Of a DNA stretch of 64,000 nucleotides, positions 1 to 64,000 are shown one piece after another (the stretch's first letter is position 1; each line of letters starts with the position of its first letter). The notes below the pieces were generated by a model, which saw only the letters and a program-made list of their open reading frames with translations, did no database searches and was not told the DNA's origin. The stretch comes from Halorussus salinus (GTDB taxonomy: Archaea > Halobacteriota > Halobacteria > Halobacteriales > Haladaptataceae), in the NCBI RefSeq assembly GCF_004765815.2, contig NZ_SBIS02000008.1, positions 1 through 64,000 of the forward strand, in the 5' to 3' direction. The position numbers and the translations under genes are program-made.

Positions 1-120
1 TCGTCGTAGTCGCCGTCGTGGTCGTTTCAGTTGTCGTAGTCTCCGTCGTGGTCGTTTCTGTCGTCGTAGTCGCCGTCGTGGTCGTTTCAGTTGTCGTAGT
101 CTCCGTCGTGGTCGTTTCTG
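1..120. repeat. Perfect 60-bp tandem duplication
   Basis: Bases 1-60 and 61-120 are identical. The unit is a multiple of three, encodes 20 residues of Thr/Glu/Ala stalk on the minus strand, and may continue past the left edge. Confidence 0.95.
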
Positions 121-3100
121 TCGTCGTGGTTTCGGCCGTAGTCGTTTCAGTTGTTGTGGTAGCTGTCGTCGTGGTTTCTGTCGTAGTCGTCTCGGTCGTC
201 GTCGGCTCCGCCGTGGTCGTCTCGGTTGTGGTGGTCTCGGTCGTCGTCGGCTCCGCCGTGGTCGTCTCGGTTGTGGTGGTCTCGGTCGTCGTGGTTTCGG
301 TCGTCGTGGTTTCGGTCGTCGGCTCCGTCGTGGTCGGTTCGATAGTCGTCTCTGTCGTGGCGGTCGGCGTCTCGGTCGTGGTGGTCGTGGTTTCGGTCGC
401 GGTCGGCTCAGTAGTCGTCTCGGTGGTCGTCGTCGGCTCCTCCGCGACCGCCGGACACGCCGCGACTTCGACCGTGGCGCTCTCGCCGTCGTTTATCGTC
501 ACGCCATCGCCGGTCGGCCGAACCTCGTACTCGCCGGGCGCGAGGGTCGTGGACCGTCGCGCCTCGCCCGGCGGCACCGTCACCTCGACCTCCTCGGGAC
601 CGACGACAGCGACCGTGACCGCGCGCTCGCCCTCGTTGACGAGCGTCAGCGACTCGCACTCCTCGCTGGCCGCCGCGACGTTCACCGCGGGCGGTTCCGC
701 CTCCTCCGCGGTCGTCGTTTCGGTAGTAGCGGTCTCGGTGGTGGTAGTCTCGGTAGTAGTGATTCTGGTAGTAGTGGTCTCGATAGTAGTCGTCGCTGTC
801 GTCGTGATTTCCGTCGGCGTCTCGGTCGTTGGTACCGTCGTGGCGGTCGTCGGCCTCTCGGTATCGGTGGTCGTTTCGGTCGGCGTTCCGGTGGTCGCTG
901 TTCCGGTAGTCGTCTCGGCCGTCGCGGTCGTCGTGGTTTCGGTCGCGGTCGTGGTAGTCGTCGGCGTTTCCGCGGTCGTCTCAGTCGTGGTGGTTTCGGT
1001 GGTCGTAGTCGTCGTCGGCGTCTCGGCTGTGGTGGTCGTCTCTGTAGTCGTTGGCGTCTCGGCTGTGGTGGTCGTCTCTGTAGTCGTCGGCGTCGGACAC
1101 GCCTCGACGCGGACGTTCGCTATCTCGACGCCGTTGACCGTCGCTGGCCGGGTCGGCTCGACCAGTCCGCCCGCCTTCGCCTCCACCCGGTAGGTGCCGG
1201 GCGTGATGGCGAACGTCTCGGTCTGGCCCGGATTCAGTATCACGACGCGGGTCAGGCCCGACTCGGCCGTCACCGAGAACGTCAGGCGCTCGTCGGTCGG
1301 GTTCGCCAGTCGCAGGCGCTCGCAGGCCGGACTCGCGGCGCGGCCGTTCGGCGGCGGTCCCGGTTCCGCTGTCGTGGTGGACGTGGTGGTCGTCTCGGTC
1401 GTCGTCGTGGTCGGCAGTTGGAGCGTGGTCGTGGTGGTCGTGGTCGGCGTCTCGCGCTCGACGCACTCCTCGAAGTCGGGGTTGCGCCGAGAGTCGGTCC
1501 GGTCGCCGCGGCGTACCACGACGCGCTCTACGACTTCGCCGCGGTCCTCGCCGGTCCCGAAGAAGACGTTCCGACCGCCGAACCGCCCGCGGAAGGTCTG
1601 GCGGTCGCCGTCCTCGAAGACGAGCGCCACCGAGTCGTAGCGGTGGGCGTCCACCGCGACCTTCCGACAGGCGAAGTCGTAGGTCGGTTCGAGCGGTATC
1701 GGCGTCTCAGTCATCGTAGTGGTCGTGGTCGGCGTTTCGGTGGTCGTCGTGGTCGTGTCCGGTTCGGCGCAGGCCTCGAAACTCGGGTTCCGGCGCGTCA
1801 CCGACTCGCCGTCCGGCCCTCTCACGACGACGAACTTCAGGACCTCCCCCTGATCGTCTCCGGTTCCGACGAACGTCGCGCGCTCCCGGAAGTTCCCGCG
1901 GAAGGTCTGGCGGTCGCCGTCCGCGAAGACGAGCGTCACCGACCGGAACTGGTCGGCCTGCACGACCGCCCGCTCGCAACTCGTGAAGAATATCTTCGGG
2001 ACGAACGGCTCGTCGGGCTCCTCGGTCGCGGGTTCACAGCCGCCGGTGTCGTTGCGCCGGACCTCGAAGCGGTCCGGTCCGTTGAATACCCGGACCTGCT
2101 CGACGACCTTTCCGGCGTTCGACCCGGTGCCCGCGAAAGTGTTGGTCCCGCTGTAGATGCTGGTGAACGTCTGTTTACTCCCATCGGCGAACGTCAGCAC
2201 GACGCGGGTGTACTGCTCGGCCGCGACCGCGACCTGCCGACAGTCGAACGAGACCCTGACGCGGAACGGTTCGGGCGTCTCGGTCGTCGTGGTGGTCGTG
2301 GTCGTCGTTTCCGTCGTCGTGGTCTCGGTCTCCGTCGCCGTCTCGGTCTCGGTTTCCGTTTCGGTCTCCGGTTTCTGCGGGCAGTCGCCCGCGAGGAGGT
2401 ACGCGGACCCGACGTTCGGGCTTCCGTCCGCGAAGGGTGCGCCGACCAGCAGGTCGGCCGCGGCGTCGCCGTTCACGTCGCCGCCCGAGAGCGCGTAGCC
2501 CGCGTGGTCGCCCGCCGACTCGCCCGCGAACTCGGCGTGAGCGCCAGCCAGCGAGTGGCGCTCGGCGATTCGAGAGCCGTAGAGGAGGTACGCGGCCCCC
2601 GCGTTCTCTCGCGTCGCGTTCTCGGCGCTGGCGTTCTCGCTCTCGGCGGAATCGCTCTCGGCGGTGGCGTTCGCCCGAGTCACGTCGCGGAAGGGCGCGC
2701 CGACCAGCAGGTCGCCGAAGCCGTCCTCGTTTACGTCGCCCGCACCCGCGACCGACCACCCGGCGTAGTCGTTTTGCGACTCGCCGAGGAGGGCGGCGTC
2801 GGCCGCCGTCGAGAGGTTCACCGTTCGCTCGAAGTCGCCGCCGTAGGCGACGTACGCCGCCCCGGCGTCCGTCGCCACGCCGTCCGCCGCTGGCGCGTCG
2901 TGGAAGGGCGCGCCGACCGCGACCTCCTCGCGTCCGTCGCCGTTCAGGTCGCCCGCGTCGGCGACCGAGAACCCGGCTTGGTCGCCCTCGCCCGACCCGC
3001 GGAACGTGACCGGCGCGTTGACCAGCAGGGAGGTGCCCTCGAACTGCGGGCCGTACTGGAGGTAGGCCGCGCCAGCGTCTACGGCTTGCGAGTCGTTGCC

Positions 3101-4174
3101 GCGCGCGCCGATCAGCACGTCGCTCACGTTGTCGGCGTCCGCGTCGAGCGCCGCGACCGACGAGCCAGCGAGGTCGTTTCTCGCCACGCCGAGATACGTC
3201 GCGTTCGCGTTCGAGAGGTCGAACGTGCCGACCCGCGGCATGGACGAGAGGAACGCCGCGCCCGAGTCTTTCGCCGTGCCGTCGTGTTGGGGCGCGCCGA
3301 CCAGCAGGCCCGCGCTCCCGTTGCTCGCGTTCGCCACCGTCGCCAGCGACCACCCGGCCCGGTCGCCCTCCTCGGCACCGACGAACGTCGCCGAGGCGTA
3401 CTTCAGATTCACCGTCTCGGGTAGCTCCTCGTCGCCGTAGACGACGTACGCCGCGCCCGAGTCCCGGCCGTTCTCGTCGGCGAGGGGTGCCCCGATTACG
3501 ATGTCCGAGAAGTTGTCGTCGTTGAGGTCGCCCACCTCGACGGCGAACCCGGCGCGCTCGCCGCCCGCCGCGCCGCGGAAGGTGACGTTCGCCTCCGAGA
3601 CCTCGACTTCGCTCCGATTGACCGGACCGTAGAAGAGGTACGCCGCCCCGGAGTCGGTGCCCGCCGAGTCGTTGGTCGGCGCGCCCACGAGGAGGTCGGC
3701 GTGGCCGTCGCCGTTCACGTCGCCCACGTCGGCGGCCCACCCCGCCCGGTCGTTGCTCGCCGCGCCGGTCAACTCGCCGTCGGCGTCCGAGAGGTTCGCG
3801 GCACCGACCGGGCCGCGGGGGATGGCTCCCCGACCGCATCTGGTCGCGCTCGATTCGGTCGCGGTCCCGCTCTCACTCGCGCTCACGCCCGGTGCGCCCT
3901 CGCCTGCCCTCGCGCCAGCGTCTCCCCTCGCTCCCGCGTCTGCACTCGCGCCTGCGCTCGCAGAACTACCCGCCCGTGCGTCGGGCACCGCCTGTGCGTC
4001 GGGTACAGACGCGCTCGCGTCCGCGCTCGACGGCAGTTCGTTCGCGCTCCGAGTCGCCCCGCCCGCCGCGAGCGAGAGGCCGCTCGCGCCGACGACGCTA
4101 CTGGCCACGAGCAACCATGCGAGAACCAACGCGTCGATTTTCCGTCTCTCCTCCCCGGCCTCCGCCCGTGTCAT
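1..4174 (-). CDS. Large secreted FG-GAP propeller protein with Thr/Glu stalk (3' end outside window)
   Basis: One frame stays open from an ATG at 4174 to the window edge, at least 1391 codons. It opens with a hydrophobic Sec-type signal and an Ala/Ser-rich spacer. Residues ~125-597 hold seven FG-GAP repeats with calcium-loop motifs such as DVNGDGHAD and the LLVGAP signature, enough for a closed seven-blade integrin-alpha-like propeller. Next come three ~80-residue modules (FADGxxQTF...GTG core, two or three Cys each), then two further Cys-bearing beta modules, all separated by (T)nE linkers, ending in a Thr/Glu stalk. A GTG six bases upstream is an alternative start. Thr-rich linkers of this kind are usually glycosylated in haloarchaea. 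I infer a cell-surface adhesin or envelope protein. The C-terminal anchor, if any, lies outside. Confidence 0.85.
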   Translation of the reverse strand, partial: MTRAEAGEERRKIDALVLAWLLVASSVVGASGLSLAAGGATRSANELPSSADASASVPDAQAVPDARAGSSASAGASADAGARGDAGARAGEGAPGVSASESGTATESSATRCGRGAIPRGPVGAANLSDADGELTGAASNDRAGWAADVGDVNGDGHADLLVGAPTNDSAGTDSGAAYLFYGPVNRSEVEVSEANVTFRGAAGGERAGFAVEVGDLNDDNFSDIVIGAPLADENGRDSGAAYVVYGDEELPETVNLKYASATFVGAEEGDRAGWSLATVANASNGSAGLLVGAPQHDGTAKDSGAAFLSSMPRVGTFDLSNANATYLGVARNDLAGSSVAALDADADNVSDVLIGARGNDSQAVDAGAAYLQYGPQFEGTSLLVNAPVTFRGSGEGDQAGFSVADAGDLNGDGREEVAVGAPFHDAPAADGVATDAGAAYVAYGGDFERTVNLSTAADAALLGESQNDYAGWSVAGAGDVNEDGFGDLLVGAPFRDVTRANATAESDSAESENASAENATRENAGAAYLLYGSRIAERHSLAGAHAEFAGESAGDHAGYALSGGDVNGDAAADLLVGAPFADGSPNVGSAYLLAGDCPQKPETETETETETATETETTTTETTTTTTTTTETPEPFRVRVSFDCRQVAVAAEQYTRVVLTFADGSKQTFTSIYSGTNTFAGTGSNAGKVVEQVRVFNGPDRFEVRRNDTGGCEPATEEPDEPFVPKIFFTSCERAVVQADQFRSVTLVFADGDRQTFRGNFRERATFVGTGDDQGEVLKFVVVRGPDGESVTRRNPSFEACAEPDTTTTTTETPTTTTTMTETPIPLEPTYDFACRKVAVDAHRYDSVALVFEDGDRQTFRGRFGGRNVFFGTGEDRGEVVERVVVRRGDRTDSRRNPDFEECVERETPTTTTTTTLQLPTTTTTETTTTSTTTAEPGPPPNGRAASPACERLRLANPTDERLTFSVTAESGLTRVVILNPGQTETFAITPGTYRVEAKAGGLVEPTRPATVNGVEIANVRVEACPTPTTTETTTTAETPTTTETTTTAETPTTTTTTETTTTETTAETPTTTTTATETTTTATAETTTGTATTGTPTETTTDTERPTTATTVPTTETPTEITTTATTTIETTTTRITTTETTTTETATTETTTAEEAEPPAVNVAAASEECESLTLVNEGERAVTVAVVGPEEVEVTVPPGEARRSTTLAPGEYEVRPTGDGVTINDGESATVEVAACPAVAEEPTTTTETTTEPTATETTTTTTETPTATTETTIEPTTTEPTTETTTTETTTTETTTTETTTAEPTTTETTTTETTTAEPTTTETTTTETTTTATTTTETTTAETTTTETTTTETTTTETTTTATTTTETTTTETTTTETTTTATTT
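191..280. repeat. Perfect 45-bp tandem duplication
   Basis: Bases 191-235 are repeated exactly at 236-280, again in frame (15 codons of Thr/Glu/Ala/Pro stalk). A related doublet of about 36 bp lies near 1018-1090. This suggests recent slippage or unequal crossover lengthening the stalk. Confidence 0.9.
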
Positions 4175-4333
4175 TTTCACTCACCCGGCCACTACCGTAT
4201 CTCCGCTCTTTGTTATCCGGAGCGCAAGGTGAGCGTAACGTCGCGTTGCCCGCGATTGAGCGAGCGATAGGGTCCGCTTACTCACGCCGAGCGAGAAGAG
4301 ACGGCGCGTCGGTCGTACTCGACGCGGAGGTCG

Positions 4334-5839
4334 TCACCGACGGGCGGCGAGCAGGAGCGCCGCGAGCGCGACCAGCGCCGCGCCGACGCCGAAACCGGGG
4401 ACGCCGCCCTCGGGTTCCGCGGTGGCCGTCGCAGTCTCTCCTCGCATCGCCTCGTCAGTCGTCCCGGCAGTGTCGGCCGTCTCGTCGCCGTCGGCCGTCT
4501 CGCCGCCGTCGGTCGCCTCGCTGGTCGCCGTGGTACCACTGCTACTCGACGCGCCGACTTTCACGAGCCAGCCGTCCTTGCCTTCCGAATCGCCGCCGGA
4601 GGTCTGGCCCGCGAGGAGGTAGCCGCCGTCGTGGGCGCGGATGGCGGGCCACGGCTTGTCCCAGCCGTCGGTGCCGTAGTAGGTCTCCCAGCGCGTCTCG
4701 CCCGCGGCGTCGGTCGCCAGCACGTAGCCGTCCACCCCGCCCACGGGTCCGGCGTCAGAGCCGCCCGTGAAGAGGTAGCCGTCGTCGGTTCGCATCGCCG
4801 AGTCGAGCCACTGGAGACCCTCGCCGCCGGGCTTTTGCTCCCACTGGACTTCGCCCTCGGAGCCGAACTTCACGAGCCAGCCGTCCCGCGGGCCGGTGCT
4901 GTCGCTCTCGGTCTCCCCGGCGAGGACGAACCCGGCCGCGGCGTCGGCCGAGGAGTCGCCCGAATCGGGTCCGGCGGCCGACGCGGCGGCCCACACGTCG
5001 TCCCTGCTCGGGCCGCCCGCGGTGGCCTGCCACGCGACTTCACCGCCGTCATCGATTCGGAGCGCCCACGCGTCGTCGCTGTCGCCCTCGACTTTCCCGG
5101 CGAGGTAGTAGCCCGCGTCGGTCGGCACGACCGCCCGGAGGTAGCCGTCTCCGTAGCCCTCCGGCGTCTGGTAGCTCTCCTGCCATGCGGTCGCGCGGTC
5201 GGCGTCGAGACCGACCGCCCAGCCGTCGCGGCCGCTCTCGCCGCGCGTCCAGCCGGACGCGAGGAACTGCGTCGCGTCGCCACCGTCGTCCGCCTCGCCA
5301 GCGTCGCGGCGTTCGAGCGCGTAGAAGGCCCCCTCGCCGACGGTCCGGTTCTCGCGGACCGCGCCGTCGGGGCCGACCTCGACCAGCCAGCCCTGCGGGC
5401 CGTTCTGGGTCGTAGTCCGCCCGCCGAGGAGATACCCATCGCTCGTCTCGGTGAGCGCCCAGAACCGGTCGGTGTCCGGGCCGCCGAGGGTCTTCTCCCA
5501 CTGGGTTTCGCCCTCGCCGTCTACCTTGACGAGCCAGCCGTCCCGGTCCTCCTCGCCGCTCCATCCGACCAGCAGGTAGCCGCCGTCGTCCGTTTTGGTC
5601 ACGTCGGCGAAGATGTCGTCGCCGCCGGAGCCGTAGGTCTCCTGCCACTGCTCGGGGAGGTCCGGCGGCGCGCGCGCGTCGGTCTGGTTCGGTGCGTCTC
5701 GGTTCGCGGGGTCTCGGTCCCTGAGGTCTCGGTCCGTCACCTCTCCGTCGGCGAAGCCGCCGGTCGCGGTGGCGGGCAACGCCGCCGCCACGCTCGCGCC
5801 GACGAGGAGGACTGTGAGTACCGCTGTGTACTTCCGCAT
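4334..5839 (-). CDS. PGF-CTERM-anchored surface protein with propeller-like repeats
   Basis: The 501-residue protein starts with a Sec signal (MRKYTAVLTVLLVGASVAAA). Residues ~65-430 hold repeats of about 50 residues with the pattern G-x-D-G-W-L-V-K-V-x-x-x-G-E-x-x-W, like beta-propeller repeats of secreted prokaryotic proteins. A Thr/Glu-rich linker leads to a C-terminal PGFG motif, a hydrophobic helix and a terminal Arg pair: the PGF-CTERM signal processed by archaeosortase A, which lipid-anchors haloarchaeal surface proteins. It sits 159 bp upstream of the giant FG-GAP gene on the same strand, so the two may be co-expressed envelope components. The ligand is unknown. Confidence 0.85.
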   Translation of the reverse strand: MRKYTAVLTVLLVGASVAAALPATATGGFADGEVTDRDLRDRDPANRDAPNQTDARAPPDLPEQWQETYGSGGDDIFADVTKTDDGGYLLVGWSGEEDRDGWLVKVDGEGETQWEKTLGGPDTDRFWALTETSDGYLLGGRTTTQNGPQGWLVEVGPDGAVRENRTVGEGAFYALERRDAGEADDGGDATQFLASGWTRGESGRDGWAVGLDADRATAWQESYQTPEGYGDGYLRAVVPTDAGYYLAGKVEGDSDDAWALRIDDGGEVAWQATAGGPSRDDVWAAASAAGPDSGDSSADAAAGFVLAGETESDSTGPRDGWLVKFGSEGEVQWEQKPGGEGLQWLDSAMRTDDGYLFTGGSDAGPVGGVDGYVLATDAAGETRWETYYGTDGWDKPWPAIRAHDGGYLLAGQTSGGDSEGKDGWLVKVGASSSSGTTATSEATDGGETADGDETADTAGTTDEAMRGETATATAEPEGGVPGFGVGAALVALAALLLAARR

Positions 5840-6234
5840 GCGCGTCTGTCAGTCTCCGAACTGTTTTGTTATGCGTCGGCTGTGGGTCGCGTAGGCGGTG
5901 CCTGTTGGGAGCGTTCGACGGGACGAGGGGCGTGTCACTCGACTTTCCGGTCGGCGTGCGCTGGCGCGGTTGACGTGAGCGGACGCGAACGCAGGCACGG
6001 AAGTCGCGGCCCGCGTAGCGAAGCGAGCAGGAACGTCTTCCGGTGTGAGGACCGCAGGCGGTTGGGGAGGTGTGAGGCCGTCGCGGTGCGGGGCGGTGAC
6101 TCCTCGTCGTCGGCAGTAGCTAGCTTGACCTCGCGGAAACCAGTCATCTCGCGGAAATCGGCCATCTCACGCATCGACCGCCTGACGCACGACTCCGGCT
6201 ACTACTAACTGCCTCTCGGAGACGACTGGCCGAC
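5840..6234. repeat. Intergenic region holding copy A of a dispersed repeat
   Basis: There is no credible gene in this 395-bp gap. Bases ~5951-6125 match copies near 29329-29516 and, more loosely, 23425-23700. Shared blocks, in order, are a GCGCTGGCG stretch, GCAGGC-CGGAAG, GTCTTCCGGTG, GAGGACCGCAGG, TGGGGAGGTGTGAGG (to 6077), GTCGCGGTGCGG and GTCGGCAGTAG-TAGCT. I saw no transposase and no clear terminal inverted repeats. Confidence 0.7.
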
Positions 6235-6435
6235 TCAGGACTGGCGCTCCCACGAGGGCGGCGCGCGACCCATCCGCCGGAGGAGTGCGGGGTAGCCGAA
6301 CGCGACGACGAGCGCGACCACGATTCGCGGGACGAACCCGTCGATGCCCACCGCGGCCAGCACCGCGACGAAGACGAAGTACAGCAACAGCATCGCCAAA
6401 AACTGCGGGAGCAACTGTCGCCACGTCGAAGCCAT
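6235..6435 (-). CDS. Small membrane protein, 66 aa
   Basis: The start chosen is the ATG at 6435 (MASTWRQLLP). The longer open frame upstream runs into the divergent gene's promoter and is unlikely to be coding. The protein has two hydrophobic helices (about residues 10-30 and 34-52), with a short Arg-rich turn before a polar tail. Family not recognised. It is divergent from the lipoprotein gene at 6551. Confidence 0.6.
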   Translation of the reverse strand: MASTWRQLLPQFLAMLLLYFVFVAVLAAVGIDGFVPRIVVALVVAFGYPALLRRMGRAPPSWERQS

Positions 6436-6550
6436 ACCGAACGTGACGGCCTCCGACGAGTTAAGTGTGTGGTGACAACTACCAAATTCGGCCGCCCGAG
6501 CGCCGAAAGCCGCAACGTTGATGCTCCGCCGCTGTCCGATTCGACACGTC

Positions 6551-7306
6551 ATGCCCTCCCTCCACCGCAGACGCGTCCTCCACGGCGCGGTGGCACTCCT
6601 CGGCGCGCTCGCGGGGTGTAGCGACGCGACGACCGACCGCGGTTCGTCCTCCGGTGCCAGCCGCCCCGAGAACGTGCTGTACGACCCCGAGGCGGTCTGG
6701 CTCCGGAGTTCGGACCGGCCGCGCCCGCTGGTGTGGCTCCCCCGCGAGGAGGCCCGAGTCGGGGACTCGTCGGGCGACGATTCGGGGTCCTCCTCGCCGC
6801 CCGAGGACGCTCGCCAGAGCGCCTTCGTCGCCAGTCGGGCGGACGCCGACCGGCTCGGGGTCGCGGACGAGGAGGGTGCCGACGCGGTGCGACGGTTCGT
6901 CGCCGAGACCGACTTCGAGCGCCAGACCCTCTACGTCGAGAACAGGGAGGTCGGCGCGTGTAGAGCGCCGGAACTCTGCTCGGTCGCGTGGTCCGCGAGC
7001 GACATCCACACGGAGTACGCCCGAACCTTCCGGGACGCCGACGTGGCCTGTCGGGCCGACGAGCGCGACGCGACGGCGGTGGTGATTCGCATCCCCGACG
7101 CGATAGACCCCGAGGAGGTGAACAGTCACGGCTCCGGGTGGGGCCGTGGCTGTCGCTCCGTGCCGCCGCTCCGCCGGACGGCGAACGGGACCGCCGACGC
7201 TCGGACGACGGCAAAAAATTCTAAAGAAATGACGAAGAAGTCTCAAACAGTTACTGACACGTCTCAAACAACGTCGAAGATATCTTGGCTCGGAGTGGAA
7301 CGATGA
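6551..7306 (+). CDS. Tat-exported lipoprotein of unknown function
   Basis: The ATG at 6551 places a twin-arginine signal (HRRRVLHGAVALLGALAGC) at the N-terminus, ending in a lipobox Cys, so the mature protein should be lipid-anchored outside the membrane. In-frame starts 18-33 bases upstream would only lengthen the n-region. The mature part is mixed alpha/beta with three Cys (CRAPELC and a later CRAD) and a conserved-looking VIRIPDAIDPEEVNSHGSGW stretch. The last ~37 codons (from about 7196) are AT-rich, Lys/Thr/Ser-rich and unlike the rest; they look like intergenic DNA read through to the stop at 7304. The stop overlaps the next gene's ATG. Confidence 0.75.
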   Translation: MPSLHRRRVLHGAVALLGALAGCSDATTDRGSSSGASRPENVLYDPEAVWLRSSDRPRPLVWLPREEARVGDSSGDDSGSSSPPEDARQSAFVASRADADRLGVADEEGADAVRRFVAETDFERQTLYVENREVGACRAPELCSVAWSASDIHTEYARTFRDADVACRADERDATAVVIRIPDAIDPEEVNSHGSGWGRGCRSVPPLRRTANGTADARTTAKNSKEMTKKSQTVTDTSQTTSKISWLGVER

Positions 7307-8715
7307 CCGAGGAGCGCCCGCTCGACCCGCGGTCGGCCGGGTCACGCCGGACCGGCGCGTCCGCCACCCGCCGAGGGGTCCTCGCGCTCGCGGCCACCAC
7401 CGCGCTCGCGGGGTGCAACGCGGTCGATAGCGACCTGCTGGACGGCGACATCCGGAGTAGCGACCCGCCGACGCTCGACTCCGCGGCGCTCCGGGACCTC
7501 GCGGCGGCCGACCCGCCGTCGGTCCCCCGAACCGCGCCCGTCGAGATTCCCGACTCGTACGTCGAGAAGGGCGTCGCTCGCGCGCGGGACCTCCTCGGGT
7601 CGGTCCCCGCGCCGTTCGACGCCGACGAGATTCCCAACGGGGCGATTCGCCGCCGACTCGGCGACCGGTACGACCGCGCCGACGAGTCGGTCGCGGCGGT
7701 CGGCGACGCGGAGTCGCTCCTCGAAACCACCGCCGACCTGCGCCACGCCCGCGAGGAGGCCCGCGCCGTCGCCGCGGCGTGGCGGGCCATCGACGGCGAC
7801 CTCACGCTCGATGCGGTCCGGGCGTCCGGCGAGGAGCTATGGGCCGCGCTGAATCGCTTCCGCTACCGGTGGGACTACCTCGGCACCGACCCGGTGGCCG
7901 CGCTGGTGGTCCACGCGGTCGTCGAGAAGCGCCTCCGGACGGCCACGCTGTACGTCGAGCGCGCGGTCGGCCGCAGGCAGACGACCCGCGACGACGCGCT
8001 CGCGGTCGGCGAACGCGCGGGCCACCTCGAATCCGCCCGCGCCGCGCTGGCGGACGCCGCGCTCGTCTACGAACCGTTTCAGAAGTCCCGCGACTCCCGG
8101 AGCGTTCGCTCGGGGTTCGTCCGCGCGGTGGAGGCGCTCGCATCGTTCGTCGGCGACCGCCGACGCCGCCTCCCCGACGGCGACCCGCAGACGCCCTCGT
8201 CGTACGTGACCGGCGACGTGAACGAGACGCCCGTCGGCTACGCCATCGGCGAACTCGCCAGAGAACTGTCGTTCTCGTCCGAACTCCGCGAACGCGACCC
8301 CGACCGATACGCCACGTCCCTCCTCGCGGGGTACGGCAGACTGACGCGACTCCGAGCCTTCGAATCGCTCCGCGAGCGCGTCGCCGCCGACGAACACGTC
8401 ACCGTCGAGTCGGCCGCCGACGCGCGGGCGCTCCGACAGCGCGCGGTCGAAGCTATCTCCTCGGGCCGCGAGCGCGCGACTCACCCGCACCTGAACCGGT
8501 GGGAACTCTCTACCGCGGCGAGCGTCGTCCGCTACGCCGACGACCGACTCGGCCGACTCCGCGACGACGAGTCCGTCGACGCCGACTCGGTAGCCCGCGA
8601 GTTGGGCGAGTACGTCCGGGCGGCCGCCGTCGCTCGGGCCGTTCCCGAGACGAGCGAGGACGTGGCGTCGCTCGTCCGTCGGTCGGTCGGAGCGGGTTCC
8701 GGGACGGACCCGTGA
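7303..8715 (+). CDS. Tat-exported helical lipoprotein, 470 aa
   Basis: The ATG at 7303 overlaps the previous stop (ATGA). A TTG 18 bases upstream is open but less likely. The N-terminus carries TRRGVLALAATTALAGC, a Tat signal with lipobox. The mature protein is almost entirely alpha-helical, rich in Ala, Arg, Asp and Glu, with no catalytic motif I recognise. It is translationally coupled to the lipoprotein before it and the small membrane protein after it, so the three probably form one envelope unit. Confidence 0.75.
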   Translation: MTEERPLDPRSAGSRRTGASATRRGVLALAATTALAGCNAVDSDLLDGDIRSSDPPTLDSAALRDLAAADPPSVPRTAPVEIPDSYVEKGVARARDLLGSVPAPFDADEIPNGAIRRRLGDRYDRADESVAAVGDAESLLETTADLRHAREEARAVAAAWRAIDGDLTLDAVRASGEELWAALNRFRYRWDYLGTDPVAALVVHAVVEKRLRTATLYVERAVGRRQTTRDDALAVGERAGHLESARAALADAALVYEPFQKSRDSRSVRSGFVRAVEALASFVGDRRRRLPDGDPQTPSSYVTGDVNETPVGYAIGELARELSFSSELRERDPDRYATSLLAGYGRLTRLRAFESLRERVAADEHVTVESAADARALRQRAVEAISSGRERATHPHLNRWELSTAASVVRYADDRLGRLRDDESVDADSVARELGEYVRAAAVARAVPETSEDVASLVRRSVGAGSGTDP

Positions 8716-8942
8716 CCGGGGACCGCTGGCGGCGGGTAGCGAGCGGCCTCCTCGCGCTCGGCGTCACGGCGCTCTACTTTCGACTCGACCCCTTCGCACT
8801 CCTCCCGGACGCTCTCGCCACGTTCGCCGTCTTCGTTCCGCTCTCGTTCGGGCTGTACGCCGTCAAAGGACCGCCGTGGCGGTCTCGGCTCGGCAGTAGC
8901 GTCGCCATCGCGGTCGGATTGACCGTCGCCGAGTTTGTCTGA
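8712..8942 (+). CDS. Small membrane protein coupled to the lipoprotein pair, 76 aa
   Basis: A GTG at 8712 overlaps the upstream stop (GTGA), which decides the start. The 76 residues contain a short basic N-terminus and two or three hydrophobic segments (about 10-25, 30-48 and 58-74). No family recognised. The third member of the 6551-8942 cluster. Confidence 0.65.
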   Translation: MTGDRWRRVASGLLALGVTALYFRLDPFALLPDALATFAVFVPLSFGLYAVKGPPWRSRLGSSVAIAVGLTVAEFV

Positions 8943-9002
8943 GCGTCGAAGTCTGGCCGAGTCGGTCTGAGGGTCGAACCGCGGCCGAAAACAGGTCTGG
9001 CG

Positions 9003-9254
9003 CTACTCGAAAATCTTCTCTCGCTCGCGCGACTTCGATTGGGACCGGGACCGCGAGTTGCCGCCGCTCCCGCCCACGAACCGCGAGACGAGGGCGTACG
9101 CGAGGTACAGCAGGACCGCCGCCACCAGAACCGTGACGAGGATACTGACGAGCCACGAGACGAGGCCGAGGAGGAAGGTCACGACTTCGGCGACGACCCA
9201 CAGCGCGACCAGTCCGAGGAGCGTCCACAGGCCGTACTTGAGGAGCTTGCTCAT
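9003..9254 (-). CDS. Small membrane protein with charged C-terminal tail, 83 aa
   Basis: The start is the ATG at 9254 (MSKLLKYGLW); the longer open frame upstream lacks coding character. Residues ~5-60 form two long hydrophobic helices, followed by a Gly-Gly-Ser hinge and an Arg/Ser/Lys/Glu-rich cytosolic tail. Family not recognised; convergent with 8712-8942. Confidence 0.65.
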   Translation of the reverse strand: MSKLLKYGLWTLLGLVALWVVAEVVTFLLGLVSWLVSILVTVLVAAVLLYLAYALVSRFVGGSGGNSRSRSQSKSREREKIFE

Positions 9255-9378
9255 ATCAGTGTCCTTTGGTGTCCGCCGTAATGAGTCTATGCCCTCTCGG
9301 TACGAATCGGACTTCCTGTTCGAGAACTCGGCGGATTCGATTGTGACAACATCGGCAGAGTCGTCGCAGAGAACGTCT

Positions 9379-9555
9379 CGAAAGCCCCCGCCCGCTCGCG
9401 GTCGCTGAGCAGGATATTCTCGCGCCTCACTTGCTCGCGGTTTTACCGCTCGCAGTTCGCGGCGCAGAGCGCCGCGCAACCGTTCGGCGCGTCGAATAGT
9501 AGCCTGCTCAGACGACCACGGGCCTTCGGCCGCGAGCGGGCGGCCCCTTTCAGTC
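9379..9555. repeat. Hairpin-rich intergenic element with inverted arms
   Basis: This lies in the 424-bp gap between 9254 and 9679, which holds no credible gene. The left arm (9380-9417) contains CCCGCCCGCTCGCGG then CTGAGCAGG. The right arm (9503-9553) contains the inverse, CCTGCTCAG then CCGCGAGCGGGCGG and CCCCTTTCAG. Between them is a perfect 8-bp stem with a 3-nt loop at 9458-9476 (CGCGGCGC-AGA-GCGCCGCG) and a second imperfect pair around GCTCGCGGTTTTACCGCTCG. It resembles REP/MITE-like elements and may also terminate livF transcription. Confidence 0.6.
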
Positions 9556-9678
9556 CACCCAAACGGTCAGATGTGTCGCCGAGCGTTCGCTGGTGGTCGG
9601 CGTCACCGAGCGCACCCCGCGAGGAGAACGCGCCCGTCTCGACCGACTCGCGGCGACTCGGTTCGGACTCGTCGCGGC

Positions 9679-10488
9679 TCAGTTCGTCACGCCGAGGTGG
9701 CGGTCCATCACTTCGCGGTTCTCGCGCAACTGGTCGCTCGTGCCGTGATAGACGATTTCCCCGCGGTCCAGCACGTAGTGGCGGTCGGCCAGTTCCAGCG
9801 CGACGCCGACGTTCTGTTCGACCAGCAGGACCGCGATGCCGTCGTCGTTCAGGCTCGTCACGAGGTCTTCGACCTGCCGGACGACGAAGGGTGCCAGCCC
9901 CTCGGTCGGTTCGTCGAGCAGGAGGAGGTCGGCCCCCGCGACCAGCGCGCGGGCGATGGCGAGCATCTGCTGTTCGCCGCCAGAGAGCGCCGCGCCCTCG
10001 CGGTCGGGATGCTCGCGCAGGTTCTCGAACTCCTGCAAGACCGCCTCGGGGTCGCGCGACTCGGCGGTGTCGCCCCCGCCGAGGTGGCCGACCTGTAGGT
10101 TCTCCGCGACCGTCAGGCCGGGGAAGATGCGGCGCTCCTCCGGGACGAACGCGACGTTCCGCCGGACGGTCTCCTCGGGCGAGCGGTCGGTCACGTCCTC
10201 GCCGCGGAAGGTGACGGTGCCCGCGGTCGGGACCACGTTCCCGACGATGGAGCGCAGGGTGGTCGTCTTGCCCGCGCCGTTGCGCCCGACCAGCGAGACG
10301 ACCTCGCCCTCCTCGACGCAGAGCGAGACGCCGTGCAGTACCTCGGTCGCGCCGTACCCGGCGACGACCTCCGACACGTCCAGCAGGGGGTCCTCGCAGG
10401 CTCCGGCGTCGAGTCGGTCTCCGGCGTCGCGTCGCTCCTCCGCGTCGCTTCGCCGCCCGCCGTCCGCGACGAGTTCGTCGGCGGTCAC
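9679..10488 (-). CDS. livF: Branched-chain amino acid type ABC transporter ATPase LivF
   Basis: The protein couples ATP hydrolysis to import through the LivHM permease as one of two nucleotide-binding subunits. It has Walker A GRNGAGKTT, the Q-loop region NVAFVPEERRIFPGLTV, signature LSGGEQQ, Walker B LLLLDEPTEGL and the switch region VLLVEQN. LivF-type proteins are ~235 residues; this one carries an extra ~34-residue acidic N-terminal extension. The GTG start at 10488 overlaps the livG stop (GTGA), so the pair is translationally coupled. It is the last gene of the operon. Substrate is inferred from family; urea or other amides are possible. Confidence 0.93.
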   Translation of the reverse strand: MTADELVADGGRRSDAEERRDAGDRLDAGACEDPLLDVSEVVAGYGATEVLHGVSLCVEEGEVVSLVGRNGAGKTTTLRSIVGNVVPTAGTVTFRGEDVTDRSPEETVRRNVAFVPEERRIFPGLTVAENLQVGHLGGGDTAESRDPEAVLQEFENLREHPDREGAALSGGEQQMLAIARALVAGADLLLLDEPTEGLAPFVVRQVEDLVTSLNDDGIAVLLVEQNVGVALELADRHYVLDRGEIVYHGTSDQLRENREVMDRHLGVTN

Positions 10489-11363
10489 TCCCGGACACCT
10501 CCGAGGTACGCCTGCTGGACCGCCTCATCGTCGGCGATGCGGTCGGGCGCGTCGGTCGCCAGCACCTGCCCGCGGTTCAGCACGGTCACGGTGTCCGAGA
10601 CGTTCATCACGAGGTCGATGTCGTGTTCGATGAGTAGCATGGTTCTGTCGGCCAGCACCTCCTCGATGAGGGTTATCGTCCGCGTGGTCTCCTCGGCCCC
10701 CATCCCCGCGGTCGGTTCGTCCAACAGGACGAGTTCGGGGTCGGTCGCCAGCACGAGACCGAGTTCGAGTCGCCGCCGGTCGCCGTGGGCCAGATTCCGG
10801 GCGTACTCGTCCCCGCGGTCTTCCAGTCCGATTTCGGCCAGCACCTCGTCGGTCCGGCGCTCGACGGCCTCGAACCGGTCGGTCGGACTGAACAGTTTCC
10901 TCGGGAGCGAGATTCGGCCTTGCCCCTCGGCGACCGACTGGGCCGAGAGCCTGACGTTCTCCCGGACCGAGAGACCGCCGAAGACGGTCGAAATCTGGAA
11001 CGAGCGACCCATCCCGCGCCGGACGCGCTCGTGCGGAGCCAACCGGGTGACCTCCTCGCCGCGGAAGTAGACCGACCCGGAGGTCGGCGTTAGCGCCCCG
11101 GTGATGCAGTTGAACAGCGTCGTCTTCCCCGCGCCGTTCGGGCCGATGACGCTCCGGAACTCGCCCTCGGCGACCGCGAGGTTTACGCCATCGACCGCCG
11201 TGAAGTCGCCGAACTGCTTGGTCAACTCCTCGGTCAGGAGGACCGCTTCGGTCTCGTCCGCGGCGTCCGGGGCGTCGCCCGCGGCCTCCGTCCGCCGGGA
11301 GTCGTCGCCTGCGGAGTCGCCGCTCGCGGACTCTCCGCCCGCTGACTCGTCGCTCACGCTCAT
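10485..11363 (-). CDS. livG: Branched-chain amino acid type ABC transporter ATPase LivG
   Basis: The second nucleotide-binding subunit. It shows Walker A GPNGAGKTT, the LivG-typical GMGRSFQISTVFGGLSVREN after the Q-loop, a signature region LAHGDRRRLELG, Walker B LVLLDEPTAGM and LLIEHDIDLV. The LSGGQ motif is altered to LAHGDRR, as is usual in LivG. About 38 acidic Ser/Asp/Glu residues precede the domain. It overlaps the permease gene by ATGA and livF by GTGA. Confidence 0.93.
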   Translation of the reverse strand: MSVSDESAGGESASGDSAGDDSRRTEAAGDAPDAADETEAVLLTEELTKQFGDFTAVDGVNLAVAEGEFRSVIGPNGAGKTTLFNCITGALTPTSGSVYFRGEEVTRLAPHERVRRGMGRSFQISTVFGGLSVRENVRLSAQSVAEGQGRISLPRKLFSPTDRFEAVERRTDEVLAEIGLEDRGDEYARNLAHGDRRRLELGLVLATDPELVLLDEPTAGMGAEETTRTITLIEEVLADRTMLLIEHDIDLVMNVSDTVTVLNRGQVLATDAPDRIADDEAVQQAYLGGVRE

Positions 11364-13366
11364 TCGTTCACCTCCCGGTCGGCTCGCTCGGCGAGCGGTT
11401 CGTCGTCGTCGCGCGCGCTCGGTCCCGCGCCAGCGTCAGCGCCAGCACCGGGGCGACCCCCGAGGCCCGCGAGCTTTTCGGGGAGCGAGACCAGCCCCCT
11501 CGGGAGCGCGATGACGAAAATCACGAACACGAGACCGAGGAAGAACTGCCACTGGTCGGTGTACGACGACAGGACCTCCTCGAACCCGATGTAGACGCCC
11601 GCGCCGACCATCGGGCCGTAGAGGGTGCCCATCCCGCCGAGGACGGTCATCACGACGACCTCGCCCGAGTTGAGCCAGAACAACAGCGAGGGCGCGACGA
11701 ACCCGTCCTTGACCGCGAACAGGCCGCCAGCCAGCCCCGCCATCGCGCCCGAGACGACGAACGCCCGGCGCTTGTAGGCGGTCACGTCGTAGCCGACGAA
11801 CTCGGTCCGGCGCTCGCTCTCGCGGATGGACTGGAGGACGCTCCCGAACGGCGCGCGCATCATCCGGCGCGCGACGAGGTACGACCCGACCACGGTGGCG
11901 AGCAGGAAGTAGTAGAACAGGGCCTCCTCGCTGACGGCCGGGACCATCTCCGCGATGTCGTCCAGTTCCATCGCGAAGCCGCCGATGCCGTACAGCACGT
12001 CCGCGCCGAACAGGCCGTCGCTCCCGCCGGTCCACTCGAACTTGAAGACGGCCCGGTAGAACAACTGGGCGAACGCCAGCGTAATCATCGAGAAGTAGAC
12101 GCCCGAGACCCGAATCGAGAGGTGGCCGATGGCCCACGCGATAGCGCCGCAGACGACGATAGCGACCGCGAGCGCGACGAACGCCGATGGCGTGAAGTGG
12201 AGCAAAACGAGGAGCGAGGCGTAGGCTCCGGTCCCGTAGAACAGCGCGTGGCCCAGCGAGACCAGTCCGGCGTAGCCCATCACGAAGTCGAGGCTCAGCG
12301 CGAACAGCGCCCAGATGAGTACGTCCGATAGGAGCGTCAGCACGTACTCGGAGTAGAACACCTCGACGCCGAAGGGGACGACCGCGAGGAGGATCACGGC
12401 GATGGTCCCGAGACTGAACCGCTGGCTGTCGGTCAGGACGCCGCCGCCGTGGCCCGCCAGCAGTTCGCCCTCCGCCTCGGCGGTGGTCTGCCACTCGGGG
12501 TTGCCGAACAGGCCCTCGGGCTTGACCAGCAGGACGGCTATCATCAGCACGAAGACGATGAGACCCTCCAGTACGGGCACGTAGGTCCGGGCGAGGGTCT
12601 GGATGACCCCGACCGTCAGACCGCCGACGACCGCTCCTCGGAAACTCCCCAGTCCGCCCAGCACGACGATGACGAACGCGGGGATGATGACCGCATTACC
12701 CATGCCGGGGCTGACGTTCTGGTAGGCTCCCAAGACGACGCCAGCGACCGCCGCCAGCGCCGCGCCCGCGCCGAAGACCAGCGTGTAGTAGCGGTCGATG
12801 TCGATGCCGAGGTTCCGGACCATCTCGCGGTCCTGCGACCCGGCGCGCACGACCAGTCCGAATCGCGTGTTGTTCAGCGCCCACCACGTCGCCAGCGAGA
12901 GGAGCGCGCCGAACGCGACGATGAAGTAGCTGTACAGCGAGTTGCTCACGCCCAGAATCGTCACCGGGCCGTCCAGCACCGGCGGCGGCGCGAACGCCTT
13001 GGCCTGCTTGCCCCAGAAGAAGGTGATGACATCGTTGAGCATCAACACCAACCCGAAGGTCAGCAGGATGTGGTAGAGCGGATTCCGGTCGTAGAGCGGT
13101 CGGAGGGTCAGTCGCTCGATGCCAGCGCCGACGACCCCGACCAGCAGGGGCGCGACCACGAGCGCGACCCAGAACCCCGCGCCGCCCAGCGGCGAGACGA
13201 TGGCGAACGCGAAGTACGCGCCCAAGGCGAACAGTTCGCCGTGCGCGAAGTTTATCACGTCCATCACGCCGAAGATGACCGACAGTCCCGCGGCTATCAG
13301 GACGTACACCATCCCGATGGTCAGGCCGTTGACCAACTGCTCCGCGACTCCCGTGACGCCGACCAT
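11360..13366 (-). CDS. Fused LivH-LivM permease of the branched-chain amino acid ABC transporter
   Basis: The 668-residue protein contains both permease subunits in one chain. Residues ~1-290 are LivH-like (NGLTIGMVYVLIAAGLSVIFG, then INFAHGELFALGAY, ending LVKPEGLFGN). A ~30-residue linker follows, and residues ~325-650 are LivM-like (ALSLDFVMGYAGLVSLGHA, GVYFSMITLAFAQ, VVVMTVLGGMGTLYGP). These are normally two proteins of about 300 and 350 residues. The frame has no stop across the junction. The gene follows the binding-protein stop by 1 bp and overlaps livG by ATGA. Confidence 0.93.
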   Translation of the reverse strand: MVGVTGVAEQLVNGLTIGMVYVLIAAGLSVIFGVMDVINFAHGELFALGAYFAFAIVSPLGGAGFWVALVVAPLLVGVVGAGIERLTLRPLYDRNPLYHILLTFGLVLMLNDVITFFWGKQAKAFAPPPVLDGPVTILGVSNSLYSYFIVAFGALLSLATWWALNNTRFGLVVRAGSQDREMVRNLGIDIDRYYTLVFGAGAALAAVAGVVLGAYQNVSPGMGNAVIIPAFVIVVLGGLGSFRGAVVGGLTVGVIQTLARTYVPVLEGLIVFVLMIAVLLVKPEGLFGNPEWQTTAEAEGELLAGHGGGVLTDSQRFSLGTIAVILLAVVPFGVEVFYSEYVLTLLSDVLIWALFALSLDFVMGYAGLVSLGHALFYGTGAYASLLVLLHFTPSAFVALAVAIVVCGAIAWAIGHLSIRVSGVYFSMITLAFAQLFYRAVFKFEWTGGSDGLFGADVLYGIGGFAMELDDIAEMVPAVSEEALFYYFLLATVVGSYLVARRMMRAPFGSVLQSIRESERRTEFVGYDVTAYKRRAFVVSGAMAGLAGGLFAVKDGFVAPSLLFWLNSGEVVVMTVLGGMGTLYGPMVGAGVYIGFEEVLSSYTDQWQFFLGLVFVIFVIALPRGLVSLPEKLAGLGGRPGAGADAGAGPSARDDDEPLAERADREVNE

Positions 13367-13367
13367 G

Positions 13368-14672
13368 TTAGAGGTCGCAGTTGGTCTCGTCGCAGGGCGG
13401 GATGGCGTTCGGTCCCTCGACCTTCTGTCGGAGCGCGACGTTCGCCGGGCCGCCGCCGTTCGGTTCGACGTTCTCGCCCGCCCAGACCGGGTTCATGGCT
13501 TGGTGGTCGCACTCCCGGAATCGGTTCGGCCCGAAGGTGCTTGGCACTTCTAACCCCGGCAAGGTGTCTTTGACCTCCTCGGGGTCGCTACTCCCGGCTT
13601 CCGCGATGCCGTGGGCGGTCATCCGGATGGAGTCGTAGGCGACTCTGGCGAAACTGTCGGGCACCGTATCGTAGGCGTCCTGATACGCCGACACGAACTC
13701 TTGGTTGTCGCCGGTTTCGAGTTTGGGCACGTACCGGACCCCGCCGTAAGTGCCGTAGGCCGCCGGGCCGAGGGCGTTCCGGACGACTTGGAACGTCATC
13801 GTGGGACTGACCAACTGCACGTCGTCTTTCAGTCCCTGATTCGCGGCCTGCTTGGTGAAGTTGATGAGGTCGCCGCCGGTCATGCCCAGCACGGCAACGT
13901 CGGCGTCGGAGTTGCTAATCTGGCTGATGTACGACCCGTAGTTGGTCGCGCCGAGTTGCGACCGGGAGACGCCGACCTCCGTGAAGTCGTCGCTGGTCGC
14001 CTGCATCCGGGAACTCCACTCCCGCCGGACCGACTGGCCGTAGGCGTAGTCGGCGATGTGGAACCAGACGTTCGTGCCGACGTTGTTCGCGGTCCACGGC
14101 GCGACCGCCTCCGCGATTTGGGCGGTGTGGGTCTCGGCCCGGAATACGTACTCGTTGCACTCCGCGCCCGTGATGTTCATCGCGGCCGCGCCGGGGTTGT
14201 AGATGACCTCCTCGTTTTCGGCGAAAGAGTTGAGCGCCAGCGCGGTCGAACTCGAAATCGCGCCCATCAGGAACCCCGCGCCGTCCTGCTGGACGACCTT
14301 CTGAGCGACCTGTCGGCCGGTCGCGGTGTCGGCCTCGGTGTCCTCGTAGACGGCGTCCATCTCGAAGCCGAACTCGTCGCTCTCGTTGACGTGCTGGACC
14401 GCCAGTTTCGCGCCGTTGCGCTGGCCCTCCGCGAGACCGCCGTACGGCCCGGTCATCGGACTCAACACGCCGTAGGTCACCGAATCGACGCCCTGATTGC
14501 CGAGGCCCGCGCCGCCGACGCACCCCGCGAGCGCGCCGACGCCCGCGACCCCGGAGAGTCGGAGGATGGTCCGCCGCGACGCGAGTCCGCCGTCTCGCCG
14601 CCCCCGACCGGCGTCCTCGGTCGTTCCGCCCGTCGCACTGTCGCCACCTTGTGGGTTGGTTTCGCGTCCCAT
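13368..14672 (-). CDS. Branched-chain amino acid type ABC transporter substrate-binding lipoprotein
   Basis: The N-terminus carries a Tat signal with lipobox (SRRTILRLSGVAGVGALAGC). The mature part is a periplasmic-binding fold type I protein: VDSVTYGVLSPMTGPYGGLA, QRNGAKLAVQHVNE and GFLMGAISSSTALAL are typical of LivJ/LivK-like receptors. It captures substrate outside the membrane and delivers it to the LivHM fusion. First gene of the operon, with a TATA element 26 bp upstream of the ATG. The exact ligand is not readable from sequence. Confidence 0.9.
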   Translation of the reverse strand: MGRETNPQGGDSATGGTTEDAGRGRRDGGLASRRTILRLSGVAGVGALAGCVGGAGLGNQGVDSVTYGVLSPMTGPYGGLAEGQRNGAKLAVQHVNESDEFGFEMDAVYEDTEADTATGRQVAQKVVQQDGAGFLMGAISSSTALALNSFAENEEVIYNPGAAAMNITGAECNEYVFRAETHTAQIAEAVAPWTANNVGTNVWFHIADYAYGQSVRREWSSRMQATSDDFTEVGVSRSQLGATNYGSYISQISNSDADVAVLGMTGGDLINFTKQAANQGLKDDVQLVSPTMTFQVVRNALGPAAYGTYGGVRYVPKLETGDNQEFVSAYQDAYDTVPDSFARVAYDSIRMTAHGIAEAGSSDPEEVKDTLPGLEVPSTFGPNRFRECDHQAMNPVWAGENVEPNGGGPANVALRQKVEGPNAIPPCDETNCDL

Positions 14673-14692
14673 ACCAGCTATGCGGAACCTTC

Positions 14693-14703
14693 GTTAATAA
14701 ACT
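14693..14703 (-). promoter_or_regulatory. TATA element of the liv operon
   Basis: On the minus strand GTTTATTAA is centred about 26 bp before the ATG at 14672, consistent with a leaderless transcript for the whole operon. Confidence 0.6.
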
Positions 14704-14791
14704 ATTGTGTGTGATGAGGCGGCGACGACGGCGAAATAACCGGCAAAATTGTGGGAACAACGACAGAAACGGCGGAGACGACCCGCGCCGC

Positions 14792-15796
14792 CTACTCGAA
14801 GTGGGGCACGACTTCCTCGCCCAATCGCTCGACGCACTCGACCATCCGGTCGGTACCGATTCCGGGGTGATAGGTCCGGAAGACGAAGTGTACGTCGTCG
14901 CCCAGCGCCTCGCGGTACTCCTCTAACTGGTCGATTACCTGCTCGGGCGTGCCGAAGATGGCCTGTTCTTTCAGTTCTCGCTTGCGCTCGTCGTCCAACT
15001 CTTCGACCTCCTCGCCCGAGAAAATCTCGGCGTAGCGACGCTGGATGTAGAAGTAGCCCTCCTTCATCTTCTCCCACGCGTCTTCCTTCGAGTCGCCGAC
15101 GAAGCCGTGCTGGAGGACGTACACGTCGAACTCTCCGCCGATATCTTCGTCGGCGCGCACGCTCCGGATGTCCTCGACACGCTTGCGGACGCCCTCCACG
15201 GAGAGCGCCGAGGGCGCACACCACGCGTCGGCGACCCGCGCCGCGCGCCGGACCGCTGGTTTCGCGGACCCGCCGTACATCACCGGAATCTCGCCGTCGG
15301 GCTTGGGCGTCACGCTCACGTCGGGAGACACGTCGTGGAACTCGGCGTCGTAGTCGAGGGGGCCGTCGGACCACGCCGCCCGGAGGAGGTCCGTGGTGTC
15401 GGCCATTCGCTCGACGCGCTCCTCGCGGGGGACGCCGAACTCCTCGAACTCGGTCGGGTTCGACCCGATGGCGAGGCCGAGGGTGAGTCGCCCCTCCGAC
15501 AGCAGGTCCACCGTCGCGGCGTCCTCGGCGAGTCGAACCCCGTCGTACAGCGGGGCCAACGCGATGCAGGTGCCGAGTTCTATCTCGTCGGTCTCGGCCG
15601 CGAGCGCCCCGAGGGTCGGCATCGTCGCCGAGAGGTAGCCGTCCTCCGCGAAGTGATGCTCCGAGACCCACGCGCTGGCGAGGCCAGAGTCATCGATGGC
15701 CCGCCCGAGGGTCAGCATCTCGTCGTAGACCTCCTCCATCGAGCGGTCGTCGTCGGGTCGCCGCTGACAGGTGAACAGTCCGGTCCCGATTTCCAT
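14792..15796 (-). CDS. LLM-class flavin-dependent oxidoreductase (luciferase-like)
   Basis: A 334-residue TIM-barrel flavoprotein of the bacterial luciferase-like family. Family features seen are the N-terminal strand MEIGTGLFT, WVSEHHF (residues ~43-49), VDLLSEGRLTLGLAIGSNP and the late YGGSAKPAVRRAARVADAW. Members are FMN- or F420-dependent oxidoreductases; haloarchaea make F420, so either cofactor is possible. The substrate is unknown. It lies directly upstream of the liv operon on the same strand, separated by 119 bp that contain the liv promoter. Confidence 0.88.
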   Translation of the reverse strand: MEIGTGLFTCQRRPDDDRSMEEVYDEMLTLGRAIDDSGLASAWVSEHHFAEDGYLSATMPTLGALAAETDEIELGTCIALAPLYDGVRLAEDAATVDLLSEGRLTLGLAIGSNPTEFEEFGVPREERVERMADTTDLLRAAWSDGPLDYDAEFHDVSPDVSVTPKPDGEIPVMYGGSAKPAVRRAARVADAWCAPSALSVEGVRKRVEDIRSVRADEDIGGEFDVYVLQHGFVGDSKEDAWEKMKEGYFYIQRRYAEIFSGEEVEELDDERKRELKEQAIFGTPEQVIDQLEEYREALGDDVHFVFRTYHPGIGTDRMVECVERLGEEVVPHFE

Positions 15797-15903
15797 ACCC
15801 CGACGGTCGGCCGGGAGCGTCTTAGTGTTTTACAACCGAGCAGTCCTCGCATCGTCGGCCTCCTCGCCACGAGGTTTATGACCGACGGGCAACGGGAACC
15901 GAC

Positions 15904-16068
15904 ATGGTCGTCTTCGGCGCGGGCGGCGGCGGCAACAGCATGAGCGTCTCCCAGCAGTCCAACGAGGGCATCGGTAGCGACGGCCCCGACGACGACGGAA
16001 TCACGGGAATCGTCGTGTTGGCCACCCTGCTGGTGGCGCTGTTCCTGTTCTTCTTCCTGTTCGGGTAG
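15904..16068 (+). CDS. Small C-terminally anchored membrane protein, 54 aa
   Basis: The ATG at 15904 opens a 54-codon frame ending TAG at 16066. Residues 1-32 are Gly/Ser/Asp-rich and soluble. Residues ~33-54 are a single hydrophobic helix ending LFLFFFLFG. This is a tail-anchor layout with the acidic part probably cytosolic. No family recognised; monocistronic. Confidence 0.6.
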   Translation: MVVFGAGGGGNSMSVSQQSNEGIGSDGPDDDGITGIVVLATLLVALFLFFFLFG

Positions 16069-16144
16069 CGGGTCGGTCGCTTCTCGGACATAAACCTGCG
16101 CGCGAAGTTTTTCGTACGATGCCGCGACGAACTGTCGGCACGTC

Positions 16145-16690
16145 ATGGATACGGAGTCGCAAGCCTCGTCGGCAAGCGGCCGTAGCGATTCGAGGCGCAG
16201 GTCGAGCGAATCGGGTTCCGAACGGGAACTGCTGTTGAACGAAGCCCGGACGACGACGAACCAGCAACTCGGGCAAATAAACAAGGTAGACGACCAAGCA
16301 GTGCGGACGGTGCGGATAGGATTCGTCCTACTTGGGGTTTTGGCTGGCGGAGCGCAGTTTCAGTTACTCCCGCCGTTCGGACTCCTCGCAATCGTCGGGA
16401 CGGTTTCTCTCGTCGGGTCGCTCGTCGTCGCGCTGTTCGTCTACGGCACGTCGAGACTCTTTATCGGCCCGCAGTTGGACCGGATTGCCGACGACAATTC
16501 CGAAAAGCGAGATGTCGGAGATTCATCCACCGAGACGCACGCCGAAGCCGTCGATCAGTACGAGAGTGGAATTACGTGGAATCGGCGCGTCCTCTACTCG
16601 AACGCATCGATTCTGGGTTTCGCTCGTTTCTTGCTCGCTCTCGCTGTCGTGGATTTCGTGCTGGTGGTCCTGTTCCATGAGACGACCTGA
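16145..16690 (+). CDS. Membrane protein of duplicated module, copy 1 (181 aa)
   Basis: The first ~45 residues are Ser/Arg-rich. A conserved amphipathic block follows (LLLNEARTTTNQQLGQINK, then D-x-x-AVR), leading into helix 1 (RIGFVLLGVLAGG), helix 2 (VGTVSLVGSLVVALFVYGT), a polar loop of about 50 residues and a C-terminal helix (FARFLLALAVVDFVLVVLF). The same architecture and signature recur in the protein at 20087-20656. Each copy is followed on its own strand by a ~41-codon gene of a second shared family. The layout (N-terminal helix plus 2TM plus 1TM) recalls small membrane effectors such as SLATT proteins, but I cannot assign the family. Confidence 0.75.
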   Translation: MDTESQASSASGRSDSRRRSSESGSERELLLNEARTTTNQQLGQINKVDDQAVRTVRIGFVLLGVLAGGAQFQLLPPFGLLAIVGTVSLVGSLVVALFVYGTSRLFIGPQLDRIADDNSEKRDVGDSSTETHAEAVDQYESGITWNRRVLYSNASILGFARFLLALAVVDFVLVVLFHETT

Positions 16691-16718
16691 CTGACACACC
16701 GAATTCGCCGCACGAACC

Positions 16719-16731
16719 TTTCTTAACTATT
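16719..16731 (+). promoter_or_regulatory. TATA element of the 41-codon gene
   Basis: TTTCTTAACTATT is centred about 28 bp before the ATG at 16754, so the small gene has its own promoter and probably a leaderless mRNA. Confidence 0.5.
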
Positions 16732-16753
16732 CTGCGTCAATACTGACGTAGCT

Positions 16754-16879
16754 ATGACCAAAACAGACGAAGACGACGTGCGCCACGCTAGCGGTGAATA
16801 CGTCTACACCGGCCCGAAGTGGCTGGCGGACCTGAAATTCCGCCTCGGCCGCTGGCTCGAAGAGGAGCGCGGTTGGTAG
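16754..16879 (+). CDS. 41-residue protein of duplicated module, copy 1
   Basis: ATG 16754 to TAG 16877. The acidic N-terminus is followed by EYVYTGPKWLADLKFRLGRW and a short LEEERGW end. The protein at 19936-20064 shares YVYTGPK, L-K-x-R-L-x-x-WLE and the terminal RGW, and also follows a membrane protein of the same family as the one preceding this gene. It has a basic amphipathic helix and no Cys. Function unknown; it may act with the membrane protein. Confidence 0.75.
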   Translation: MTKTDEDDVRHASGEYVYTGPKWLADLKFRLGRWLEEERGW

Positions 16880-16910
16880 CGACGGACGCTCCGACGATTG
16901 TCACTCGCCC

Positions 16911-17627
16911 CTACGTCTCGTCTTTCTGGACGGTCTCCCGGCCGATGAACCGCGGGCGCTCCTCGACGGCGAGGAAGTTGTCCACGTCCTCGCGGGCCTC
17001 CTTGGCCTTGCCCTTCTCGGGGTCGTAGTCCCGGCTTCCTTCCGCCCCGAGGGCGTCGTAGAGTTTGTCCAAGTCCTCGAAGTAGAGTTCCGCGATACCG
17101 TCGAACTCGGCGTTCTCGGGGTCGGTGGGCAGGACCGTCGCGTACCGAACTACCCCTTCTATCTCGCGGGCGATTGGCGTGTGGTTGTTCTGCCAGTACT
17201 CCACGAACTCGTCGTGGGTCATGTCGTCTTGGCGGACGAGGAACGCCGAGTGCTTGTAGAGGCCGTCGGTGTCGCCGTCCACCTCGTCTTTCTGGACGAT
17301 CTCCTCGCCGATGAAGCGGGGTCGCCGGTCGATGTCGAGGAAGTTGTCCACGTCCTCGCGGGCCTCCTTGGCCTTGCCTTGCTCGGGGTCGTAGTCGCGC
17401 GACCCCTCGCTCCCCAAGGCGTCGTGGAGCGCGTCTAACTCCTCGAAGTAGAGTTCGGCGAGTCCGTCGAACTCGGCGTTCTCGGGGTCGGTCGGCAGGA
17501 CGGTCTGGTAGCGCGTGACGCCCTCGATTTCGCGAGCGATGGGCGTGTGATTGTTCTGCCAGTAGTCCACGAACTCGTCGTGGGTCATCCCTTCCTGTCG
17601 AACCAACAGGGCGACGTGCTTGTACAT
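16911..17627 (-). CDS. Tandem EthD-domain protein, 238 aa
   Basis: Two EthD-like ferredoxin-fold domains are fused (residues ~1-110 and ~124-238). They share long identical runs: MTHDEFV-YWQNNHTPIARE, LPTDPENAEFDG, EGSRDYDPE and GKAKEAREDVDNFL. Single EthD domains form dimers and accompany ring-cleavage or ether-degrading enzymes, so this is probably a dimer in one chain. The start at 17627 fits the EthD first strand and a TATA-like TTTTATG ~27 bp upstream; an ATG at 17657 is possible. No catabolic partner is adjacent. Confidence 0.85.
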   Translation of the reverse strand: MYKHVALLVRQEGMTHDEFVDYWQNNHTPIAREIEGVTRYQTVLPTDPENAEFDGLAELYFEELDALHDALGSEGSRDYDPEQGKAKEAREDVDNFLDIDRRPRFIGEEIVQKDEVDGDTDGLYKHSAFLVRQDDMTHDEFVEYWQNNHTPIAREIEGVVRYATVLPTDPENAEFDGIAELYFEDLDKLYDALGAEGSRDYDPEKGKAKEAREDVDNFLAVEERPRFIGRETVQKDET

Positions 17628-17772
17628 CGTAATTGTAGCCACATCCGGAGCGTTCATAAAACCATCCGGAAACGCCGCGGAGCGGTTCGTCGGGGCGGTC
17701 AGAGCCGAGGCGGGGGCCGCGGCCCGCGGACCGAAGCGAGGAGTGCCCGGAGACGAGAGGAGTGCCCGAAAA

Positions 17773-18096
17773 CTAGTGCCCACCCGACGAGACGTGCAGT
17801 CCGACGATGCCGACGACGATGACGCCGATGAACGCGATTCGCGCGAGGTCGGCGGGTTCGTCGAACAGGAAGATACCCAGCGTCGCCGTACCGACCGCGC
17901 CGATGCCGGTCCAGACCGCGTAGGCGGTCCCGACGGGGAGGTTCTCGACCGCTCTCGCCAGCAACACCATGCTGACGACGAGGGCGAGGACGGTCGCGGC
18001 GGTCGGCATCGGTTTCGAGAGACCGTCGGAGTACTCCAACCCGACCGCCCACGCGATTTCGAACAGGCCCGCGACGACGAGGAGGTACCACGACAT
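17773..18096 (-). CDS. SMR-family guanidinium exporter Gdx (SugE type)
   Basis: The 107-residue protein has four helices and begins MSWYLLVVAGLFEIAWAVGL, with the membrane-embedded Glu (residue 13) that binds the proton and cation in SMR proteins. The block LPVGTAYAVWTGIGAVG and the ending GIVGLHVS are closer to SugE/Gdx than to EmrE drug pumps. It works as an antiparallel dimer exporting guanidinium or similar cations. The ATG at 18096 is fixed by the family N-terminus. Confidence 0.88.
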   Translation of the reverse strand: MSWYLLVVAGLFEIAWAVGLEYSDGLSKPMPTAATVLALVVSMVLLARAVENLPVGTAYAVWTGIGAVGTATLGIFLFDEPADLARIAFIGVIVVGIVGLHVSSGGH

Positions 18097-18201
18097 GCAC
18101 GACGATAGCCGACCTCCGGGGCTACGTCTTTCGTTCGACGGCGGACGGATTCGCCCGCTTCGACCCAAAGCTTATTCTGCGTCACTTCGCAGGTTGCCAC
18201 G

Positions 18202-18546
18202 ATGCCCTCCAACTACGACAGTCGCTCGCGCGGTAGACCGCTCGGTATCACGATACTCTGCCTCCTCGGGTTCCTCGGCGTCTTCTTCTCGTTCTTCGGG
18301 ATGCTCGGCGTCGTCGGTCGCGGCGGTCCCTACACCGTCGTCGGACTCGTGGGACTCGCGCTCGTCGTCGGGAAAGGCGTCGTCCTCGTCGGCCTCTGGT
18401 CGCTCCAAGAGTGGGGCTACAAGTGGGGCATTCGGCTCTACGCCCTCGCGGCGGTCCTCGACCTCGTGACCCTCAGCATCCTCTCGCTGATAATCGACGT
18501 ACTCATCGTCGCGTACATCGCCAGCAAGGCCGACCACTTCCGGTAA
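18202..18546 (+). CDS. Four-helix membrane protein, 114 aa
   Basis: The N-terminal polar segment (~11 residues) is followed by four hydrophobic helices with a Gly-rich second and third segment and a short charged C-terminus. No family named with confidence. A TATA-like AGCTTATTCT lies ~29 bp before the ATG, suggesting a leaderless single-gene transcript divergent from the SMR exporter. Confidence 0.7.
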   Translation: MPSNYDSRSRGRPLGITILCLLGFLGVFFSFFGMLGVVGRGGPYTVVGLVGLALVVGKGVVLVGLWSLQEWGYKWGIRLYALAAVLDLVTLSILSLIIDVLIVAYIASKADHFR

Positions 18547-18618
18547 CGCTCCCGCGGTCTCCTCGGTCCGCATCGTCGTTCACCTACTTTCATTACAGCC
18601 CTCGGCGTAATCGCGTGC

Positions 18619-19893
18619 ATGGGATTCTATCAGCGCGATTTCATGGAAGGCACGCGGGGCACGATGGGCGTCGATTGGGAGGAGCGCATCGACTTCCAGC
18701 GCATGCGCCGCGAGCGCAAGGAGCGCGCGCTCGAACGCTTGCAGGAGACCGAGATGGGGAGCATGCTCCTCATCAACGACCCGAACGTCCGGTACGTCAC
18801 CGGACTCGCCATGACCGGCGGGAGCGGGGCCGACCACTACACGCTCCTCACCGAAGACGGCGACGTGGTTCACTGGGACACGGCCGACCACGCGAGCAAT
18901 CAGCGGTTCAACTGCCCGTGGATTAGCGACATCCGGTACGCGGTCCCCGGCCTCGGCAACGTCCCGCGGGCTTCTGGCCGCGACTCGGCGCGCAACTGGC
19001 TGAAGGGTAAGATGGCCGACCTCGTGACCGAGGCGATGGAGGAGTACGGCGTCCACAAGGAACCGATGGGCATCGACGTGGGCAATCGGGCACTCGTCTC
19101 GGAGTTCGAGGAGCGCGGCGTGGACGTGCGACCCGGCGAGTGTGCGCAGGTCATGGAGGACGCCCGGAAGGTCAAGACCCGCGACGAAATCGAGTGCCTG
19201 CGACAGGTCGCGGCCATCTGCGAGGCCGGATTCCAGCGCATCAAAGAGACCGCCAAGCCCGGCATGCGCGAGTCCGAAATCTGGGGCGAGGCAACGAAGG
19301 AACTCTGGCGACTCGGCGCGATGGTCCAAGGCGGCTACGTCACCTCGGGGCCGAACACGTGGCCCAAGCATCAGGCCAACACGACCGACCGCGTCGTCCG
19401 GCCGGGCGACTTGGTGTACGCCGACTTCTACAACATCGGGTTCATGGGCTATCGCTCCTGTTACTACCGCACCTTCAGCGTGGGCGAACCCACGCAGGCC
19501 CAAAAGGACGCCTACGAGAAGGCCCGCGACGACCTCTACGACGTGCTGGAGCGCATCGAACCGGGAGCCACGACCGACGAAATCTGTCAGGGGTTCCCGG
19601 ACGAGGAGGGCGAACACATGGACTGGTACGACGCCGACGAGTTCTGGCAGATGACGACGAACCACTGGGCGCACGGTCTCGGCCTCCAACTCTACGAGGT
19701 GCCGCTCATCTGGCGCGGCCTCTCGCCCGACCACCCCATCGAAATCGAGGAGGGGATGACGATGGCCGTCGAGACGATGCAACCCGCGGAGAATCAGGGC
19801 GTCCGCGTCGAGGAGATGGTGGTCGTCCGCGAGAACGGCGTCGAGATTCTGAGCCAGTGGCCCGTCGAGGAGATAACGACCATCGACCACTGA
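18619..19893 (+). CDS. M24-family protein resembling DMSP lyase DddP, with altered metal site
   Basis: The 424-residue protein has a creatinase-like N-terminal domain and a pita-bread C-terminal domain. Its text is closer to DddP-type proteins than to prolidases: LLINDPNVRYVTG, KTRDEIECLR, YVTSGPNTWPKHQ, VRPGDLVYADF. Of the usual five metal ligands, Asp269, His352, Glu385 and Glu398 align, but the second Asp (GYxSD-x-TRTF in prolidases) is Cys281 in GYRSCYYRTF. Aminopeptidase activity is therefore doubtful; a lyase, a hydrolase of another substrate or a non-catalytic role is possible. TATA-like CATTACAG sits 25 bp before the ATG. Compare the intact M24 peptidase at 47601. Confidence 0.8.
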   Translation: MGFYQRDFMEGTRGTMGVDWEERIDFQRMRRERKERALERLQETEMGSMLLINDPNVRYVTGLAMTGGSGADHYTLLTEDGDVVHWDTADHASNQRFNCPWISDIRYAVPGLGNVPRASGRDSARNWLKGKMADLVTEAMEEYGVHKEPMGIDVGNRALVSEFEERGVDVRPGECAQVMEDARKVKTRDEIECLRQVAAICEAGFQRIKETAKPGMRESEIWGEATKELWRLGAMVQGGYVTSGPNTWPKHQANTTDRVVRPGDLVYADFYNIGFMGYRSCYYRTFSVGEPTQAQKDAYEKARDDLYDVLERIEPGATTDEICQGFPDEEGEHMDWYDADEFWQMTTNHWAHGLGLQLYEVPLIWRGLSPDHPIEIEEGMTMAVETMQPAENQGVRVEEMVVVRENGVEILSQWPVEEITTIDH

Positions 19894-19935
19894 GCGGTCG
19901 CGCCTCCGCTCTCGGTCGTCGGTGAGTCCGGTAGA

Positions 19936-20064
19936 CTACCATCCGCGGCGTTCGAGCCACTCGGCGAGGCGCATCTTGAGGCGAGCAATCGTTTTCGGCC
20001 CTGTGTAGACGTACGTCGGTTCGACCGACTTCCGCGTCTCGTCGCGTTCGGACGTTTTCTCCAT
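19936..20064 (-). CDS. 42-residue protein of duplicated module, copy 2
   Basis: ATG 20064 to TAG 19936. After an acidic/basic N-terminus the protein reads TYVYTGPKTIARLKMRLAEW and ends LERRGW, matching the 41-residue protein at 16754-16879 in length and motif order. It lies 22 bp downstream of its partner membrane gene. A TATA-like TTTATCAG inside that gap region (~20091-20098) sits ~30 bp before the ATG. Confidence 0.75.
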   Translation of the reverse strand: MEKTSERDETRKSVEPTYVYTGPKTIARLKMRLAEWLERRGW

Positions 20065-20086
20065 CGTTACGATACGTTAGACTATC

Positions 20087-20656
20087 TCAACTGATAAACG
20101 TTCGTACGGACGAAGCGACACTGGCTGTCTCGACCGGGTGACGAACGAACCCGAGGACGACCACCGTAACCGAAAGCGCCAGCAGCCCCCGACCTACGGC
20201 GAGGCCGAATCCGTTCAGATAGAGTACCTTCCGGTTCGTTCCCATTCCCTCTTCGTACTCGGCGACGAGTTCGAGATGGGCCATCTCCGAATCCTCGGCG
20301 TAGTCCACCGGAAGTTCCTTCAGCGACGACCCGACGAACAGATGAGTCGTTCCGTAGACGAAGAGACACGAAACGAGCGAACCGAGCAACGACCACGTTC
20401 CGACGACGCCATACACGCCGAGATTCGGAAATGGTGGCAGTCGGCTCCCGCCCGCGAGGAGACCCAACAGTACGAATGCGATTCGCGCAGACCGCACCGC
20501 TGCGTTGTCGAGCTTATTCACCTGTCGAAGTTGTTGGTTCGTCGTCGTCCGGGCTTCTGCTAAGAGGACTTGGAGCGCGGTCGCGTCACTCGACGCGTCC
20601 TTCGGTCGGTTTCTCTCGTTGGTCGGTGTCGATGAGGGCTTCGTCTGCTCGTCCAT
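20087..20656 (-). CDS. Membrane protein of duplicated module, copy 2 (189 aa)
   Basis: This is a paralogue of 16145-16690. It shares LL-x-EARTTTNQQL-x-Q-x-NK, D-x-x-AVR-x-x-RI-x-FVLLG-x-LAGG, GSLV---FVYGT--LF-G and a late NR-VLY-N segment before the C-terminal helix. Soluble N-terminus ~45 residues, then two helices, an acidic loop with EEGMGTNRKVLYLNG, one more helix and a short tail. It is oriented opposite to copy 1, so the two modules point away from the intervening genes differently, but gene order within the module is the same. Confidence 0.75.
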   Translation of the reverse strand: MDEQTKPSSTPTNERNRPKDASSDATALQVLLAEARTTTNQQLRQVNKLDNAAVRSARIAFVLLGLLAGGSRLPPFPNLGVYGVVGTWSLLGSLVSCLFVYGTTHLFVGSSLKELPVDYAEDSEMAHLELVAEYEEGMGTNRKVLYLNGFGLAVGRGLLALSVTVVVLGFVRHPVETASVASSVRTFIS

Positions 20657-20719
20657 GTCGTATCGGTCCGGGGATATTTCCCTGCGGTATCGGTGATAAA
20701 CCCTCGTGGCGGTCGTCGC

Positions 20720-21118
20720 CTACGCCACCGGCTCTTCGGTCCCGCTCGTCTGGCGACTCTTGAGGGCGCTCCCGATGGCACCGCCGACGGCACCGGGAAT
20801 CGCGTAGATGGCCACGACGAGGAGGTAGACGAGCGCGGCCCCGAGGCCGAAGATGCCCGCGAATATCGTGCCGAATATCAGGAAGACGACGCCGAGGACG
20901 AGCGCCCCGAGCGTCGTCGCCACGGCTCCGTTGAGCGCGCCGTTTCCGTAGTCGCCGCCAGCGACGTAGCCCGCCGCGAGACCCGCGAGGAGTCCGGCCA
21001 GTCCCTGCCCGACGACCGGAAGCGACTCCGACGTGAACGGAATCGCGACGCCGCCGAGTAGTCCGATGACGAAGCTCGTGACGATGCCGACCGCGACCGC
21101 GCGCCAGTCGATGTTCAT
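20720..21118 (-). CDS. DUF5518-like four-helix membrane protein, 132 aa
   Basis: The start chosen is ATG 21118 (MNIDWRAVAVGIVTSF); a TTG or ATG further out adds a short non-conserved stretch. Four Gly/Ala-rich hydrophobic segments with a GYVAGGDYGNGALNGA loop match the general pattern of haloarchaeal DUF5518 proteins, as I recall the family. Polar C-terminus. Function unknown. Confidence 0.65.
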   Translation of the reverse strand: MNIDWRAVAVGIVTSFVIGLLGGVAIPFTSESLPVVGQGLAGLLAGLAAGYVAGGDYGNGALNGAVATTLGALVLGVVFLIFGTIFAGIFGLGAALVYLLVVAIYAIPGAVGGAIGSALKSRQTSGTEEPVA

Positions 21119-21348
21119 GTCTCTGCGGTGGACGAGCAACTACGTAGTTATTTTTCCATTCCGACACGCTTATCGGATATTTCACCGCGAACGTTACGGA
21201 AATACCACCCGTACCTTTCAACTCTCTCTTCGGACACGTCCGGACCGGGCGGCAAAGAACCGACGGGCGGGACGGACCGATTCGACCGCTCGCCGCGAGG
21301 CGACGCACAACGAAGCATTAATAGTCGAAAAATTGGAAGCGGTCACCG

Positions 21349-21771
21349 ATGGCATCGAACCGCGGTCGTCGGACGGCGGCCGTCCTCCTGTCGCTCCTCT
21401 ACCCCGGTCTCGGCCACCTCTACGTTCGGTCGTGGCATCGGGCGCTGGGTTGGTATCTCGGCGGACTCGCCGGACTCGGTCTCCTCGTCGCGGCCACGCC
21501 GGGCGTCACCGCGGCGCTGATGGCCTCTCAGAGCATCGACGCAGCCGTGCGCGCGACCCGACACCTGCCGGTCGATGCTCTCGTCGGCGTCCTCGTCGGT
21601 TTGCGCCTCCTCGGGACGGCGGACGTGTGGTGGCTCCTCCGGCGGCGAGCGCGCGGGGCGGCCCCGATTCGCTGTGTCTCCTGTGCGCGAACGCGAGACT
21701 CCGCTCTCGACTTCTGTCCGTGGTGTCTGGACGCGACGGACCGAGACGCCACGACCTCGCGTTCGTCGTAG
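21349..21771 (+). CDS. Membrane protein with C-terminal zinc ribbon, 140 aa
   Basis: The N-terminal half has helices typical of TM2-like proteins (LLSLLYPGLGHLYVRSWHRA). The C-terminal ~35 residues hold two CxxC knuckles, CVSC and CPWC, a probable cytosolic zinc ribbon. A TATTAATAGTC-like element lies ~30 bp upstream of the ATG. This combination is common in haloarchaea and functionally uncharacterised. Confidence 0.7.
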   Translation: MASNRGRRTAAVLLSLLYPGLGHLYVRSWHRALGWYLGGLAGLGLLVAATPGVTAALMASQSIDAAVRATRHLPVDALVGVLVGLRLLGTADVWWLLRRRARGAAPIRCVSCARTRDSALDFCPWCLDATDRDATTSRSS

Positions 21772-21789
21772 CCCGCCCCTCGACTCCCG

Positions 21790-22167
21790 CTACGCCGACT
21801 CGTCCTCGGTAATCCCGTCGTCTTTCACGCTCGGCGCGCCGACGACCAGCATCCGACCGTCTTCCAGCGCCTCGAACTGCCGCCACGTCGCGGCCGGAAT
21901 CACGACCACCTCGTCCGCGCCGAGTTCGAAGGTCTCGCGCTCCTCGTCCTCGCTCTCGACGGTCACGACGAACTCTCCCGAGAGGACGTAGTAGAGTTCC
22001 TCTTGGGCCTCGTGGCGGTGCCAGTTGTTCGTCTCGCCCTCCTCGAACTCCCACACGCTCGGGCGCATCTCGTCGGGACGGAGTTGGTATCCGACCGCCT
22101 TCAGGTCGGGTTCGATGTCCTCCACGTCGCGGGTTTCGAGGTCGGCGAGGCTCGTCTTCTCGTACAT
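21790..22167 (-). CDS. Single-domain cupin protein, 125 aa
   Basis: The cupin motif 1 reads NNWHRHEAQEELYYVLSGE, with two His and a Glu as metal ligands. Motif 2 (ADEVVVIPAATWRQFEA) lacks the usual His, with Trp/Arg there, so the metal site may have three ligands. ATG 22167 is the first start with coding character. It may be a small-molecule isomerase or dioxygenase-like protein, or a sensor; substrate unknown. Confidence 0.78.
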   Translation of the reverse strand: MYEKTSLADLETRDVEDIEPDLKAVGYQLRPDEMRPSVWEFEEGETNNWHRHEAQEELYYVLSGEFVVTVESEDEERETFELGADEVVVIPAATWRQFEALEDGRMLVVGAPSVKDDGITEDESA

Positions 22168-22232
22168 ACGTCGGGGTTCGACGCGCGGCGGCAAAAGGGA
22201 GGTGGCGGCGACTCGGCCGTCGAGACGAGGAG

Positions 22233-22670
22233 CTACTCCGACTCCGCCTCGGGCGGCAGGACGGTCGAAATCCGGGCGTTCTCCTTCAGTCGAAGCCCGC
22301 CGGGTGCGACCGACAGCGGCACGCGGCCCAGTTCCGTCAGTTCCAGCGTGGGATGGAACGCCCCCAACTCGCGCACCGCGTCGCGGGTCTGGACCCTGAG
22401 CGGCCGGTCGGTCGAGAACGATTCGTTGTACTCCACGAGATACTGGCCGCCGTCCAAGTGCCACCACTGGTAATCGTCCTCGTCGTCGCGCCAGACCTTC
22501 TCGTGGGCCGCGCAGTTCGCGTGCCGGAGTTCGTCGCCGCCGAAGTCCACGCTTCCGGGCGTCTCGACGGTCAGGACTTCGCCGATGGTCAGGTCGAGGC
22601 CGCGGTCGGTGACTTGGGTCTCCTCGTGGAGGAGTCCCGAGACCAGCGTCGTGAGTTCGCTCGGTCGCAT
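22233..22670 (-). CDS. dUTPase/dCTP deaminase superfamily-like protein, 145 aa
   Basis: The all-beta sequence with VDFGGDELRHANC, GGQYLVEYNESF and LSVAPGGLRLKENARISTV resembles trimeric dUTPase / dCTP deaminase folds as annotated in haloarchaea, though I do not see the full set of five dUTPase motifs. ATG 22670 gives MRPSELTTLVSGLLHEE, which fits. It is followed in the same direction by the cupin gene and preceded by an HD hydrolase gene 40 bp away, hinting at nucleotide metabolism. Confidence 0.55.
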   Translation of the reverse strand: MRPSELTTLVSGLLHEETQVTDRGLDLTIGEVLTVETPGSVDFGGDELRHANCAAHEKVWRDDEDDYQWWHLDGGQYLVEYNESFSTDRPLRVQTRDAVRELGAFHPTLELTELGRVPLSVAPGGLRLKENARISTVLPPEAESE

Positions 22671-22710
22671 ACTCGCGGTGACGGTGCCCAGCCCCAAAAG
22701 CGTGCGCCGG

Positions 22711-23310
22711 TCAGTCGCTGGTCTGGGAGTACTCCTCGACCCACTCCTGTAGCGTGATTCCCATCGCGGACTGCGTGATGGCGTTGGAACTCGCGGAGTT
22801 GGCGCTCTTGACCAGTTCGGCTTCGAGGGTGCGCTTGGGGACCTCGCCGAGGAAGTGAGGAATCGCGCGCTGGACCGCCAGCGGACAGCCGACCTCGTGG
22901 GCCAGCGCGTACCCGGACAGCGAGTGAGGAATCTCGTCGCTGGCGTACCGCGGGTCGGGGTCCAGCAGTTTCTCGTCGTCCACGTACTCGACGTACTCGT
23001 AGCACTTGCCCACGTCGTGGAGGAGACACGCGGCCCGAATCACGTCGAGTTGGGGGTCCGCGCCGTGGAAGTCGCGCTGTTGCTCGGCGGAATCGACGGC
23101 GATGCGCGTGACTCCGCGGACGTGTTCGACGTTCGTGACCTCGTGGATGTTCCACGCGTAGGGGATGTCGGAGATATCCCGCCACCCGCCGCGTTCGAGG
23201 CCGAGAACCCACGCTTCGACCACCTGCTCGCGTAGCTCTGCGGAGTCGATGTCCTGTATCTCGGGGAACGCCTCGCGGACCTGTTCGCCGTAGTCGGGAC
23301 GGTCTGTCAT
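22711..23310 (-). CDS. HD-domain metal-dependent hydrolase, 199 aa
   Basis: HD-superfamily signature residues are present: HEVTNVEHVRGV supplies the first His ligands, ACLLHDVGK is the canonical HD box, HSLSGYALAHEVG and AIPHFL provide later His residues. Such proteins are phosphohydrolases acting on nucleotides or related phosphoesters. It heads a short minus-strand run with the dUTPase-like gene. Substrate not determinable. Confidence 0.85.
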   Translation of the reverse strand: MTDRPDYGEQVREAFPEIQDIDSAELREQVVEAWVLGLERGGWRDISDIPYAWNIHEVTNVEHVRGVTRIAVDSAEQQRDFHGADPQLDVIRAACLLHDVGKCYEYVEYVDDEKLLDPDPRYASDEIPHSLSGYALAHEVGCPLAVQRAIPHFLGEVPKRTLEAELVKSANSASSNAITQSAMGITLQEWVEEYSQTSD

Positions 23311-23763
23311 ACGTCTGTAATCCCTCGGCCGAACCGTAAGGCTTCGCGTCTCGGAAGCGGAGGCTCCTCGGTGGCCCGACGACTGACTCCGCTACGCGGT
23401 GACGCGATAGTTGACCTCGCCACCGCGGCGCGTGCGGGCGCGGCGGCTCGTTCGCCGCGTCCACCCGCGCGAGGGACGCGGCCGCGGATGCGGCCGCGAG
23501 GCTGGGGAGGCGTGAGGCTCGCGGCACGGACGCGGTGTGCTGTGCAGTGCGGTGCGGTCTGATTGGCATTGGCGATAGACTGCGCTACGTCTGCTGTGCT
23601 GTCACGGTTCGGTGCGGTCCCAGTTCGGTGGTGTGCTGTCGCGATACGATGCTGTGCCGCCGCGGTAGTTGCGCAGTGTCGGCAGTCGCTAACTTCGCTC
23701 GACTCACCGTCTCTCCGTCGCGGCCAGCAACCACTTCCCCGTCAGTCCCTACCTCCACACGCT
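23311..23763. repeat. Intergenic region holding copy B of the dispersed repeat
   Basis: The 453-bp gap has no credible gene. From ~23425 to ~23700 it carries GGCTGGGGAGGCGTGAGG (23500-23517), several GTGCTGT/GTGCGGT runs and GTCGGCAGTCGCTAAC (to ~23691), in the same order as copies A (5951-6125) and C (29329-29516). This copy is longer, with extra GTGCGGT-type sequence in the middle, and diverged at its left end. Confidence 0.6.
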
Positions 23764-24102
23764 ATGCAAACTGCATTCCACCTCACGAGCGGCGACGAGG
23801 AGCATCAAGACACCGTCCTCACCATCGCGGAAAATCTCTCGAACGACGAAACCATCGAGATGGACGACATCGCGGTCGTCGCGCAGGCGGAGGGCATCGA
23901 CCCGCTCACGGTCGGCGGTGCCCACAGCGGCACGGTCGAGTCACTCCTCGCCGACGGCATCGCGTTCAAGGCGTGTAGCAACACCCTCGACATGCTGGAC
24001 CTCGCCGAGGGCGACCTCGTGGAGGGCGTCGAGACCGTCTCCTCGGGCGCGAGCGAGTTGACTCGGTTGCAGGACGACGGCTACGCCTACCTGCGTCCCT
24101 AA
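23764..24102 (+). CDS. DsrE-family protein, 112 aa
   Basis: The fold pattern FHLTSGDEEHQDTVLTIAENL, then VVAQAEGIDPLTVG, FKACSNTLDMLDL and a C-terminal SGASELTRLQDDGYAYLRP matches DsrE/DsrF-like proteins involved in sulfur relay or tRNA thiolation. The Cys in FKACSNTL is where DsrE proteins carry their active Cys. The ATG at 23764 begins the first beta strand. No partner Dsr/Tus genes are adjacent. Confidence 0.8.
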   Translation: MQTAFHLTSGDEEHQDTVLTIAENLSNDETIEMDDIAVVAQAEGIDPLTVGGAHSGTVESLLADGIAFKACSNTLDMLDLAEGDLVEGVETVSSGASELTRLQDDGYAYLRP

Positions 24103-24187
24103 CTGTCTCTTTCTTTTGGCACTCTATAGCTATTCTTCGAGTGACTATACATTTCTCTTGCGCGTCGGTAATCACTTCTCGGGTGGG

Positions 24188-24664
24188 CTACCCCTGCGTC
24201 GTCCCGCACTCGGTGCAGGTCAACTCGAAGCCGCCCTCAACGAACGCCATGTCGTGGGTCCGCTCGTCTTCGCACTCCGGGCAGTAGGCCCGCGACTGGA
24301 GTTCGTCCCAGTCGTGCATCGCGCCGGGCGCGCCGAGCGCCCAGCCTTCGACGGTCTCGTCGTCGTCGTTGTACCCTTTCTGGAACTCGCCGGGCGGGAA
24401 CCGAATCAACTCGCCCGACTCGACGACCACCTCGTCGCGGTCCAGTCCGACCTCGAACGTCGCGGTCCCCGACTCGACGTAGAAGACCTCCTCTTGGTCG
24501 TTGTGGCGGTGGAGGCCGCCGGAGAACGACTCGCCGCTCTCCAACTCGAAGTAGTTCATCGCGAAGTGGTCGGTGCCGAGGACGCGCGAGACCGGCTTGC
24601 GAACGCTGTGGACTTTCATCGGATTTCGTTCGTTGTCCACCGCGTCGATGGCGACTTTCTCCAT
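24188..24664 (-). CDS. Cupin fused to a C-terminal zinc ribbon, 158 aa
   Basis: Residues ~35-110 form a cupin with motif 1 GGLHRHNDQEEVFYVESG and motif 2 GELIRFPPGEFQKGYN (no second His). Residues ~128-158 form a zinc ribbon with CPEC and CTEC knuckles. The ATG at 24664 is the first start with coding character. The ribbon suggests a nucleic-acid or protein contact not found in plain cupins. Same strand as the 38-residue membrane protein upstream. Confidence 0.78.
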   Translation of the reverse strand: MEKVAIDAVDNERNPMKVHSVRKPVSRVLGTDHFAMNYFELESGESFSGGLHRHNDQEEVFYVESGTATFEVGLDRDEVVVESGELIRFPPGEFQKGYNDDDETVEGWALGAPGAMHDWDELQSRAYCPECEDERTHDMAFVEGGFELTCTECGTTQG

Positions 24665-24710
24665 GTTCGCAACTGGGCCGACGCTCGGAAAAGGGTGTTC
24701 GAACCGGGCG

Positions 24711-24827
24711 TCAGTTTCCGAAGATTCCGGCCAGTAGGACGAGGAGAACGAGGGCGACGAACAGCACGACGCCAGCGAGGAAGACCAGTCTGACGATTCG
24801 GGGGAACACGTCGAGGTCGGCGACCAT
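24711..24827 (-). CDS. 38-residue single-helix membrane protein
   Basis: ATG 24827 to TGA 24711. The first 12 residues are polar (MVADLDVFPRIVR) and are followed by a hydrophobic helix to the end (LAGIFGN). Located 46 bp upstream of the cupin/ribbon gene on the same strand. Unrecognised; the call rests on coherent membrane-protein composition only. Confidence 0.5.
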   Translation of the reverse strand: MVADLDVFPRIVRLVFLAGVVLFVALVLLVLLAGIFGN

Positions 24828-24987
24828 GGGGTGGCTGTTCTGGTCCAGACGTAGACATGAAGCCTCCGGAACGAAAACGGTCGGATGCTCACATCGCGCG
24901 GTCGGGAACGCTTAAAGCCACGCCACGCTCGCAGAGCCAGCGACCGACGACTTCGTTTTAGGTGGGTTCCCCGACACCTCGAACTCG

Positions 24988-25659
24988 ATGCCATCCACAC
25001 GAACGTCGCTCTCGAAGGCCGCGGAGATACCGCCGCCGACCGCGCTCGGACTCGTCGTCTCGCTCCTCGCGCTGCCGGGATTCGCGTGGGCGACGACCGC
25101 GTTCGACCTCGCTCTCTCGCCGGTCGTCTTCGTCGCCGTCCAGTGGGCCGTCGCGCTCGTCGTCGTCGCGCTCGCGGTCGGCGTCGAGAACCGGTCGCTC
25201 GCCTCGGTCGGGTTCCGGCGGCCGGAACGAACGGACGCGCTCGCGTTCGCCGGTACGGTGGTCGCCGCGATGGTCGTGTTCGCGGCGACCGACCCGCTCG
25301 TCGGGGCGCTCGGTCTCCCGATTCGGGACGACGCGGGGACGCTCTCGGCGGGGATCGGTCTCTCGGTCGCACTCGCTCGCGCTGTCACGACCGGCGTCGT
25401 CGAAGAAATCCTCTTCCGGGGCTACCCCGTCGAGCGACTGCTCGATTTCACCGACAGTCCGCTCCTCGCGGGCGGTACGACGTGGGGCGTCTTCACCACC
25501 GCCCACGCCGTCGTCTGGCCGCTCGGAAACCTCGTCCAGATTTCGGCCGTCGCGGCGGTGTTCACCGCGGTCTACCTCCGCCGTCGGACGCTGGTGCCCG
25601 TGGTCGGCGCGCACGTCGCGGTCTGGACGCTCTCGGTCCTCGGGCAGTTCTACGGGTGA
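24988..25659 (+). CDS. CPBP-family intramembrane metalloprotease
   Basis: Six to seven hydrophobic helices carry the CPBP/Rce1 motifs: EEILFRG (motif 1, EExxxR), FTTAH (motif 2, FxxxH) and a final HVAVW where the usual Asn of HxxxN is replaced by Trp. Family members cleave within membranes or act as immunity/processing factors. TATA-like GTTTTAGG lies ~30 bp before the ATG. Divergent from the 38-residue gene. Confidence 0.85.
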   Translation: MPSTRTSLSKAAEIPPPTALGLVVSLLALPGFAWATTAFDLALSPVVFVAVQWAVALVVVALAVGVENRSLASVGFRRPERTDALAFAGTVVAAMVVFAATDPLVGALGLPIRDDAGTLSAGIGLSVALARAVTTGVVEEILFRGYPVERLLDFTDSPLLAGGTTWGVFTTAHAVVWPLGNLVQISAVAAVFTAVYLRRRTLVPVVGAHVAVWTLSVLGQFYG

Positions 25660-25715
25660 GTGGCACGAACGGGTGCAAGCAGGCGCGAACGAGCGACCGC
25701 GATTCGGGTCCCGCG

Positions 25716-26684
25716 CTACTCCAGCGGCTCCAGTCCCTCCTCGGCGCGGAGGGCGTCGATGTACTCCCGGAAGCCCGTTTCGAGGTCGTACTCCGGGTCG
25801 TAGCCCAAATCTTCCTGCGCGTCGGTCATGTCGAGTTTCTGGGTCCACGGGAGTTCGCCCTCGTCGCTGACCTCGATTTCGGCGTCTGGCATAATCGAGC
25901 GCACCGCCTCGGCGGCCTCCCGAATCGTGGCGACCTCGCCACGGACGTTGTAGATGCGCTGGCTCAGGTCCTCCTCGGGTGCGAACGCCGCCTTCCGGAA
26001 GGCTTGGGCGATGTCCTTGACGTACTGCCAGTCGATAACTTGGTCGCCGTACTCGACGGAGAACGGTTCGCCGACCGCTGGCTTCTCCACGATGTCCGCG
26101 AGGAACGCCGACCCGCCGGTCTCGCGGTAGGGGCCGTAGGCGACTGTCGGGCGCAGACCGACGTGAGAGATGTCGTGGTCCTCGAAGTAGACTTTCGCCT
26201 GATGCTCGTTGTACTCCTTGGTCGCGCCGTAGAGCGTGTCGGGGTAGACGAGGTCCTCCTCGTCCACCCACTCGTCGTCGTAGTTCGCGGGCGGGGCGTA
26301 GACCGCCGCCGAGGAGGCCCACGCCACGCGCTCGACTTGCTCGTCTAACGTCCGGGCGGCCTCGAAGACGTTGTTCGTGCCCATGACGTTGACCTCCGCG
26401 GCCCCGCGGGGGTTGTCCCGCGCGAGGTTCGTCAGGAGCGCGGCGAGGTGGACGATGCGGGTCGCGCCCGACTCCTTCACGGCCCGAATCACGCTCGTCG
26501 GGTCGGTGATGTCGCCGCGCGTGACTTCCACGTCGTCGGCGACGCCCAGTTTCTCCAGAATCCGGGTGTCGGTCGAGAGGTCGTAGGCCACTACGTCGTG
26601 GCCCGCTTCCGCGAGGTCCTGTGCGACGTACGAGCCGATGAAGCCGGTGCCGCCCGTGACGAGTACCGTCTCTGAGTCTGCCAT
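25716..26684 (-). CDS. NAD-dependent epimerase/dehydratase (extended SDR)
   Basis: The Rossmann motif GGTGFIG sits at residues ~9-15. The catalytic YxxxK is YGATK, with upstream Ser in WASSAAVY. Length (322 residues from ATG 26684) is typical of UDP-sugar 4-epimerase-like extended SDRs. An N-terminal extension of three residues (MRA) is possible but poor. No glycosyltransferase cluster adjoins, so the sugar substrate is unknown. Confidence 0.88.
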   Translation of the reverse strand: MADSETVLVTGGTGFIGSYVAQDLAEAGHDVVAYDLSTDTRILEKLGVADDVEVTRGDITDPTSVIRAVKESGATRIVHLAALLTNLARDNPRGAAEVNVMGTNNVFEAARTLDEQVERVAWASSAAVYAPPANYDDEWVDEEDLVYPDTLYGATKEYNEHQAKVYFEDHDISHVGLRPTVAYGPYRETGGSAFLADIVEKPAVGEPFSVEYGDQVIDWQYVKDIAQAFRKAAFAPEEDLSQRIYNVRGEVATIREAAEAVRSIMPDAEIEVSDEGELPWTQKLDMTDAQEDLGYDPEYDLETGFREYIDALRAEEGLEPLE

Positions 26685-26947
26685 CGCTCGCAAATCTGTC
26701 GGGGACCGTAAAAAAAGTGCAGTACGTTCTCACGACTTCCTCGGCGTCCCCGGCCCTCGGAGCGTTATCCCGGACCCGTCGCCCCATCCGATCTGCTTTC
26801 GTCGTTCCCTCACCGTCGTCTGTTCTCCGCCTTCCTGCCGTGTCTCCTCGCTTCCTTCTCCGTCGTCTACGCTCGACGCCACGAGCCATTCGCTGGCCGC
26901 CTGCGCGAGGGTCGATTCGCTCCTCAACTACCTTATCTATCTTACTA

Positions 26948-26966
26948 AATATAAATATTTAAATAT
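26948..26966 (+). promoter_or_regulatory. AT-rich element of small-ORF unit 1
   Basis: AATATAAATATTTAAATAT shares its first 14 bases with the element at 27284-27300. It lies 55 bp upstream of the first 23-codon ORF. It may hold a TATA box or a palindromic operator. Confidence 0.5.
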
Positions 26967-27021
26967 AGATACCGATAAATGTGATATGGGTGTAGTTCAC
27001 ACTACTCCCGAGTGATTCACA

Positions 27022-27093
27022 ATGTTCACGAATCCGCTTTCCATTTGCATCATCGACATGCTCGGAGCGTCGGGCGTCTGCGTGGTGGCGTAG
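27022..27093 (+). CDS. 23-residue Cys-containing peptide, unit 1
   Basis: ATG 27022, TAG 27091. The peptide begins MF, has Pro5, Cys9-Ile10, Gly18 and a VCVV ending (Cys20). The unit at 27359-27430 has exactly the same length and shares MF, Pro5, Cys9, Ile10, Gly18 and a terminal VCV. Both starts follow AGTGATTCA by a few bases; GTGAT could pair with the 16S rRNA 3' end (AGGAGGUGAU complement). A 17-bp palindrome follows the stop. Not recognised. Very short, but the paired conservation argues for coding. Confidence 0.5.
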   Translation: MFTNPLSICIIDMLGASGVCVVA

Positions 27094-27116
27094 GCGAACC
27101 GACGACGCATCACCTC

Positions 27117-27133
27117 GAACTCGCCGCGAGTTC
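27117..27133. terminator. Palindrome after small ORF 1
   Basis: GAACTCGC-C-GCGAGTTC is a perfect 8+1+8 palindrome 24 bp after the stop. Unit 2 carries the matching element at 27449-27465. It could be a transcript-end hairpin or a protein-binding site. Confidence 0.4.
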
Positions 27134-27283
27134 CGAACCAACCGCCGTTTCCGTGGCGAATCCGACCTCTACCGTCGAGTAGTTCTGCAAATCCGATTTT
27201 CGTCTCCGGTCGTGCGAAAGATACGCTCTTATCGGCTACTCGTCATTTGCACCAACATCTTCTCGGCATAAATTCTATCATAG

Positions 27284-27300
27284 AATATAAATATTTATAT
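27284..27300 (+). promoter_or_regulatory. AT-rich palindromic element of small-ORF unit 2
   Basis: ATATAAATATTTATAT (27285-27300) is a perfect 16-bp palindrome, 58 bp upstream of the second 23-codon ORF, and nearly repeats the element at 26948-26966. Confidence 0.5.
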
Positions 27301-27358
27301 GTTATCGTGTAGCGTGTTATCGTGTGTGTCGTTCACGCGGCACATCAAGTGATTCATC

Positions 27359-27430
27359 ATGTTCGAAATCCCATTCACGACCTGTATCGTCACCGGCATC
27401 TCGCAACCCGGTCTGCCCGTCTGCGTGTAG
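27359..27430 (+). CDS. 23-residue Cys-containing peptide, unit 2
   Basis: ATG 27359, TAG 27428. It has the same length as unit 1 and a similar pattern: MF start, Pro5, Thr8-Cys9-Ile10, Gly18, and Val-Cys-Val at the end. The two Cys are 13 residues apart (11 in unit 1). Upstream TGTCGTTCAC and AGTGATTCA blocks match those of unit 1 (TGTAGTTCAC at 26991, AGTGATTCA at 27011). Not recognised; candidate signalling, metal-binding or antimicrobial peptide, all by inference only. Confidence 0.5.
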   Translation: MFEIPFTTCIVTGISQPGLPVCV

Positions 27431-27448
27431 TCCGAACCGCACCGTCCG

Positions 27449-27465
27449 GGACTCGCCGCGAGTTC
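27449..27465. terminator. Palindrome after small ORF 2
   Basis: GGACTCGC-C-GCGAGTTC pairs over 8 bp in RNA (one G-U) and matches the palindrome of unit 1. The next 9 bases are also nearly shared (CGAACCGACCG versus CGAACCAACCG). Confidence 0.4.
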
Positions 27466-27526
27466 CGAACCGACCGTAGTCTCGTCTTTCGCTTTTCTTC
27501 GGCCGGAGAACCGTCCGACCGACGGG

Positions 27527-29233
27527 CTATTCGTGCAGTCCGCCGACTTCCGCGTAGAACGACGACTGCAACTGCTCGGCCATGTCCTCCTCGCGGTCGA
27601 TGCGAGCGTCGATGACGGTCGGAACGTCGTTGTCTTTCCCATCGCGGAGCGCCGCGGCCAACTCGTCGGGCGTCGTCGCTCGAACGCCTTCCGCACCGAA
27701 GCCTTCGGCGACTTTCACGAAGTCGGTGTCGTGGAACTCCACGCCCGCGATGTCGCCCTCGGCGTCCTGCATCTGGCGGACCATCCCGAGGCTGGTGTCG
27801 TTCAGCACGACGAAGGTCGGCGCGACGCCCTGCTCGACCGCGATTTCGACGCTCGTCATCGTCATCGTGAACCCGCCGTCGCCCGCGACGCCGATTACGT
27901 CTCTGTCCGTCGTGATGGCCGCCGAGACCGCGGCCGGGGTCGCCCACCCCATCCCGCCGACGCCGCCCGACCCGAAGTAGGTCCGGATACCCGGCGTCTG
28001 GAGGTAGTTCAACAGCCAGAACCGGTTGTTCCCCGAGTCGGCGGTCACGACGGTCTCGTCGTCCACGACCGCCTCGATTTCCTTGACCGCGCGCTGGGGT
28101 TTGATAGGTGCGCCGTCCTCGTCGCACTCCGGGGCCGAGAATGACTCGCGGGCAGTCGCGGCGCGCTCGCGCGCCCAGTCGTTTCCGCCCGCATTCACCT
28201 CGCCAGCGTCCGCGAGCGCCCGCAGGCTCTCTTTGGCGTCCCCTATCAACCCAACGTCTGCGGGGTACACCCACCCCGCATTCCGGGTGTCGATATCTGC
28301 GTGGATTATCGTCTGCTCGTCGGGCCGGATGAAACTCGGAGCCTGCCAGTTGGTGTCCATCGGGTTCATCCGGCATCCCGCGACGAGGAGGGCGTCGGCT
28401 TCGCTCACTACCTGATTCGCGCCCTCGTGGCCGAACGAGCCGATGACCCCGCCCGCCAACTCGTGGGTCTCGGGAATCGTGGACTTGCCGAGATACGAGG
28501 TCACGACCACCGCGTCGTAGGTCTCGGCCACGCGCTCCAGTTCGTCGTAGGCCTGCGCGGCGTGGACGCCGTTCCCGGCGATGATTACCGGCCGGTCGGC
28601 CTCGGCGAACGCCTCGGCCGCGCGCTCCACGTCGCCGTCGGTCGGCGCGCTGTCCCAGTTGCGGACCTGCTCGTCGGCGTCCCAGACGGGCGGAATCGGG
28701 TCCTCGGGGACCTCCTCGGTGATGGCGTCGCCGTCGAGGATGACCGCCGTGGGGCCGGGTCGCCCGGCGGTCGCGTGCTTGAACGCCAACTGGACGCTCC
28801 GCAACGTCTCGGTCGGCGAGCGCGGGAACCAGTGTTCCTTCGTCACGCCGTCCAGAATCTTGGGGAGGTCGAGACCGCCGTAGTCGCCACGGGACTGCTG
28901 GTAGGGCGCGAGCGTGGAGTAGTCGCCGCGCTCGCTGGCCTCGGTCAGCACGACCATCGGCGACGACGAGAGGCGCGCCTCCATCTGGCCGATGGTGCCC
29001 AAACTGCCTATCCACGGTCCCTGTCCCGCGAGGACGCCCGGCGTCTGGGTCAGGCGGCCGTACATCTCGGCCATGACGCTCCCCTCGCGCTCGTCGCGCG
29101 GCCGAACGACCTCGATGTCCGACTCGGGGAGTTCGTCCAGTAGCTCGATGACCCGGCCGCCGGGGTAGCCGAAGACGTACTCGACGCCGAGGGATTCGAG
29201 TTGGCCGACTAGCTCCTCGTTGGTTTCGGTCAT
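27527..29233 (-). CDS. Thiamine-diphosphate enzyme, acetolactate synthase-like
   Basis: The 568-residue protein has the three-domain ThDP architecture. The N-terminal Pyr domain carries GVEYVFGYPGGRVIELLDEL and the cofactor-activating Glu in RPRDEREGSVMAEMYG. The central domain follows PVIIAGNGVH. The C-terminal PP domain has the Mg-ThDP motif GDGGFTMTMTSVEIAVEQ...NDTS. It resembles acetolactate synthase large subunits, but no small regulatory subunit or other ilv gene is near, so it may be another 2-oxoacid carboligase, decarboxylase or oxidase. Confidence 0.85.
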   Translation of the reverse strand: MTETNEELVGQLESLGVEYVFGYPGGRVIELLDELPESDIEVVRPRDEREGSVMAEMYGRLTQTPGVLAGQGPWIGSLGTIGQMEARLSSSPMVVLTEASERGDYSTLAPYQQSRGDYGGLDLPKILDGVTKEHWFPRSPTETLRSVQLAFKHATAGRPGPTAVILDGDAITEEVPEDPIPPVWDADEQVRNWDSAPTDGDVERAAEAFAEADRPVIIAGNGVHAAQAYDELERVAETYDAVVVTSYLGKSTIPETHELAGGVIGSFGHEGANQVVSEADALLVAGCRMNPMDTNWQAPSFIRPDEQTIIHADIDTRNAGWVYPADVGLIGDAKESLRALADAGEVNAGGNDWARERAATARESFSAPECDEDGAPIKPQRAVKEIEAVVDDETVVTADSGNNRFWLLNYLQTPGIRTYFGSGGVGGMGWATPAAVSAAITTDRDVIGVAGDGGFTMTMTSVEIAVEQGVAPTFVVLNDTSLGMVRQMQDAEGDIAGVEFHDTDFVKVAEGFGAEGVRATTPDELAAALRDGKDNDVPTVIDARIDREEDMAEQLQSSFYAEVGGLHE

Positions 29234-29624
29234 GCCAAGAGGTGACTCTTGCCGGTGCCTTTGGTCTGTCGCTTCTCGAAGGTGAGTTCGCTTGTGTTTC
29301 GTTCCCTCGCTCGATGGTCACTCCGTCCCGGCGCGCGCTGGCGTCTGCACGAACGGACGTGAGTGCAGGCTCGGAAGACGCGGGTTGTCTTCCGGTGGAC
29401 GAGGACCGCAGCGAAGTGAGGACCGCAGGAGGCTGGGGAGGTGTGAGGTGCCGTGCTGTGCTGTCGCGGTGCGGTTGCTGTGCGGTAGACTCCGTGGAGT
29501 CGGCAGTAGGTAGCTCCTCCTTGCTTTCACCTTCCGTTCCTGACCAGCAACTGTCCTGCAAAACCGCTACGACCGAATCACGCGAACGAAATACCCAACC
29601 TTACCGAATCGAAACAATTGGAAC
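29234..29624. repeat. Intergenic region holding copy C of the dispersed repeat
   Basis: Bases ~29329-29516 match copy A block for block (GCGCGCTGGCG, GCAGGCTCGGAAG, GTCTTCCGGTG, GAGGACCGCAGG, GGCTGGGGAGGTGTGAGG ending 29448, GTCGCGGTGCGG, GTCGGCAGTAGGTAGCT). The remaining ~100 bp to the NikR-like gene is lower in GC and probably holds its promoter. I saw no E. coli-type NikR operator (GTATGA-N16-TCATAC). Confidence 0.65.
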
Positions 29625-30020
29625 ATGCGAACCAGCCTCAACGTTCCCGACGACGTGCTGGCGGCCTTCGACGAGACGTGGCAGGCCGAAGGACTCGACT
29701 CTCGGTCGCGCGCGATTCGAGAAGCGATGCGCGAGTACGTCGAGGCTCACGCCGAACTCGAAGCCGCCGAGGGCGAGGTCATGGCGGTGCTGGCCTACGA
29801 CTACGAACACGACGAGGTAGTCCACGACCTCCACGCCGTCCAACACGAGTTCGGCGATGCCATCACCGCGACGAACCACGTCCATCGGGGCGAGTGGTGC
29901 ATGGAGACCGCCTTCTGCGAGGGTCCGGCCGAGGAGGTCCGTCAACTGGTCTACCGGCTCCGGGACTTCGATTCGGTGGCGCGCGTGAAGGTGATGGTCC
30001 TGAGCGCGGACCGGGAGTAA
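29625..30020 (+). CDS. NikR-like ribbon-helix-helix nickel regulator
   Basis: Residues 1-45 are a ribbon-helix-helix domain (RTSLNVPDDVLAAFDETW, then SRSRAIREAMREY). Residues ~50-131 form the ACT-like NikR domain, with His residues in HDLHAVQHEF and the signature HVHRGEWC, which has the His-x-His and Cys nickel ligands (one residue tighter than E. coli NikR). Length 131 matches NikR. It should be a tetrameric, Ni-responsive repressor; no nickel transporter or urease gene is in the window. Confidence 0.82.
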   Translation: MRTSLNVPDDVLAAFDETWQAEGLDSRSRAIREAMREYVEAHAELEAAEGEVMAVLAYDYEHDEVVHDLHAVQHEFGDAITATNHVHRGEWCMETAFCEGPAEEVRQLVYRLRDFDSVARVKVMVLSADRE

Positions 30021-30057
30021 CCCCCTCTCGCGCTCTCCCCCTCTTCTCCCCCTCTGG

Positions 30058-31665
30058 TTACCCCCGCTCGAACAGCACCGCGAAACACAGCACCGCGACC
30101 AGCAGGAGCGCCACCGCCAGTCGCGCGCGCCACGCTGGCGGCGAGAACGACAGCGACCCCATGACGAACGCGGTCAGGGTCGCCACCGCGACCCCGCCAG
30201 CCGCGACGAGCAGGCCGCCGACCGCGTGGGCCGCCTCGCCAGCGCGCGTCTCGGCGTCGCGGCCGATTTGCGCGCCGAGTTCGACCGCGTTGCTTCCCAC
30301 GTCGTGGACCGCGAGCGCGGCCGCGACGCCGACGAAGGCCGCGAGCGCCGACCCGCCGCCCGACGCGACGACCAGCGAGGAGACCAGCAGTGACCCGCCA
30401 GCGACCGCGAACCCGCTCGCGGAGTCGGTCTGGACCCACGGGCCGACGGCCACCGCCAGCACGCGCTGGGCGAACGCGACGGCGAACAGCGTGGCCGCGA
30501 CCCCGCCAGCGAGCGCCGCCGTCGGGCCGACCGACGCCACGGTGTCGCCCCAATCGACTCCGGCGACCTCCGCGAGCGCGCTTGCGGGCGCGAGCGCCAG
30601 CAGGGACGCCAGCGCGAGCGCGACGAATCCGCCGGCGGCGTGGGCTATCGACCGGGGCGGGTCGCTCCCGGCCCAGCCGACGAACAGGAACTGGAGGCCG
30701 CGAGCGAGCAGAATCGCGACGAGACCGCCCAGAAGCGCGGTCAGCGGGAAGTGGACGACGCCCGAGACCAACAGCAGTTCGAGGCCGTCGCCCAGCACCG
30801 ACAGCGCGTCGAGGAACCCGCGGAACCACGCCGGTCCCCACGTCGAGAGCGCGAGGAGAACCTGTAGACCGAGTACCCCCCAGTAGGCCCGCGGGACCTC
30901 CCAGAGCCGCAGGTCGAACCGGTCGAGGACGGCGGCCCGGAGGTCCCGGTCTTCGGGGAGCCAGTCGTCCAGCACCGGCACCGCCCAGTGAATCAGTTCG
31001 GAAATCGCCAGCAGTTCCAACTGGACGACGACCAGAAGCGAGAGCGCGCTCGATGCGGCGACCCCGACGACCATTCCGCCGACCGCGCCGAACGTCTTCC
31101 CGAACACGTCGGCGTGGAGACAGACCGCGAGGACGGCCCCGACCGACAGGACCGTCGCCGACCGCCAGACCGCCTTGACCGTCGGCCGCTCGACCTCCTC
31201 GTCGAACGAGACGACGGCGTTGGCCGCGGCCGCCCCGACGCCAGCGCCGACCAACAGGGGGACCGCGCCGCCGCCGAGGCTCGCGACGACTGCGAAGACG
31301 GACACGCCCGCGACGACTGCGACGCTCCCGACCGCTCGGCGAGCGTTGGTCTTCGACTGGATTGCGCGTGCCCCGAGCGCGGCCACCACGCCGCCCGCCG
31401 TCGTCGCGGTGACGTGCCAGAGCTGCCCGCCCGCGGCCCCCAGCGCGAGACCCGCGAGCGCGGCGACCAGCACCGCGACGGTCCCGCTGAACGGCGTCGC
31501 CCGGCGCTCGGATGCGGGTCCGGTCCCGGTTCCGGACTCCTCGTCCGATTCCGCTTCGGAGTCGATTTCGTTCGCGTCGTCACCGGTTCGACTCCCACCG
31601 CCGACTTCACTCGTATCGTCGCCGATTCCGTTCGCGTCGTCCGAATTCCCGGTGTCGAAACTCAT
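30058..31665 (-). CDS. Multi-helix membrane protein, last gene of DUF58 operon
   Basis: The ATG at 31665 overlaps the DUF58 stop (ATGA), which fixes the start; the open frame beyond it is antisense-like. After ~55 acidic Ser/Asp/Glu residues come about twelve to fourteen hydrophobic helices over 535 residues. In haloarchaea this position is usually filled by a family I recall as DUF7519. No catalytic residues are recognisable. It probably works with the DUF58 protein at the membrane. Confidence 0.75.
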   Translation of the reverse strand: MSFDTGNSDDANGIGDDTSEVGGGSRTGDDANEIDSEAESDEESGTGTGPASERRATPFSGTVAVLVAALAGLALGAAGGQLWHVTATTAGGVVAALGARAIQSKTNARRAVGSVAVVAGVSVFAVVASLGGGAVPLLVGAGVGAAAANAVVSFDEEVERPTVKAVWRSATVLSVGAVLAVCLHADVFGKTFGAVGGMVVGVAASSALSLLVVVQLELLAISELIHWAVPVLDDWLPEDRDLRAAVLDRFDLRLWEVPRAYWGVLGLQVLLALSTWGPAWFRGFLDALSVLGDGLELLLVSGVVHFPLTALLGGLVAILLARGLQFLFVGWAGSDPPRSIAHAAGGFVALALASLLALAPASALAEVAGVDWGDTVASVGPTAALAGGVAATLFAVAFAQRVLAVAVGPWVQTDSASGFAVAGGSLLVSSLVVASGGGSALAAFVGVAAALAVHDVGSNAVELGAQIGRDAETRAGEAAHAVGGLLVAAGGVAVATLTAFVMGSLSFSPPAWRARLAVALLLVAVLCFAVLFERG

Positions 31666-33287
31666 CCTGACCACCTCGCTGTCGCCTTCGAGACCGCACT
31701 GCGAATCGGTTCGTCGGGCGACCAGTCCACGACCCGGACCGGGCCGCGCAACTCGGCGAGTCGCCGGTCGCGCTCGATGCGCTCGACCGTCCCGCCGGGG
31801 GTCCCCGAGTCCGCCACGTCCGGACTCACGACCGTCACGGCGTGGCCGTACGCCGCGAACCGCTTCGCGACCTCGGCGGCGTAGTTGTCGGCCATCGGCG
31901 AGACGAACAGCACCTGCGCGCCGTCGGGCAGTCGCTTCCGGAGCGTCTCGAATCTGGACTCGTTGGCCCGCTCGCGGCGGTTCGTGTCGAACAGGCCGAT
32001 GCCGTGGTCGCTCAGGTCCGACGCCCCGTCGAGGTCCGCGCGGACGCGGGCCAACTGCTCGTCGCCGCCGCCCGGCGCGAGATACGTTTCGTCCGGTCCG
32101 AACAGCGCCAGTCCCACCCGGTCGTTGCGCCGGACGAACGACTCGGCGAGTCGCTCGGCGGCGTACCGACCCAACTCCACCGCGTCGGGTTCGCCCGACC
32201 GACGCGAGATGTGGGCGGGCGCTCGGGTGTCCACGACGAGGAGAACCGTCGCGGCCCGCGTCTCCCGGAACTCGACGGTGGTCAACTCGCGGCTCTTCGC
32301 GTAGCGTTTCCAGTCGATGCGGCTCATCGGGTCGGCGGGCTGGTACTCGCGGGTCGCGTAGAACTCCACGCCCTCGCCGCCCGAGTCGGTCGTAATCTGG
32401 CCGGGGTGGGCGGCGGTGTCGGCCGGGAGCGGCACGTCCTCGGCTTGGGTCTGACACGTTATCGTCGCCGTCTCCGAGTCGGGCGCGTCGGCCAGTCTGG
32501 CCTCTTGGGCCCACTTGCGCTGTGCGCTCGCGCTGACGTTCCGGGCGACCAGCCGCGTCTCGCCGAACTCGTGGCTCCCCCGGTTGGCCCGGACTTCGTA
32601 GGAGAAGGCGGTCTCCTCGCCGGGTTGGAGGCCGGTGCAGAACCGCGGCGACCCGGAGACGACTTCCAACTGGTCGGGCACGCCGTCCACGACCCGGAGG
32701 TCCGGAATCGGCTCGTCGCCCTCGTTTTCGAGCGTCAGCGTGACTTCCACCTCGTCGCTCGGGAGGGGCGACCGGTCGGCAATCGTGCGCTCGACCGCCA
32801 CCGAGACCGCGGGCGCGCTGGTGCCGTATCGGTAGGCCGCGTAGGCGAACCCGACCGCGCCCGCGAGGAACATCGTCGTGTTCTTCGTCAGGATGCCGCC
32901 AGCGCCCGCCAACAGCGCGACGGTCGTGCCGGGGTCCCAGTCAGGGCCGACTCTGGTCGCGGGCGGTTGGTCGCTCTCGGACGACTCGTCGGCGTCCGCG
33001 GCGGACTCGCCGGTATCGACCGCCGAGTCGTCACTGCCTTCGCCGTCGCCGCTATCGTCACCACCTCCGCCGTCGGAACTCCCGTCGCCGCCGTCTCCGG
33101 CCGACTCCTCGGAGGACCCGTCGGTCCCGTCGGCGTCCTTGAAGTACTGGGGATACATGCCGTGTTCGGGACTCGCGGCCCAGAACGACGCGAAGTAGAT
33201 GCCGAACAGGAGGACGAGCGTGGCGACTGGCAGGACGACGCTGGGCGGTCCGACGAACCCGAGGAGCGCGACCCCGACGAGGCTCAT
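31662..33287 (-). CDS. DUF58 domain protein with N-terminal membrane anchor
   Basis: Two N-terminal helices, a long acidic Gly/Ser/Asp linker (residues ~45-95), two more helices, then an immunoglobulin-like region (VEVTLTLENEGDEPIPDLRV). The C-terminal DUF58 domain contains the family signature SRIDWKRYAKSRELTTVEFRE and a vWA-like VLLVVDTRAP. DUF58 proteins pair with MoxR AAA+ ATPases and DUF4129 proteins in envelope or stress functions. Both ends overlap neighbouring genes by 4 bp. Confidence 0.85.
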   Translation of the reverse strand: MSLVGVALLGFVGPPSVVLPVATLVLLFGIYFASFWAASPEHGMYPQYFKDADGTDGSSEESAGDGGDGSSDGGGGDDSGDGEGSDDSAVDTGESAADADESSESDQPPATRVGPDWDPGTTVALLAGAGGILTKNTTMFLAGAVGFAYAAYRYGTSAPAVSVAVERTIADRSPLPSDEVEVTLTLENEGDEPIPDLRVVDGVPDQLEVVSGSPRFCTGLQPGEETAFSYEVRANRGSHEFGETRLVARNVSASAQRKWAQEARLADAPDSETATITCQTQAEDVPLPADTAAHPGQITTDSGGEGVEFYATREYQPADPMSRIDWKRYAKSRELTTVEFRETRAATVLLVVDTRAPAHISRRSGEPDAVELGRYAAERLAESFVRRNDRVGLALFGPDETYLAPGGGDEQLARVRADLDGASDLSDHGIGLFDTNRRERANESRFETLRKRLPDGAQVLFVSPMADNYAAEVAKRFAAYGHAVTVVSPDVADSGTPGGTVERIERDRRLAELRGPVRVVDWSPDEPIRSAVSKATARWSG

Positions 33288-34144
33288 CGCGCCACCTCCT
33301 CGGGGCCGGTCTCGGCGTCTCGCTCGCCGTCAGTTCCGGGTTCGCCCGACTCGCGCAGTTCGGCGTCGAGCGCCTCCAACTCGTCCAGTTCGGTGTCGAA
33401 GTCGCCCGAGTCGGCGTCGAACGCGTCCGACTCGGTCTCGAACCAGTTCGCTCCGGCGTCTTCCCCGCCGGACGCTGGCTCCCGAGCGACCTGCAACCGC
33501 TCGTCGCGGTCGATGGCCGCTATCTCCTCGACGGCGTGAGTCGCCCACCGCTCGAACCGCTCGCCGCTGGCCCAATCGCGGATGCGGACCCGGAGCGGCG
33601 CGAGGCGACGCCCGCCGAGGAAGGCGGCCGCGCGGGGGTCGTCGGTCCACGTCCCCGCCGCGATTCGCTCGGCGGCCTCCTCGTCGCCGATGCGCTCGAC
33701 CTCGGCGAGGACTCTCACCGCGGTCCGGCGGATGCGACCCTCGGCTTTCCGGCGGCGAGAGGCGAACTCCCGCGTCTCGTCGGGGTCCGCGTCGAACACC
33801 GAGTCTATCTCGTGGCCGGTCGTCCGGTACTCGTCGTAGTGGGCGCGCTCGGGTTCCTTCGGGAACGTCAGGTGAGTCGTTCTCTCCTCGCCTTCGCCGT
33901 CGGCCGAGGAGGTCGCGCTCTTGCGGAACGCCTGCACGCCCAGCAGGCCGACCGCTCCGGCCACGACCAGAATCGAGGTCGGCGAGGCGACCAGCGCCGA
34001 GAGGGGCCGGAAAATCGCGGCGGGAAACAGCCACGGCACGAACGCGACGCCGACCGCGAGGAGTAGCGACGCGCCGCCGATGTACGCGAGACTCCGGGGC
34101 CGTTGGAGCTTCGCGCTCGCTCGCCCGAGGAGGCGGGGTATCAT
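33284..34144 (-). CDS. Two-helix membrane protein of DUF58 operon (DUF7269-like)
   Basis: The ATG at 34144 overlaps the upstream stop. Residues ~18-70 contain two helices. The rest is a soluble, highly charged helical domain with THLTFPKEPERAHYDEYRTTG and RRRKAEGRIRRTAVRVL, ending in an acidic tail. Matches by position the haloarchaeal family I recall as DUF7269. Function unknown. Confidence 0.72.
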   Translation of the reverse strand: MIPRLLGRASAKLQRPRSLAYIGGASLLLAVGVAFVPWLFPAAIFRPLSALVASPTSILVVAGAVGLLGVQAFRKSATSSADGEGEERTTHLTFPKEPERAHYDEYRTTGHEIDSVFDADPDETREFASRRRKAEGRIRRTAVRVLAEVERIGDEEAAERIAAGTWTDDPRAAAFLGGRRLAPLRVRIRDWASGERFERWATHAVEEIAAIDRDERLQVAREPASGGEDAGANWFETESDAFDADSGDFDTELDELEALDAELRESGEPGTDGERDAETGPEEVAR

Positions 34145-35205
34145 TTCTCGCCCCTCCAGTAGTCGCGGAGTCGGTCGAGCGCCGAGCGCGCGTCGTCGGT
34201 TCGGGCGTCGCGGGGCAGGTCGCCGTACCGGACTTCCCGGAACGCCTCGGTGAGTCGCCGCACCGCGTCTGCGGGGTAGCCCCGCCGGGCCGCGGCGCGC
34301 GCGACCTCTCCGGGGGTCCGAGCGCGCCGGTTCCGGACCGGCACGCGCTCGCGCATCGCTTCCCACGCCTCCTCGACGGTGGGCGGGGCCGGGTCGGCCT
34401 GCTCGTCCGCAGCGGCGGGCGTTCGACCGCCCGCGGCGTCGCTCGCGTCGCTCCCGCCGCGGCCGAGGCTCGGCATCGAGACGTTGCCGACGCTGGAGAA
34501 GATGCCGACTCCTCCGGCCAGTCCGGCGAACGCGCGCGGAATCGCGGTGACGGTCAGTGCGAGGCCCTGCGCGCCGACGCGGAGGGCTTCGACGCCTCCC
34601 CGCCCGACGCCCCCGAGGAGGCTCCCGAGGCTCCGGCCGACCGCTCCGGCGAGGCCCGCGGCGTCGTCCAGCAGTCGGGGGACCGACGACGAGAGCGCGA
34701 CCACGGTCGCCATCGTCCGGGTCGGCACGCGCCCGACGAGTTCGCCGACGGGCGTGCCGCCGACGGTGAGCGTGAACGGGATGGCTCCGGCCGCGCGACC
34801 GGTCACGGCGAGCGTGCCGGTCCAGAACCCGACGATGGCGACGGCACCGAGGAGTCCGAAGATGCCGGTGGCGAGTCCGGCGAGGAGGTCGCCCCCGCCG
34901 CCGCCGTCGTAGTCGGGGGACGCGGCGGTCGTCGTGGTCGCGGTGGTGGTCGTCGTTTCGGTTTCTTCCGTCGTCTCGGACCCGTCGTCTTGGGTCGTCG
35001 TGGCGGTCGGCGCGGTCGCTTCGGGGGACTGTTCGACGGTATCGGTGCCACCTCCGCCGGAGGGGACGCTCGGGTCGCCGCCGTCACCCACGCCGACGCC
35101 AGCGGGTTGGGTTCCGAATCCGCTGGCGGGCAGTAGGGTGGCGGCGAGCGCGACCGCGAGGACACAGAGGGCGGCGAGGGCGGCGCGGCGGCGTTCGCGG
35201 GACAC
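34141..35205 (-). CDS. DUF4129 domain membrane protein
   Basis: GTG start at 35205. An N-terminal signal/anchor is followed by a Thr/Glu-rich exposed segment, several hydrophobic helices, and a C-terminal ~75-residue DUF4129 domain (VEEAWEAMRERV, then RTPGEVARAAARRGYPADAVRRLTEAFREVRYG). In bacteria DUF4129 domains accompany transglutaminase/DUF58/MoxR systems. First gene of the four-gene overlapped operon. Confidence 0.82.
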   Translation of the reverse strand: MSRERRRAALAALCVLAVALAATLLPASGFGTQPAGVGVGDGGDPSVPSGGGGTDTVEQSPEATAPTATTTQDDGSETTEETETTTTTATTTTAASPDYDGGGGGDLLAGLATGIFGLLGAVAIVGFWTGTLAVTGRAAGAIPFTLTVGGTPVGELVGRVPTRTMATVVALSSSVPRLLDDAAGLAGAVGRSLGSLLGGVGRGGVEALRVGAQGLALTVTAIPRAFAGLAGGVGIFSSVGNVSMPSLGRGGSDASDAAGGRTPAAADEQADPAPPTVEEAWEAMRERVPVRNRRARTPGEVARAAARRGYPADAVRRLTEAFREVRYGDLPRDARTDDARSALDRLRDYWRGEK

Positions 35206-35225
35206 GACTGACAGGATTACTTTCA

Positions 35226-35240
35226 GTCAAATATATCTTC
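35226..35240. promoter_or_regulatory. Shared divergent AT-rich promoter
   Basis: GTCAAATATATCTTC lies between two divergent genes. Read on the minus strand, ATATATTTGAC is 25-30 bp before the DUF4129 GTG. On the plus strand the same AT block is ~40 bp before the protease ATG at 35275. Confidence 0.45.
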
Positions 35241-35274
35241 CCTCTCCAACATAGATGTACCCACGTCGCCCTCC

Positions 35275-36519
35275 ATGTCACGAGACACCGCCTCGAACTC
35301 GCGGGACGGCTCCTCGGACTCCCGAGACGCCGGTTCGACCCCGCGGGACTCGACCTCGAACTCCGGCCCGCCGGACGACCCGCTCCGCGCGGGCGATTCG
35401 GCGAACCGCTCGGGCCACACGCTCGGCCTATCCTCTCGCATCGCCCTGACGCTCGCGCTCGTCCTCGCGGCGGACGCCGCCTTCGTCGCGGTCCTCGCCT
35501 ACCTCTTCCGGCCGTGGCTGGCCGCGCTCGCAGGCGATTTCGCCTCGGCGGGCGGCGCCGGGGCCGGGTCGGGGGTCGGGTGGTTCGCGCTCGCGGCGCT
35601 CGTCGCGCCCGCCACGCTCGCGCTCGCGTGGGCACAACTCACGTACACGCGCCGGGAGGCGCTCGCGGCCGCCGACGCACGCCCGGTTTCGGAGTCCGAG
35701 CGCCCGGACCTCCACGCTCGGGTGCGCCGCCTCGCCCAGACCGCGGGCGTCTCTCCGCCGCGGGTCGCCCTCGCGGAGACCGACGTGGCCAACAGTTTCA
35801 CGGTGGGGGACCTGCGGGGCGGGACCGTCGTCGTCTCGACGGGCCTGCTCGACCGTCTCTCCGACGAGGAGGTAGACGCGGTGCTGGCCCACGAACTCGC
35901 GCACCTCCAGAACCGCGACGCCGCGGTGATGACGCTGGCGACGTTCCTGCCCGCGCTGGCCAACGACGACTACTCGCTGTTCTCCGAGGTGGCCGGTCCC
36001 CTGAAGTCGCTCGCGCTCGGGGTCGCGGCCCTGTTCGGCTACGCCGCCAGCACCGCGCTGGTCGGCGCGCCCGTCTTCAGTTTGGAGTCGCTCCTCGCGT
36101 TCGGCGGGTTCGTCGTCTTCACGGCGCTGTTCGGCGGGGTCGCGCTCGGCCTGCTGGCGCTCCCAGTCGCGGTCCTGAGCGGCCGCCTCTCGCGCTACCG
36201 GGAGTTCGCCGCCGACCGCGCCGGGGCGCTGACCGCGGGCGACCCCGCGGCGATGGCTAGCGCGCTGGCGACGCTGGACGCCGACGCGCCCGCGACCCCG
36301 ACCGAGGACGTGCGCGCCCACAGCGTTCGGGAACTCTGCTTCCTACCTCACGGCATCGTCGCGCGCGGCGAGTCGGCGGACGGGACGACCGGTCGGTCCT
36401 CGTCGGCCGACGACCCGCTCGCGGGTCTCCCCGTCGAGGTGCCGACCCATCCGCCGACCGCCGAGCGAATCGCGCGACTGCGGGACCTCGCGGCCGAGGA
36501 GCGCGGCGGCTATCGGTAG
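35275..36519 (+). CDS. M48-family (HtpX-like) membrane zinc protease
   Basis: After a ~55-residue Ser/Arg/Asp tail come two helices, then the zinc site HELAH (His206-Glu207...His210) in VLAHELAHLQNRD, with the third ligand Glu310 in YREFAADRAG. Two further helices lie between. Architecture matches HtpX quality-control proteases. It is divergently arranged with the DUF58 operon across a ~70-bp AT-rich promoter, suggesting joint envelope-stress control. Confidence 0.9.
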   Translation: MSRDTASNSRDGSSDSRDAGSTPRDSTSNSGPPDDPLRAGDSANRSGHTLGLSSRIALTLALVLAADAAFVAVLAYLFRPWLAALAGDFASAGGAGAGSGVGWFALAALVAPATLALAWAQLTYTRREALAAADARPVSESERPDLHARVRRLAQTAGVSPPRVALAETDVANSFTVGDLRGGTVVVSTGLLDRLSDEEVDAVLAHELAHLQNRDAAVMTLATFLPALANDDYSLFSEVAGPLKSLALGVAALFGYAASTALVGAPVFSLESLLAFGGFVVFTALFGGVALGLLALPVAVLSGRLSRYREFAADRAGALTAGDPAAMASALATLDADAPATPTEDVRAHSVRELCFLPHGIVARGESADGTTGRSSSADDPLAGLPVEVPTHPPTAERIARLRDLAAEERGGYR

Positions 36520-36599
36520 GATGGACCGTCTCGCGCCGTTGCTCTCCGTCCCGTCGGGGATACGCTTTTCCGGAACGGGACCGTTCGTCGGCGGCGAGG

Positions 36600-36836
36600 A
36601 TGGCCCCGCTCGACTGGCTCACGCCCGACCGACTGGCGTCGTTTCTCGACCGCTTCGTCGCGCTCGTCTTCGTCGCCCTCGGAATCGCGGCGCTCGCGCT
36701 CGGCCTGACTGTCGGCGGCGGCTTCGCGGTCTTCGGCGTTGACGGGTTCGTCCTGCTCGGCGTCTGCTGGGTTCTGTTCGGCGCGTTCACGTGGGGCTCG
36801 CACCGTCTCACGTCGAAGCCCTCGGAGCGCGTTTGA
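36600..36836 (+). CDS. Two-helix membrane protein, 78 aa
   Basis: ATG 36600. Residues ~17-65 form two hydrophobic helices separated by a Gly-rich turn (TVGGGFAVFGVDG). The termini are charged. No family recognised; 80 bp downstream of the M48 protease. Confidence 0.6.
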   Translation: MAPLDWLTPDRLASFLDRFVALVFVALGIAALALGLTVGGGFAVFGVDGFVLLGVCWVLFGAFTWGSHRLTSKPSERV

Positions 36837-36994
36837 CTGGCTATCATGCGGAACCGGTCCGGTCGCGAGCCGCTACACATCACTACAGGTTGCCCTCAGA
36901 AATCAAAAATACGGCTACCAGACGGGAATTTATTTTCTAAGCCTATCTCCACGTTACCGAACGCCCCGATCGAATGCGTTTCACCGCTTCGGAC

Positions 36995-37180
36995 TCACTC
37001 CTCGGTCTCGTCGTCGCCGTCGATGGTTATCTCGGTGGGTTCGCTGGCTACGTCGGTCCACTCGTCGGTCTCGTCGCCGCTCTGTGACCCGAGGAGATAC
37101 CCGACCGCGAAGGTGAGCGCGAGGAGGACCAGCGTTCCGAGTCGGGACCGACCGCCGTCAGTCTGTGTTTCTGTCGCCAT
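36995..37180 (-). CDS. Single-helix small membrane protein, 61 aa
   Basis: One helix (TLVLLALTFAVGYLLG, residues ~16-31) between a polar N-terminus and a strongly acidic tail. ATG 37180. The gap 36837-36994 upstream of its stop is AT-rich, with no gene I can support. Unrecognised. Confidence 0.55.
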   Translation of the reverse strand: MATETQTDGGRSRLGTLVLLALTFAVGYLLGSQSGDETDEWTDVASEPTEITIDGDDETEE

Positions 37181-37242
37181 ACTCTACCTCACGGGCGAGG
37201 CGACTTTGTGGTTGCGGCGTGGTCCGGGTCCGCCGACGCGCC

Positions 37243-37608
37243 CTACCCTTCGTGACGCCGAATCTTGTCGAGGAAGCCCGTCAGCGGCGGTTCGATGGAG
37301 ATATCGGTCACTTTCCCCTCGTCGGTGTCGTAGACGATGATGCCCGACTCCTCCAGTTTCGGCAGGTGGGTGTGGTGGAGCGCCGTCGCGATTTGGGTCC
37401 GCTTTATCATCGACACCTTGTCGGGCGGTTGTTGGAACTCCCGCCCGGCCACTTGGTCGGTCAGTCCCTCCAGCGTCACCGGCGCGGGGAGTCCGTCGAG
37501 ACAGGCGAGGCAGTGGCGACGATAGCGGTCGCTGAGAAGCGTGAGTACCTCGTCGAGTTCCAGAGGCCCGCCGCTTCGGTCCTCGCCAGCGGCGGGGTCG
37601 CCGGTCAT
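37243..37608 (-). CDS. Winged-helix transcriptional regulator (DUF7344-like)
   Basis: A 121-residue protein with LDEVLTLLSDRYRRHCLACL and the late IATALHHTHLPKLEESGIIVYD, the haloarchaeal HTH pattern annotated DUF7344 as I recall. ATG 37608 is preceded 25-30 bp upstream by GTTTAAGGG (minus strand), so leaderless; a TTG at 37617 is rejected. Target genes unknown. Confidence 0.75.
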   Translation of the reverse strand: MTGDPAAGEDRSGGPLELDEVLTLLSDRYRRHCLACLDGLPAPVTLEGLTDQVAGREFQQPPDKVSMIKRTQIATALHHTHLPKLEESGIIVYDTDEGKVTDISIEPPLTGFLDKIRRHEG

Positions 37609-37711
37609 ACCCGACAATTTTCTTTCTCCCTTAAACGGCTATCGCATTCGGACGGCGGCGACTGAAACCCGAAAAACAGCGGCACGACGGACCGGCGACC
37701 GCGTTCGGAGT

Positions 37712-39136
37712 TTATCCTAAACTGCCTTCCATCTCCAACTCGATAAGTCGGTTCAGCTCCACCGCGTACTCGATGGGCAACTCCTCGGTGAGCGGTTCGA
37801 TGAAGCCCGAGACGATCATCTGCTTGGCGTCGTCGTCGTCCAAGCCCCGACTCTGGAGGTAGAACACGTCTTCGTCGCCGATTTTGCCGACGGTCGCCTC
37901 GTGGGCCACGTCCACCTTCGACTCGTCGATCTCCATGTACGGCATCGTGTCGGAGGTCGATTCGTTGTCGAACATCAGCGCGTCGCACTCGACGGCGGTC
38001 GAGGAGTGTTCCGCGCCCTCCGAAATCTGGACCAGTCCGCGGTAGTTGGTCCGGCCGCCGTCCTTCGAGATGGACTTCGATTCGATGGTGGACTTGGTGT
38101 GGGGCGCGTTGTGGTAGACCTTCGCGCCGGTGTCGATGTCTTGGCCCTCACCCGCGAACGCGATGGAGATGTGGTTCGCGGAGGCTCCTCGGCCCTTCAG
38201 AATCGAGCAGGGGTAGAGCATCGTCGCCTTCGACCCCATCGACCCCGACACCCACTCCATCCGGCCGCCCTTCTCCACGAGCGCACGCTTGGTGTTGAGG
38301 TTGAACGTGTTCTTCGACCAGTTTTGCACTGTCGAGTACTGGACGTGGGCGTCCTCGCCGACGAACACCTCGACGCCGCCCGAGTGGAGGTTGTGGGTGC
38401 CGTACTTCGGTGCCGAACAGCCCTCGATGTAGTGGACTTCCGAACCCTCCTCGGCGATGATGAGGGTGTGTTCGAACTGGCCCATCCCCTCGGAGTTCAT
38501 CCGGAAGTACGCCTGTACCGGCATCTCGACGGTCACGTCCTCGGGGACGTAGACGAACGACCCGCCGGACCAGACCGCGCCGTGGAGCGCGGCGAACTTG
38601 TTGTCGCTCGGCGGGACGCAACTGGTCATGAAGTACTCCTTCACGATGTCCTCGTGTTCCTTCACCGCCTCGTCCATGTTACAGAACACGACGCCCTTCT
38701 CCTCCCACTGCTCCTGCATGTTCTGGTAGACGACTTCGGACTCGTACTGGGCACCGACGCCGGAGAGGGCTTTGCGCTCCGCCTCCGGAATCCCCAACTT
38801 TTCGAAGGTGTCTTGGATGTCCTCGGGCAGGTCGTCCCAACTGTCCGCGCCCTCGCGCTTGTCCACGTCGGGGCGGATGTACGGCACGATTTCCTCCACG
38901 TCGAGTTTCGTGAGGTCCGGCTGGCCGGGCCAGTCGGTCGGCATCGGCATGTTCTGCCAGTGTTCCAGCGCCCGGAGCCGCCGGTCTAACATCCAGTCGG
39001 GTTCGTCCTTGTCCTCGCTGATGAGGCGGACGACCTCCTCGGTCAGCCCCTTGTCGGACCTGAGCGCCGCGCTCTCGTCTTTCTTGAACTCGAAGCGCTC
39101 CTCGGTGTTGGTTTCTTGAAGCTCTTCACTACTCAT
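37712..39136 (-). CDS. sufB: Fe-S cluster assembly scaffold SufB
   Basis: The 474-residue protein has SufB landmarks: LDRRLRALEHWQNMPMP near the N-terminus, MTSCVPPSDNKFAALHGAVW, the beta-helix core, and the conserved STAVECDALMF and ESTSDTMPYMEI near the C-terminus. SufB forms the SufBC2D scaffold that builds Fe-S clusters. No sufC or sufD is adjacent on either side. GGTTAAGAGG sits ~27 bp before the ATG, so it is transcribed alone. Confidence 0.93.
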   Translation of the reverse strand: MSSEELQETNTEERFEFKKDESAALRSDKGLTEEVVRLISEDKDEPDWMLDRRLRALEHWQNMPMPTDWPGQPDLTKLDVEEIVPYIRPDVDKREGADSWDDLPEDIQDTFEKLGIPEAERKALSGVGAQYESEVVYQNMQEQWEEKGVVFCNMDEAVKEHEDIVKEYFMTSCVPPSDNKFAALHGAVWSGGSFVYVPEDVTVEMPVQAYFRMNSEGMGQFEHTLIIAEEGSEVHYIEGCSAPKYGTHNLHSGGVEVFVGEDAHVQYSTVQNWSKNTFNLNTKRALVEKGGRMEWVSGSMGSKATMLYPCSILKGRGASANHISIAFAGEGQDIDTGAKVYHNAPHTKSTIESKSISKDGGRTNYRGLVQISEGAEHSSTAVECDALMFDNESTSDTMPYMEIDESKVDVAHEATVGKIGDEDVFYLQSRGLDDDDAKQMIVSGFIEPLTEELPIEYAVELNRLIELEMEGSLG

Positions 39137-39237
39137 GTACTACAGTTCGGGACCGAAGCCTCTTAACCTCGGCGTCGATTCGGACCGCGAAGAAACTGAA
39201 AGTGGTTACGAGAGCGTCGAAAAATCGGCCGTCGTCG

Positions 39238-39501
39238 TTACACTTCGGAGGTGTCGGTGTCGGTATCGCGGGCGCGGTCCGTCTCGCTGACGGTGTCCGT
39301 GTCGGTCGTCGGGTCAACTTCGCTCTGTGCTTCCTGAAGCTCTTCCTCGATCTCTTGGCGTCCCTTCTTGAACTCGCCCATCGCCTCGCCGGTCGAACGA
39401 GCCAGCTTGGGAATCTTGTTCGCGCCGAACAGCAGGACGGCGATGAGGAGGATGACCATCATCTCCATCCCGCCGGGCACGGGTCCGAACAGTGGAATCA
39501 T
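39238..39501 (-). CDS. tatA: Twin-arginine translocase subunit TatA
   Basis: A single N-terminal helix (MEMMVILLIAVLLFGANKIP) with the conserved FG hinge, then an amphipathic helix (KLARSTGEAMGEFKKGRQEI) and an acidic Thr/Asp tail. This is the pore-forming subunit for folded protein export, relevant because five Tat-type signals occur in this window. No tatC is adjacent. Confidence 0.92.
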   Translation of the reverse strand: MIPLFGPVPGGMEMMVILLIAVLLFGANKIPKLARSTGEAMGEFKKGRQEIEEELQEAQSEVDPTTDTDTVSETDRARDTDTDTSEV

Positions 39502-39591
39502 TGTGTGTCTGTATCCTCACGGATTGGCCCCTCACTTGTAGGCTTTTCCCCCGAGGTTTTGTCTCCCGACCCCGAACGCGCACGTAGACTC

Positions 39592-40068
39592 GTGACTGAC
39601 CCCGACGACTCGGCTAATTTCGACACATCGGACGATTCACTAAAACCCGCGGAACTGGCCCGTGAGTGCCTCGTTTCGGACTATCGTGAGGAGGTCCGGA
39701 CCGTCCTCGACTGCGCGGACGCGGTGGCGGAGTCGTGGGGTAGCGAGGCGACGACCGACCCCGCCGCCGTCGCGGACCCGCTCAGGGCCGCCCTCGACGC
39801 CGCGGGCGTGTGGTCGCGCCTCCCCGACCTCCTCGTGAGTGCCGTGGACGCGACCGGTCGCTCGCTGTCGGCGACGCCGGTCGCGGCCCCGCCCTACGTG
39901 ACGGCGACGAGTCGCGGGCCGATGCTCCGGGCGACGCTCCCGGACGGCCGACTCGTCGTCTCGCTCCGGGTCTTCGAAATCGACCGCACGAGCGCCAGCG
40001 ACGGCTCCGTCCGATACGTCCGCGGGGCGACGACGCCCGAGGAGGCCGTCCGCGTCGAGTTCGTCTGA
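39592..40068 (+). CDS. Soluble haloarchaeal hypothetical protein, 158 aa
   Basis: GTG 39592 (VTDPDDSANFDTSDD) chosen because the open frame upstream is antisense to tatA. Helical N-terminal part, then a beta-rich half with PYVTATSRGPMLRATLPDG and VVSLRVFEIDR. No Cys clusters and no motif I recognise. Divergent from tatA. Confidence 0.65.
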   Translation: MTDPDDSANFDTSDDSLKPAELARECLVSDYREEVRTVLDCADAVAESWGSEATTDPAAVADPLRAALDAAGVWSRLPDLLVSAVDATGRSLSATPVAAPPYVTATSRGPMLRATLPDGRLVVSLRVFEIDRTSASDGSVRYVRGATTPEEAVRVEFV

Positions 40069-40141
40069 GCGTCGCCGTGGACGTGCGAACTGCCGCTGGC
40101 CGGGGAGACGACTTATCTTCCGTCGGACCGAAGACGGACGT

Positions 40142-40900
40142 ATGGAAACGTCTACCGTAGACCGAACCCGCGAGGAGTCCTCGAAGTCCCGGTCGTTGCT
40201 CGTCGCGGCCGCGCTCGGGGTCGGCGGCTACGCCGTCGCCATCGTCGTCGTCGGTCTCGCCGCGCTCGCAGTGACGCTGGCGGGCGTCCCGCTGATGGAG
40301 CGGCCCGCGCTCTTGCTCGCGCTCTCGGTCGTGATGGGCCAAGGCGTCGCGTTCGGTACCTTCGCGCTCGGCTACCTCGCGTACACCGACCGCGGATTCG
40401 GCTTCGTGAAAGCTCGGATTCCGACGGTCAGGGACATCGCGTGGGCGGTCGGCGGGACGATAGCCCTCTTCGCCGGTCTCGTGGCGGTCTCGGCGCTGTT
40501 CACCGTCCTCGGCGTTCAGTCGGCGTCGAACACCGTCACGGACTTCGGCGAGCAGGACCCCCGAATCTTCCTCCTGCTCGTGCCCCTATCTTTCCTGTTC
40601 ATCGGGCCGGGCGAGGAGTTACTGTATCGGGGCGTCGTGCAGGGTCGCCTCCGCGAGGCGTTCGGGCCGTGGGTCGCCATCGGCGTGGCGAGTTTCGTCT
40701 TCGCGGTCATCCACGTCTTCTCGCTCCAAGGGGCCGGAAAACTCGCGTATCTCGCCATCCTGTTCGTCCTCTCGCCGATTCTGGGCGCGGCCTACGAGTG
40801 GACCGACAACATCGTGGTCCCGTCGCTGATTCACGGCGCGTTCAACGCGATTCAGTTCTACGTCGCGTATCTCGGCGCGACCGGGGGACTCCCCGCCTAG
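40142..40900 (+). CDS. CPBP-family intramembrane metalloprotease
   Basis: Eight hydrophobic segments carry all three CPBP motifs: EELLYRG (EExxxR), FAVIH (FxxxH) and HGAFN (HxxxN). This copy, unlike that at 24988, has the full motif set, so catalysis is likely. 74 bp downstream of the hypothetical at 39592, same strand; its stop overlaps the convergent gene by 4 bp. Confidence 0.88.
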   Translation: METSTVDRTREESSKSRSLLVAAALGVGGYAVAIVVVGLAALAVTLAGVPLMERPALLLALSVVMGQGVAFGTFALGYLAYTDRGFGFVKARIPTVRDIAWAVGGTIALFAGLVAVSALFTVLGVQSASNTVTDFGEQDPRIFLLLVPLSFLFIGPGEELLYRGVVQGRLREAFGPWVAIGVASFVFAVIHVFSLQGAGKLAYLAILFVLSPILGAAYEWTDNIVVPSLIHGAFNAIQFYVAYLGATGGLPA

Positions 40901-41199
40901 GGAGACTCGCCCGAACTCCCGCTCCACCGGACGACGCGAAACCGGTCGTACCCACCGTAGGCGAGTTCGAGCGCGCCCATCCACCAGTTCCACTTCTCGG
41001 GGAGCGCGAGTCCCTCGGGGGCGTCCCGTAAGTTCTCGACGACGACCGCGGTCGTCAGTTCGCTGTCCATGTGAGACTCGAACTGGCCCGAGTCCGCCAA
41101 GTCGCGGGCCTGTCTGGCGACGACGCGTCTGGTCCCGGCGTCGCCGCCGAACTCCTCGCCGAGTCGCTTCTCGAATCGCTGACCGATTCCCATTTCCAT
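40897..41199 (-). CDS. Hypothetical protein, 100 aa
   Basis: ATG 41199 (MEMGIGQRFEKRLGEEFG) chosen over a GTG at 41217; ATG 41193 is also possible. Mainly helical, acidic/basic, with a Trp-rich segment EKWNWWMGALELAYGGYD. No family recognised. Convergent with the CPBP gene. Confidence 0.6.
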   Translation of the reverse strand: MEMGIGQRFEKRLGEEFGGDAGTRRVVARQARDLADSGQFESHMDSELTTAVVVENLRDAPEGLALPEKWNWWMGALELAYGGYDRFRVVRWSGSSGESP

Positions 41200-41268
41200 T
41201 GTCTCGAAGTCCGCCACTGTACTACTGAGGCCGCACTGTTCGGCTCCGCCTACCCTCCTTACGTCTCC

Positions 41269-42234
41269 TCAGTTGTAAAGTCCGATGGCCTTGATCTGCT
41301 CTTGGTACCGATTCCGGATGGTGACTTCCGTCACCTGCGCCACGTCCGCGACCTCTCGCTGGGTCTTCTTCTCGTTGCACAGCAGGGAGGCGGCGTAGAT
41401 GGCCGCGGCGGCGTACCCCGTCGGCGACTTGCCCGACAGCAGGCCCTTCTCTGCGGTCACGTCGATTATCTCGTTGGCCTTGCTCTCTACCTCCTCGGTC
41501 AAATCGAGTTCCGAGCAGAACCGCGGCACGTACTTCTTCGGGTCCACCGGCTCCATCCCGAGCGAGAGTTCCTGAGAAATGTAGCGATACGTCCGACCGA
41601 TTTCCTTGCGTTCGACCCGCGAGACCTCCGAGACTTCTTCGAGGCTTCGCGGAATTCCCTCCTTCCGGCAGGCCGCGTACAGCGCGGCGGTGGCGACGCC
41701 CTCGATTGACCGCCCCCGAATCAGGTCTTCCTTGAGCGCGCGCCGGTAGATGACCGACGAGACCTCCTGTACCGACCTCGGTACCCCGAGCGCCGAGGAC
41801 ATCCGGTTGAGTTCGCTCAACGCGAACTGGAGGTTTCGCTCGCCCGCGTCCTTGGTCCGGATGCGCTCCTGCCACTTGCGCAGGCGGTGCATCTGACTGC
41901 GCTTCTCCGACGAGAGCGACCGGCCGTAGGCGTCCTTGTTCTTCCAGTCGATGGTGGTCGTCAGGCCTTTGTCGTGCATCGTGTTCGTCGTCGGTGCCCC
42001 CACGCGACTCTTCGACTGGCGCTCTTGGTGGTTGAACGCGCGCCACTCCGGCCCCCGATCGACGTTTCGCTCCTCGACCACGAGTCCGCAGTCCTCGCAG
42101 ACTAACTCGCCTCCGCCAGCGTCCGCGACCAGACTTCCGGCCTCGCACTCCGGACACGTCTGGGTATTCTCGGAGTCCCCCTTCTCGGTCTCGACCTCTT
42201 GCTCCCGCTCTCGCTGGCGGATTGGCCCGGTCAT
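41269..42234 (-). CDS. Transcription initiation factor TFB
   Basis: An N-terminal zinc ribbon (Cys27, Cys30, Cys46, Cys49) and B-finger ([15 protein letters not shown]) lead to two cyclin folds (residues ~120-320) ending in a helix-turn-helix ([19 protein letters not shown]). It recruits RNA polymerase to TBP-bound promoters. Haloarchaea carry several TFB paralogues; which one this is cannot be told here. ATG 42234 has GGTTTATCT ~30 bp upstream; the 30-residue N-terminal extension in the longer frame is rejected. Confidence 0.93.
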
Positions 42235-42358
42235 GAGTCTGTTAGTAAGTTGGTGTGGTAGATAAACCCTACGCGGCCACGTACCGGACCGTCGTCCGGT
42301 AGCGACGCGGCGACTCTTCGCCACCGGCTTTTATTACTTCGTCGCGCCTCCTCCCGGT

Positions 42359-42646
42359 ATGGCACCCTCTCGCCCGACGGTCTTCACCGTAGACGAGTAC
42401 GACGCACTGGAGTTCGACGCGGTTCTCGTCCGCGAGCGCACGGTCGTCTGTCTCGACGGCGACGAGACGGCCCGCGTCGTCCCGCTGAACAAACTCAACC
42501 ACGTGGACGCCGACCCCGAGACGATGCTGGTCGAGCGCGAACTCCCCGAGAGCTTCTACGGCGGCGGGGAGTACGGCTTCGTCCGCGTCGAGGAGTACCC
42601 CGAACTCGAAGACCACCTCGACCAACTCGACGCCGAGGAGTACTGA
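42359..42646 (+). CDS. Small acidic hypothetical protein, 95 aa
   Basis: All beta/alpha, strongly acidic, with FTVDEYDALEFDAVLVRERT and a C-terminal EDHLDQLDAEEY helix. CTTTTATTAC lies ~25 bp before the ATG (leaderless). Divergent from tfb. No family recognised. Confidence 0.7.
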   Translation: MAPSRPTVFTVDEYDALEFDAVLVRERTVVCLDGDETARVVPLNKLNHVDADPETMLVERELPESFYGGGEYGFVRVEEYPELEDHLDQLDAEEY

Positions 42647-42699
42647 GACGCCACCGGACCTCGGCGCAGAGCAACGACTCGTCGGTCGCGTCTCCGAAA

Positions 42700-42811
42700 G
42701 GCAAAAGAGCAGAAGGACGCCCGAGTGAACCGGCTCGGGTCCTTCCGCCGATACCCTCAGCCGTGAGGCCTCATCGGGCGTTCCAGAAGTTATCGACTCC
42801 TCGGAACGCCC
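42700..42811. other. Structured convergent intergenic region
   Basis: Three inverted repeats lie between convergent genes: AAGGAC-CCCGAG against CTCGGGTCCTT (42712-42744, one bulge), TGAGGCCTCA (42764-42773, perfect palindrome flanked by CCG/CGG) and GGGCGTTCC (42776-42784) against GGAACGCCC (42803-42811). They could terminate both genes or be a short structured RNA. Confidence 0.5.
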
Positions 42812-42851
42812 CGAATAAGTATCTTGCTGTCTTCGGACCCGGCGAGTCCGC

Positions 42852-43901
42852 TCAGAACCGCACCAGCGGTTTGACCACGCCGTCCTCTTTGGAGGCCATC
42901 AACTCGAAAGCCTCGCCGATGTTCTCGAAGTCGAACTCGTGAGTCGTCATGTGCGTCGGGTCCACGCGCCCGGCGTCGATGAGTCGAAGCAGTCGGCCCA
43001 GTCGGACGTTCCCGCCGGGACAGAGGTCGGTCACGATGTCCTTCTCGGCCATCCCGACGCCCCACGCCTCGCGCGGGATGTCCACGGTTTCGCCCTCGCC
43101 GTAGTAGCCGACGTTCGAGATAGTGCCGCCGGGCTTGGTGACCGCCACGCAGTCGGCCAGCGTCTCCTCGCTCCCGAGCGCCTCTATCGCGGCGTCCACT
43201 CCCTCGCCGTCGGTCAGTTCGTGAATTCGCTCCACCGGGTCCACCTCCTCGAAATCGACTATCTCGTCCGCGCCGTACTCGCGGGCCAACTCCTGTCGCT
43301 CGGGGACGCTCTCGACGGCGATGACCCGTCCGGCCCCCTGCAACCGCGCGCCCTTCGTCGCCATCAGGCCGACCGGCCCCTGCGCGAAGACGGCCACCGT
43401 CCCGCCCATCGGTATCTCGGCGTTCTCGGCCCCCGCGAAGCCGGTACTCAGCATGTCGCAGACGTAGGCGGCCTCCTCGTCGGTCACGCCGTCGGGAACG
43501 TGGGCCAGATTCGCGTCGGCCTCGTTGACGTGGGCGTACTCGGCGAACACGCCGTCTTTCTCGTTGGCGAACTTCCAGCCGCCGAGCGCGCCGCCCGACT
43601 GGGAGGAGTGGCCGTCTTGGGCGGCGGCCGACCCCCACTCGGGCGTGATGGCTCCCACGACCACCCGGTCGCCCTCGCTGAATCGCTCGACTTCCGACCC
43701 CACCTCGTCTACGATTCCCACGGCCTCGTGGCCGAGCGTCAGGTTCTCACGCTCGCCGATGGCTCCGTGGACGGTGTGAACGTCCGACGTGCAGATGAGT
43801 GCGACTGTCGGTTTCAGGATAGCGTCGTTCGGTCCCGGTTCTGGTCTGTCCTTCTCGGCGACTCCCGTCTCGCCGATGCCGTTCATGACGAATGCCTGCA
43901 T
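42852..43901 (-). CDS. Zinc-dependent secondary-alcohol dehydrogenase (isopropanol dehydrogenase type)
   Basis: The sequence follows clostridial/thermoanaerobacter isopropanol dehydrogenases closely: ICTSDVHTVHGAIGERENL, LGHEAVG, GALGGWKFANEKDGVF, CDMLSTGFAGAE. Catalytic zinc ligands are Cys37, His58, Glu59 and the Asp in VCDMLSTGF. The NADP-selecting GSRP of that family is replaced by ESVP, with an acidic residue where NAD enzymes have Asp/Glu, so NAD is the likelier cofactor. ATG 43901 gives the family start MQAFVMNGIG. Same strand as the E1 genes, 63 bp downstream. Confidence 0.9.
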   Translation of the reverse strand: MQAFVMNGIGETGVAEKDRPEPGPNDAILKPTVALICTSDVHTVHGAIGERENLTLGHEAVGIVDEVGSEVERFSEGDRVVVGAITPEWGSAAAQDGHSSQSGGALGGWKFANEKDGVFAEYAHVNEADANLAHVPDGVTDEEAAYVCDMLSTGFAGAENAEIPMGGTVAVFAQGPVGLMATKGARLQGAGRVIAVESVPERQELAREYGADEIVDFEEVDPVERIHELTDGEGVDAAIEALGSEETLADCVAVTKPGGTISNVGYYGEGETVDIPREAWGVGMAEKDIVTDLCPGGNVRLGRLLRLIDAGRVDPTHMTTHEFDFENIGEAFELMASKEDGVVKPLVRF

Positions 43902-43964
43902 GGTTTTCCCCGACGCAAGCACCACGCGAGAGCTAATCAACCTAGGGCGAGCGGTCCGGCCGAC

Positions 43965-44933
43965 TCATGCCGAGAGCGCCCGCTCGATTCCCCGCCGGAT
44001 GCGCTCGGCGTCGGGTCGGTAGGCCTCCTCGCGGGCGAACATCGGGAAGGGAACGTCGTAGCCCGTCACGCGCTCGACCGGCGCTTCGAGGTGGTAGAGC
44101 GCGTCGTCGTTGATACGGGCGATTATCTCGGCCGCGAGGCCACCGGTCCGAGGAGCCTCGTGGACGACGACGCACCGTCCGGTCTTCCGGACCGATTCGA
44201 GAATCGTCTCGGAGTCCAGCGGAGAGACCGTCCGCAGGTCGATGACCTCGGCGTCCGCGTCGCCGTCATCCACCGCCTCGCGGGTCTCGGCGAGCATCGC
44301 GCCCCACGCCACGACGGTCACGTCCGACCCCTCTCGCACCACTTCGGCCTCGCCGAGCGGAACCGTGTGTTCGCCCTCCGGAACCGCCTCTCGGGAGGCC
44401 CGGTACCGCTTGGTCGGTTCGAGGAAGACCACCGGGTCGGGGTCCCGAATCGCCGACGTGAGCAGGCCCTTCGCGTCGGCGGGATTCGCGGGCACGACGG
44501 TCTTCACCCCCGGAACGTGGGCGTATCCGGCCTCGTAGCTCTCGGAGTGGAGTTCGAGCGCCCGGATGCCGCCGCCGTAGGGCATCCGCACCGTCATCGG
44601 CACCGAGAGCGCGCCGCGGGTCCGACTCCGCATCCGCGAGGCGTGCTGGTGCAACTGGTGAAAGCCCTGAAACGCGAAACTGGCGAACTGAATCTCGGCG
44701 ACCGGGGTGAGTCCGTACGCGCCGAGTCCGACCCCGAGGCCCAGTATCGCGGCCTCCGCGAGGGGCGTGTCGTACACCTGCTCGGGGAACTCGTCGTAGA
44801 GGTCGCGGGTCGCGCGGAACACCCCGCCGTTGACGCCCACGTCCTCGCCGTAGACGAGTACGGAGTCGTCGCGGGCCAACTCGTCGGCGAGCGCCTGCCG
44901 AATCGCCTCCACGAGTCTGAGGTCATTCGTCAC
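43965..44933 (-). CDS. 2-oxoacid dehydrogenase E1 component, beta subunit
   Basis: The 322-residue ThDP-dependent E1-beta has the hallmarks VYGEDVGVNGGVFRATRDLY, the Glu-rich LAEAAILGLGVGLGAYGL, PYGGGIRALELHSES, VPGVKTVVPANP and the C-terminal VERVTGYDVPFP. With E1-alpha it decarboxylates pyruvate or branched-chain 2-oxoacids. The GTG start overlaps the alpha stop by 11 bp. E2 and E3 genes are not in the window. Confidence 0.92.
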   Translation of the reverse strand: MTNDLRLVEAIRQALADELARDDSVLVYGEDVGVNGGVFRATRDLYDEFPEQVYDTPLAEAAILGLGVGLGAYGLTPVAEIQFASFAFQGFHQLHQHASRMRSRTRGALSVPMTVRMPYGGGIRALELHSESYEAGYAHVPGVKTVVPANPADAKGLLTSAIRDPDPVVFLEPTKRYRASREAVPEGEHTVPLGEAEVVREGSDVTVVAWGAMLAETREAVDDGDADAEVIDLRTVSPLDSETILESVRKTGRCVVVHEAPRTGGLAAEIIARINDDALYHLEAPVERVTGYDVPFPMFAREEAYRPDAERIRRGIERALSA

Positions 44934-46089
44934 GGTCCGCCACCTCCCCGCCCCCGGCTTCCGTCTCGCCGGGGAGTCCGCCCTCGGCGCTCGCGGGTTC
45001 GTCGTCCCCCGTGCGCTCGAACTCCTCCTTCTGCCGCCGGAGTTCCGGCGGGGCCTCCGCGAACACGTAGTCGAACATCTCCGCGGGCACGACCTGCTCT
45101 TGGCCCTCCTTCGCGCGGTCGATTTCGTCGGCGACCAACTCCTCTATCTCTTCGCCGATGCTCTCCTCGCGCTCGTCGTCCAGCAGACCCTCGTCCCGGA
45201 GGTACGTCTCGAAGCGCGCGATGGGGTCTCTGGCCTCCCACTCGGCCTCTTCCTCCTCGGTCCGGTAGGCCCGCGGGTCGTCGCTGGTCGTGTGCATCGA
45301 CCGCCGGTAGGTCTGGGCCTCTATCAGCACGGGGTCGCCCTCGCGGGCGGACTCCAGCGCGTCGCGCGTCACCGCGAGGACGCCCAGCACGTCGTTGCCG
45401 TCCACCTGCACGCCCTCGATGCCCGCCGCGATGGCCTTCTGTGCCAGCGTCTCGGCCCTGCTCTGGCCGCTTCTTGGCACCGAAATCGCCCACTGGTTGT
45501 TCTGACAGAAGAAGACGCAGTGGGCGTCAAGCACGCCCGCGACGTTCATCGCCTCCGCCACGTCGCCCTGACTCGTCGCGCCGTCGCCGAAGTACGTCAG
45601 GGTCGCCTCGTCCGCGCCGGTTATCTCTTGGCCCCACCCGACGCCTGCGGCGTGGAGCGACTGGGACCCGACCGGGATGGACGGCGGGAAGTTCGCGCCC
45701 GAGACCTCAGCGCCCTCCTCCATCCCCATCGAGTACCACAGCAGGCGGTGAATCGGCGTCCCTCGCGTGAGAAAGGCCGCGCCCTCGCGGAACGAGGGCA
45801 CCATCCACCCCTCGGGTTTCAACGCCGTCGCGGAGCCGACCTGCGCGGCCTCCTGCCCGATTCCGGGCGCGTAAGTCCCCAACTCGCCGCGACGCTGGAG
45901 CGCGACCGCTCGCTCGTCCACTCGGCGCGAGAGTCGCATCAGGCGGTAGAGTTCGAGCAGTTGCTCGTCGCTCACGTCGGGGAGTTCCGCCTCGTCGGCG
46001 TTGCCCTCCTCGTCCAGTGCTTGCACGTACTCGACCGAAAACTCGGCCACTCGCTCCCGAACCACGCGCCTCGTACCACGGCGTCCCAC
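44923..46089 (-). CDS. 2-oxoacid dehydrogenase E1 component, alpha subunit
   Basis: E1-alpha with MVPSFREGAAFLTRGTP, the Mg-ThDP motif GDGATSQGDVAEAMNVAGVL...NNQWAIS and the phosphorylation-loop-like YRRSMHTTSDDPRAY. An acidic ~40-residue C-terminal tail follows. The longest frame starts at GTG 46089, but GTG 46065 or 46050 (VAEFSVEYVQ) would fit family N-termini better. Substrate (pyruvate, branched-chain 2-oxoacid or acetoin) not decidable. Confidence 0.88.
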   Translation of the reverse strand: MGRRGTRRVVRERVAEFSVEYVQALDEEGNADEAELPDVSDEQLLELYRLMRLSRRVDERAVALQRRGELGTYAPGIGQEAAQVGSATALKPEGWMVPSFREGAAFLTRGTPIHRLLWYSMGMEEGAEVSGANFPPSIPVGSQSLHAAGVGWGQEITGADEATLTYFGDGATSQGDVAEAMNVAGVLDAHCVFFCQNNQWAISVPRSGQSRAETLAQKAIAAGIEGVQVDGNDVLGVLAVTRDALESAREGDPVLIEAQTYRRSMHTTSDDPRAYRTEEEEAEWEARDPIARFETYLRDEGLLDDEREESIGEEIEELVADEIDRAKEGQEQVVPAEMFDYVFAEAPPELRRQKEEFERTGDDEPASAEGGLPGETEAGGGEVADRDE

Positions 46090-46191
46090 TTAGCTGAGGG
46101 GGCCGCGTGGCCAGTTTCACAGCGTGGGCCGCGTAGCCAGCGGGGTCGGGCGGAGTGGGGTTTCGGGGAGAGTGAGGGACCGCGGGCGACC

Positions 46192-47475
46192 TCAATCCGT
46201 CGCCGCCGACGCGCCGACTTCCGAGTCGCTTCCTGCGTCGTCGCTCTCGCTCGCCGGTCTGACCGGTGAAAATGCGACCCAGACGAGACCCGCACCTGCG
46301 GTCAGCACCACGGCGCTCGCGGCGAGGAGCCGAATCGGCCCGAGCGCGGCGGCCGCGTACCCGCCGCCGACCTTAGCGACCCCGGCGACCAGCGAGAAGA
46401 CCATCGTCGCGCCCGAGAGGACCGTCGCGCGCCCGACGTTCTCCACGCGGTCGTTGAGGTACTGGTTCCGGAGCGGCCGGAACACGCTCCGGGCTCCTCG
46501 GGTCAGGACGACGACCGGAACCACCAGCACCGGCGCGAACGCGATTGCCGCGTAGGTCACGCCGAGGAGGGGCACCAACAGGACCAAGGCTCCGCGGACG
46601 CCGAGGGTCTCCTCTATCCAGCCCGCGCTGGCGGCCGCCGCGGCCGAGACCACCTTGAACCCGGCGTAGAGGAGACCGAGCGCGGGCACCGAGACCCCCG
46701 CGGCGGTCATCGCCGGTTGCTCGAAGGTCCGCGAGAGTTCGAAGAGCGTGTAGACGAGCGCGGCGAACGCGACGAACCACCGGATTTCGGGTCGCCGGAC
46801 TTGGATGCGGAGCGTCCGGAGCGCGTCGCCGACCGTGAACGTCTCGTCTTCGACCGGTGTAGAGTCGGCGCTGTCGGCCCGTCCCTCCTCGTCGTCGCTC
46901 TCGGCGTCGCGCTCGCTCGCCACGGTCGGGAGCGTCGCCAGAATCGGAATCCCGAGCGCCGAGAGGAGGGCGTTGGCGAGGAAGGGGAGCGACCAATCGA
47001 CGGTCACGAGCGCGCCCGCGGCGACTGCGGTCGCCCCCGAGGTCAGTAGGAGCGCGGTGTTGGCGCGACCGCTGACGCGGGCGAACTCGTCGGCCTCGCC
47101 GTGGGCGTCCAGAACCTCGTAGAGCCACGCCTTGCCCGTTCCCGACCGGAACGCCCACCCGAACGCCCAGACGACGTTCAGGCCGACGTAGGCGAGCGGC
47201 GAGTCGGCGACGACCCAGAGACCGAGCGCGACCGCCGACAGGAGGTTCCCGACCGCGAGGCTGGCCCGCCGACCGATGCGGTCGCCGACGTAGCCCGTGG
47301 GAATCTCGGCGGCGACCTCCGCGAAGAGGAACGCCGCGCCGGTCAGGCCCACGACTTCCATGCCGTAGCCCTTGACTTGCGTGAGGTAGACGACGCTTAC
47401 CGGTAGGTAGAAGCCGTAGGCGTTGGTCATCTTGTAGGCGTAGTAGCGCCGGACGACGCCTCGAAGGTCTCCCAT
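46192..47475 (-). CDS. MFS transporter
   Basis: Twelve helices. The cytoplasmic loop 2-3 signature GYVGDRIGRRASLAVGN is present; the central loop (residues ~190-215) is strongly acidic. N-terminal RRYYAYKMTNAYGFYLPVSVVYL resembles the drug/metabolite MFS group of haloarchaea. Substrate unknown. Divergent from the Xaa-Pro peptidase at 47601 across an AT-rich 125-bp gap. Confidence 0.85.
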   Translation of the reverse strand: MGDLRGVVRRYYAYKMTNAYGFYLPVSVVYLTQVKGYGMEVVGLTGAAFLFAEVAAEIPTGYVGDRIGRRASLAVGNLLSAVALGLWVVADSPLAYVGLNVVWAFGWAFRSGTGKAWLYEVLDAHGEADEFARVSGRANTALLLTSGATAVAAGALVTVDWSLPFLANALLSALGIPILATLPTVASERDAESDDEEGRADSADSTPVEDETFTVGDALRTLRIQVRRPEIRWFVAFAALVYTLFELSRTFEQPAMTAAGVSVPALGLLYAGFKVVSAAAAASAGWIEETLGVRGALVLLVPLLGVTYAAIAFAPVLVVPVVVLTRGARSVFRPLRNQYLNDRVENVGRATVLSGATMVFSLVAGVAKVGGGYAAAALGPIRLLAASAVVLTAGAGLVWVAFSPVRPASESDDAGSDSEVGASAATD

Positions 47476-47566
47476 TGGCTAGAACGACTCGCGCCGACCT
47501 AATGGGGTTTCCCGGAAGCCGATTTATGTAGAATTTCTATCATTCAGCCGCCCGCCGACACTCACA

Positions 47567-47580
47567 CAACTTTAAACGCT
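47567..47580 (+). promoter_or_regulatory. TATA element of the Xaa-Pro peptidase gene
   Basis: CAACTTTAAACGCT is centred ~26 bp before the ATG at 47601; leaderless transcript likely. Confidence 0.55.
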
Positions 47581-47600
47581 ATCCCGCGCAACGCCCTCGC

Positions 47601-48710
47601 ATGGACGCTTTCGAGGAGCGGACCCGGCGATGTCAGGACCGACTCGCCGCGGTCGGCGCGGACGCGGCCGTGTTGTTCCCGAGTACCAACCTGTTCTACG
47701 TCTCGGGGTTCCGCGAGGAGCCCGGCGAGCGCCACCTCTTTCTGGTGATTCCCCGCGAGGGCGACCCCGCCTTCGTCGCGCCGGAGATGTACGACGCTCA
47801 GATTCGGGACTCCTCGTGGGTCCAAGACCTGCGGTTGTGGGCCGACGGCGAGGACCCTACAAAACTCGTGGCCGACCTCGCCGACGAGTTTGACCTCCGG
47901 GGTGGTCACCTGCTCGTGGACGACACGATGTGGGCGCGGTTCACCCAAGACCTGCGCGAGACGTTACCCGAGGCGACGTTCGGCCTCGCCAGCGAGGTGT
48001 TCGACGACCTCCGAGTGCGCAAGGACGACACCGAGTTGGCCGCTCTTCGGACCGCAGGCGAGGTGGCGGACCGAGTGAGCGTCGAAATTCGGGAACTAGG
48101 CGAGGAGGCCGTCGGCATGACCGAGGACGAACTCGCCGACGAAATCGAGCGCCGACTCGCCGCGGCGGGCGGCGACGAAATCGCGTTCGGCACCATCGCG
48201 GGGTCGGGACCCAACGGTGCCAAGCCCCACCACCGCCACGAGGACCGCGAGATTCGGCCCGGCGACCCGGTGGTACTCGACTTCGGCGCGTACGTCGATG
48301 GCTACCCCGGCGACCAGACCCGGACGGTCGTGTTCGCTGGCGACCCGCCGGAGGGCTACGAGGAGGTCCACGAGGTCGTCCGGGAGGCCCACGAGGCCGC
48401 AGTCGAAGCGGTCGAACCCGGCGTCACGGCCGAATCCATCGACCGCGCCGCCCGCGAGGTCATCGAGGAGGCGGGCTACGGCGACGAGTTCGTCCACCGA
48501 ACGGGCCACGGCGTCGGGTTGGACGTTCACGAGGACCCCTACATCGTCGCGGGCAACGAGACTGAACTCGAACCGGGGATGGTGTTCAGCGTCGAACCCG
48601 GCGTCTATCTCGACGGCGAGTTCGGCGTCCGCATCGAAGACCTCGTGGTCGTGACCGAGGAGGGGTGCGAGCGACTGAACGACTCTCCTCGGACGTGGGA
48701 ACCGCTCTGA
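47601..48710 (+). CDS. M24 metallopeptidase, Xaa-Pro dipeptidase/aminopeptidase
   Basis: A creatinase N-terminal domain (residues 1-125) precedes a catalytic domain with all five metal ligands: Asp227 and Asp238 (LDFGAYVDGYPGDQTRT), His303 (GHGVGLDVHED), Glu332 (FSVEPGVYL) and Glu346 (VRIEDLVVV). It cleaves peptide bonds before proline in the cytosol. At 369 residues it has the usual length. Confidence 0.92.
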   Translation: MDAFEERTRRCQDRLAAVGADAAVLFPSTNLFYVSGFREEPGERHLFLVIPREGDPAFVAPEMYDAQIRDSSWVQDLRLWADGEDPTKLVADLADEFDLRGGHLLVDDTMWARFTQDLRETLPEATFGLASEVFDDLRVRKDDTELAALRTAGEVADRVSVEIRELGEEAVGMTEDELADEIERRLAAAGGDEIAFGTIAGSGPNGAKPHHRHEDREIRPGDPVVLDFGAYVDGYPGDQTRTVVFAGDPPEGYEEVHEVVREAHEAAVEAVEPGVTAESIDRAAREVIEEAGYGDEFVHRTGHGVGLDVHEDPYIVAGNETELEPGMVFSVEPGVYLDGEFGVRIEDLVVVTEEGCERLNDSPRTWEPL

Positions 48711-48801
48711 GGATGGTCTCCCGGTCGTCTTCTCGCTCCAGCGTGTCTGCTCCGCGTCCGGCCCTTTCCTGCCCTTCCGGCCCTCTCGGTAGTAGGACCG
48801 G

Positions 48802-49635
48802 TCAGAACGGGACGCGACGAACGAGCGCGGGGAGGTGGTTCCGGAGTCGGACTTCCAGACTCCCGGTTCGGTCGCGGACGCGCGCCATCTCGTCGTCGGT
48901 CAGCGAGAAGTCGAAGACAGCGGCGTTCTGTTCGAGGTGCGCCCGACTGCTGGCCTTCGGAATCGCGACGACGCCCTCCTGCTGGACCAGCCAGCGCACC
49001 GCCACTTGTGCGGCGGTTTTGTCGTACCGGTCGCCGATGCGTTCGAGGAGGTCGTCGGTCAGCGCGTCTCCTCTGGCCAGCGGACTGTACGCGACCAGCG
49101 CGAGACCGTTCGCCGCGCAGTACTCCCGGAGGCGCGACTGGTCCTTGTATGGATGGTAGAGGACTTGGTTCGCGACGAGCGGAATCTCGGCGGCGCTCCT
49201 CGCCTCACGGAGTTGCGTCAGCGTGTAGTTGCTGACGCCGACGTTCTTCACCACTCCCGACTCGTACAGTTCGGTCATCGCGTCGAGCGTCTCCGCGACC
49301 GGAACGCGCGGGTGGGGCCAGTGGGCCAACAGCAGGTCCACGTACTCGACGCCGAGTCTTTCGAGACTCCCGCGCACGGTGTCCAGTACGTCCTCGTAGC
49401 CGAGGCTCGACCGCCACACCTTCGTCGTCAGAAACACCTCGTCGCGGTCCACCTCCGAGCGGGCGATGCCGTCCCCGACGGCCTCCTCGTTGTCGTACGC
49501 TTGCGCGGTATCGACGTGCCGGTAGCCGAGGTCGAGCGCCGTCCGGACCGTCTCGGTACACTCCGGTCCGGTGTTCTGCCACGTTCCCAAGCCGAGTTTC
49601 GGGATGCGAGCGCCGTCGGTCTCGACGTATTCCAT
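48802..49635 (-). CDS. Aldo/keto reductase
   Basis: (alpha/beta)8 oxidoreductase with the catalytic tetrad: Asp (HVDTAQAYDNE), Tyr in the same motif, Lys (LTTKVW) and His (LLLAHWPHPR). VVAIPKASSRAHLEQN binds the NADPH phosphate in AKRs. 277 residues, close to 2,5-diketogluconate reductase-type AKRs. Substrate unknown. Confidence 0.92.
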   Translation of the reverse strand: MEYVETDGARIPKLGLGTWQNTGPECTETVRTALDLGYRHVDTAQAYDNEEAVGDGIARSEVDRDEVFLTTKVWRSSLGYEDVLDTVRGSLERLGVEYVDLLLAHWPHPRVPVAETLDAMTELYESGVVKNVGVSNYTLTQLREARSAAEIPLVANQVLYHPYKDQSRLREYCAANGLALVAYSPLARGDALTDDLLERIGDRYDKTAAQVAVRWLVQQEGVVAIPKASSRAHLEQNAAVFDFSLTDDEMARVRDRTGSLEVRLRNHLPALVRRVPF

Positions 49636-49725
49636 GTCTCGGCGTCATGTCGAAAGAGCAAAAATACCGTGCTTCCCGAGACGATTCCGAAACCTGAAAT
49701 TCGTCCGCGGACGTACCCCGAGTCA

Positions 49726-49998
49726 GTGACCTACCTGAGCCACACCGTCCGGTCGCTCCGCGACGACCCGATTCCCGACGAGGAGGTCCGCCTCGTCCTC
49801 ACGGTCGAGGACGCCCCCACGGTCGAGGATGACGCCGACGAAATCGAATCGGCGGTCGAATCGCTCGACGGCGAGGTCGTCCGCGAGTTGGCGTTCGACC
49901 GCCTGCTGGTCGAAGTCGCCCAGACCGACATCGACGCGATTTGCTCGCTCGACGGTATCTCGTCGGTCGAGACCGACGCGGTTCTCGGGCCGACCTGA
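49726..49998 (+). CDS. Free-standing inhibitor I9-like (protease propeptide-like) protein, 90 aa
   Basis: GTG 49726. A beta-alpha-beta-beta-alpha-beta pattern (VRLVLTVEDAP, DEIESAVESLDG, VVRELAFDRLLVEV, IDAICSLDGISSVETD) resembles subtilisin-propeptide/I9 domains, which end in the same 'V--VE-D' type strand. There is no signal peptide. The next gene, 141 bp downstream on the same strand, is an exported serine protease. The family call is by pattern only; other ferredoxin-like folds are possible. Confidence 0.5.
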   Translation: MTYLSHTVRSLRDDPIPDEEVRLVLTVEDAPTVEDDADEIESAVESLDGEVVRELAFDRLLVEVAQTDIDAICSLDGISSVETDAVLGPT

Positions 49999-50139
49999 CC
50001 GGACTCGTCGTTCGCAGTCGGCGACCGCGACCACCGTGGGAAGTTTTCACAAACCCGACCGTCGGTTGTACCAACCGAACGGACCTCCTTCCGGGCAAGC
50101 AGTTTCAAGTGACAGTCCGATGTACGAGTGTGCGGGGAA

Positions 50140-51330
50140 ATGGGGGACGACGACACGAGACACCGGAGTAGCGCCGTCCACGACGAACCCGTGGGGCGGA
50201 TGGGGCGGCGGCGGTTCGTGAACACGCTCGCGGGCCTCGGATTCGGCGCGCTCTCCGCGAGTCTGCTGACGGCCGAGGACGTGCAAGCCGCGAGTAGCGA
50301 CGAAGTACCGATAGTGTACGGGCTGACGAGAGACGGTAGCGACTCCGACGACGAGAATGCCGCGACCGTCAAACCGCGCCGGAAGACGGTCCCGGCCGAC
50401 TGGTACGACGACTTCCGGGCGGCCGTCGCGGCCCACCGAAACCTCGACGTGATTCACCGCGAGGAGGTCGCCAATTCCGCGGTCTCGCCGGGCGAGTACG
50501 GCGGCGCGAACGCGACCATCCGCGTCGAGATAACCGCCGAGGAGGTCCGGGGTGCGGTGCCAGAGCGCGTCGAGGAGACGCCGGTCGAGGTCCGGCGCGT
50601 CGAGCGGACCGGCGACCGCCAGCGCGACGCCGACTCCGCGGCGCTCCGCGATAGCGGGGCACTTCGCGATAGCGACTCGCCCGGCCAGCGCGAACGGGAC
50701 GGCGGCGTGCCGGGGAGCGTCGCCGTCGCCAGCGACAAGTTGTTCGGGACGCTCGCGCCAGCGATGAGCGACCCGAGGGACGGGTCGCTGTACTTCGCCA
50801 CGGCGAACCACGTCTTCGGCGGCACCGGCAACGGCGGCGATTCGCTCTACCTCCTCGACGGCGGGAGGACCGAAATCGGGTCGGTCCGGTCGGGCTATCC
50901 GAAGGCCGATATGGTCTGTGCGAAACCGACCGACGGCTACCGGCCGCTCCACCGGATTCGAGACGGCAGGCCGGGCCGCGTCCTCGGGCAGTTCACGAAG
51001 GTCGGTCTCGCGGACCTCAAAGCCGCGGGCGAGAAGTTGGAGAAGATCGGAGCCAAGACCGGCCACACGAAGGGGAAGATTCAGGCGGTGGACGGCCTGA
51101 CCTGCGCCTACGGGGCCATCTGCAAGCGGGGCCAACTCAAGTGGGGCGAGGAGTCCGGCTTCGGCGACGGCGACAGCGGGTCGGTGAACTTCCACCCCGA
51201 CCCGGACGACCCCGACGCGGGCGTGCTGGTCGGCGGGTTCAACAACGCCCGGACGTGGTGGCCCGGCGAGAACTACGTCTGGGGGACCGCGGCCCACCAC
51301 GTCACGGAGCGCCACGGGTTCACGTTTTGA
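50140..51330 (+). CDS. Tat-exported trypsin-like serine protease
   Basis: ATG 50140 (MGDDDTRHRS) is preferred to a GTG 12 bases upstream. A Tat signal (GRRRFVNTLAGLGFGALSAS) leads to a ~150-residue charged prodomain-like region. The protease domain (residues ~185-396) has a full triad pattern: His224 in FATANHVF, Asp257 in KADMVCAKP, Ser346 in GDGDSGSV. No lipobox, so it is probably secreted. As a Tat substrate it should fold before export, which could require inhibition in the cytosol. Confidence 0.82.
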   Translation: MGDDDTRHRSSAVHDEPVGRMGRRRFVNTLAGLGFGALSASLLTAEDVQAASSDEVPIVYGLTRDGSDSDDENAATVKPRRKTVPADWYDDFRAAVAAHRNLDVIHREEVANSAVSPGEYGGANATIRVEITAEEVRGAVPERVEETPVEVRRVERTGDRQRDADSAALRDSGALRDSDSPGQRERDGGVPGSVAVASDKLFGTLAPAMSDPRDGSLYFATANHVFGGTGNGGDSLYLLDGGRTEIGSVRSGYPKADMVCAKPTDGYRPLHRIRDGRPGRVLGQFTKVGLADLKAAGEKLEKIGAKTGHTKGKIQAVDGLTCAYGAICKRGQLKWGEESGFGDGDSGSVNFHPDPDDPDAGVLVGGFNNARTWWPGENYVWGTAAHHVTERHGFTF

Positions 51331-51353
51331 CCTCGCGGAAATATCTGTGATTC

Positions 51354-51382
51354 CTTAGAAATTGAAATTATATCTCTAAGAA
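51354..51382. terminator. AT-rich inverted repeat after the protease gene
   Basis: TTCCTTAGA (51351-51359) and TCTAAGAA (51375-51382) can pair, 20 bp after the stop, within an AT-rich stretch of about 60 bp. Confidence 0.3.
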
Positions 51383-51447
51383 ACACGAATATTTTCGAGC
51401 GCCGTTTCGTTCTCTGTGAGCGGTAGTATCACGACGGCCCAGAGTAG

Positions 51448-51457
51448 CGTTAAGTCG
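51448..51457 (+). promoter_or_regulatory. TATA-like element of the bactofilin-like gene
   Basis: CGTTAAGT is centred ~29 bp before the ATG at 51481. Confidence 0.4.
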
Positions 51458-51480
51458 GTCGCTGGCGTCGGTCGTCTCCT

Positions 51481-52134
51481 ATGCGAGAACCGCTTTCTCG
51501 ACGCCGAACGCTCGTCGTCCTCGGTACCGCGGCCGCCCTCGGCCTCGGCGGCGGAGGCGTCGTCGCCCAAGACGGCGACGCGAACGAGAACGACTACTGG
51601 ACGGTCACCCGCCAAACGGCCGACCGAGTGGTCGCGTCCGACGCGGACGGAACCGTTCGCTCGGACGGCGACGTGTACGTCACCGCGGGCGTGGAAATCG
51701 ACGGCAACGTCACGGCGGGCCGTCACGTCGTCTTGGAACGCGACGCCGACGTGGACGGCGACATCGACGCCGGAGGAGCGGTCGTCGTGGGGTCCGGCGT
51801 GGACCTCGACGGCGACGTGGACGCGGCCAGCGACGTTCTCCTCGGGGTCTCCCTCCCTCGAAACCGCGAGAACTACGCGGACGACCGACTCCGGGGACTC
51901 GCCGACATCGTTCGCGGGGCGGACGTGGACGTAGACGGCGACGTGACGGCCGGGCGCGACGTTCTCGTCGCCCCCGACAGCGACGTTGACGGCGACATCA
52001 CCGCCGAGGGCGTCGTCACCATCGGTCGCCGCGTGGACATCGACGGCGCTATCTCCGCCGACGAGATTCGACGCGACGCCGCCGTGAGCGGTGGCGACGC
52101 CGATGACGACGATGGCGGTGACGACGACAGTTAG
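51481..52134 (+). CDS. Tat-exported bactofilin-like beta-helix protein, 217 aa
   Basis: A Tat-type signal (SRRRTLVVLGTAAALGLGGG) precedes a right-handed beta-helix of short repeats: DVYVTAGVEIDGNVTAGRHV, DADVDGDIDAGGAVVVG and later DVDVDGDVTAGRDVLV. Such hexapeptide-like repeats are those of polymer-forming bactofilins. Normal bactofilins are cytosolic; this one should be outside. The acidic tail (Asp-rich, ending DDDS) suggests a salt-adapted surface polymer. Confidence 0.75.
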   Translation: MREPLSRRRTLVVLGTAAALGLGGGGVVAQDGDANENDYWTVTRQTADRVVASDADGTVRSDGDVYVTAGVEIDGNVTAGRHVVLERDADVDGDIDAGGAVVVGSGVDLDGDVDAASDVLLGVSLPRNRENYADDRLRGLADIVRGADVDVDGDVTAGRDVLVAPDSDVDGDITAEGVVTIGRRVDIDGAISADEIRRDAAVSGGDADDDDGGDDDS

Positions 52135-52152
52135 AACGACCGATACGTCCGT

Positions 52153-55100
52153 TCAGTCGTCCAAGAACGCCGACAGCAGTTTCCGCTCGCCGACGCGCAG
52201 GTGTTGGTGGAACGTCGGCGCGGAGACCCCGAGCGAGTCGCTGACCTCCTCACCGGTACTCTCGCGGGGCCACTCGAAGAACCCGGCGTAGTAGGCCGCG
52301 TCGAGGGCCGACCGCTGGCGCTCGGTCAGGTCGTCTTCGAGCGCCGACTGGAACTCTTGGACCGTCTGGTCGGGGCGCTCGCGCTCGCGCTGGGCCACGA
52401 CATCGGTGCCGGGAATCGCGTCCTGAATCGACTCCACGACCGAGCGCACGTCCGCCTTCCGCGGGAGTTCTACGACGCTCCGGCCGCCGTCGGCGTCGAA
52501 CTCCACGTCCACCAGCGTCCCGCCGTGTTCGCCCAGCGTCCGGAGCGGCGACGGCCCGGTGTAGACGAACTCGAAGAGGTTGCCGTCGTCGTGTTCGTTG
52601 ACGAGTCTGACCTGCTCCACGTCCGGGGCCTCGGTCGCTCGCTCGCGCACGCGGTCGGGTTCCAGCCCCTCGACGGTCATGAAGTAGACGAACGACCCGT
52701 CGGTGGTCATCGTCACGCCCTCCAGCGAGAAGGTGCCGCCCTCCTCGCGGGGGACCCGCGCGAAGAAGCCGTCCCCGTCGCGAATCTCGAACTCGACTTC
52801 GACCACGCTGTCCGAGAGGAGCGCCTTCTTGTTCTCGGCGGCGTTGATGGCGTGACCGATGGTCTCGCCGAGTTCCGCCAACACCGCCTGCTCGCGGTCG
52901 TCGAAGGCGTCGGCCCGGTCGGCGTAGACGCAGAGGACGCCGTAGACCGTCTCGCGGTAGCGAAGCGGGATTGCCGCGGCCGACTGGTAGCCCCGTTCGA
53001 GCGCCATCTCTCGCCACGGCTCGAACTCCTCGTCGTCGGGGACGCTCTGGACGACCTGCACCTCGCGGGTCTCCAGCGCCCGCTGGCTCGGTCCCGTCGG
53101 CGTCTCGTCGCGCATCCCGACGACGGCGTCGAGGTAGCCCTCCTCGACGCCCGCCCACGCGGTCGGCCTCGGGTCGTTGCTCCCCGCCATCACCTCGCCG
53201 GTCCACGCGAACTGGTACTGTTCGGACTCCGCGAGGCGTTCGGTGACCGCTTCGGCTATCTCCTCGCGGGTCGCGGCCCGGACCAGCAGTTGGTCCACGT
53301 CGCGGATGACCTCGTTGATGCGGTCGAGTTCCGCGAGTTGACTCCGCTGGTCGGCCAACTCCGACTCGCGGGCCGCGCGGTTCAGCGCGACTTCGACGTT
53401 CGCCGCCAGCACGCGCACCAAGTCTATCTCGTAGTCGTCGAACGCGCCGACGGTCGGCGAGGCGACGGTCATCACGCCCCACTCGCCCAGCGGGAACGCG
53501 CCGAACGCGCGGATGCCCTCCGAGCCGTCCTCGGCCGCGCGGGGGTCCTCCCACCCGTTGTCGAAGTGTTCGGCCTCGCCGTTTTCGAAGACGCTCCCGA
53601 CGATACCTTCGCCCGGCGCGAACGTCGGCGCATCGCCGACCTCTTCGATGGTGTTCTCGGGGACGATGTACGGTTCCAGCACTTCACTCTCGTCGTCCCA
53701 CCGGAACACTGACGAGTGGGGGATGTCGAGGACGGTCCGGACCGTCCGGACCGCGGTCTCGCAGATGTCGCGCTGGCGTTCGGCCGCCATCAGGTCGCGG
53801 GTCGCGCCGTGGAGGTCGTCCAGCATCGCCTCGCGCTCGACGCGCTCGGTCACGTCGTAGTAGAGTTCGACCCGGCCGCCAGCGTACAGGCCCGACTCGA
53901 TGGGGCGACTGAGATGCTGGAGGTACCGCTCGTCGCGCCCGCCGCCCGACGTGACGTGACAGGTGAACTCCTCGACGGAACTGTTCTCGTCGTAGGTCCG
54001 CGTCACCGTCTCGGCGAACTCCTCGCCGTCGGCCACGGCGTCCCGGACCTCGCGCTCCACCAGCGTCGGTTTGTCCGCGCCGACGATTCGCTCGCGGTCG
54101 AGACCGAAGTACTCGGCCACCGCGGAGTTGGCCCACGCCACCTCGAACTCGTCGTCCAGTACGAAGATGCCAACGTCGGTGTTGTCCATCACGTCCTCGG
54201 TCATCGACCGGTGGCGCTCCTCGGTGCGCTTGCGCTCGGTGATGTCGGTGTAGATGACGTAGTTGCCGGAGTCGCCCGAGACCTCGGCGTTTCGGAGCAG
54301 GAAGTCCCGAACGCCGTCCTCGGCCACGCGCTGGACCACGGCGTCCACGCGCTCGCCCCGGCCGACGCGCTCGTTGAGTTGGCGCGCCTCCGCGAGGCTG
54401 TCGTCGGGCACCAGCAAGTCGTCCAACGACTCGCCGCGGGCCGCCGACTCGTCGTAGCCGAAGGTCTCCTCGAACGCCTCGTTGACCGACTGGACCAGCG
54501 GTTCGCCGTCGCGGAGTTCGTAGCGCGCGGTCGGTTCGGGGACGTTCTCGAACAGCGCGGCGAACCGGTCGCGCTCGTCGCGGAGCGCCGTCTCGGACTC
54601 GACGCGGACCAGCGCCTCGGCGGCGTGAGAAACCAACAACTCCGCGAGTCGCGCGTCCTCGCGGTCGAACTCGCCCGGCGATTCGGACCCCGCTTGGAAG
54701 ACGCCCGCGTCGCCGAACGGGATGCTGAGCAGCGACCGGAACTGTTCGGTCACCACGTCCACGTCGGATAGCTCGTGGATGTCGCGGACGACGAACGACT
54801 CGCCGGTCCGGTAGGTCTCGCCCGCTAATCCCTCGTCGGCCTCCAGAACGTCGTAATCGGCCGCGTCGAGTTTCGACGAGGTCGCCTTCGGCACGAGGAG
54901 ACCGTCCTCCTCGATGTCGATGCCACAGATGTCGAACTTCAGAATCTCCTCGGCGGCGTCCACCGTCTGGCGGTAGATTTCGTCCGGCGTATCACAGCCC
55001 TCCAACTTGACCGCGACGTGGTGAAGCTCCTCGATTTTGCCCTTCTCGCGGGTCAGGTCGCGCTCCAACTGCTTGCGGTCGCTGATGTCGGTGTAGATGA

Positions 55101-56685
55101 CGTATCCGCGGTCCGCTTGGGCCGGAACGCCCGCGGTCCGGAGCAGGAAGCTCCGACGCCCCTCGGCGGTCGCACGCACCACCTCGGCCTCGACGTGTTC
55201 GCCCGCCCGCATCCGCTCGACGTGTTCCTCGGCCTGCTCGCGGTACTCGTCGGGGACGATGTACTCGAAGACCGATTCCCCGAACAGCGCGCCGCCCTCG
55301 TAGCCGAAGGTCTCCTCGAAGGCCTCGTTGACCGACCGGAACACGGGCTCCCCGTCGCGCATCTCGTAGTAGACGATGGCGTCGCGGGTGTTCTCGAACA
55401 GCGCGGCGAACCGGTCGCGCTCGTTCTGGAGCGCCGTCTCCGAGCGAATCCGCTGGAGCGACTGGGCGAGGTGGGAGGCCAGCAACTCCGCGAGTTCGGC
55501 GTCGCTCTCGTCGAACGCCGCCGACCGCTTCGAGACGGCCTGAAACACGCCCATCTCGCCGATGGGGACGGTCAGCGCCGACCGGTAGCCGCTCTCGGCC
55601 GGGTCCACGCTCTCGGCGTGGAGGTCCGCGGTCCGGAGCGTCTCGTTCTCCCGGTAGGCGCGGGCCGCGAGTTTGTCGTCGGCCGACAGCGCGGTCGTCG
55701 TGTAGTAGCCGTCCGTCGGCACGCCCTTCGAGACGGCCTGCGGGACGAGTTCGCGGCCCTCCACGGTGTCCACCGCGCAGAGGTCGAATTCGAGCAACTG
55801 CTCGGCGGTCTCGACGGCCAACCGACAGACCTCCTCGACGCTCTCGCAGTTCTCCAGCATCACCGCGACCTCGTGGAGTTCCTTCGTCTTTCGCTTCTCG
55901 GCTTCGAGGCGCTGTTTTAGCTCCTCGCGCTCGCCCACGTCCCGGACCACCGCCGAAAAGTAGTGTCGGCCGTCCCGGACGCTCTCGCGGAACGACACCG
56001 CCAGCGGAACCTCGCGGCCCTCGCGGTGACGACCCGGCAGTTCCACGTAGTCGCGGCGGACGAGGTCGTCGTCCGCGCACAGCGACCGGACCTCCTCGTC
56101 CACGCGGTCGTGGACCGACTCGGCGAGCAACTTCTCGACGGACTCGCCGACCACTTCGTCGGGTTCCCACCCGAAGACGCGCTCGACGGCCTCGTTGGCG
56201 AACGTCACCTCGCAGTCGTCGTCTATCGTGAGAATCGGGTCGGGCGACTCCTCGACCAGCGTCCCGAACCGGTCGGCGAGTCGGTCGCGCTCGCGTTCGA
56301 CCGCTCGGAACTCGGTCGCGCGCTCGACCCGACGGCCGATGCGCTCTGGCAGTCCGGCCCGCGGTCTGGTCGGGACGAACGCCACGTCAGCGGGTGCCTC
56401 CTCGACCGACTCGGCCACGAGGAGCCTCGCGATATCGGGATAGAGCCGCCCGACCGCCCCGAGGAGTTCCCCGCCGCGAACGTCGTCGAGTTCCTCCTCG
56501 GCGACGATGCAGTCCACGTCCCCCGATTCGAGTCCGTCGAGCGCGCTCGCTCCGTCGCGCTCGGCCCTCACCTCGGCGTCCGGTAGCCTCGCGGCGAGAG
56601 ACTCCCCGCGCCCCTCCTCGCCGACGTACAGTATCCTACGCGCCGCCCCCGTCGCGCTGCTCGCGTCCCCCTGCGGCCTGAGCAT
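52153..56685 (-). CDS. Giant PAS/GAF sensor-regulator with bacterio-opsin activator HTH
   Basis: 1510 residues from ATG 56685 (a GTG at 56703 is less likely). Approximate order: degenerate receiver (20-110), PAS (140-265), GAF (285-430), PAS (435-550), GAF (565-700), PAS (715-825), PAS (840-950), GAF (965-1110), GAF (1125-1280), bacterioopsin-activator domain (1285-1440) and HTH_10 (TERQRSALDAAYYAGFFEWP to the end). The ERDRFAALFEN and SVNEAFEETFGY runs recur in two PAS units, showing internal duplication. The receiver's phosphoacceptor Asp is replaced by Glu (CIVAEEELDD). It is a transcriptional regulator with multiple ligand- or redox-sensing inputs. Targets unknown. Confidence 0.9.
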   Translation of the reverse strand: MLRPQGDASSATGAARRILYVGEEGRGESLAARLPDAEVRAERDGASALDGLESGDVDCIVAEEELDDVRGGELLGAVGRLYPDIARLLVAESVEEAPADVAFVPTRPRAGLPERIGRRVERATEFRAVERERDRLADRFGTLVEESPDPILTIDDDCEVTFANEAVERVFGWEPDEVVGESVEKLLAESVHDRVDEEVRSLCADDDLVRRDYVELPGRHREGREVPLAVSFRESVRDGRHYFSAVVRDVGEREELKQRLEAEKRKTKELHEVAVMLENCESVEEVCRLAVETAEQLLEFDLCAVDTVEGRELVPQAVSKGVPTDGYYTTTALSADDKLAARAYRENETLRTADLHAESVDPAESGYRSALTVPIGEMGVFQAVSKRSAAFDESDAELAELLASHLAQSLQRIRSETALQNERDRFAALFENTRDAIVYYEMRDGEPVFRSVNEAFEETFGYEGGALFGESVFEYIVPDEYREQAEEHVERMRAGEHVEAEVVRATAEGRRSFLLRTAGVPAQADRGYVIYTDISDRKQLERDLTREKGKIEELHHVAVKLEGCDTPDEIYRQTVDAAEEILKFDICGIDIEEDGLLVPKATSSKLDAADYDVLEADEGLAGETYRTGESFVVRDIHELSDVDVVTEQFRSLLSIPFGDAGVFQAGSESPGEFDREDARLAELLVSHAAEALVRVESETALRDERDRFAALFENVPEPTARYELRDGEPLVQSVNEAFEETFGYDESAARGESLDDLLVPDDSLAEARQLNERVGRGERVDAVVQRVAEDGVRDFLLRNAEVSGDSGNYVIYTDITERKRTEERHRSMTEDVMDNTDVGIFVLDDEFEVAWANSAVAEYFGLDRERIVGADKPTLVEREVRDAVADGEEFAETVTRTYDENSSVEEFTCHVTSGGGRDERYLQHLSRPIESGLYAGGRVELYYDVTERVEREAMLDDLHGATRDLMAAERQRDICETAVRTVRTVLDIPHSSVFRWDDESEVLEPYIVPENTIEEVGDAPTFAPGEGIVGSVFENGEAEHFDNGWEDPRAAEDGSEGIRAFGAFPLGEWGVMTVASPTVGAFDDYEIDLVRVLAANVEVALNRAARESELADQRSQLAELDRINEVIRDVDQLLVRAATREEIAEAVTERLAESEQYQFAWTGEVMAGSNDPRPTAWAGVEEGYLDAVVGMRDETPTGPSQRALETREVQVVQSVPDDEEFEPWREMALERGYQSAAAIPLRYRETVYGVLCVYADRADAFDDREQAVLAELGETIGHAINAAENKKALLSDSVVEVEFEIRDGDGFFARVPREEGGTFSLEGVTMTTDGSFVYFMTVEGLEPDRVRERATEAPDVEQVRLVNEHDDGNLFEFVYTGPSPLRTLGEHGGTLVDVEFDADGGRSVVELPRKADVRSVVESIQDAIPGTDVVAQRERERPDQTVQEFQSALEDDLTERQRSALDAAYYAGFFEWPRESTGEEVSDSLGVSAPTFHQHLRVGERKLLSAFLDD

Positions 56686-56984
56686 CGTTCGCACGACAGA
56701 CACTCCGTCGTTGTTAGCGTTTCGCCTCTGCTCTCTGACCGTTTCCTATCTTCCGTGACGGTATCTGTTGGAATTGCAGTTTAGGGTTTAGACTTTTTGA
56801 TTTCTCGGACCTTTAATATCGTATTTGAAATATCGGCGCGCTTCGCCGGTGTCGGTTCGCGCTCCCGCCGTGGGGCACGAGGCACCGTCGGACAACCCGC
56901 GTCTTCCGAGCCGCGCCGTCCGTCGAGTTCCGGCGAGACGACGCTTCTGCAACCATTAAGAGCCGGGGGCCTCACGTCTCGGGT

Positions 56985-58760
56985 ATGCGACTGGAGGAGT
57001 ACTGGGGCGTCGGGCCCAAGACGCGCGAGCGGTTGGAGGCCGAACTCGGGACCGAGCGCGCCGTCGAGGCCATCGAGTCGGGCGAGGTCAGGTCGCTGGT
57101 CGCCGCGGGACTCTCCCGCGGGCGCGCGACCCGCATCCTCCGCCGGGCCAACGGCGGCGAGGGCATGTCCGTGCTGGCGACCCGCGACACCCGCGCCGTC
57201 TACAAGGAACTCCTCGACGTGGCCAGCGGCTACGCCGTGACCGAGGACGCGGCCGACCGCATCCGGGTATTGACCCCGCTCATGGAGCGCGAGGAGGCCG
57301 AGTCGCGGCTCGATTCGGTGATGGACGCGGCCTCCTCGTGGGCCGGAATCGACGGCGAGACCCGCGAGGCGGTCCTGTCGGCCTTCGCCGAGTACGCCGA
57401 GGACGACCGCATCGGCGACGACGAGGCCGCGGTTCGGACCGTCCTCGCGTTGCGCGAGGCGGGCCTCTCGGAGGGCGCGTTCTCGCGCGTGGCCGACATC
57501 GACCGCGCGGACCTCGACGCCGCGGCGTCGGCGCTCGCGGACCTCGACGGCGGCGACGTGGCCCGCGGCGTGGACGAGGAACTGGACTCCCTGCGCGACG
57601 CGCTCTCCGGCGTGGAATCGCTGTCTGCCGACTCGCTCGACGCCATGCAGGAGATACGCGAGGAGGCCCGCGCGGGAGCCGAGTTCGGCGAGGTCGTCGT
57701 GGACTACGTGGCCAGCGAGACCGACGCCGGGTTCCGGCGCGTCCGCGACGCGACGCCCGACGAGGCGGTGGACGCGACCGACTTCGTGAACGCGACGCTC
57801 CGGGAGTTGGCCGACGACCTCCGGGAGTCCGTCGAGGAGCGCGAGCGGTCGGTCGCCCGGCGGCTCCGGGGTCGAATCGCGGAGAACCAGTCGGCCATCG
57901 ACGCCGCGACCGCCGCGGTGTCGGACCTCTCGTTCAACCTCTCGCTGGCGCGCTTCGCGGTCGATTTCGACCTCACTCGGCCCGCGTTCGCGGACAACGG
58001 GTTCGCGGTCCGGAACGCCCGGAACGTCTCCATCGAGGCCGGGGACGAGGCGGTCCAACCCGTGACCTACGCCGTCGGCGACCACGAGGTGCCGGGCAAA
58101 TCCGGTTCTGGAGGGCCTGTCCCGCCGAGCGGCGACCGCGTGTCGGTCCTGACCGGCGCGAACTCCGGGGGGAAGACGACCCTGCTGGAGACGCTCTGTC
58201 AGGTCGCCCTGCTGGCTCAGATGGGCCTGCCGGTCCCCGCCGACGAGGCCGAGGTCGCCATCTCCGAGGATATCGTGTTCCACCGCCGCCACGCGAGTTT
58301 CAACGCGGGCGTACTGGAATCGACGCTCCGGAGCATCGTCCCGCCGCTGACCGAAGGCGAGAACACCCTGATGCTGGTCGACGAGTTCGAGGCCATCACG
58401 GAACCGGGGAGCGCCGCCGACCTCCTGCACGGACTCGTCCGTCTGACGGTGAATCGCGGTGCCTTGGGCGTCTTCGTCACGCACCTCGCCGACGACCTCA
58501 AGCCCCTGCCCGAGAAGGCCCGCAAGGACGGCATCTTCGCGGAGGGACTGGACGACGACCTCGAACTCGAAGTGGACTACCAGCCCCGGTTCGGCACGGT
58601 CGGCAAGTCCACGCCGGAGTTCATCGTCTCGCGCCTGCTCGCGGGCGCGGACGACCGCACCGAGCGGTCGGGCTTCGAGACGCTGGCCCGCGCCGTCGGC
58701 GAGGAGGCCGTCCAACGCACCTTGGACGACTGGCCGCCGGAAGCGAACGCCGACGACTGA
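56985..58760 (+). CDS. MutS-like ATPase with N-terminal helix-hairpin-helix
   Basis: Residues 1-55 hold HhH-type DNA-binding motifs (WGVGPKTRERLEAEL, AAGLSRGRATRILRR). A core and clamp-like helical region follows, then a MutS ATPase domain with Walker A TGANSGGKTTLL and Walker B NTLMLVDEFEA, GVFVTHLADDL. No N-terminal mismatch domain and no C-terminal Smr domain, so it is nearer to archaeal MutS2/MutS5-type proteins. CATTAAG lies ~28 bp before the ATG. Confidence 0.88.
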   Translation: MRLEEYWGVGPKTRERLEAELGTERAVEAIESGEVRSLVAAGLSRGRATRILRRANGGEGMSVLATRDTRAVYKELLDVASGYAVTEDAADRIRVLTPLMEREEAESRLDSVMDAASSWAGIDGETREAVLSAFAEYAEDDRIGDDEAAVRTVLALREAGLSEGAFSRVADIDRADLDAAASALADLDGGDVARGVDEELDSLRDALSGVESLSADSLDAMQEIREEARAGAEFGEVVVDYVASETDAGFRRVRDATPDEAVDATDFVNATLRELADDLRESVEERERSVARRLRGRIAENQSAIDAATAAVSDLSFNLSLARFAVDFDLTRPAFADNGFAVRNARNVSIEAGDEAVQPVTYAVGDHEVPGKSGSGGPVPPSGDRVSVLTGANSGGKTTLLETLCQVALLAQMGLPVPADEAEVAISEDIVFHRRHASFNAGVLESTLRSIVPPLTEGENTLMLVDEFEAITEPGSAADLLHGLVRLTVNRGALGVFVTHLADDLKPLPEKARKDGIFAEGLDDDLELEVDYQPRFGTVGKSTPEFIVSRLLAGADDRTERSGFETLARAVGEEAVQRTLDDWPPEANADD

Positions 58761-58793
58761 GTACCTGTAGCTCCCACTTCCACGCCCCTACCC

Positions 58794-60014
58794 GTGACTC
58801 CACCCCGAAACCCCACCGACGCCAGAATCGTCCTCGCTTCGGGTGTCCTGCTGGGCGTCGTCGGTCTCGTCTCGACCGCGCTCCAGCACCCGACGCTGGT
58901 CGGCATCGACCTACAGGTGTACTACTTCGCGGCGAAGGCGGCGCTCGCTGGCGGCGACTTCTACGCGGTCTCGCCGCCGATGCACCCCCAGTACGGCTAC
59001 GTCTACCCGCCGATTTCGATTCTGTTCTTCTATCCCTTCGGTCTCCTCGGGAGTTGGCAGGCCGCCTTCGCCGCGTTCACGCTCCTGAATGTCGCGGCGG
59101 CGCTCGGCGTCGCAGTCCTGCTGGTGCGGACCATCGAGGAGCGCCGCCCCGAACCGCTCCCGCGGCTCGACCGGGGTCTCGTCGCGGGGTTCTGCCTGCT
59201 GTCACTGCACTCGGCTTCGACGCTCCTCTACGGCGAGACGAACTTCCTGCTGTTGCTCGCGCTGGTCGCTGGCTTTCGGTGGCTGGACCGGAACCGCGGC
59301 GTCGCCTCCGGCGTCGCGTTCGCGCTCCCGGCGTTCGTCAAGTTGTTCCCCGCCGCGGTCGGCGTCTGGCTCCTGCGCGAGCGAGCGTGGCGCGCGGTCG
59401 CGGCCGCGACGGCGACCGGCACGGGCCTGTTCGCGCTCAGCGTCGCGGCCTTCGGCGTCGAGAGCCACCTCACCTACGTCGAGGTGGCGATTCTGCCGCG
59501 CCTGTCCAGCGCCGAGTTCGCTGGCGGTCTCCCGGCCGGGACGGCGATGCTCACGCTCCGGCGACCCATCTCGGTCGCCCTGCCGGGACTGAACCCCTCG
59601 CTGTACGGCCCGCTCGCGTTCGCCCTCCTCGCGCCCGCGGTCGGCTACTGCTACCGGGACGTGTCGGGAGCGGTGGACCGACTCGTCGCGGTCTTCGCCA
59701 CGATGGCGGCCATCGTCCTCGGGTTCCCGTCGCTGTTGCTCTACGCCGTCTTCCTCGTCTTCCCGCTGGTGCCCCTGCTCTACCTGCTGGAACGCAGCCC
59801 GGCCCGGAACCTGTTCGTCGCGGGGGCGTTCGTCGCCAACTTCGCGGTGACGCTGGCGAACGTCCGGAGCGCGCTCGCCGGGACGACTTTCGAGGGACTC
59901 CTCGGCGTCCTGCGCCCGGTGTTGACGCTCGGGACGCCGACGCTGTACGGGACGGTCCTGATGCTCGCGGGGTGTCTCTGCTGGGCGAGGAGGTCGTCGG
60001 TCAGAAGAACATGA
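58794..60014 (+). CDS. GT87-type polyprenyl-phosphate-dependent mannosyltransferase-like membrane protein
   Basis: GTG 58794. About ten helices. The first exoloop has the GT87/DUF2029 pattern GIDLQVYYFAAKAALAGGDF (with the conserved Asp) and YGYVYPPISILFF. These enzymes transfer mannose or other sugars from lipid carriers, in envelope glycolipid or glycoprotein synthesis. 33 bp after the MutS-like gene. The stop overlaps the convergent zinc-ribbon gene by 14 bp. Confidence 0.82.
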   Translation: MTPPRNPTDARIVLASGVLLGVVGLVSTALQHPTLVGIDLQVYYFAAKAALAGGDFYAVSPPMHPQYGYVYPPISILFFYPFGLLGSWQAAFAAFTLLNVAAALGVAVLLVRTIEERRPEPLPRLDRGLVAGFCLLSLHSASTLLYGETNFLLLLALVAGFRWLDRNRGVASGVAFALPAFVKLFPAAVGVWLLRERAWRAVAAATATGTGLFALSVAAFGVESHLTYVEVAILPRLSSAEFAGGLPAGTAMLTLRRPISVALPGLNPSLYGPLAFALLAPAVGYCYRDVSGAVDRLVAVFATMAAIVLGFPSLLLYAVFLVFPLVPLLYLLERSPARNLFVAGAFVANFAVTLANVRSALAGTTFEGLLGVLRPVLTLGTPTLYGTVLMLAGCLCWARRSSVRRT

Positions 60015-60213
60015 CCCACGCGATGAGTCCCATCGTGAGGAGGGCCAACAGCGCGGGAAGCAGGGCCAACAGCGCGTTCGTCAGGCTACCGAGGCGCTGT
60101 TCGTTGTCTACCGGTCGAAGGACGCTGTAGCCACATTCGACGCACTGCTTGCGGTCCGTGCGGTGCTTTCGACCGCAGTCCTTGCACTCCCACTGCTTTG
60201 GCCCGATACCCAT
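60001..60213 (-). CDS. Zinc-ribbon membrane protein, 70 aa
   Basis: An N-terminal zinc ribbon (CKDCGRKH and CVECGYSV) is followed by one or two hydrophobic helices (LLALLPALLALLTMGLIAWV). ATG 60213. Common haloarchaeal architecture, function unknown. Confidence 0.75.
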   Translation of the reverse strand: MGIGPKQWECKDCGRKHRTDRKQCVECGYSVLRPVDNEQRLGSLTNALLALLPALLALLTMGLIAWVMFF

Positions 60214-60350
60214 GTCGCGTTGCCCGATGCCACGAACCGGGGGGTGTTAGCTCTTGCGACCTCTCTTGGGACCGCTTTCGAACGGTATTTCGCGTCTGTT
60301 GGCGGCTCTCGACGCTCTCTGCGGGAGTCTCTCCTCCGAACGGGTCTGCT

Positions 60351-60364
60351 AAATTTTAAATAGC
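60351..60364 (+). promoter_or_regulatory. TATA element of the 60385 gene
   Basis: TAAATTTTAAATAG is centred ~27 bp before the GTG at 60385, which supports that start and a leaderless mRNA. Confidence 0.55.
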
Positions 60365-60384
60365 CCGCTGTCGATATTTCCAGC

Positions 60385-61002
60385 GTGGCACGTTCACAGT
60401 CCTCTCCCTCCAACACGCTGTTGGAGGGTCCGGTCTCGCCCGAAGACGTGACGCCGGAGGTGTGCGACGTTCTCGGCCGCCCTGCGGAGACGAATCTGTT
60501 GGTCATCTCCTACAGCGACGACCCCGACGCGTGGCTTCGTAACTGGCGACGCACGGCGGGCGAGCGCCCGGCGGAGTTCGGGTTCGTCAACGTCGGCGTC
60601 ACGACTCGCTCGACGGCGTCTGCGAGCAGTCCGAGTTCGACTTGTCGCTCAGCCCCGACCGCTCGTTCGCCGTCGCCGGACGACACCCTGCCGGTCGCCG
60701 CCGCCGTCTCGGACCCGGCGGACCTCGCGACCGTGGGCGTCAGAGCCAGCGAGTACCTCGAAACGTGGCGCGAGGAGGACCGGCGGTCGGTGGTCCTGCT
60801 GGACTCGCTGACCGCACTGCTGGACGCGGTTGCGCTCGAACGCGCCGCCCGCTTCGTCCACCTCCTCGGGGGTCGGATAGAGAGCGTGGACGGCCGCGGC
60901 TACTTCCTCGCGGACCCGGCGGACCACGACGACGCCGCGCTCGGCGTCCTCCGCGAACACGTCGATAGCGTGGTGACCGCGGACTCGTCGCCGCCGACGT
61001 AA
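60385..61002 (+). CDS. RecA/KaiC-like-fold hypothetical protein (DUF7504-like), 205 aa
   Basis: TNLLVISYSDDPDAWLRNW, RRTAGERPAEFGFVNVG and SVVLLDSLTALLDAV follow the haloarchaeal pattern of small KaiC-like proteins without a Walker A motif, annotated DUF7504 as I recall. The middle (residues ~75-105) is low-complexity Ser/Thr/Pro/Ala. GTG start supported by the TATA element 27 bp upstream. Role possibly regulatory. Confidence 0.65.
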   Translation: MARSQSSPSNTLLEGPVSPEDVTPEVCDVLGRPAETNLLVISYSDDPDAWLRNWRRTAGERPAEFGFVNVGVTTRSTASASSPSSTCRSAPTARSPSPDDTLPVAAAVSDPADLATVGVRASEYLETWREEDRRSVVLLDSLTALLDAVALERAARFVHLLGGRIESVDGRGYFLADPADHDDAALGVLREHVDSVVTADSSPPT

Positions 61003-61089
61003 CCCGAGCCAGTCCGTCGCTGATTTCCCGTTCTCCTCACGCCTCGGGAGGGAACACTTATCCGACAGGCGCGACACCCCGGCGTACGA

Positions 61090-62742
61090 ATGGCAGACGG
61101 CGAAGCGGAATCCGGCGAGCGCGCAGGAGACGAGAGCGAACGCGCGGACGACGGCGACGAACACGCGAACGGTGACCAGCGCCGCCAGCGAGACCGCATC
61201 GCGACGCTCCGCGAGGAGGCCCGCGAGCGGTGGGGCCGGGCCGACGACGACGTGGAGTCGGCGGCGGCCGACCTCGCCAGCGACGACCCCGAGGAGCGCG
61301 CCGCCGCGGCGTGGACGCTCGCCGAACTCGCCGAGGACCCCGACGACTCGCGGCGCGTCCCGGTCGAGTCGGGCCTCGCGCCGCTGTTGACCGACGACGA
61401 CGAGTGGGTCCGCCGGGGTGCCTCGTGGGCCGTGGCGAACGTCGCCGACCACCATCCCCACCGCGCCCGCGGCGCGCTCTCGGCAGTTACCGAGAGTCTG
61501 GACGATTCGGACCCGCTCGTCCGGGAGAACAGCGTGGTCGCGGTTGCCGACGTGGCCCGCGAGTACCCCCACGCGGTCGAACCCGTGCTGAGTCGCCTCG
61601 CGGACCTCGTGCGCGACGAGGACGGTCTCGCCCGCCGACGCGCCGCCGAGACGCTCCGGCGACTCGTCACCCGACTCGACGAGGACGGCTTCCCCGAGAC
61701 CATCGAGGCGACGCCCGACATCGCCGACCTCCTCGGGGGCGACGCGGGCGTGGTCGCCGCGACCGACGACGGGGGCGAGGGCCGACCGGTTCGAGTCGGC
61801 GGCGCGGACGACTCGCCGGACGACGAGGGCGAGAACGCTCGCGGCGGTCGGAATCGCGCGACGACCGACGACCGCGGCCCGCCCGACCAACTCCCGGCCC
61901 CGCCCGAAATCGACGCGGCGCGGGGCGACTTCGAACACCTCGCGGACTTCGGCGACGGCCCGCTGACTACCGCGGCGAAGGTCCGCGCGCCGTCGCTGTC
62001 GGAGGGCGGCCAGCGCGTCGTGGTCGTCTGCCGGACGCTCCGGGCCGACGCGGGCGTCTCCCCCGCCGACTTCGAGGAGGCCCTGCGCGCGTGGGCGGCC
62101 GTGGACGACCATCCGCACGTCGCGCCCGTCCTCGCTCGCGGCCCGACGCCGCGGCCGTGGCTCGCCACGGAGTTTCTGGACGGCGGGAGCCTCCGGGACC
62201 ACGTCGGCTCGGTCGGCTTCGAGCGCGCGGTCTGGTACGCTCACTGTCTCGCCACCGCGGTCTCCCACGCCCACGCTCGCGGCGTCGTCCACGGCGCGCT
62301 TCGCCCGAGCGCGGTCGGGTTCTCCCGGACGCTCGGCGCGTGGCCCGTCCCGAAGGTCGGCGAGTGGGCCTTCGGCGACCTCCTCGGGGCGGTGCAGGAG
62401 CTTCCGGCACCGCCCGCCTTCGCCGCTCCGGAACACCTCGCGCCCGACGAGTTCGGCGGGCCGGACTCCTCGACGGACGTGTACCAACTCGGCGCGCTCT
62501 GTTACGCGCTGTTCGCTGGCCGCCCGCCCTTCGTCGGCGAGACCGAAGCCGTGGTTCGGGAGGTCCGGGTGTCGGACCCGCCGCCCGCCAGCGCGTTCGC
62601 CGACGGGGTGCCCGACGAGATAGACGCCCTCCTCTCGCGGGCGCTGGCCAAAGAGAAGCAGGCGCGCTTCGAGACGGCCGAGGACTTCCGGCGGGAGTTG
62701 GAGGTCGTCGCGGGGAACCTGTCGCTGTCCTTCGAGTTGTAG
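61090..62742 (+). CDS. HEAT-repeat protein fused to a pseudokinase domain, 550 aa
   Basis: Residues 1-45 are acidic. Residues ~50-220 form HEAT repeats (ERAAAAWTLAELAEDPDDS, WVRRGASWAVANVADHHPH, LVRENSVVAVADVAREYPH). After an acidic linker, residues ~300-550 have a protein kinase fold: WLATEFLDGGSLRDHV, VVHGALRPSAVGF (HRDLKP altered at 401-406, no catalytic Asp), GEWAF in place of DFG (Glu425), an intact APE (446-448) and DVYQLGALCYALFAGRPPF. No conserved Lys in the VVVVCRT strand. Catalysis is unlikely; a scaffold or sensor role is inferred. Confidence 0.85.
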   Translation: MADGEAESGERAGDESERADDGDEHANGDQRRQRDRIATLREEARERWGRADDDVESAAADLASDDPEERAAAAWTLAELAEDPDDSRRVPVESGLAPLLTDDDEWVRRGASWAVANVADHHPHRARGALSAVTESLDDSDPLVRENSVVAVADVAREYPHAVEPVLSRLADLVRDEDGLARRRAAETLRRLVTRLDEDGFPETIEATPDIADLLGGDAGVVAATDDGGEGRPVRVGGADDSPDDEGENARGGRNRATTDDRGPPDQLPAPPEIDAARGDFEHLADFGDGPLTTAAKVRAPSLSEGGQRVVVVCRTLRADAGVSPADFEEALRAWAAVDDHPHVAPVLARGPTPRPWLATEFLDGGSLRDHVGSVGFERAVWYAHCLATAVSHAHARGVVHGALRPSAVGFSRTLGAWPVPKVGEWAFGDLLGAVQELPAPPAFAAPEHLAPDEFGGPDSSTDVYQLGALCYALFAGRPPFVGETEAVVREVRVSDPPPASAFADGVPDEIDALLSRALAKEKQARFETAEDFRRELEVVAGNLSLSFEL

Positions 62743-62824
62743 ACCGCCTTTCGAGTTTCAGAATCCGGATTCGACCCTCTCGCTCGGAGACGCGACGCTC
62801 TCGGGGTCGGCGCGGTCGCCCTCG

Positions 62825-63064
62825 CTATCGTCCGCCCGCCGGGCCGTCGTCGTGGAAGTACAGCACCCGCTCGCCCTCGCTTCTGGCGCGCTCCTCCTCC
62901 ACGTCGTACCGACTCGCGCACCGCCGCGCGTACTTCGTCAGGGCGGAGAACGGCGGCCCGCCGAACACGTCCGCCCAGCGGTCGCCCCGCGAGACGACGA
63001 CGCGCTGGTCGTAGGCTTTACCGCAGACCGGGCAGGGCGTCTCGTCCGGGTCGTGGGAGTGCAC
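62825..63064 (-). CDS. Small zinc-finger protein, 79 aa
   Basis: GTG 63064 (VHSHDPDETPCPVCGKAYDQ) gives a start just before the CPVCG knuckle; a second Cys is in KYARRCASRYDVEE. The longer frame upstream is antisense to the promoter of the next gene. Resembles the CPxCG-related small zinc-finger proteins of haloarchaea. Confidence 0.6.
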   Translation of the reverse strand: MHSHDPDETPCPVCGKAYDQRVVVSRGDRWADVFGGPPFSALTKYARRCASRYDVEEERARSEGERVLYFHDDGPAGGR

Positions 63065-63150
63065 ACCAAGCGATAGGTGCGCCGAGGCTTTCAATCTCCC
63101 GGCGCTGGCGGGGACCTCGCCTCCCGATTCGGACCGAATTCCGCCCGTAT

Positions 63151-63160
63151 TTAAGTATCC
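63151..63160 (+). promoter_or_regulatory. TATA element of the 63183 gene
   Basis: TTTAAGTATC lies ~28 bp before the ATG at 63183. Confidence 0.55.
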
Positions 63161-63182
63161 TCGATTCGTCGCCCCGACACGA

Positions 63183-63923
63183 ATGGCGCTCGCGCCCCTC
63201 ACCGCGCACGCCTCCGGCGACCCCAGCGCCGCGGTCGTCCACTTCCTCGCGTCGGTCCTCGTGACCGCGGCGGCGGCGTTCTTTGGCTACTACGCCGTCC
63301 TGAACCTCCGGCTGAATCGGTTGGACTCCCAGACGCCGTTCTGGCGCTACCTCGCGGCGGTCGGAGCGACGGCGGGTATCTACGGTCTCCTCGGTATCGC
63401 GGCGACCGTGGTCCACTCGCGGGCGCTGACCGCGTTCGGTCACGGGGCCTTGCTGTTCTGCATCGTCTTCCTCGCGTTCTCGATGCGAGAAGTGTACTAT
63501 GAGTCGGCGCTCGCGCCCGCCCCGGACGAACAGCGGTTCTCGCTGGAGACGCTCCGGCGCGTCGAGGCCGGGTTCGTCGTCGTCATCCTCGTGGAGTGGG
63601 TCGCGGTCCTGCTGGTCGAGCAGTCGCTCGTCGCGCAACTCGTCAAGGGCGTCGGGAGCGTGGCGTTCGCGGCCTACGGCGTCGTCTTCGCCGAGAAATT
63701 GGAGGCGATGGCGCGCGGGACCGCGCTCGACACCATCCGGCGACACCTCCTGCTCGTGTTGGTCGCGCTCGGGGTCCTCGGCGTCGCGGACCTCGGCGTC
63801 GTCGCGGGCCTCAGCCCCGTCGTCGTGCAGGCGACCGAGAGCGTCTTCGTCGTCCTCGTGGCTGGCTTCCTCGTGACCGCGACCGTCCGCCTCCAGCAGA
63901 ACGTCGAAGGATTGGCGCGGTAG
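63183..63923 (+). CDS. Seven-helix membrane protein, 246 aa
   Basis: Seven hydrophobic helices with short loops (FLASVLVTAAAAFFGYY, YLAAVGATAGIYGLLG, GALLFCIVFLAFSM and so on). No retinal-binding Lys pattern was recognised in the last helix, so it is not called a rhodopsin. Leaderless, with its own TATA element. Unknown function. After its stop the last 77 bp of the window hold no gene I can support. Confidence 0.7.
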   Translation: MALAPLTAHASGDPSAAVVHFLASVLVTAAAAFFGYYAVLNLRLNRLDSQTPFWRYLAAVGATAGIYGLLGIAATVVHSRALTAFGHGALLFCIVFLAFSMREVYYESALAPAPDEQRFSLETLRRVEAGFVVVILVEWVAVLLVEQSLVAQLVKGVGSVAFAAYGVVFAEKLEAMARGTALDTIRRHLLLVLVALGVLGVADLGVVAGLSPVVVQATESVFVVLVAGFLVTATVRLQQNVEGLAR

Positions 63924-64000
63924 TTCTCGTCGGGCGTCTCTTTCGCCGAACTGGTCGGAAACCATTAGTATCCGTGCGTGGTGGCCAACTCCGGGGGTTG

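Follow-up and report, generated by a model that had tools for sequence, protein, structure and literature searches.

Organization of the Two Units in Halorussus salinus

The 64,000-nt stretch of Halorussus salinus DNA analyzed in this work (the window hereafter) carries two tandem unannotated mini-genes on the plus strand, located between a divergent NAD epimerase gene (25716-26693, minus strand) and a convergent thiamine-pyrophosphate (TPP) enzyme gene (27527-29233, minus strand). Direct reading and repeat finding assign to each unit its own promoter, leader, AGTGATTCA block, ATG, 23 codons, TAG, and hairpin; all the parts that an earlier note on this DNA had listed (promoter, leader, AGTGATTCA, 23-codon ORF, TAG, and palindrome) were recovered in both units. 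The element AATATAAATATTTA is found at 26948 and 27284, one per unit. In unit 1, an AT-rich promoter recognized by direct reading (26948-26971; TATA box TATAAATA at 26950-26957) is followed by a 5' leader hairpin that is conserved across three units (26986-27010; GGG.U.GUAG-UUCACA-CUAC.U.CCC), by AGTGATTCA as the putative Shine-Dalgarno (SD) sequence (27011-27019), by an ORF of 23 codons plus TAG (27022-27093; MFTNPLSICIIDMLGASGVCVVA), and by a 3' hairpin GAACTCG-CCG-CGAGTTC with a conserved CGAACCRACC tail (27117-27144). Unit 2 repeats this plan with a promoter (27284-27305) identified by direct reading and spacing, a leader hairpin (27322-27347), the putative SD sequence AGTGATTCA (27348-27356), an ORF of 23 codons plus TAG (27359-27430; MFEIPFTTCIVTGISQPGLPVCV), and a 3' hairpin (G)GACTCG-CCG-CGAGTTC(C) plus tail (27449-27477). 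In both, TGTMGTTCAC precedes AGTGATTCA, which ends 2 nt 5' of the ATG at 27022 or 27359, the TAG occupies 27091-27093 or 27428-27430, and the 3' hairpin runs into GCGAGTTCCGAACC. The pattern AGTGATTCAN0-4ATGTTY, i.e., AGTGATTCA-N0-4-ATGTTY, has two matches in the 4.75-Mb genome, only at units 1 and 2. The pattern exceeds chance. A homology search added a third unit (see below).

Promoter, Leader, and Putative Ribosome Site

In each of the three units, TATAAAT lies 5' of the leader start by exactly 36 nt. The window has five AT-rich 14-mer clusters in all, and two of them are the promoters of units 1 and 2. From the usual archaeal TATA spacing, the transcript presumably starts a few bases 5' of the leader hairpin. 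All three units keep this hairpin, with a single compensatory pair (A-U/C-G) and a single wobble change; the alifold z of the leader is -2.1, and a shuffle control (138/500) is not decisive with three sequences. The block AGTGATTCA is invariant in 3/3 units and can pair over approximately 8 bases with the 16S 3' end (GGATCACCTCCT, verified at the end of the 16S gene of this genome), with a computed duplex energy of -9.8 to -10.6 kcal/mol. Haloferax volcanii reportedly relies little on SD sequences (72% leaderless; the SD was without function in one tested mRNA; PMC7531240); function of AGTGATTCA as a ribosome site is thus plausible but not assured. The SD core is predicted to be mostly paired in all three transcripts through different partners, and because the occluding structure differs among the units it may be due to chance in GC-rich RNA.

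A Third Unit on a Halorussus pelagicus Plasmid

When 18 Halorussus genomes were searched at the DNA level, one strong relative emerged (E 2e-28), in Halorussus pelagicus RC-68 on plasmid unnamed1 (303 kb; NZ_CP035120.1; G010:C2:209375-209549). The unit is unannotated there; the PLSDB gene table, which is incomplete, has no entry from the epimerase to a cytochrome P450. Neighbor comparison indicates that it is syntenic with the H. salinus units, and four flanking proteins (the epimerase, the TPP enzyme, an HD protein, and the protein next to HD) are approximately 88-93% identical between the two species. Stops or frameshifts in a homologous interval had been named as the observation that would speak against the peptides; the H. 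pelagicus ORF (MSLNPLQICIIEISPSPGVCL) is intact, with 21 codons plus TAG and neither kind of lesion.

The proposed check had looked for a wider haloarchaeal spread, and this was not found: the carriers are two of the 18 Halorussus genomes. In the other 16 genomes of the genus and 10 further genomes of the family Haladaptataceae, neither the unit nor the AT-rich promoter is present upstream of the epimerase where an epimerase was found (one genome, G004, has no epimerase match). Pattern searches of all 28 family genomes and of 392 order genomes gave no further copies; as the 392 sample only part of a larger group, a rare relative may have escaped the search. Non-members appeared at E ≥ 0.012 when the RNA model was run against the 392 genomes (treated as background, not individually inspected), and outside the three units the peptide profile gave only E ≥ 0.19 in the family genomes. 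A GTDB-wide pattern scan produced eight matches, all in unrelated bacteria and taken as chance. IMG/VR contains no match with the peptide pattern and four unrelated matches with the leader pattern, and no relative was found in the phages searched. The extra matches of the leader-pattern scan were judged as chance by a backwards control and were not read in detail. Occurrences of the terminal palindrome elsewhere in the family were considered as further units; their flanks are coding-like and contain no unit, which looks like chance. A mobile element was also rejected, as the genome has no other copies and no repeat ends were seen.

In both the leader (89% vs. 71%) and the ORF (68% vs. 58%), unit 1 resembles the H. 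pelagicus unit more than it resembles unit 2, so both paralogues appear to have been intact since before the species split. Comparison of these three short sequences suggests that the duplication predates the split and that H. pelagicus lost its copy of unit 2. The slot 5' of the epimerase (26694-27527 in the window; the matching slot in loci L033-L059) varies among Halorussus, with P450, cupin, TPP-enzyme, or other neighbors, which suggests a small exchange hotspot.

Evidence for a Translated Peptide

In the three-way alignment the gaps within the ORF are of 6 nt only, and gaps of 1 nt and 5 nt are confined to the sequence outside the ORF. Column permutation of the alignment gave p = 0.0003 with any alignment and p = 0.0008 with stop-free alignments only. 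Because permutation breaks runs of conserved bases, a six-frame comparison was added as a second control: the intended frame is the best of six, averaging 2.17 BLOSUM units per pair against 0.02 to 1.63 for the remaining five. RNA structure within the ORF is not conserved and is worse than in shuffled sequences (z +1.2). The dN/dS ratio of unit 1 vs. H. pelagicus is about 0.7 over few sites, and dN is high (0.40-0.57). The selection on the peptide that the earlier note had proposed is supported across three units in two species by the frame, the triplet-only indels, the invariant C9-I10, G18, and V-C residues, and the hydrophobic composition free of Lys and Arg. Three units in two species with the same plan look real, and on these comparisons they probably encode a translated peptide under loose constraint.

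Properties of the Peptides

The peptides are 21-23 aa long with GRAVY values of 1.07-1.62 and no Lys or Arg, which places them within the <60-aa hydrophobic range of type I toxins. The GC-rich window holds 43 ATG ORFs of 20-25 aa, of which just those of units 1 and 2 are at once hydrophobic, K/R-free, and equipped with two Cys. M1, P5, C9, I10, G18, and a V-C end are invariant in the three peptides. The equal length reported earlier holds within the H. salinus genome (23 and 23 aa) and does not extend to the third peptide of 21 aa; likewise, the "Val-Cys-Val type end" stands in the form V-C-[VL] and aligns only after two-residue indels on either side. Peptide identity between unit 1 and H. pelagicus is 52%, against approximately 88-93% for the four flanking proteins, and by this comparison the peptides evolve fast. 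The two conserved Cys are 10-12 residues apart. The earlier note had offered signaling, metal-binding, or antimicrobial roles as guesses; with lone Cys at this distance and no His or CxxC, metal binding has no positive support. No family had been recognized from the sequence, in agreement with the absence of any match in Pfam, NCBIfam, and PADLOC. The C-terminal CVVA of the unit 1 peptide recalls a CAAX box; neither of the other peptides has such an end, and the likeness is probably a coincidence.

Interpretation and Alternatives

The reading that we favor, tentatively and at somewhat less than even odds, is that each unit is transcribed on its own and yields, under restrained translation, a small hydrophobic peptide that probably acts on membranes, in the manner of bacterial type I toxin loci. 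Each unit would be a free-standing micro-gene with a TATA promoter, a short structured leader, an SD sequence, an ORF of 21-23 codons, and a 3' hairpin. The mRNA would be made from its own promoter with the ribosome site held in structure, and little peptide would be produced until something opened the leader; the released peptide would then insert into the membrane of the cell itself, where the cysteines may cross-link it. The anatomy, the conservation, and a coding signal are shown by the comparisons above; that the units are transcribed and translated, that the ribosome site is occluded in vivo, and that the peptides act on membranes or are toxic at all is inferred. The tandem copies in H. 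salinus and the plasmid-borne unit in H. pelagicus favor a toxin-like role, and the predicted free-standing expression, the structured leader with its predicted buried ribosome site, and the low constraint on the sequence are likewise reminiscent of bacterial type I toxins (PMC8309996). Against it, the peptides are not cationic, only three sequences exist, and each peptide has at least one Pro and at least one acidic residue, which makes a clean transmembrane helix less than evident. The locus showed no recognizable antisense RNA gene or conserved reverse promoter, and it has no AT-rich promoter cluster besides those of the two units. Since no antitoxin RNA was found, we describe the units as working like type I loci and claim no membership.

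The chief rival is a structured regulatory sRNA of approximately 155 nt, in which the 5' and 3' hairpins and the 16S-complementary AGTGATTCA do the work and the ORF is incidental or accessory. The shell is indeed better conserved than the ORF (invariant columns 25/36 in the leader and 31/50 in the 3' part vs. 31/78 in the ORF), the leader hairpin has its compensatory pair, and haloarchaeal sRNAs that show no evidence of coding are able to bind ribosomes (PMC12482152). However, the significant in-frame coding signal, the triplet-only indels, and the worse-than-shuffled structure of the ORF argue for a peptide, the whole-unit structure z is only -1.7, and Rfam covariance models gave no match at E ≤ 1 in 26600-27700. 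We regard the sRNA as unlikely, at roughly one chance in five.

Third comes a secreted or processed two-cysteine peptide (a signal or halocin-like), perhaps with a C-x10/12-C disulfide ring and a variable stretch that sets specificity, to which we give a slightly lower probability than to the sRNA. Conservation of both Cys in 3/3 peptides and the low peptide identity next to well-conserved flanking proteins fit such diversification, and a CAAX-protease/Rce1-like (PF02517) gene is located at 24988-25656, two genes from the units. However, the part of the H. pelagicus sequence examined showed no counterpart of this protease, the peptides have no visible leader or signal sequence, and no dedicated exporter or modification enzyme was recognized among the nearby genes scanned; the peptide would have to exit the cell unaided.

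A small cytoplasmic or membrane peptide that regulates a partner protein without toxicity would have the same anatomy, and peptides this short and hydrophobic would be suited to regulating a membrane protein. Most epimerase-bearing Halorussus lack the unit, so no conserved partner is apparent, and we consider this reading a little less probable again than the secreted peptide. Decaying duplicated DNA with chance ORFs would fit the very narrow distribution and the high dN, and is improbable in view of the three intact ORFs, the invariant promoter spacing and SD sequence, the coding signal, and the nearness of unit 1 to the H. pelagicus unit, by which the paralogues have apparently long been intact.

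Comparison With Known Small-Protein Systems

Bacterial type I loci encode small hydrophobic peptides, and some of them show tandem duplication, sequestration of the ribosome binding site, or Cys residues; IbsC, ShoB, and DinQ have no positive residues in the C-terminal part (PMC8309996). Like the units described here, Ibs/Sib, ShoB/OhsC, and ZorO/OrzO encode hydrophobic peptides of 19-29 aa, some in tandem, and ZorO has a structured 5' leader. In contrast, the Halorussus units have an archaeal host, two invariant Cys plus Pro5, and no recognized antisense RNA; no sequence homology was found between the two sets of peptides, and toxicity is only proposed here. The Fst/Ldr family shares a Pro followed by a Cys (P-x3-C here, P-x3-G-C there) and a hydrophobic segment, whereas the Halorussus peptides have no Gly before Cys9, no charged C-terminus, and a second Cys near the C-terminus; they gave no Pfam or NCBIfam match at E ≤ 10 and are not assigned to that family. 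The C(P)XCG zinc-finger micro-proteins of H. volcanii (PMC10716476) are also very small Cys-containing haloarchaeal proteins; the peptides studied here are hydrophobic with lone Cys 10-12 apart and have no CxxC or CPxCG pairs, which sets them outside that group. The sRNA-encoded small proteins of H. volcanii (PMC12482152) are similar in that they derive from small intergenic transcripts with a short ORF, here predicted only. A leader peptide or attenuator was rejected because no co-directional gene is directly downstream, the next gene being convergent (27527-29233 in H. salinus; P450 in H. pelagicus).

Among the titles and abstracts searched (most subscription journals lie outside this coverage), none was found to describe a type I locus in an archaeon. 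It is possible, at perhaps one chance in four, that the units represent the first archaeal family of type-I-toxin-like or self-acting two-cysteine micropeptides, tandem, plasmid-associated, and rapidly diversifying within a conserved promoter-leader-hairpin cassette. Genes of 21-23 codons easily escape annotation, and the H. pelagicus copy is without an annotated feature in its plasmid record, for which the gene table is incomplete. If a conserved cassette does hold a rapidly evolving hydrophobic Cys peptide, archaea would seem to maintain a class of tiny membrane or signal peptides described to date mainly from bacteria.

Additional Features of the Promoter and Leader

The TATA region of unit 2 contains a perfect palindrome, TATAAATATTTATA (27286-27299), which could fire both ways, and transcription in the reverse direction would cross unit 1; the H. 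pelagicus TATA is not palindromic, so that the unit 2 palindrome is not conserved there. A long overlapping ORF in another frame (M-x-VVH..., unit 2 and H. pelagicus) was rejected, as a 1-nt deletion in unit 1 breaks it after at most 10 codons. In two of the three units the leader (26986-27012 and 27322-27356) can also be read as an open frame, M-x-V-V-H-x-x; the frame in the unit 1 leader, MGVVHTTPE*, stops right at the ribosome site and could be an upstream mini-ORF.
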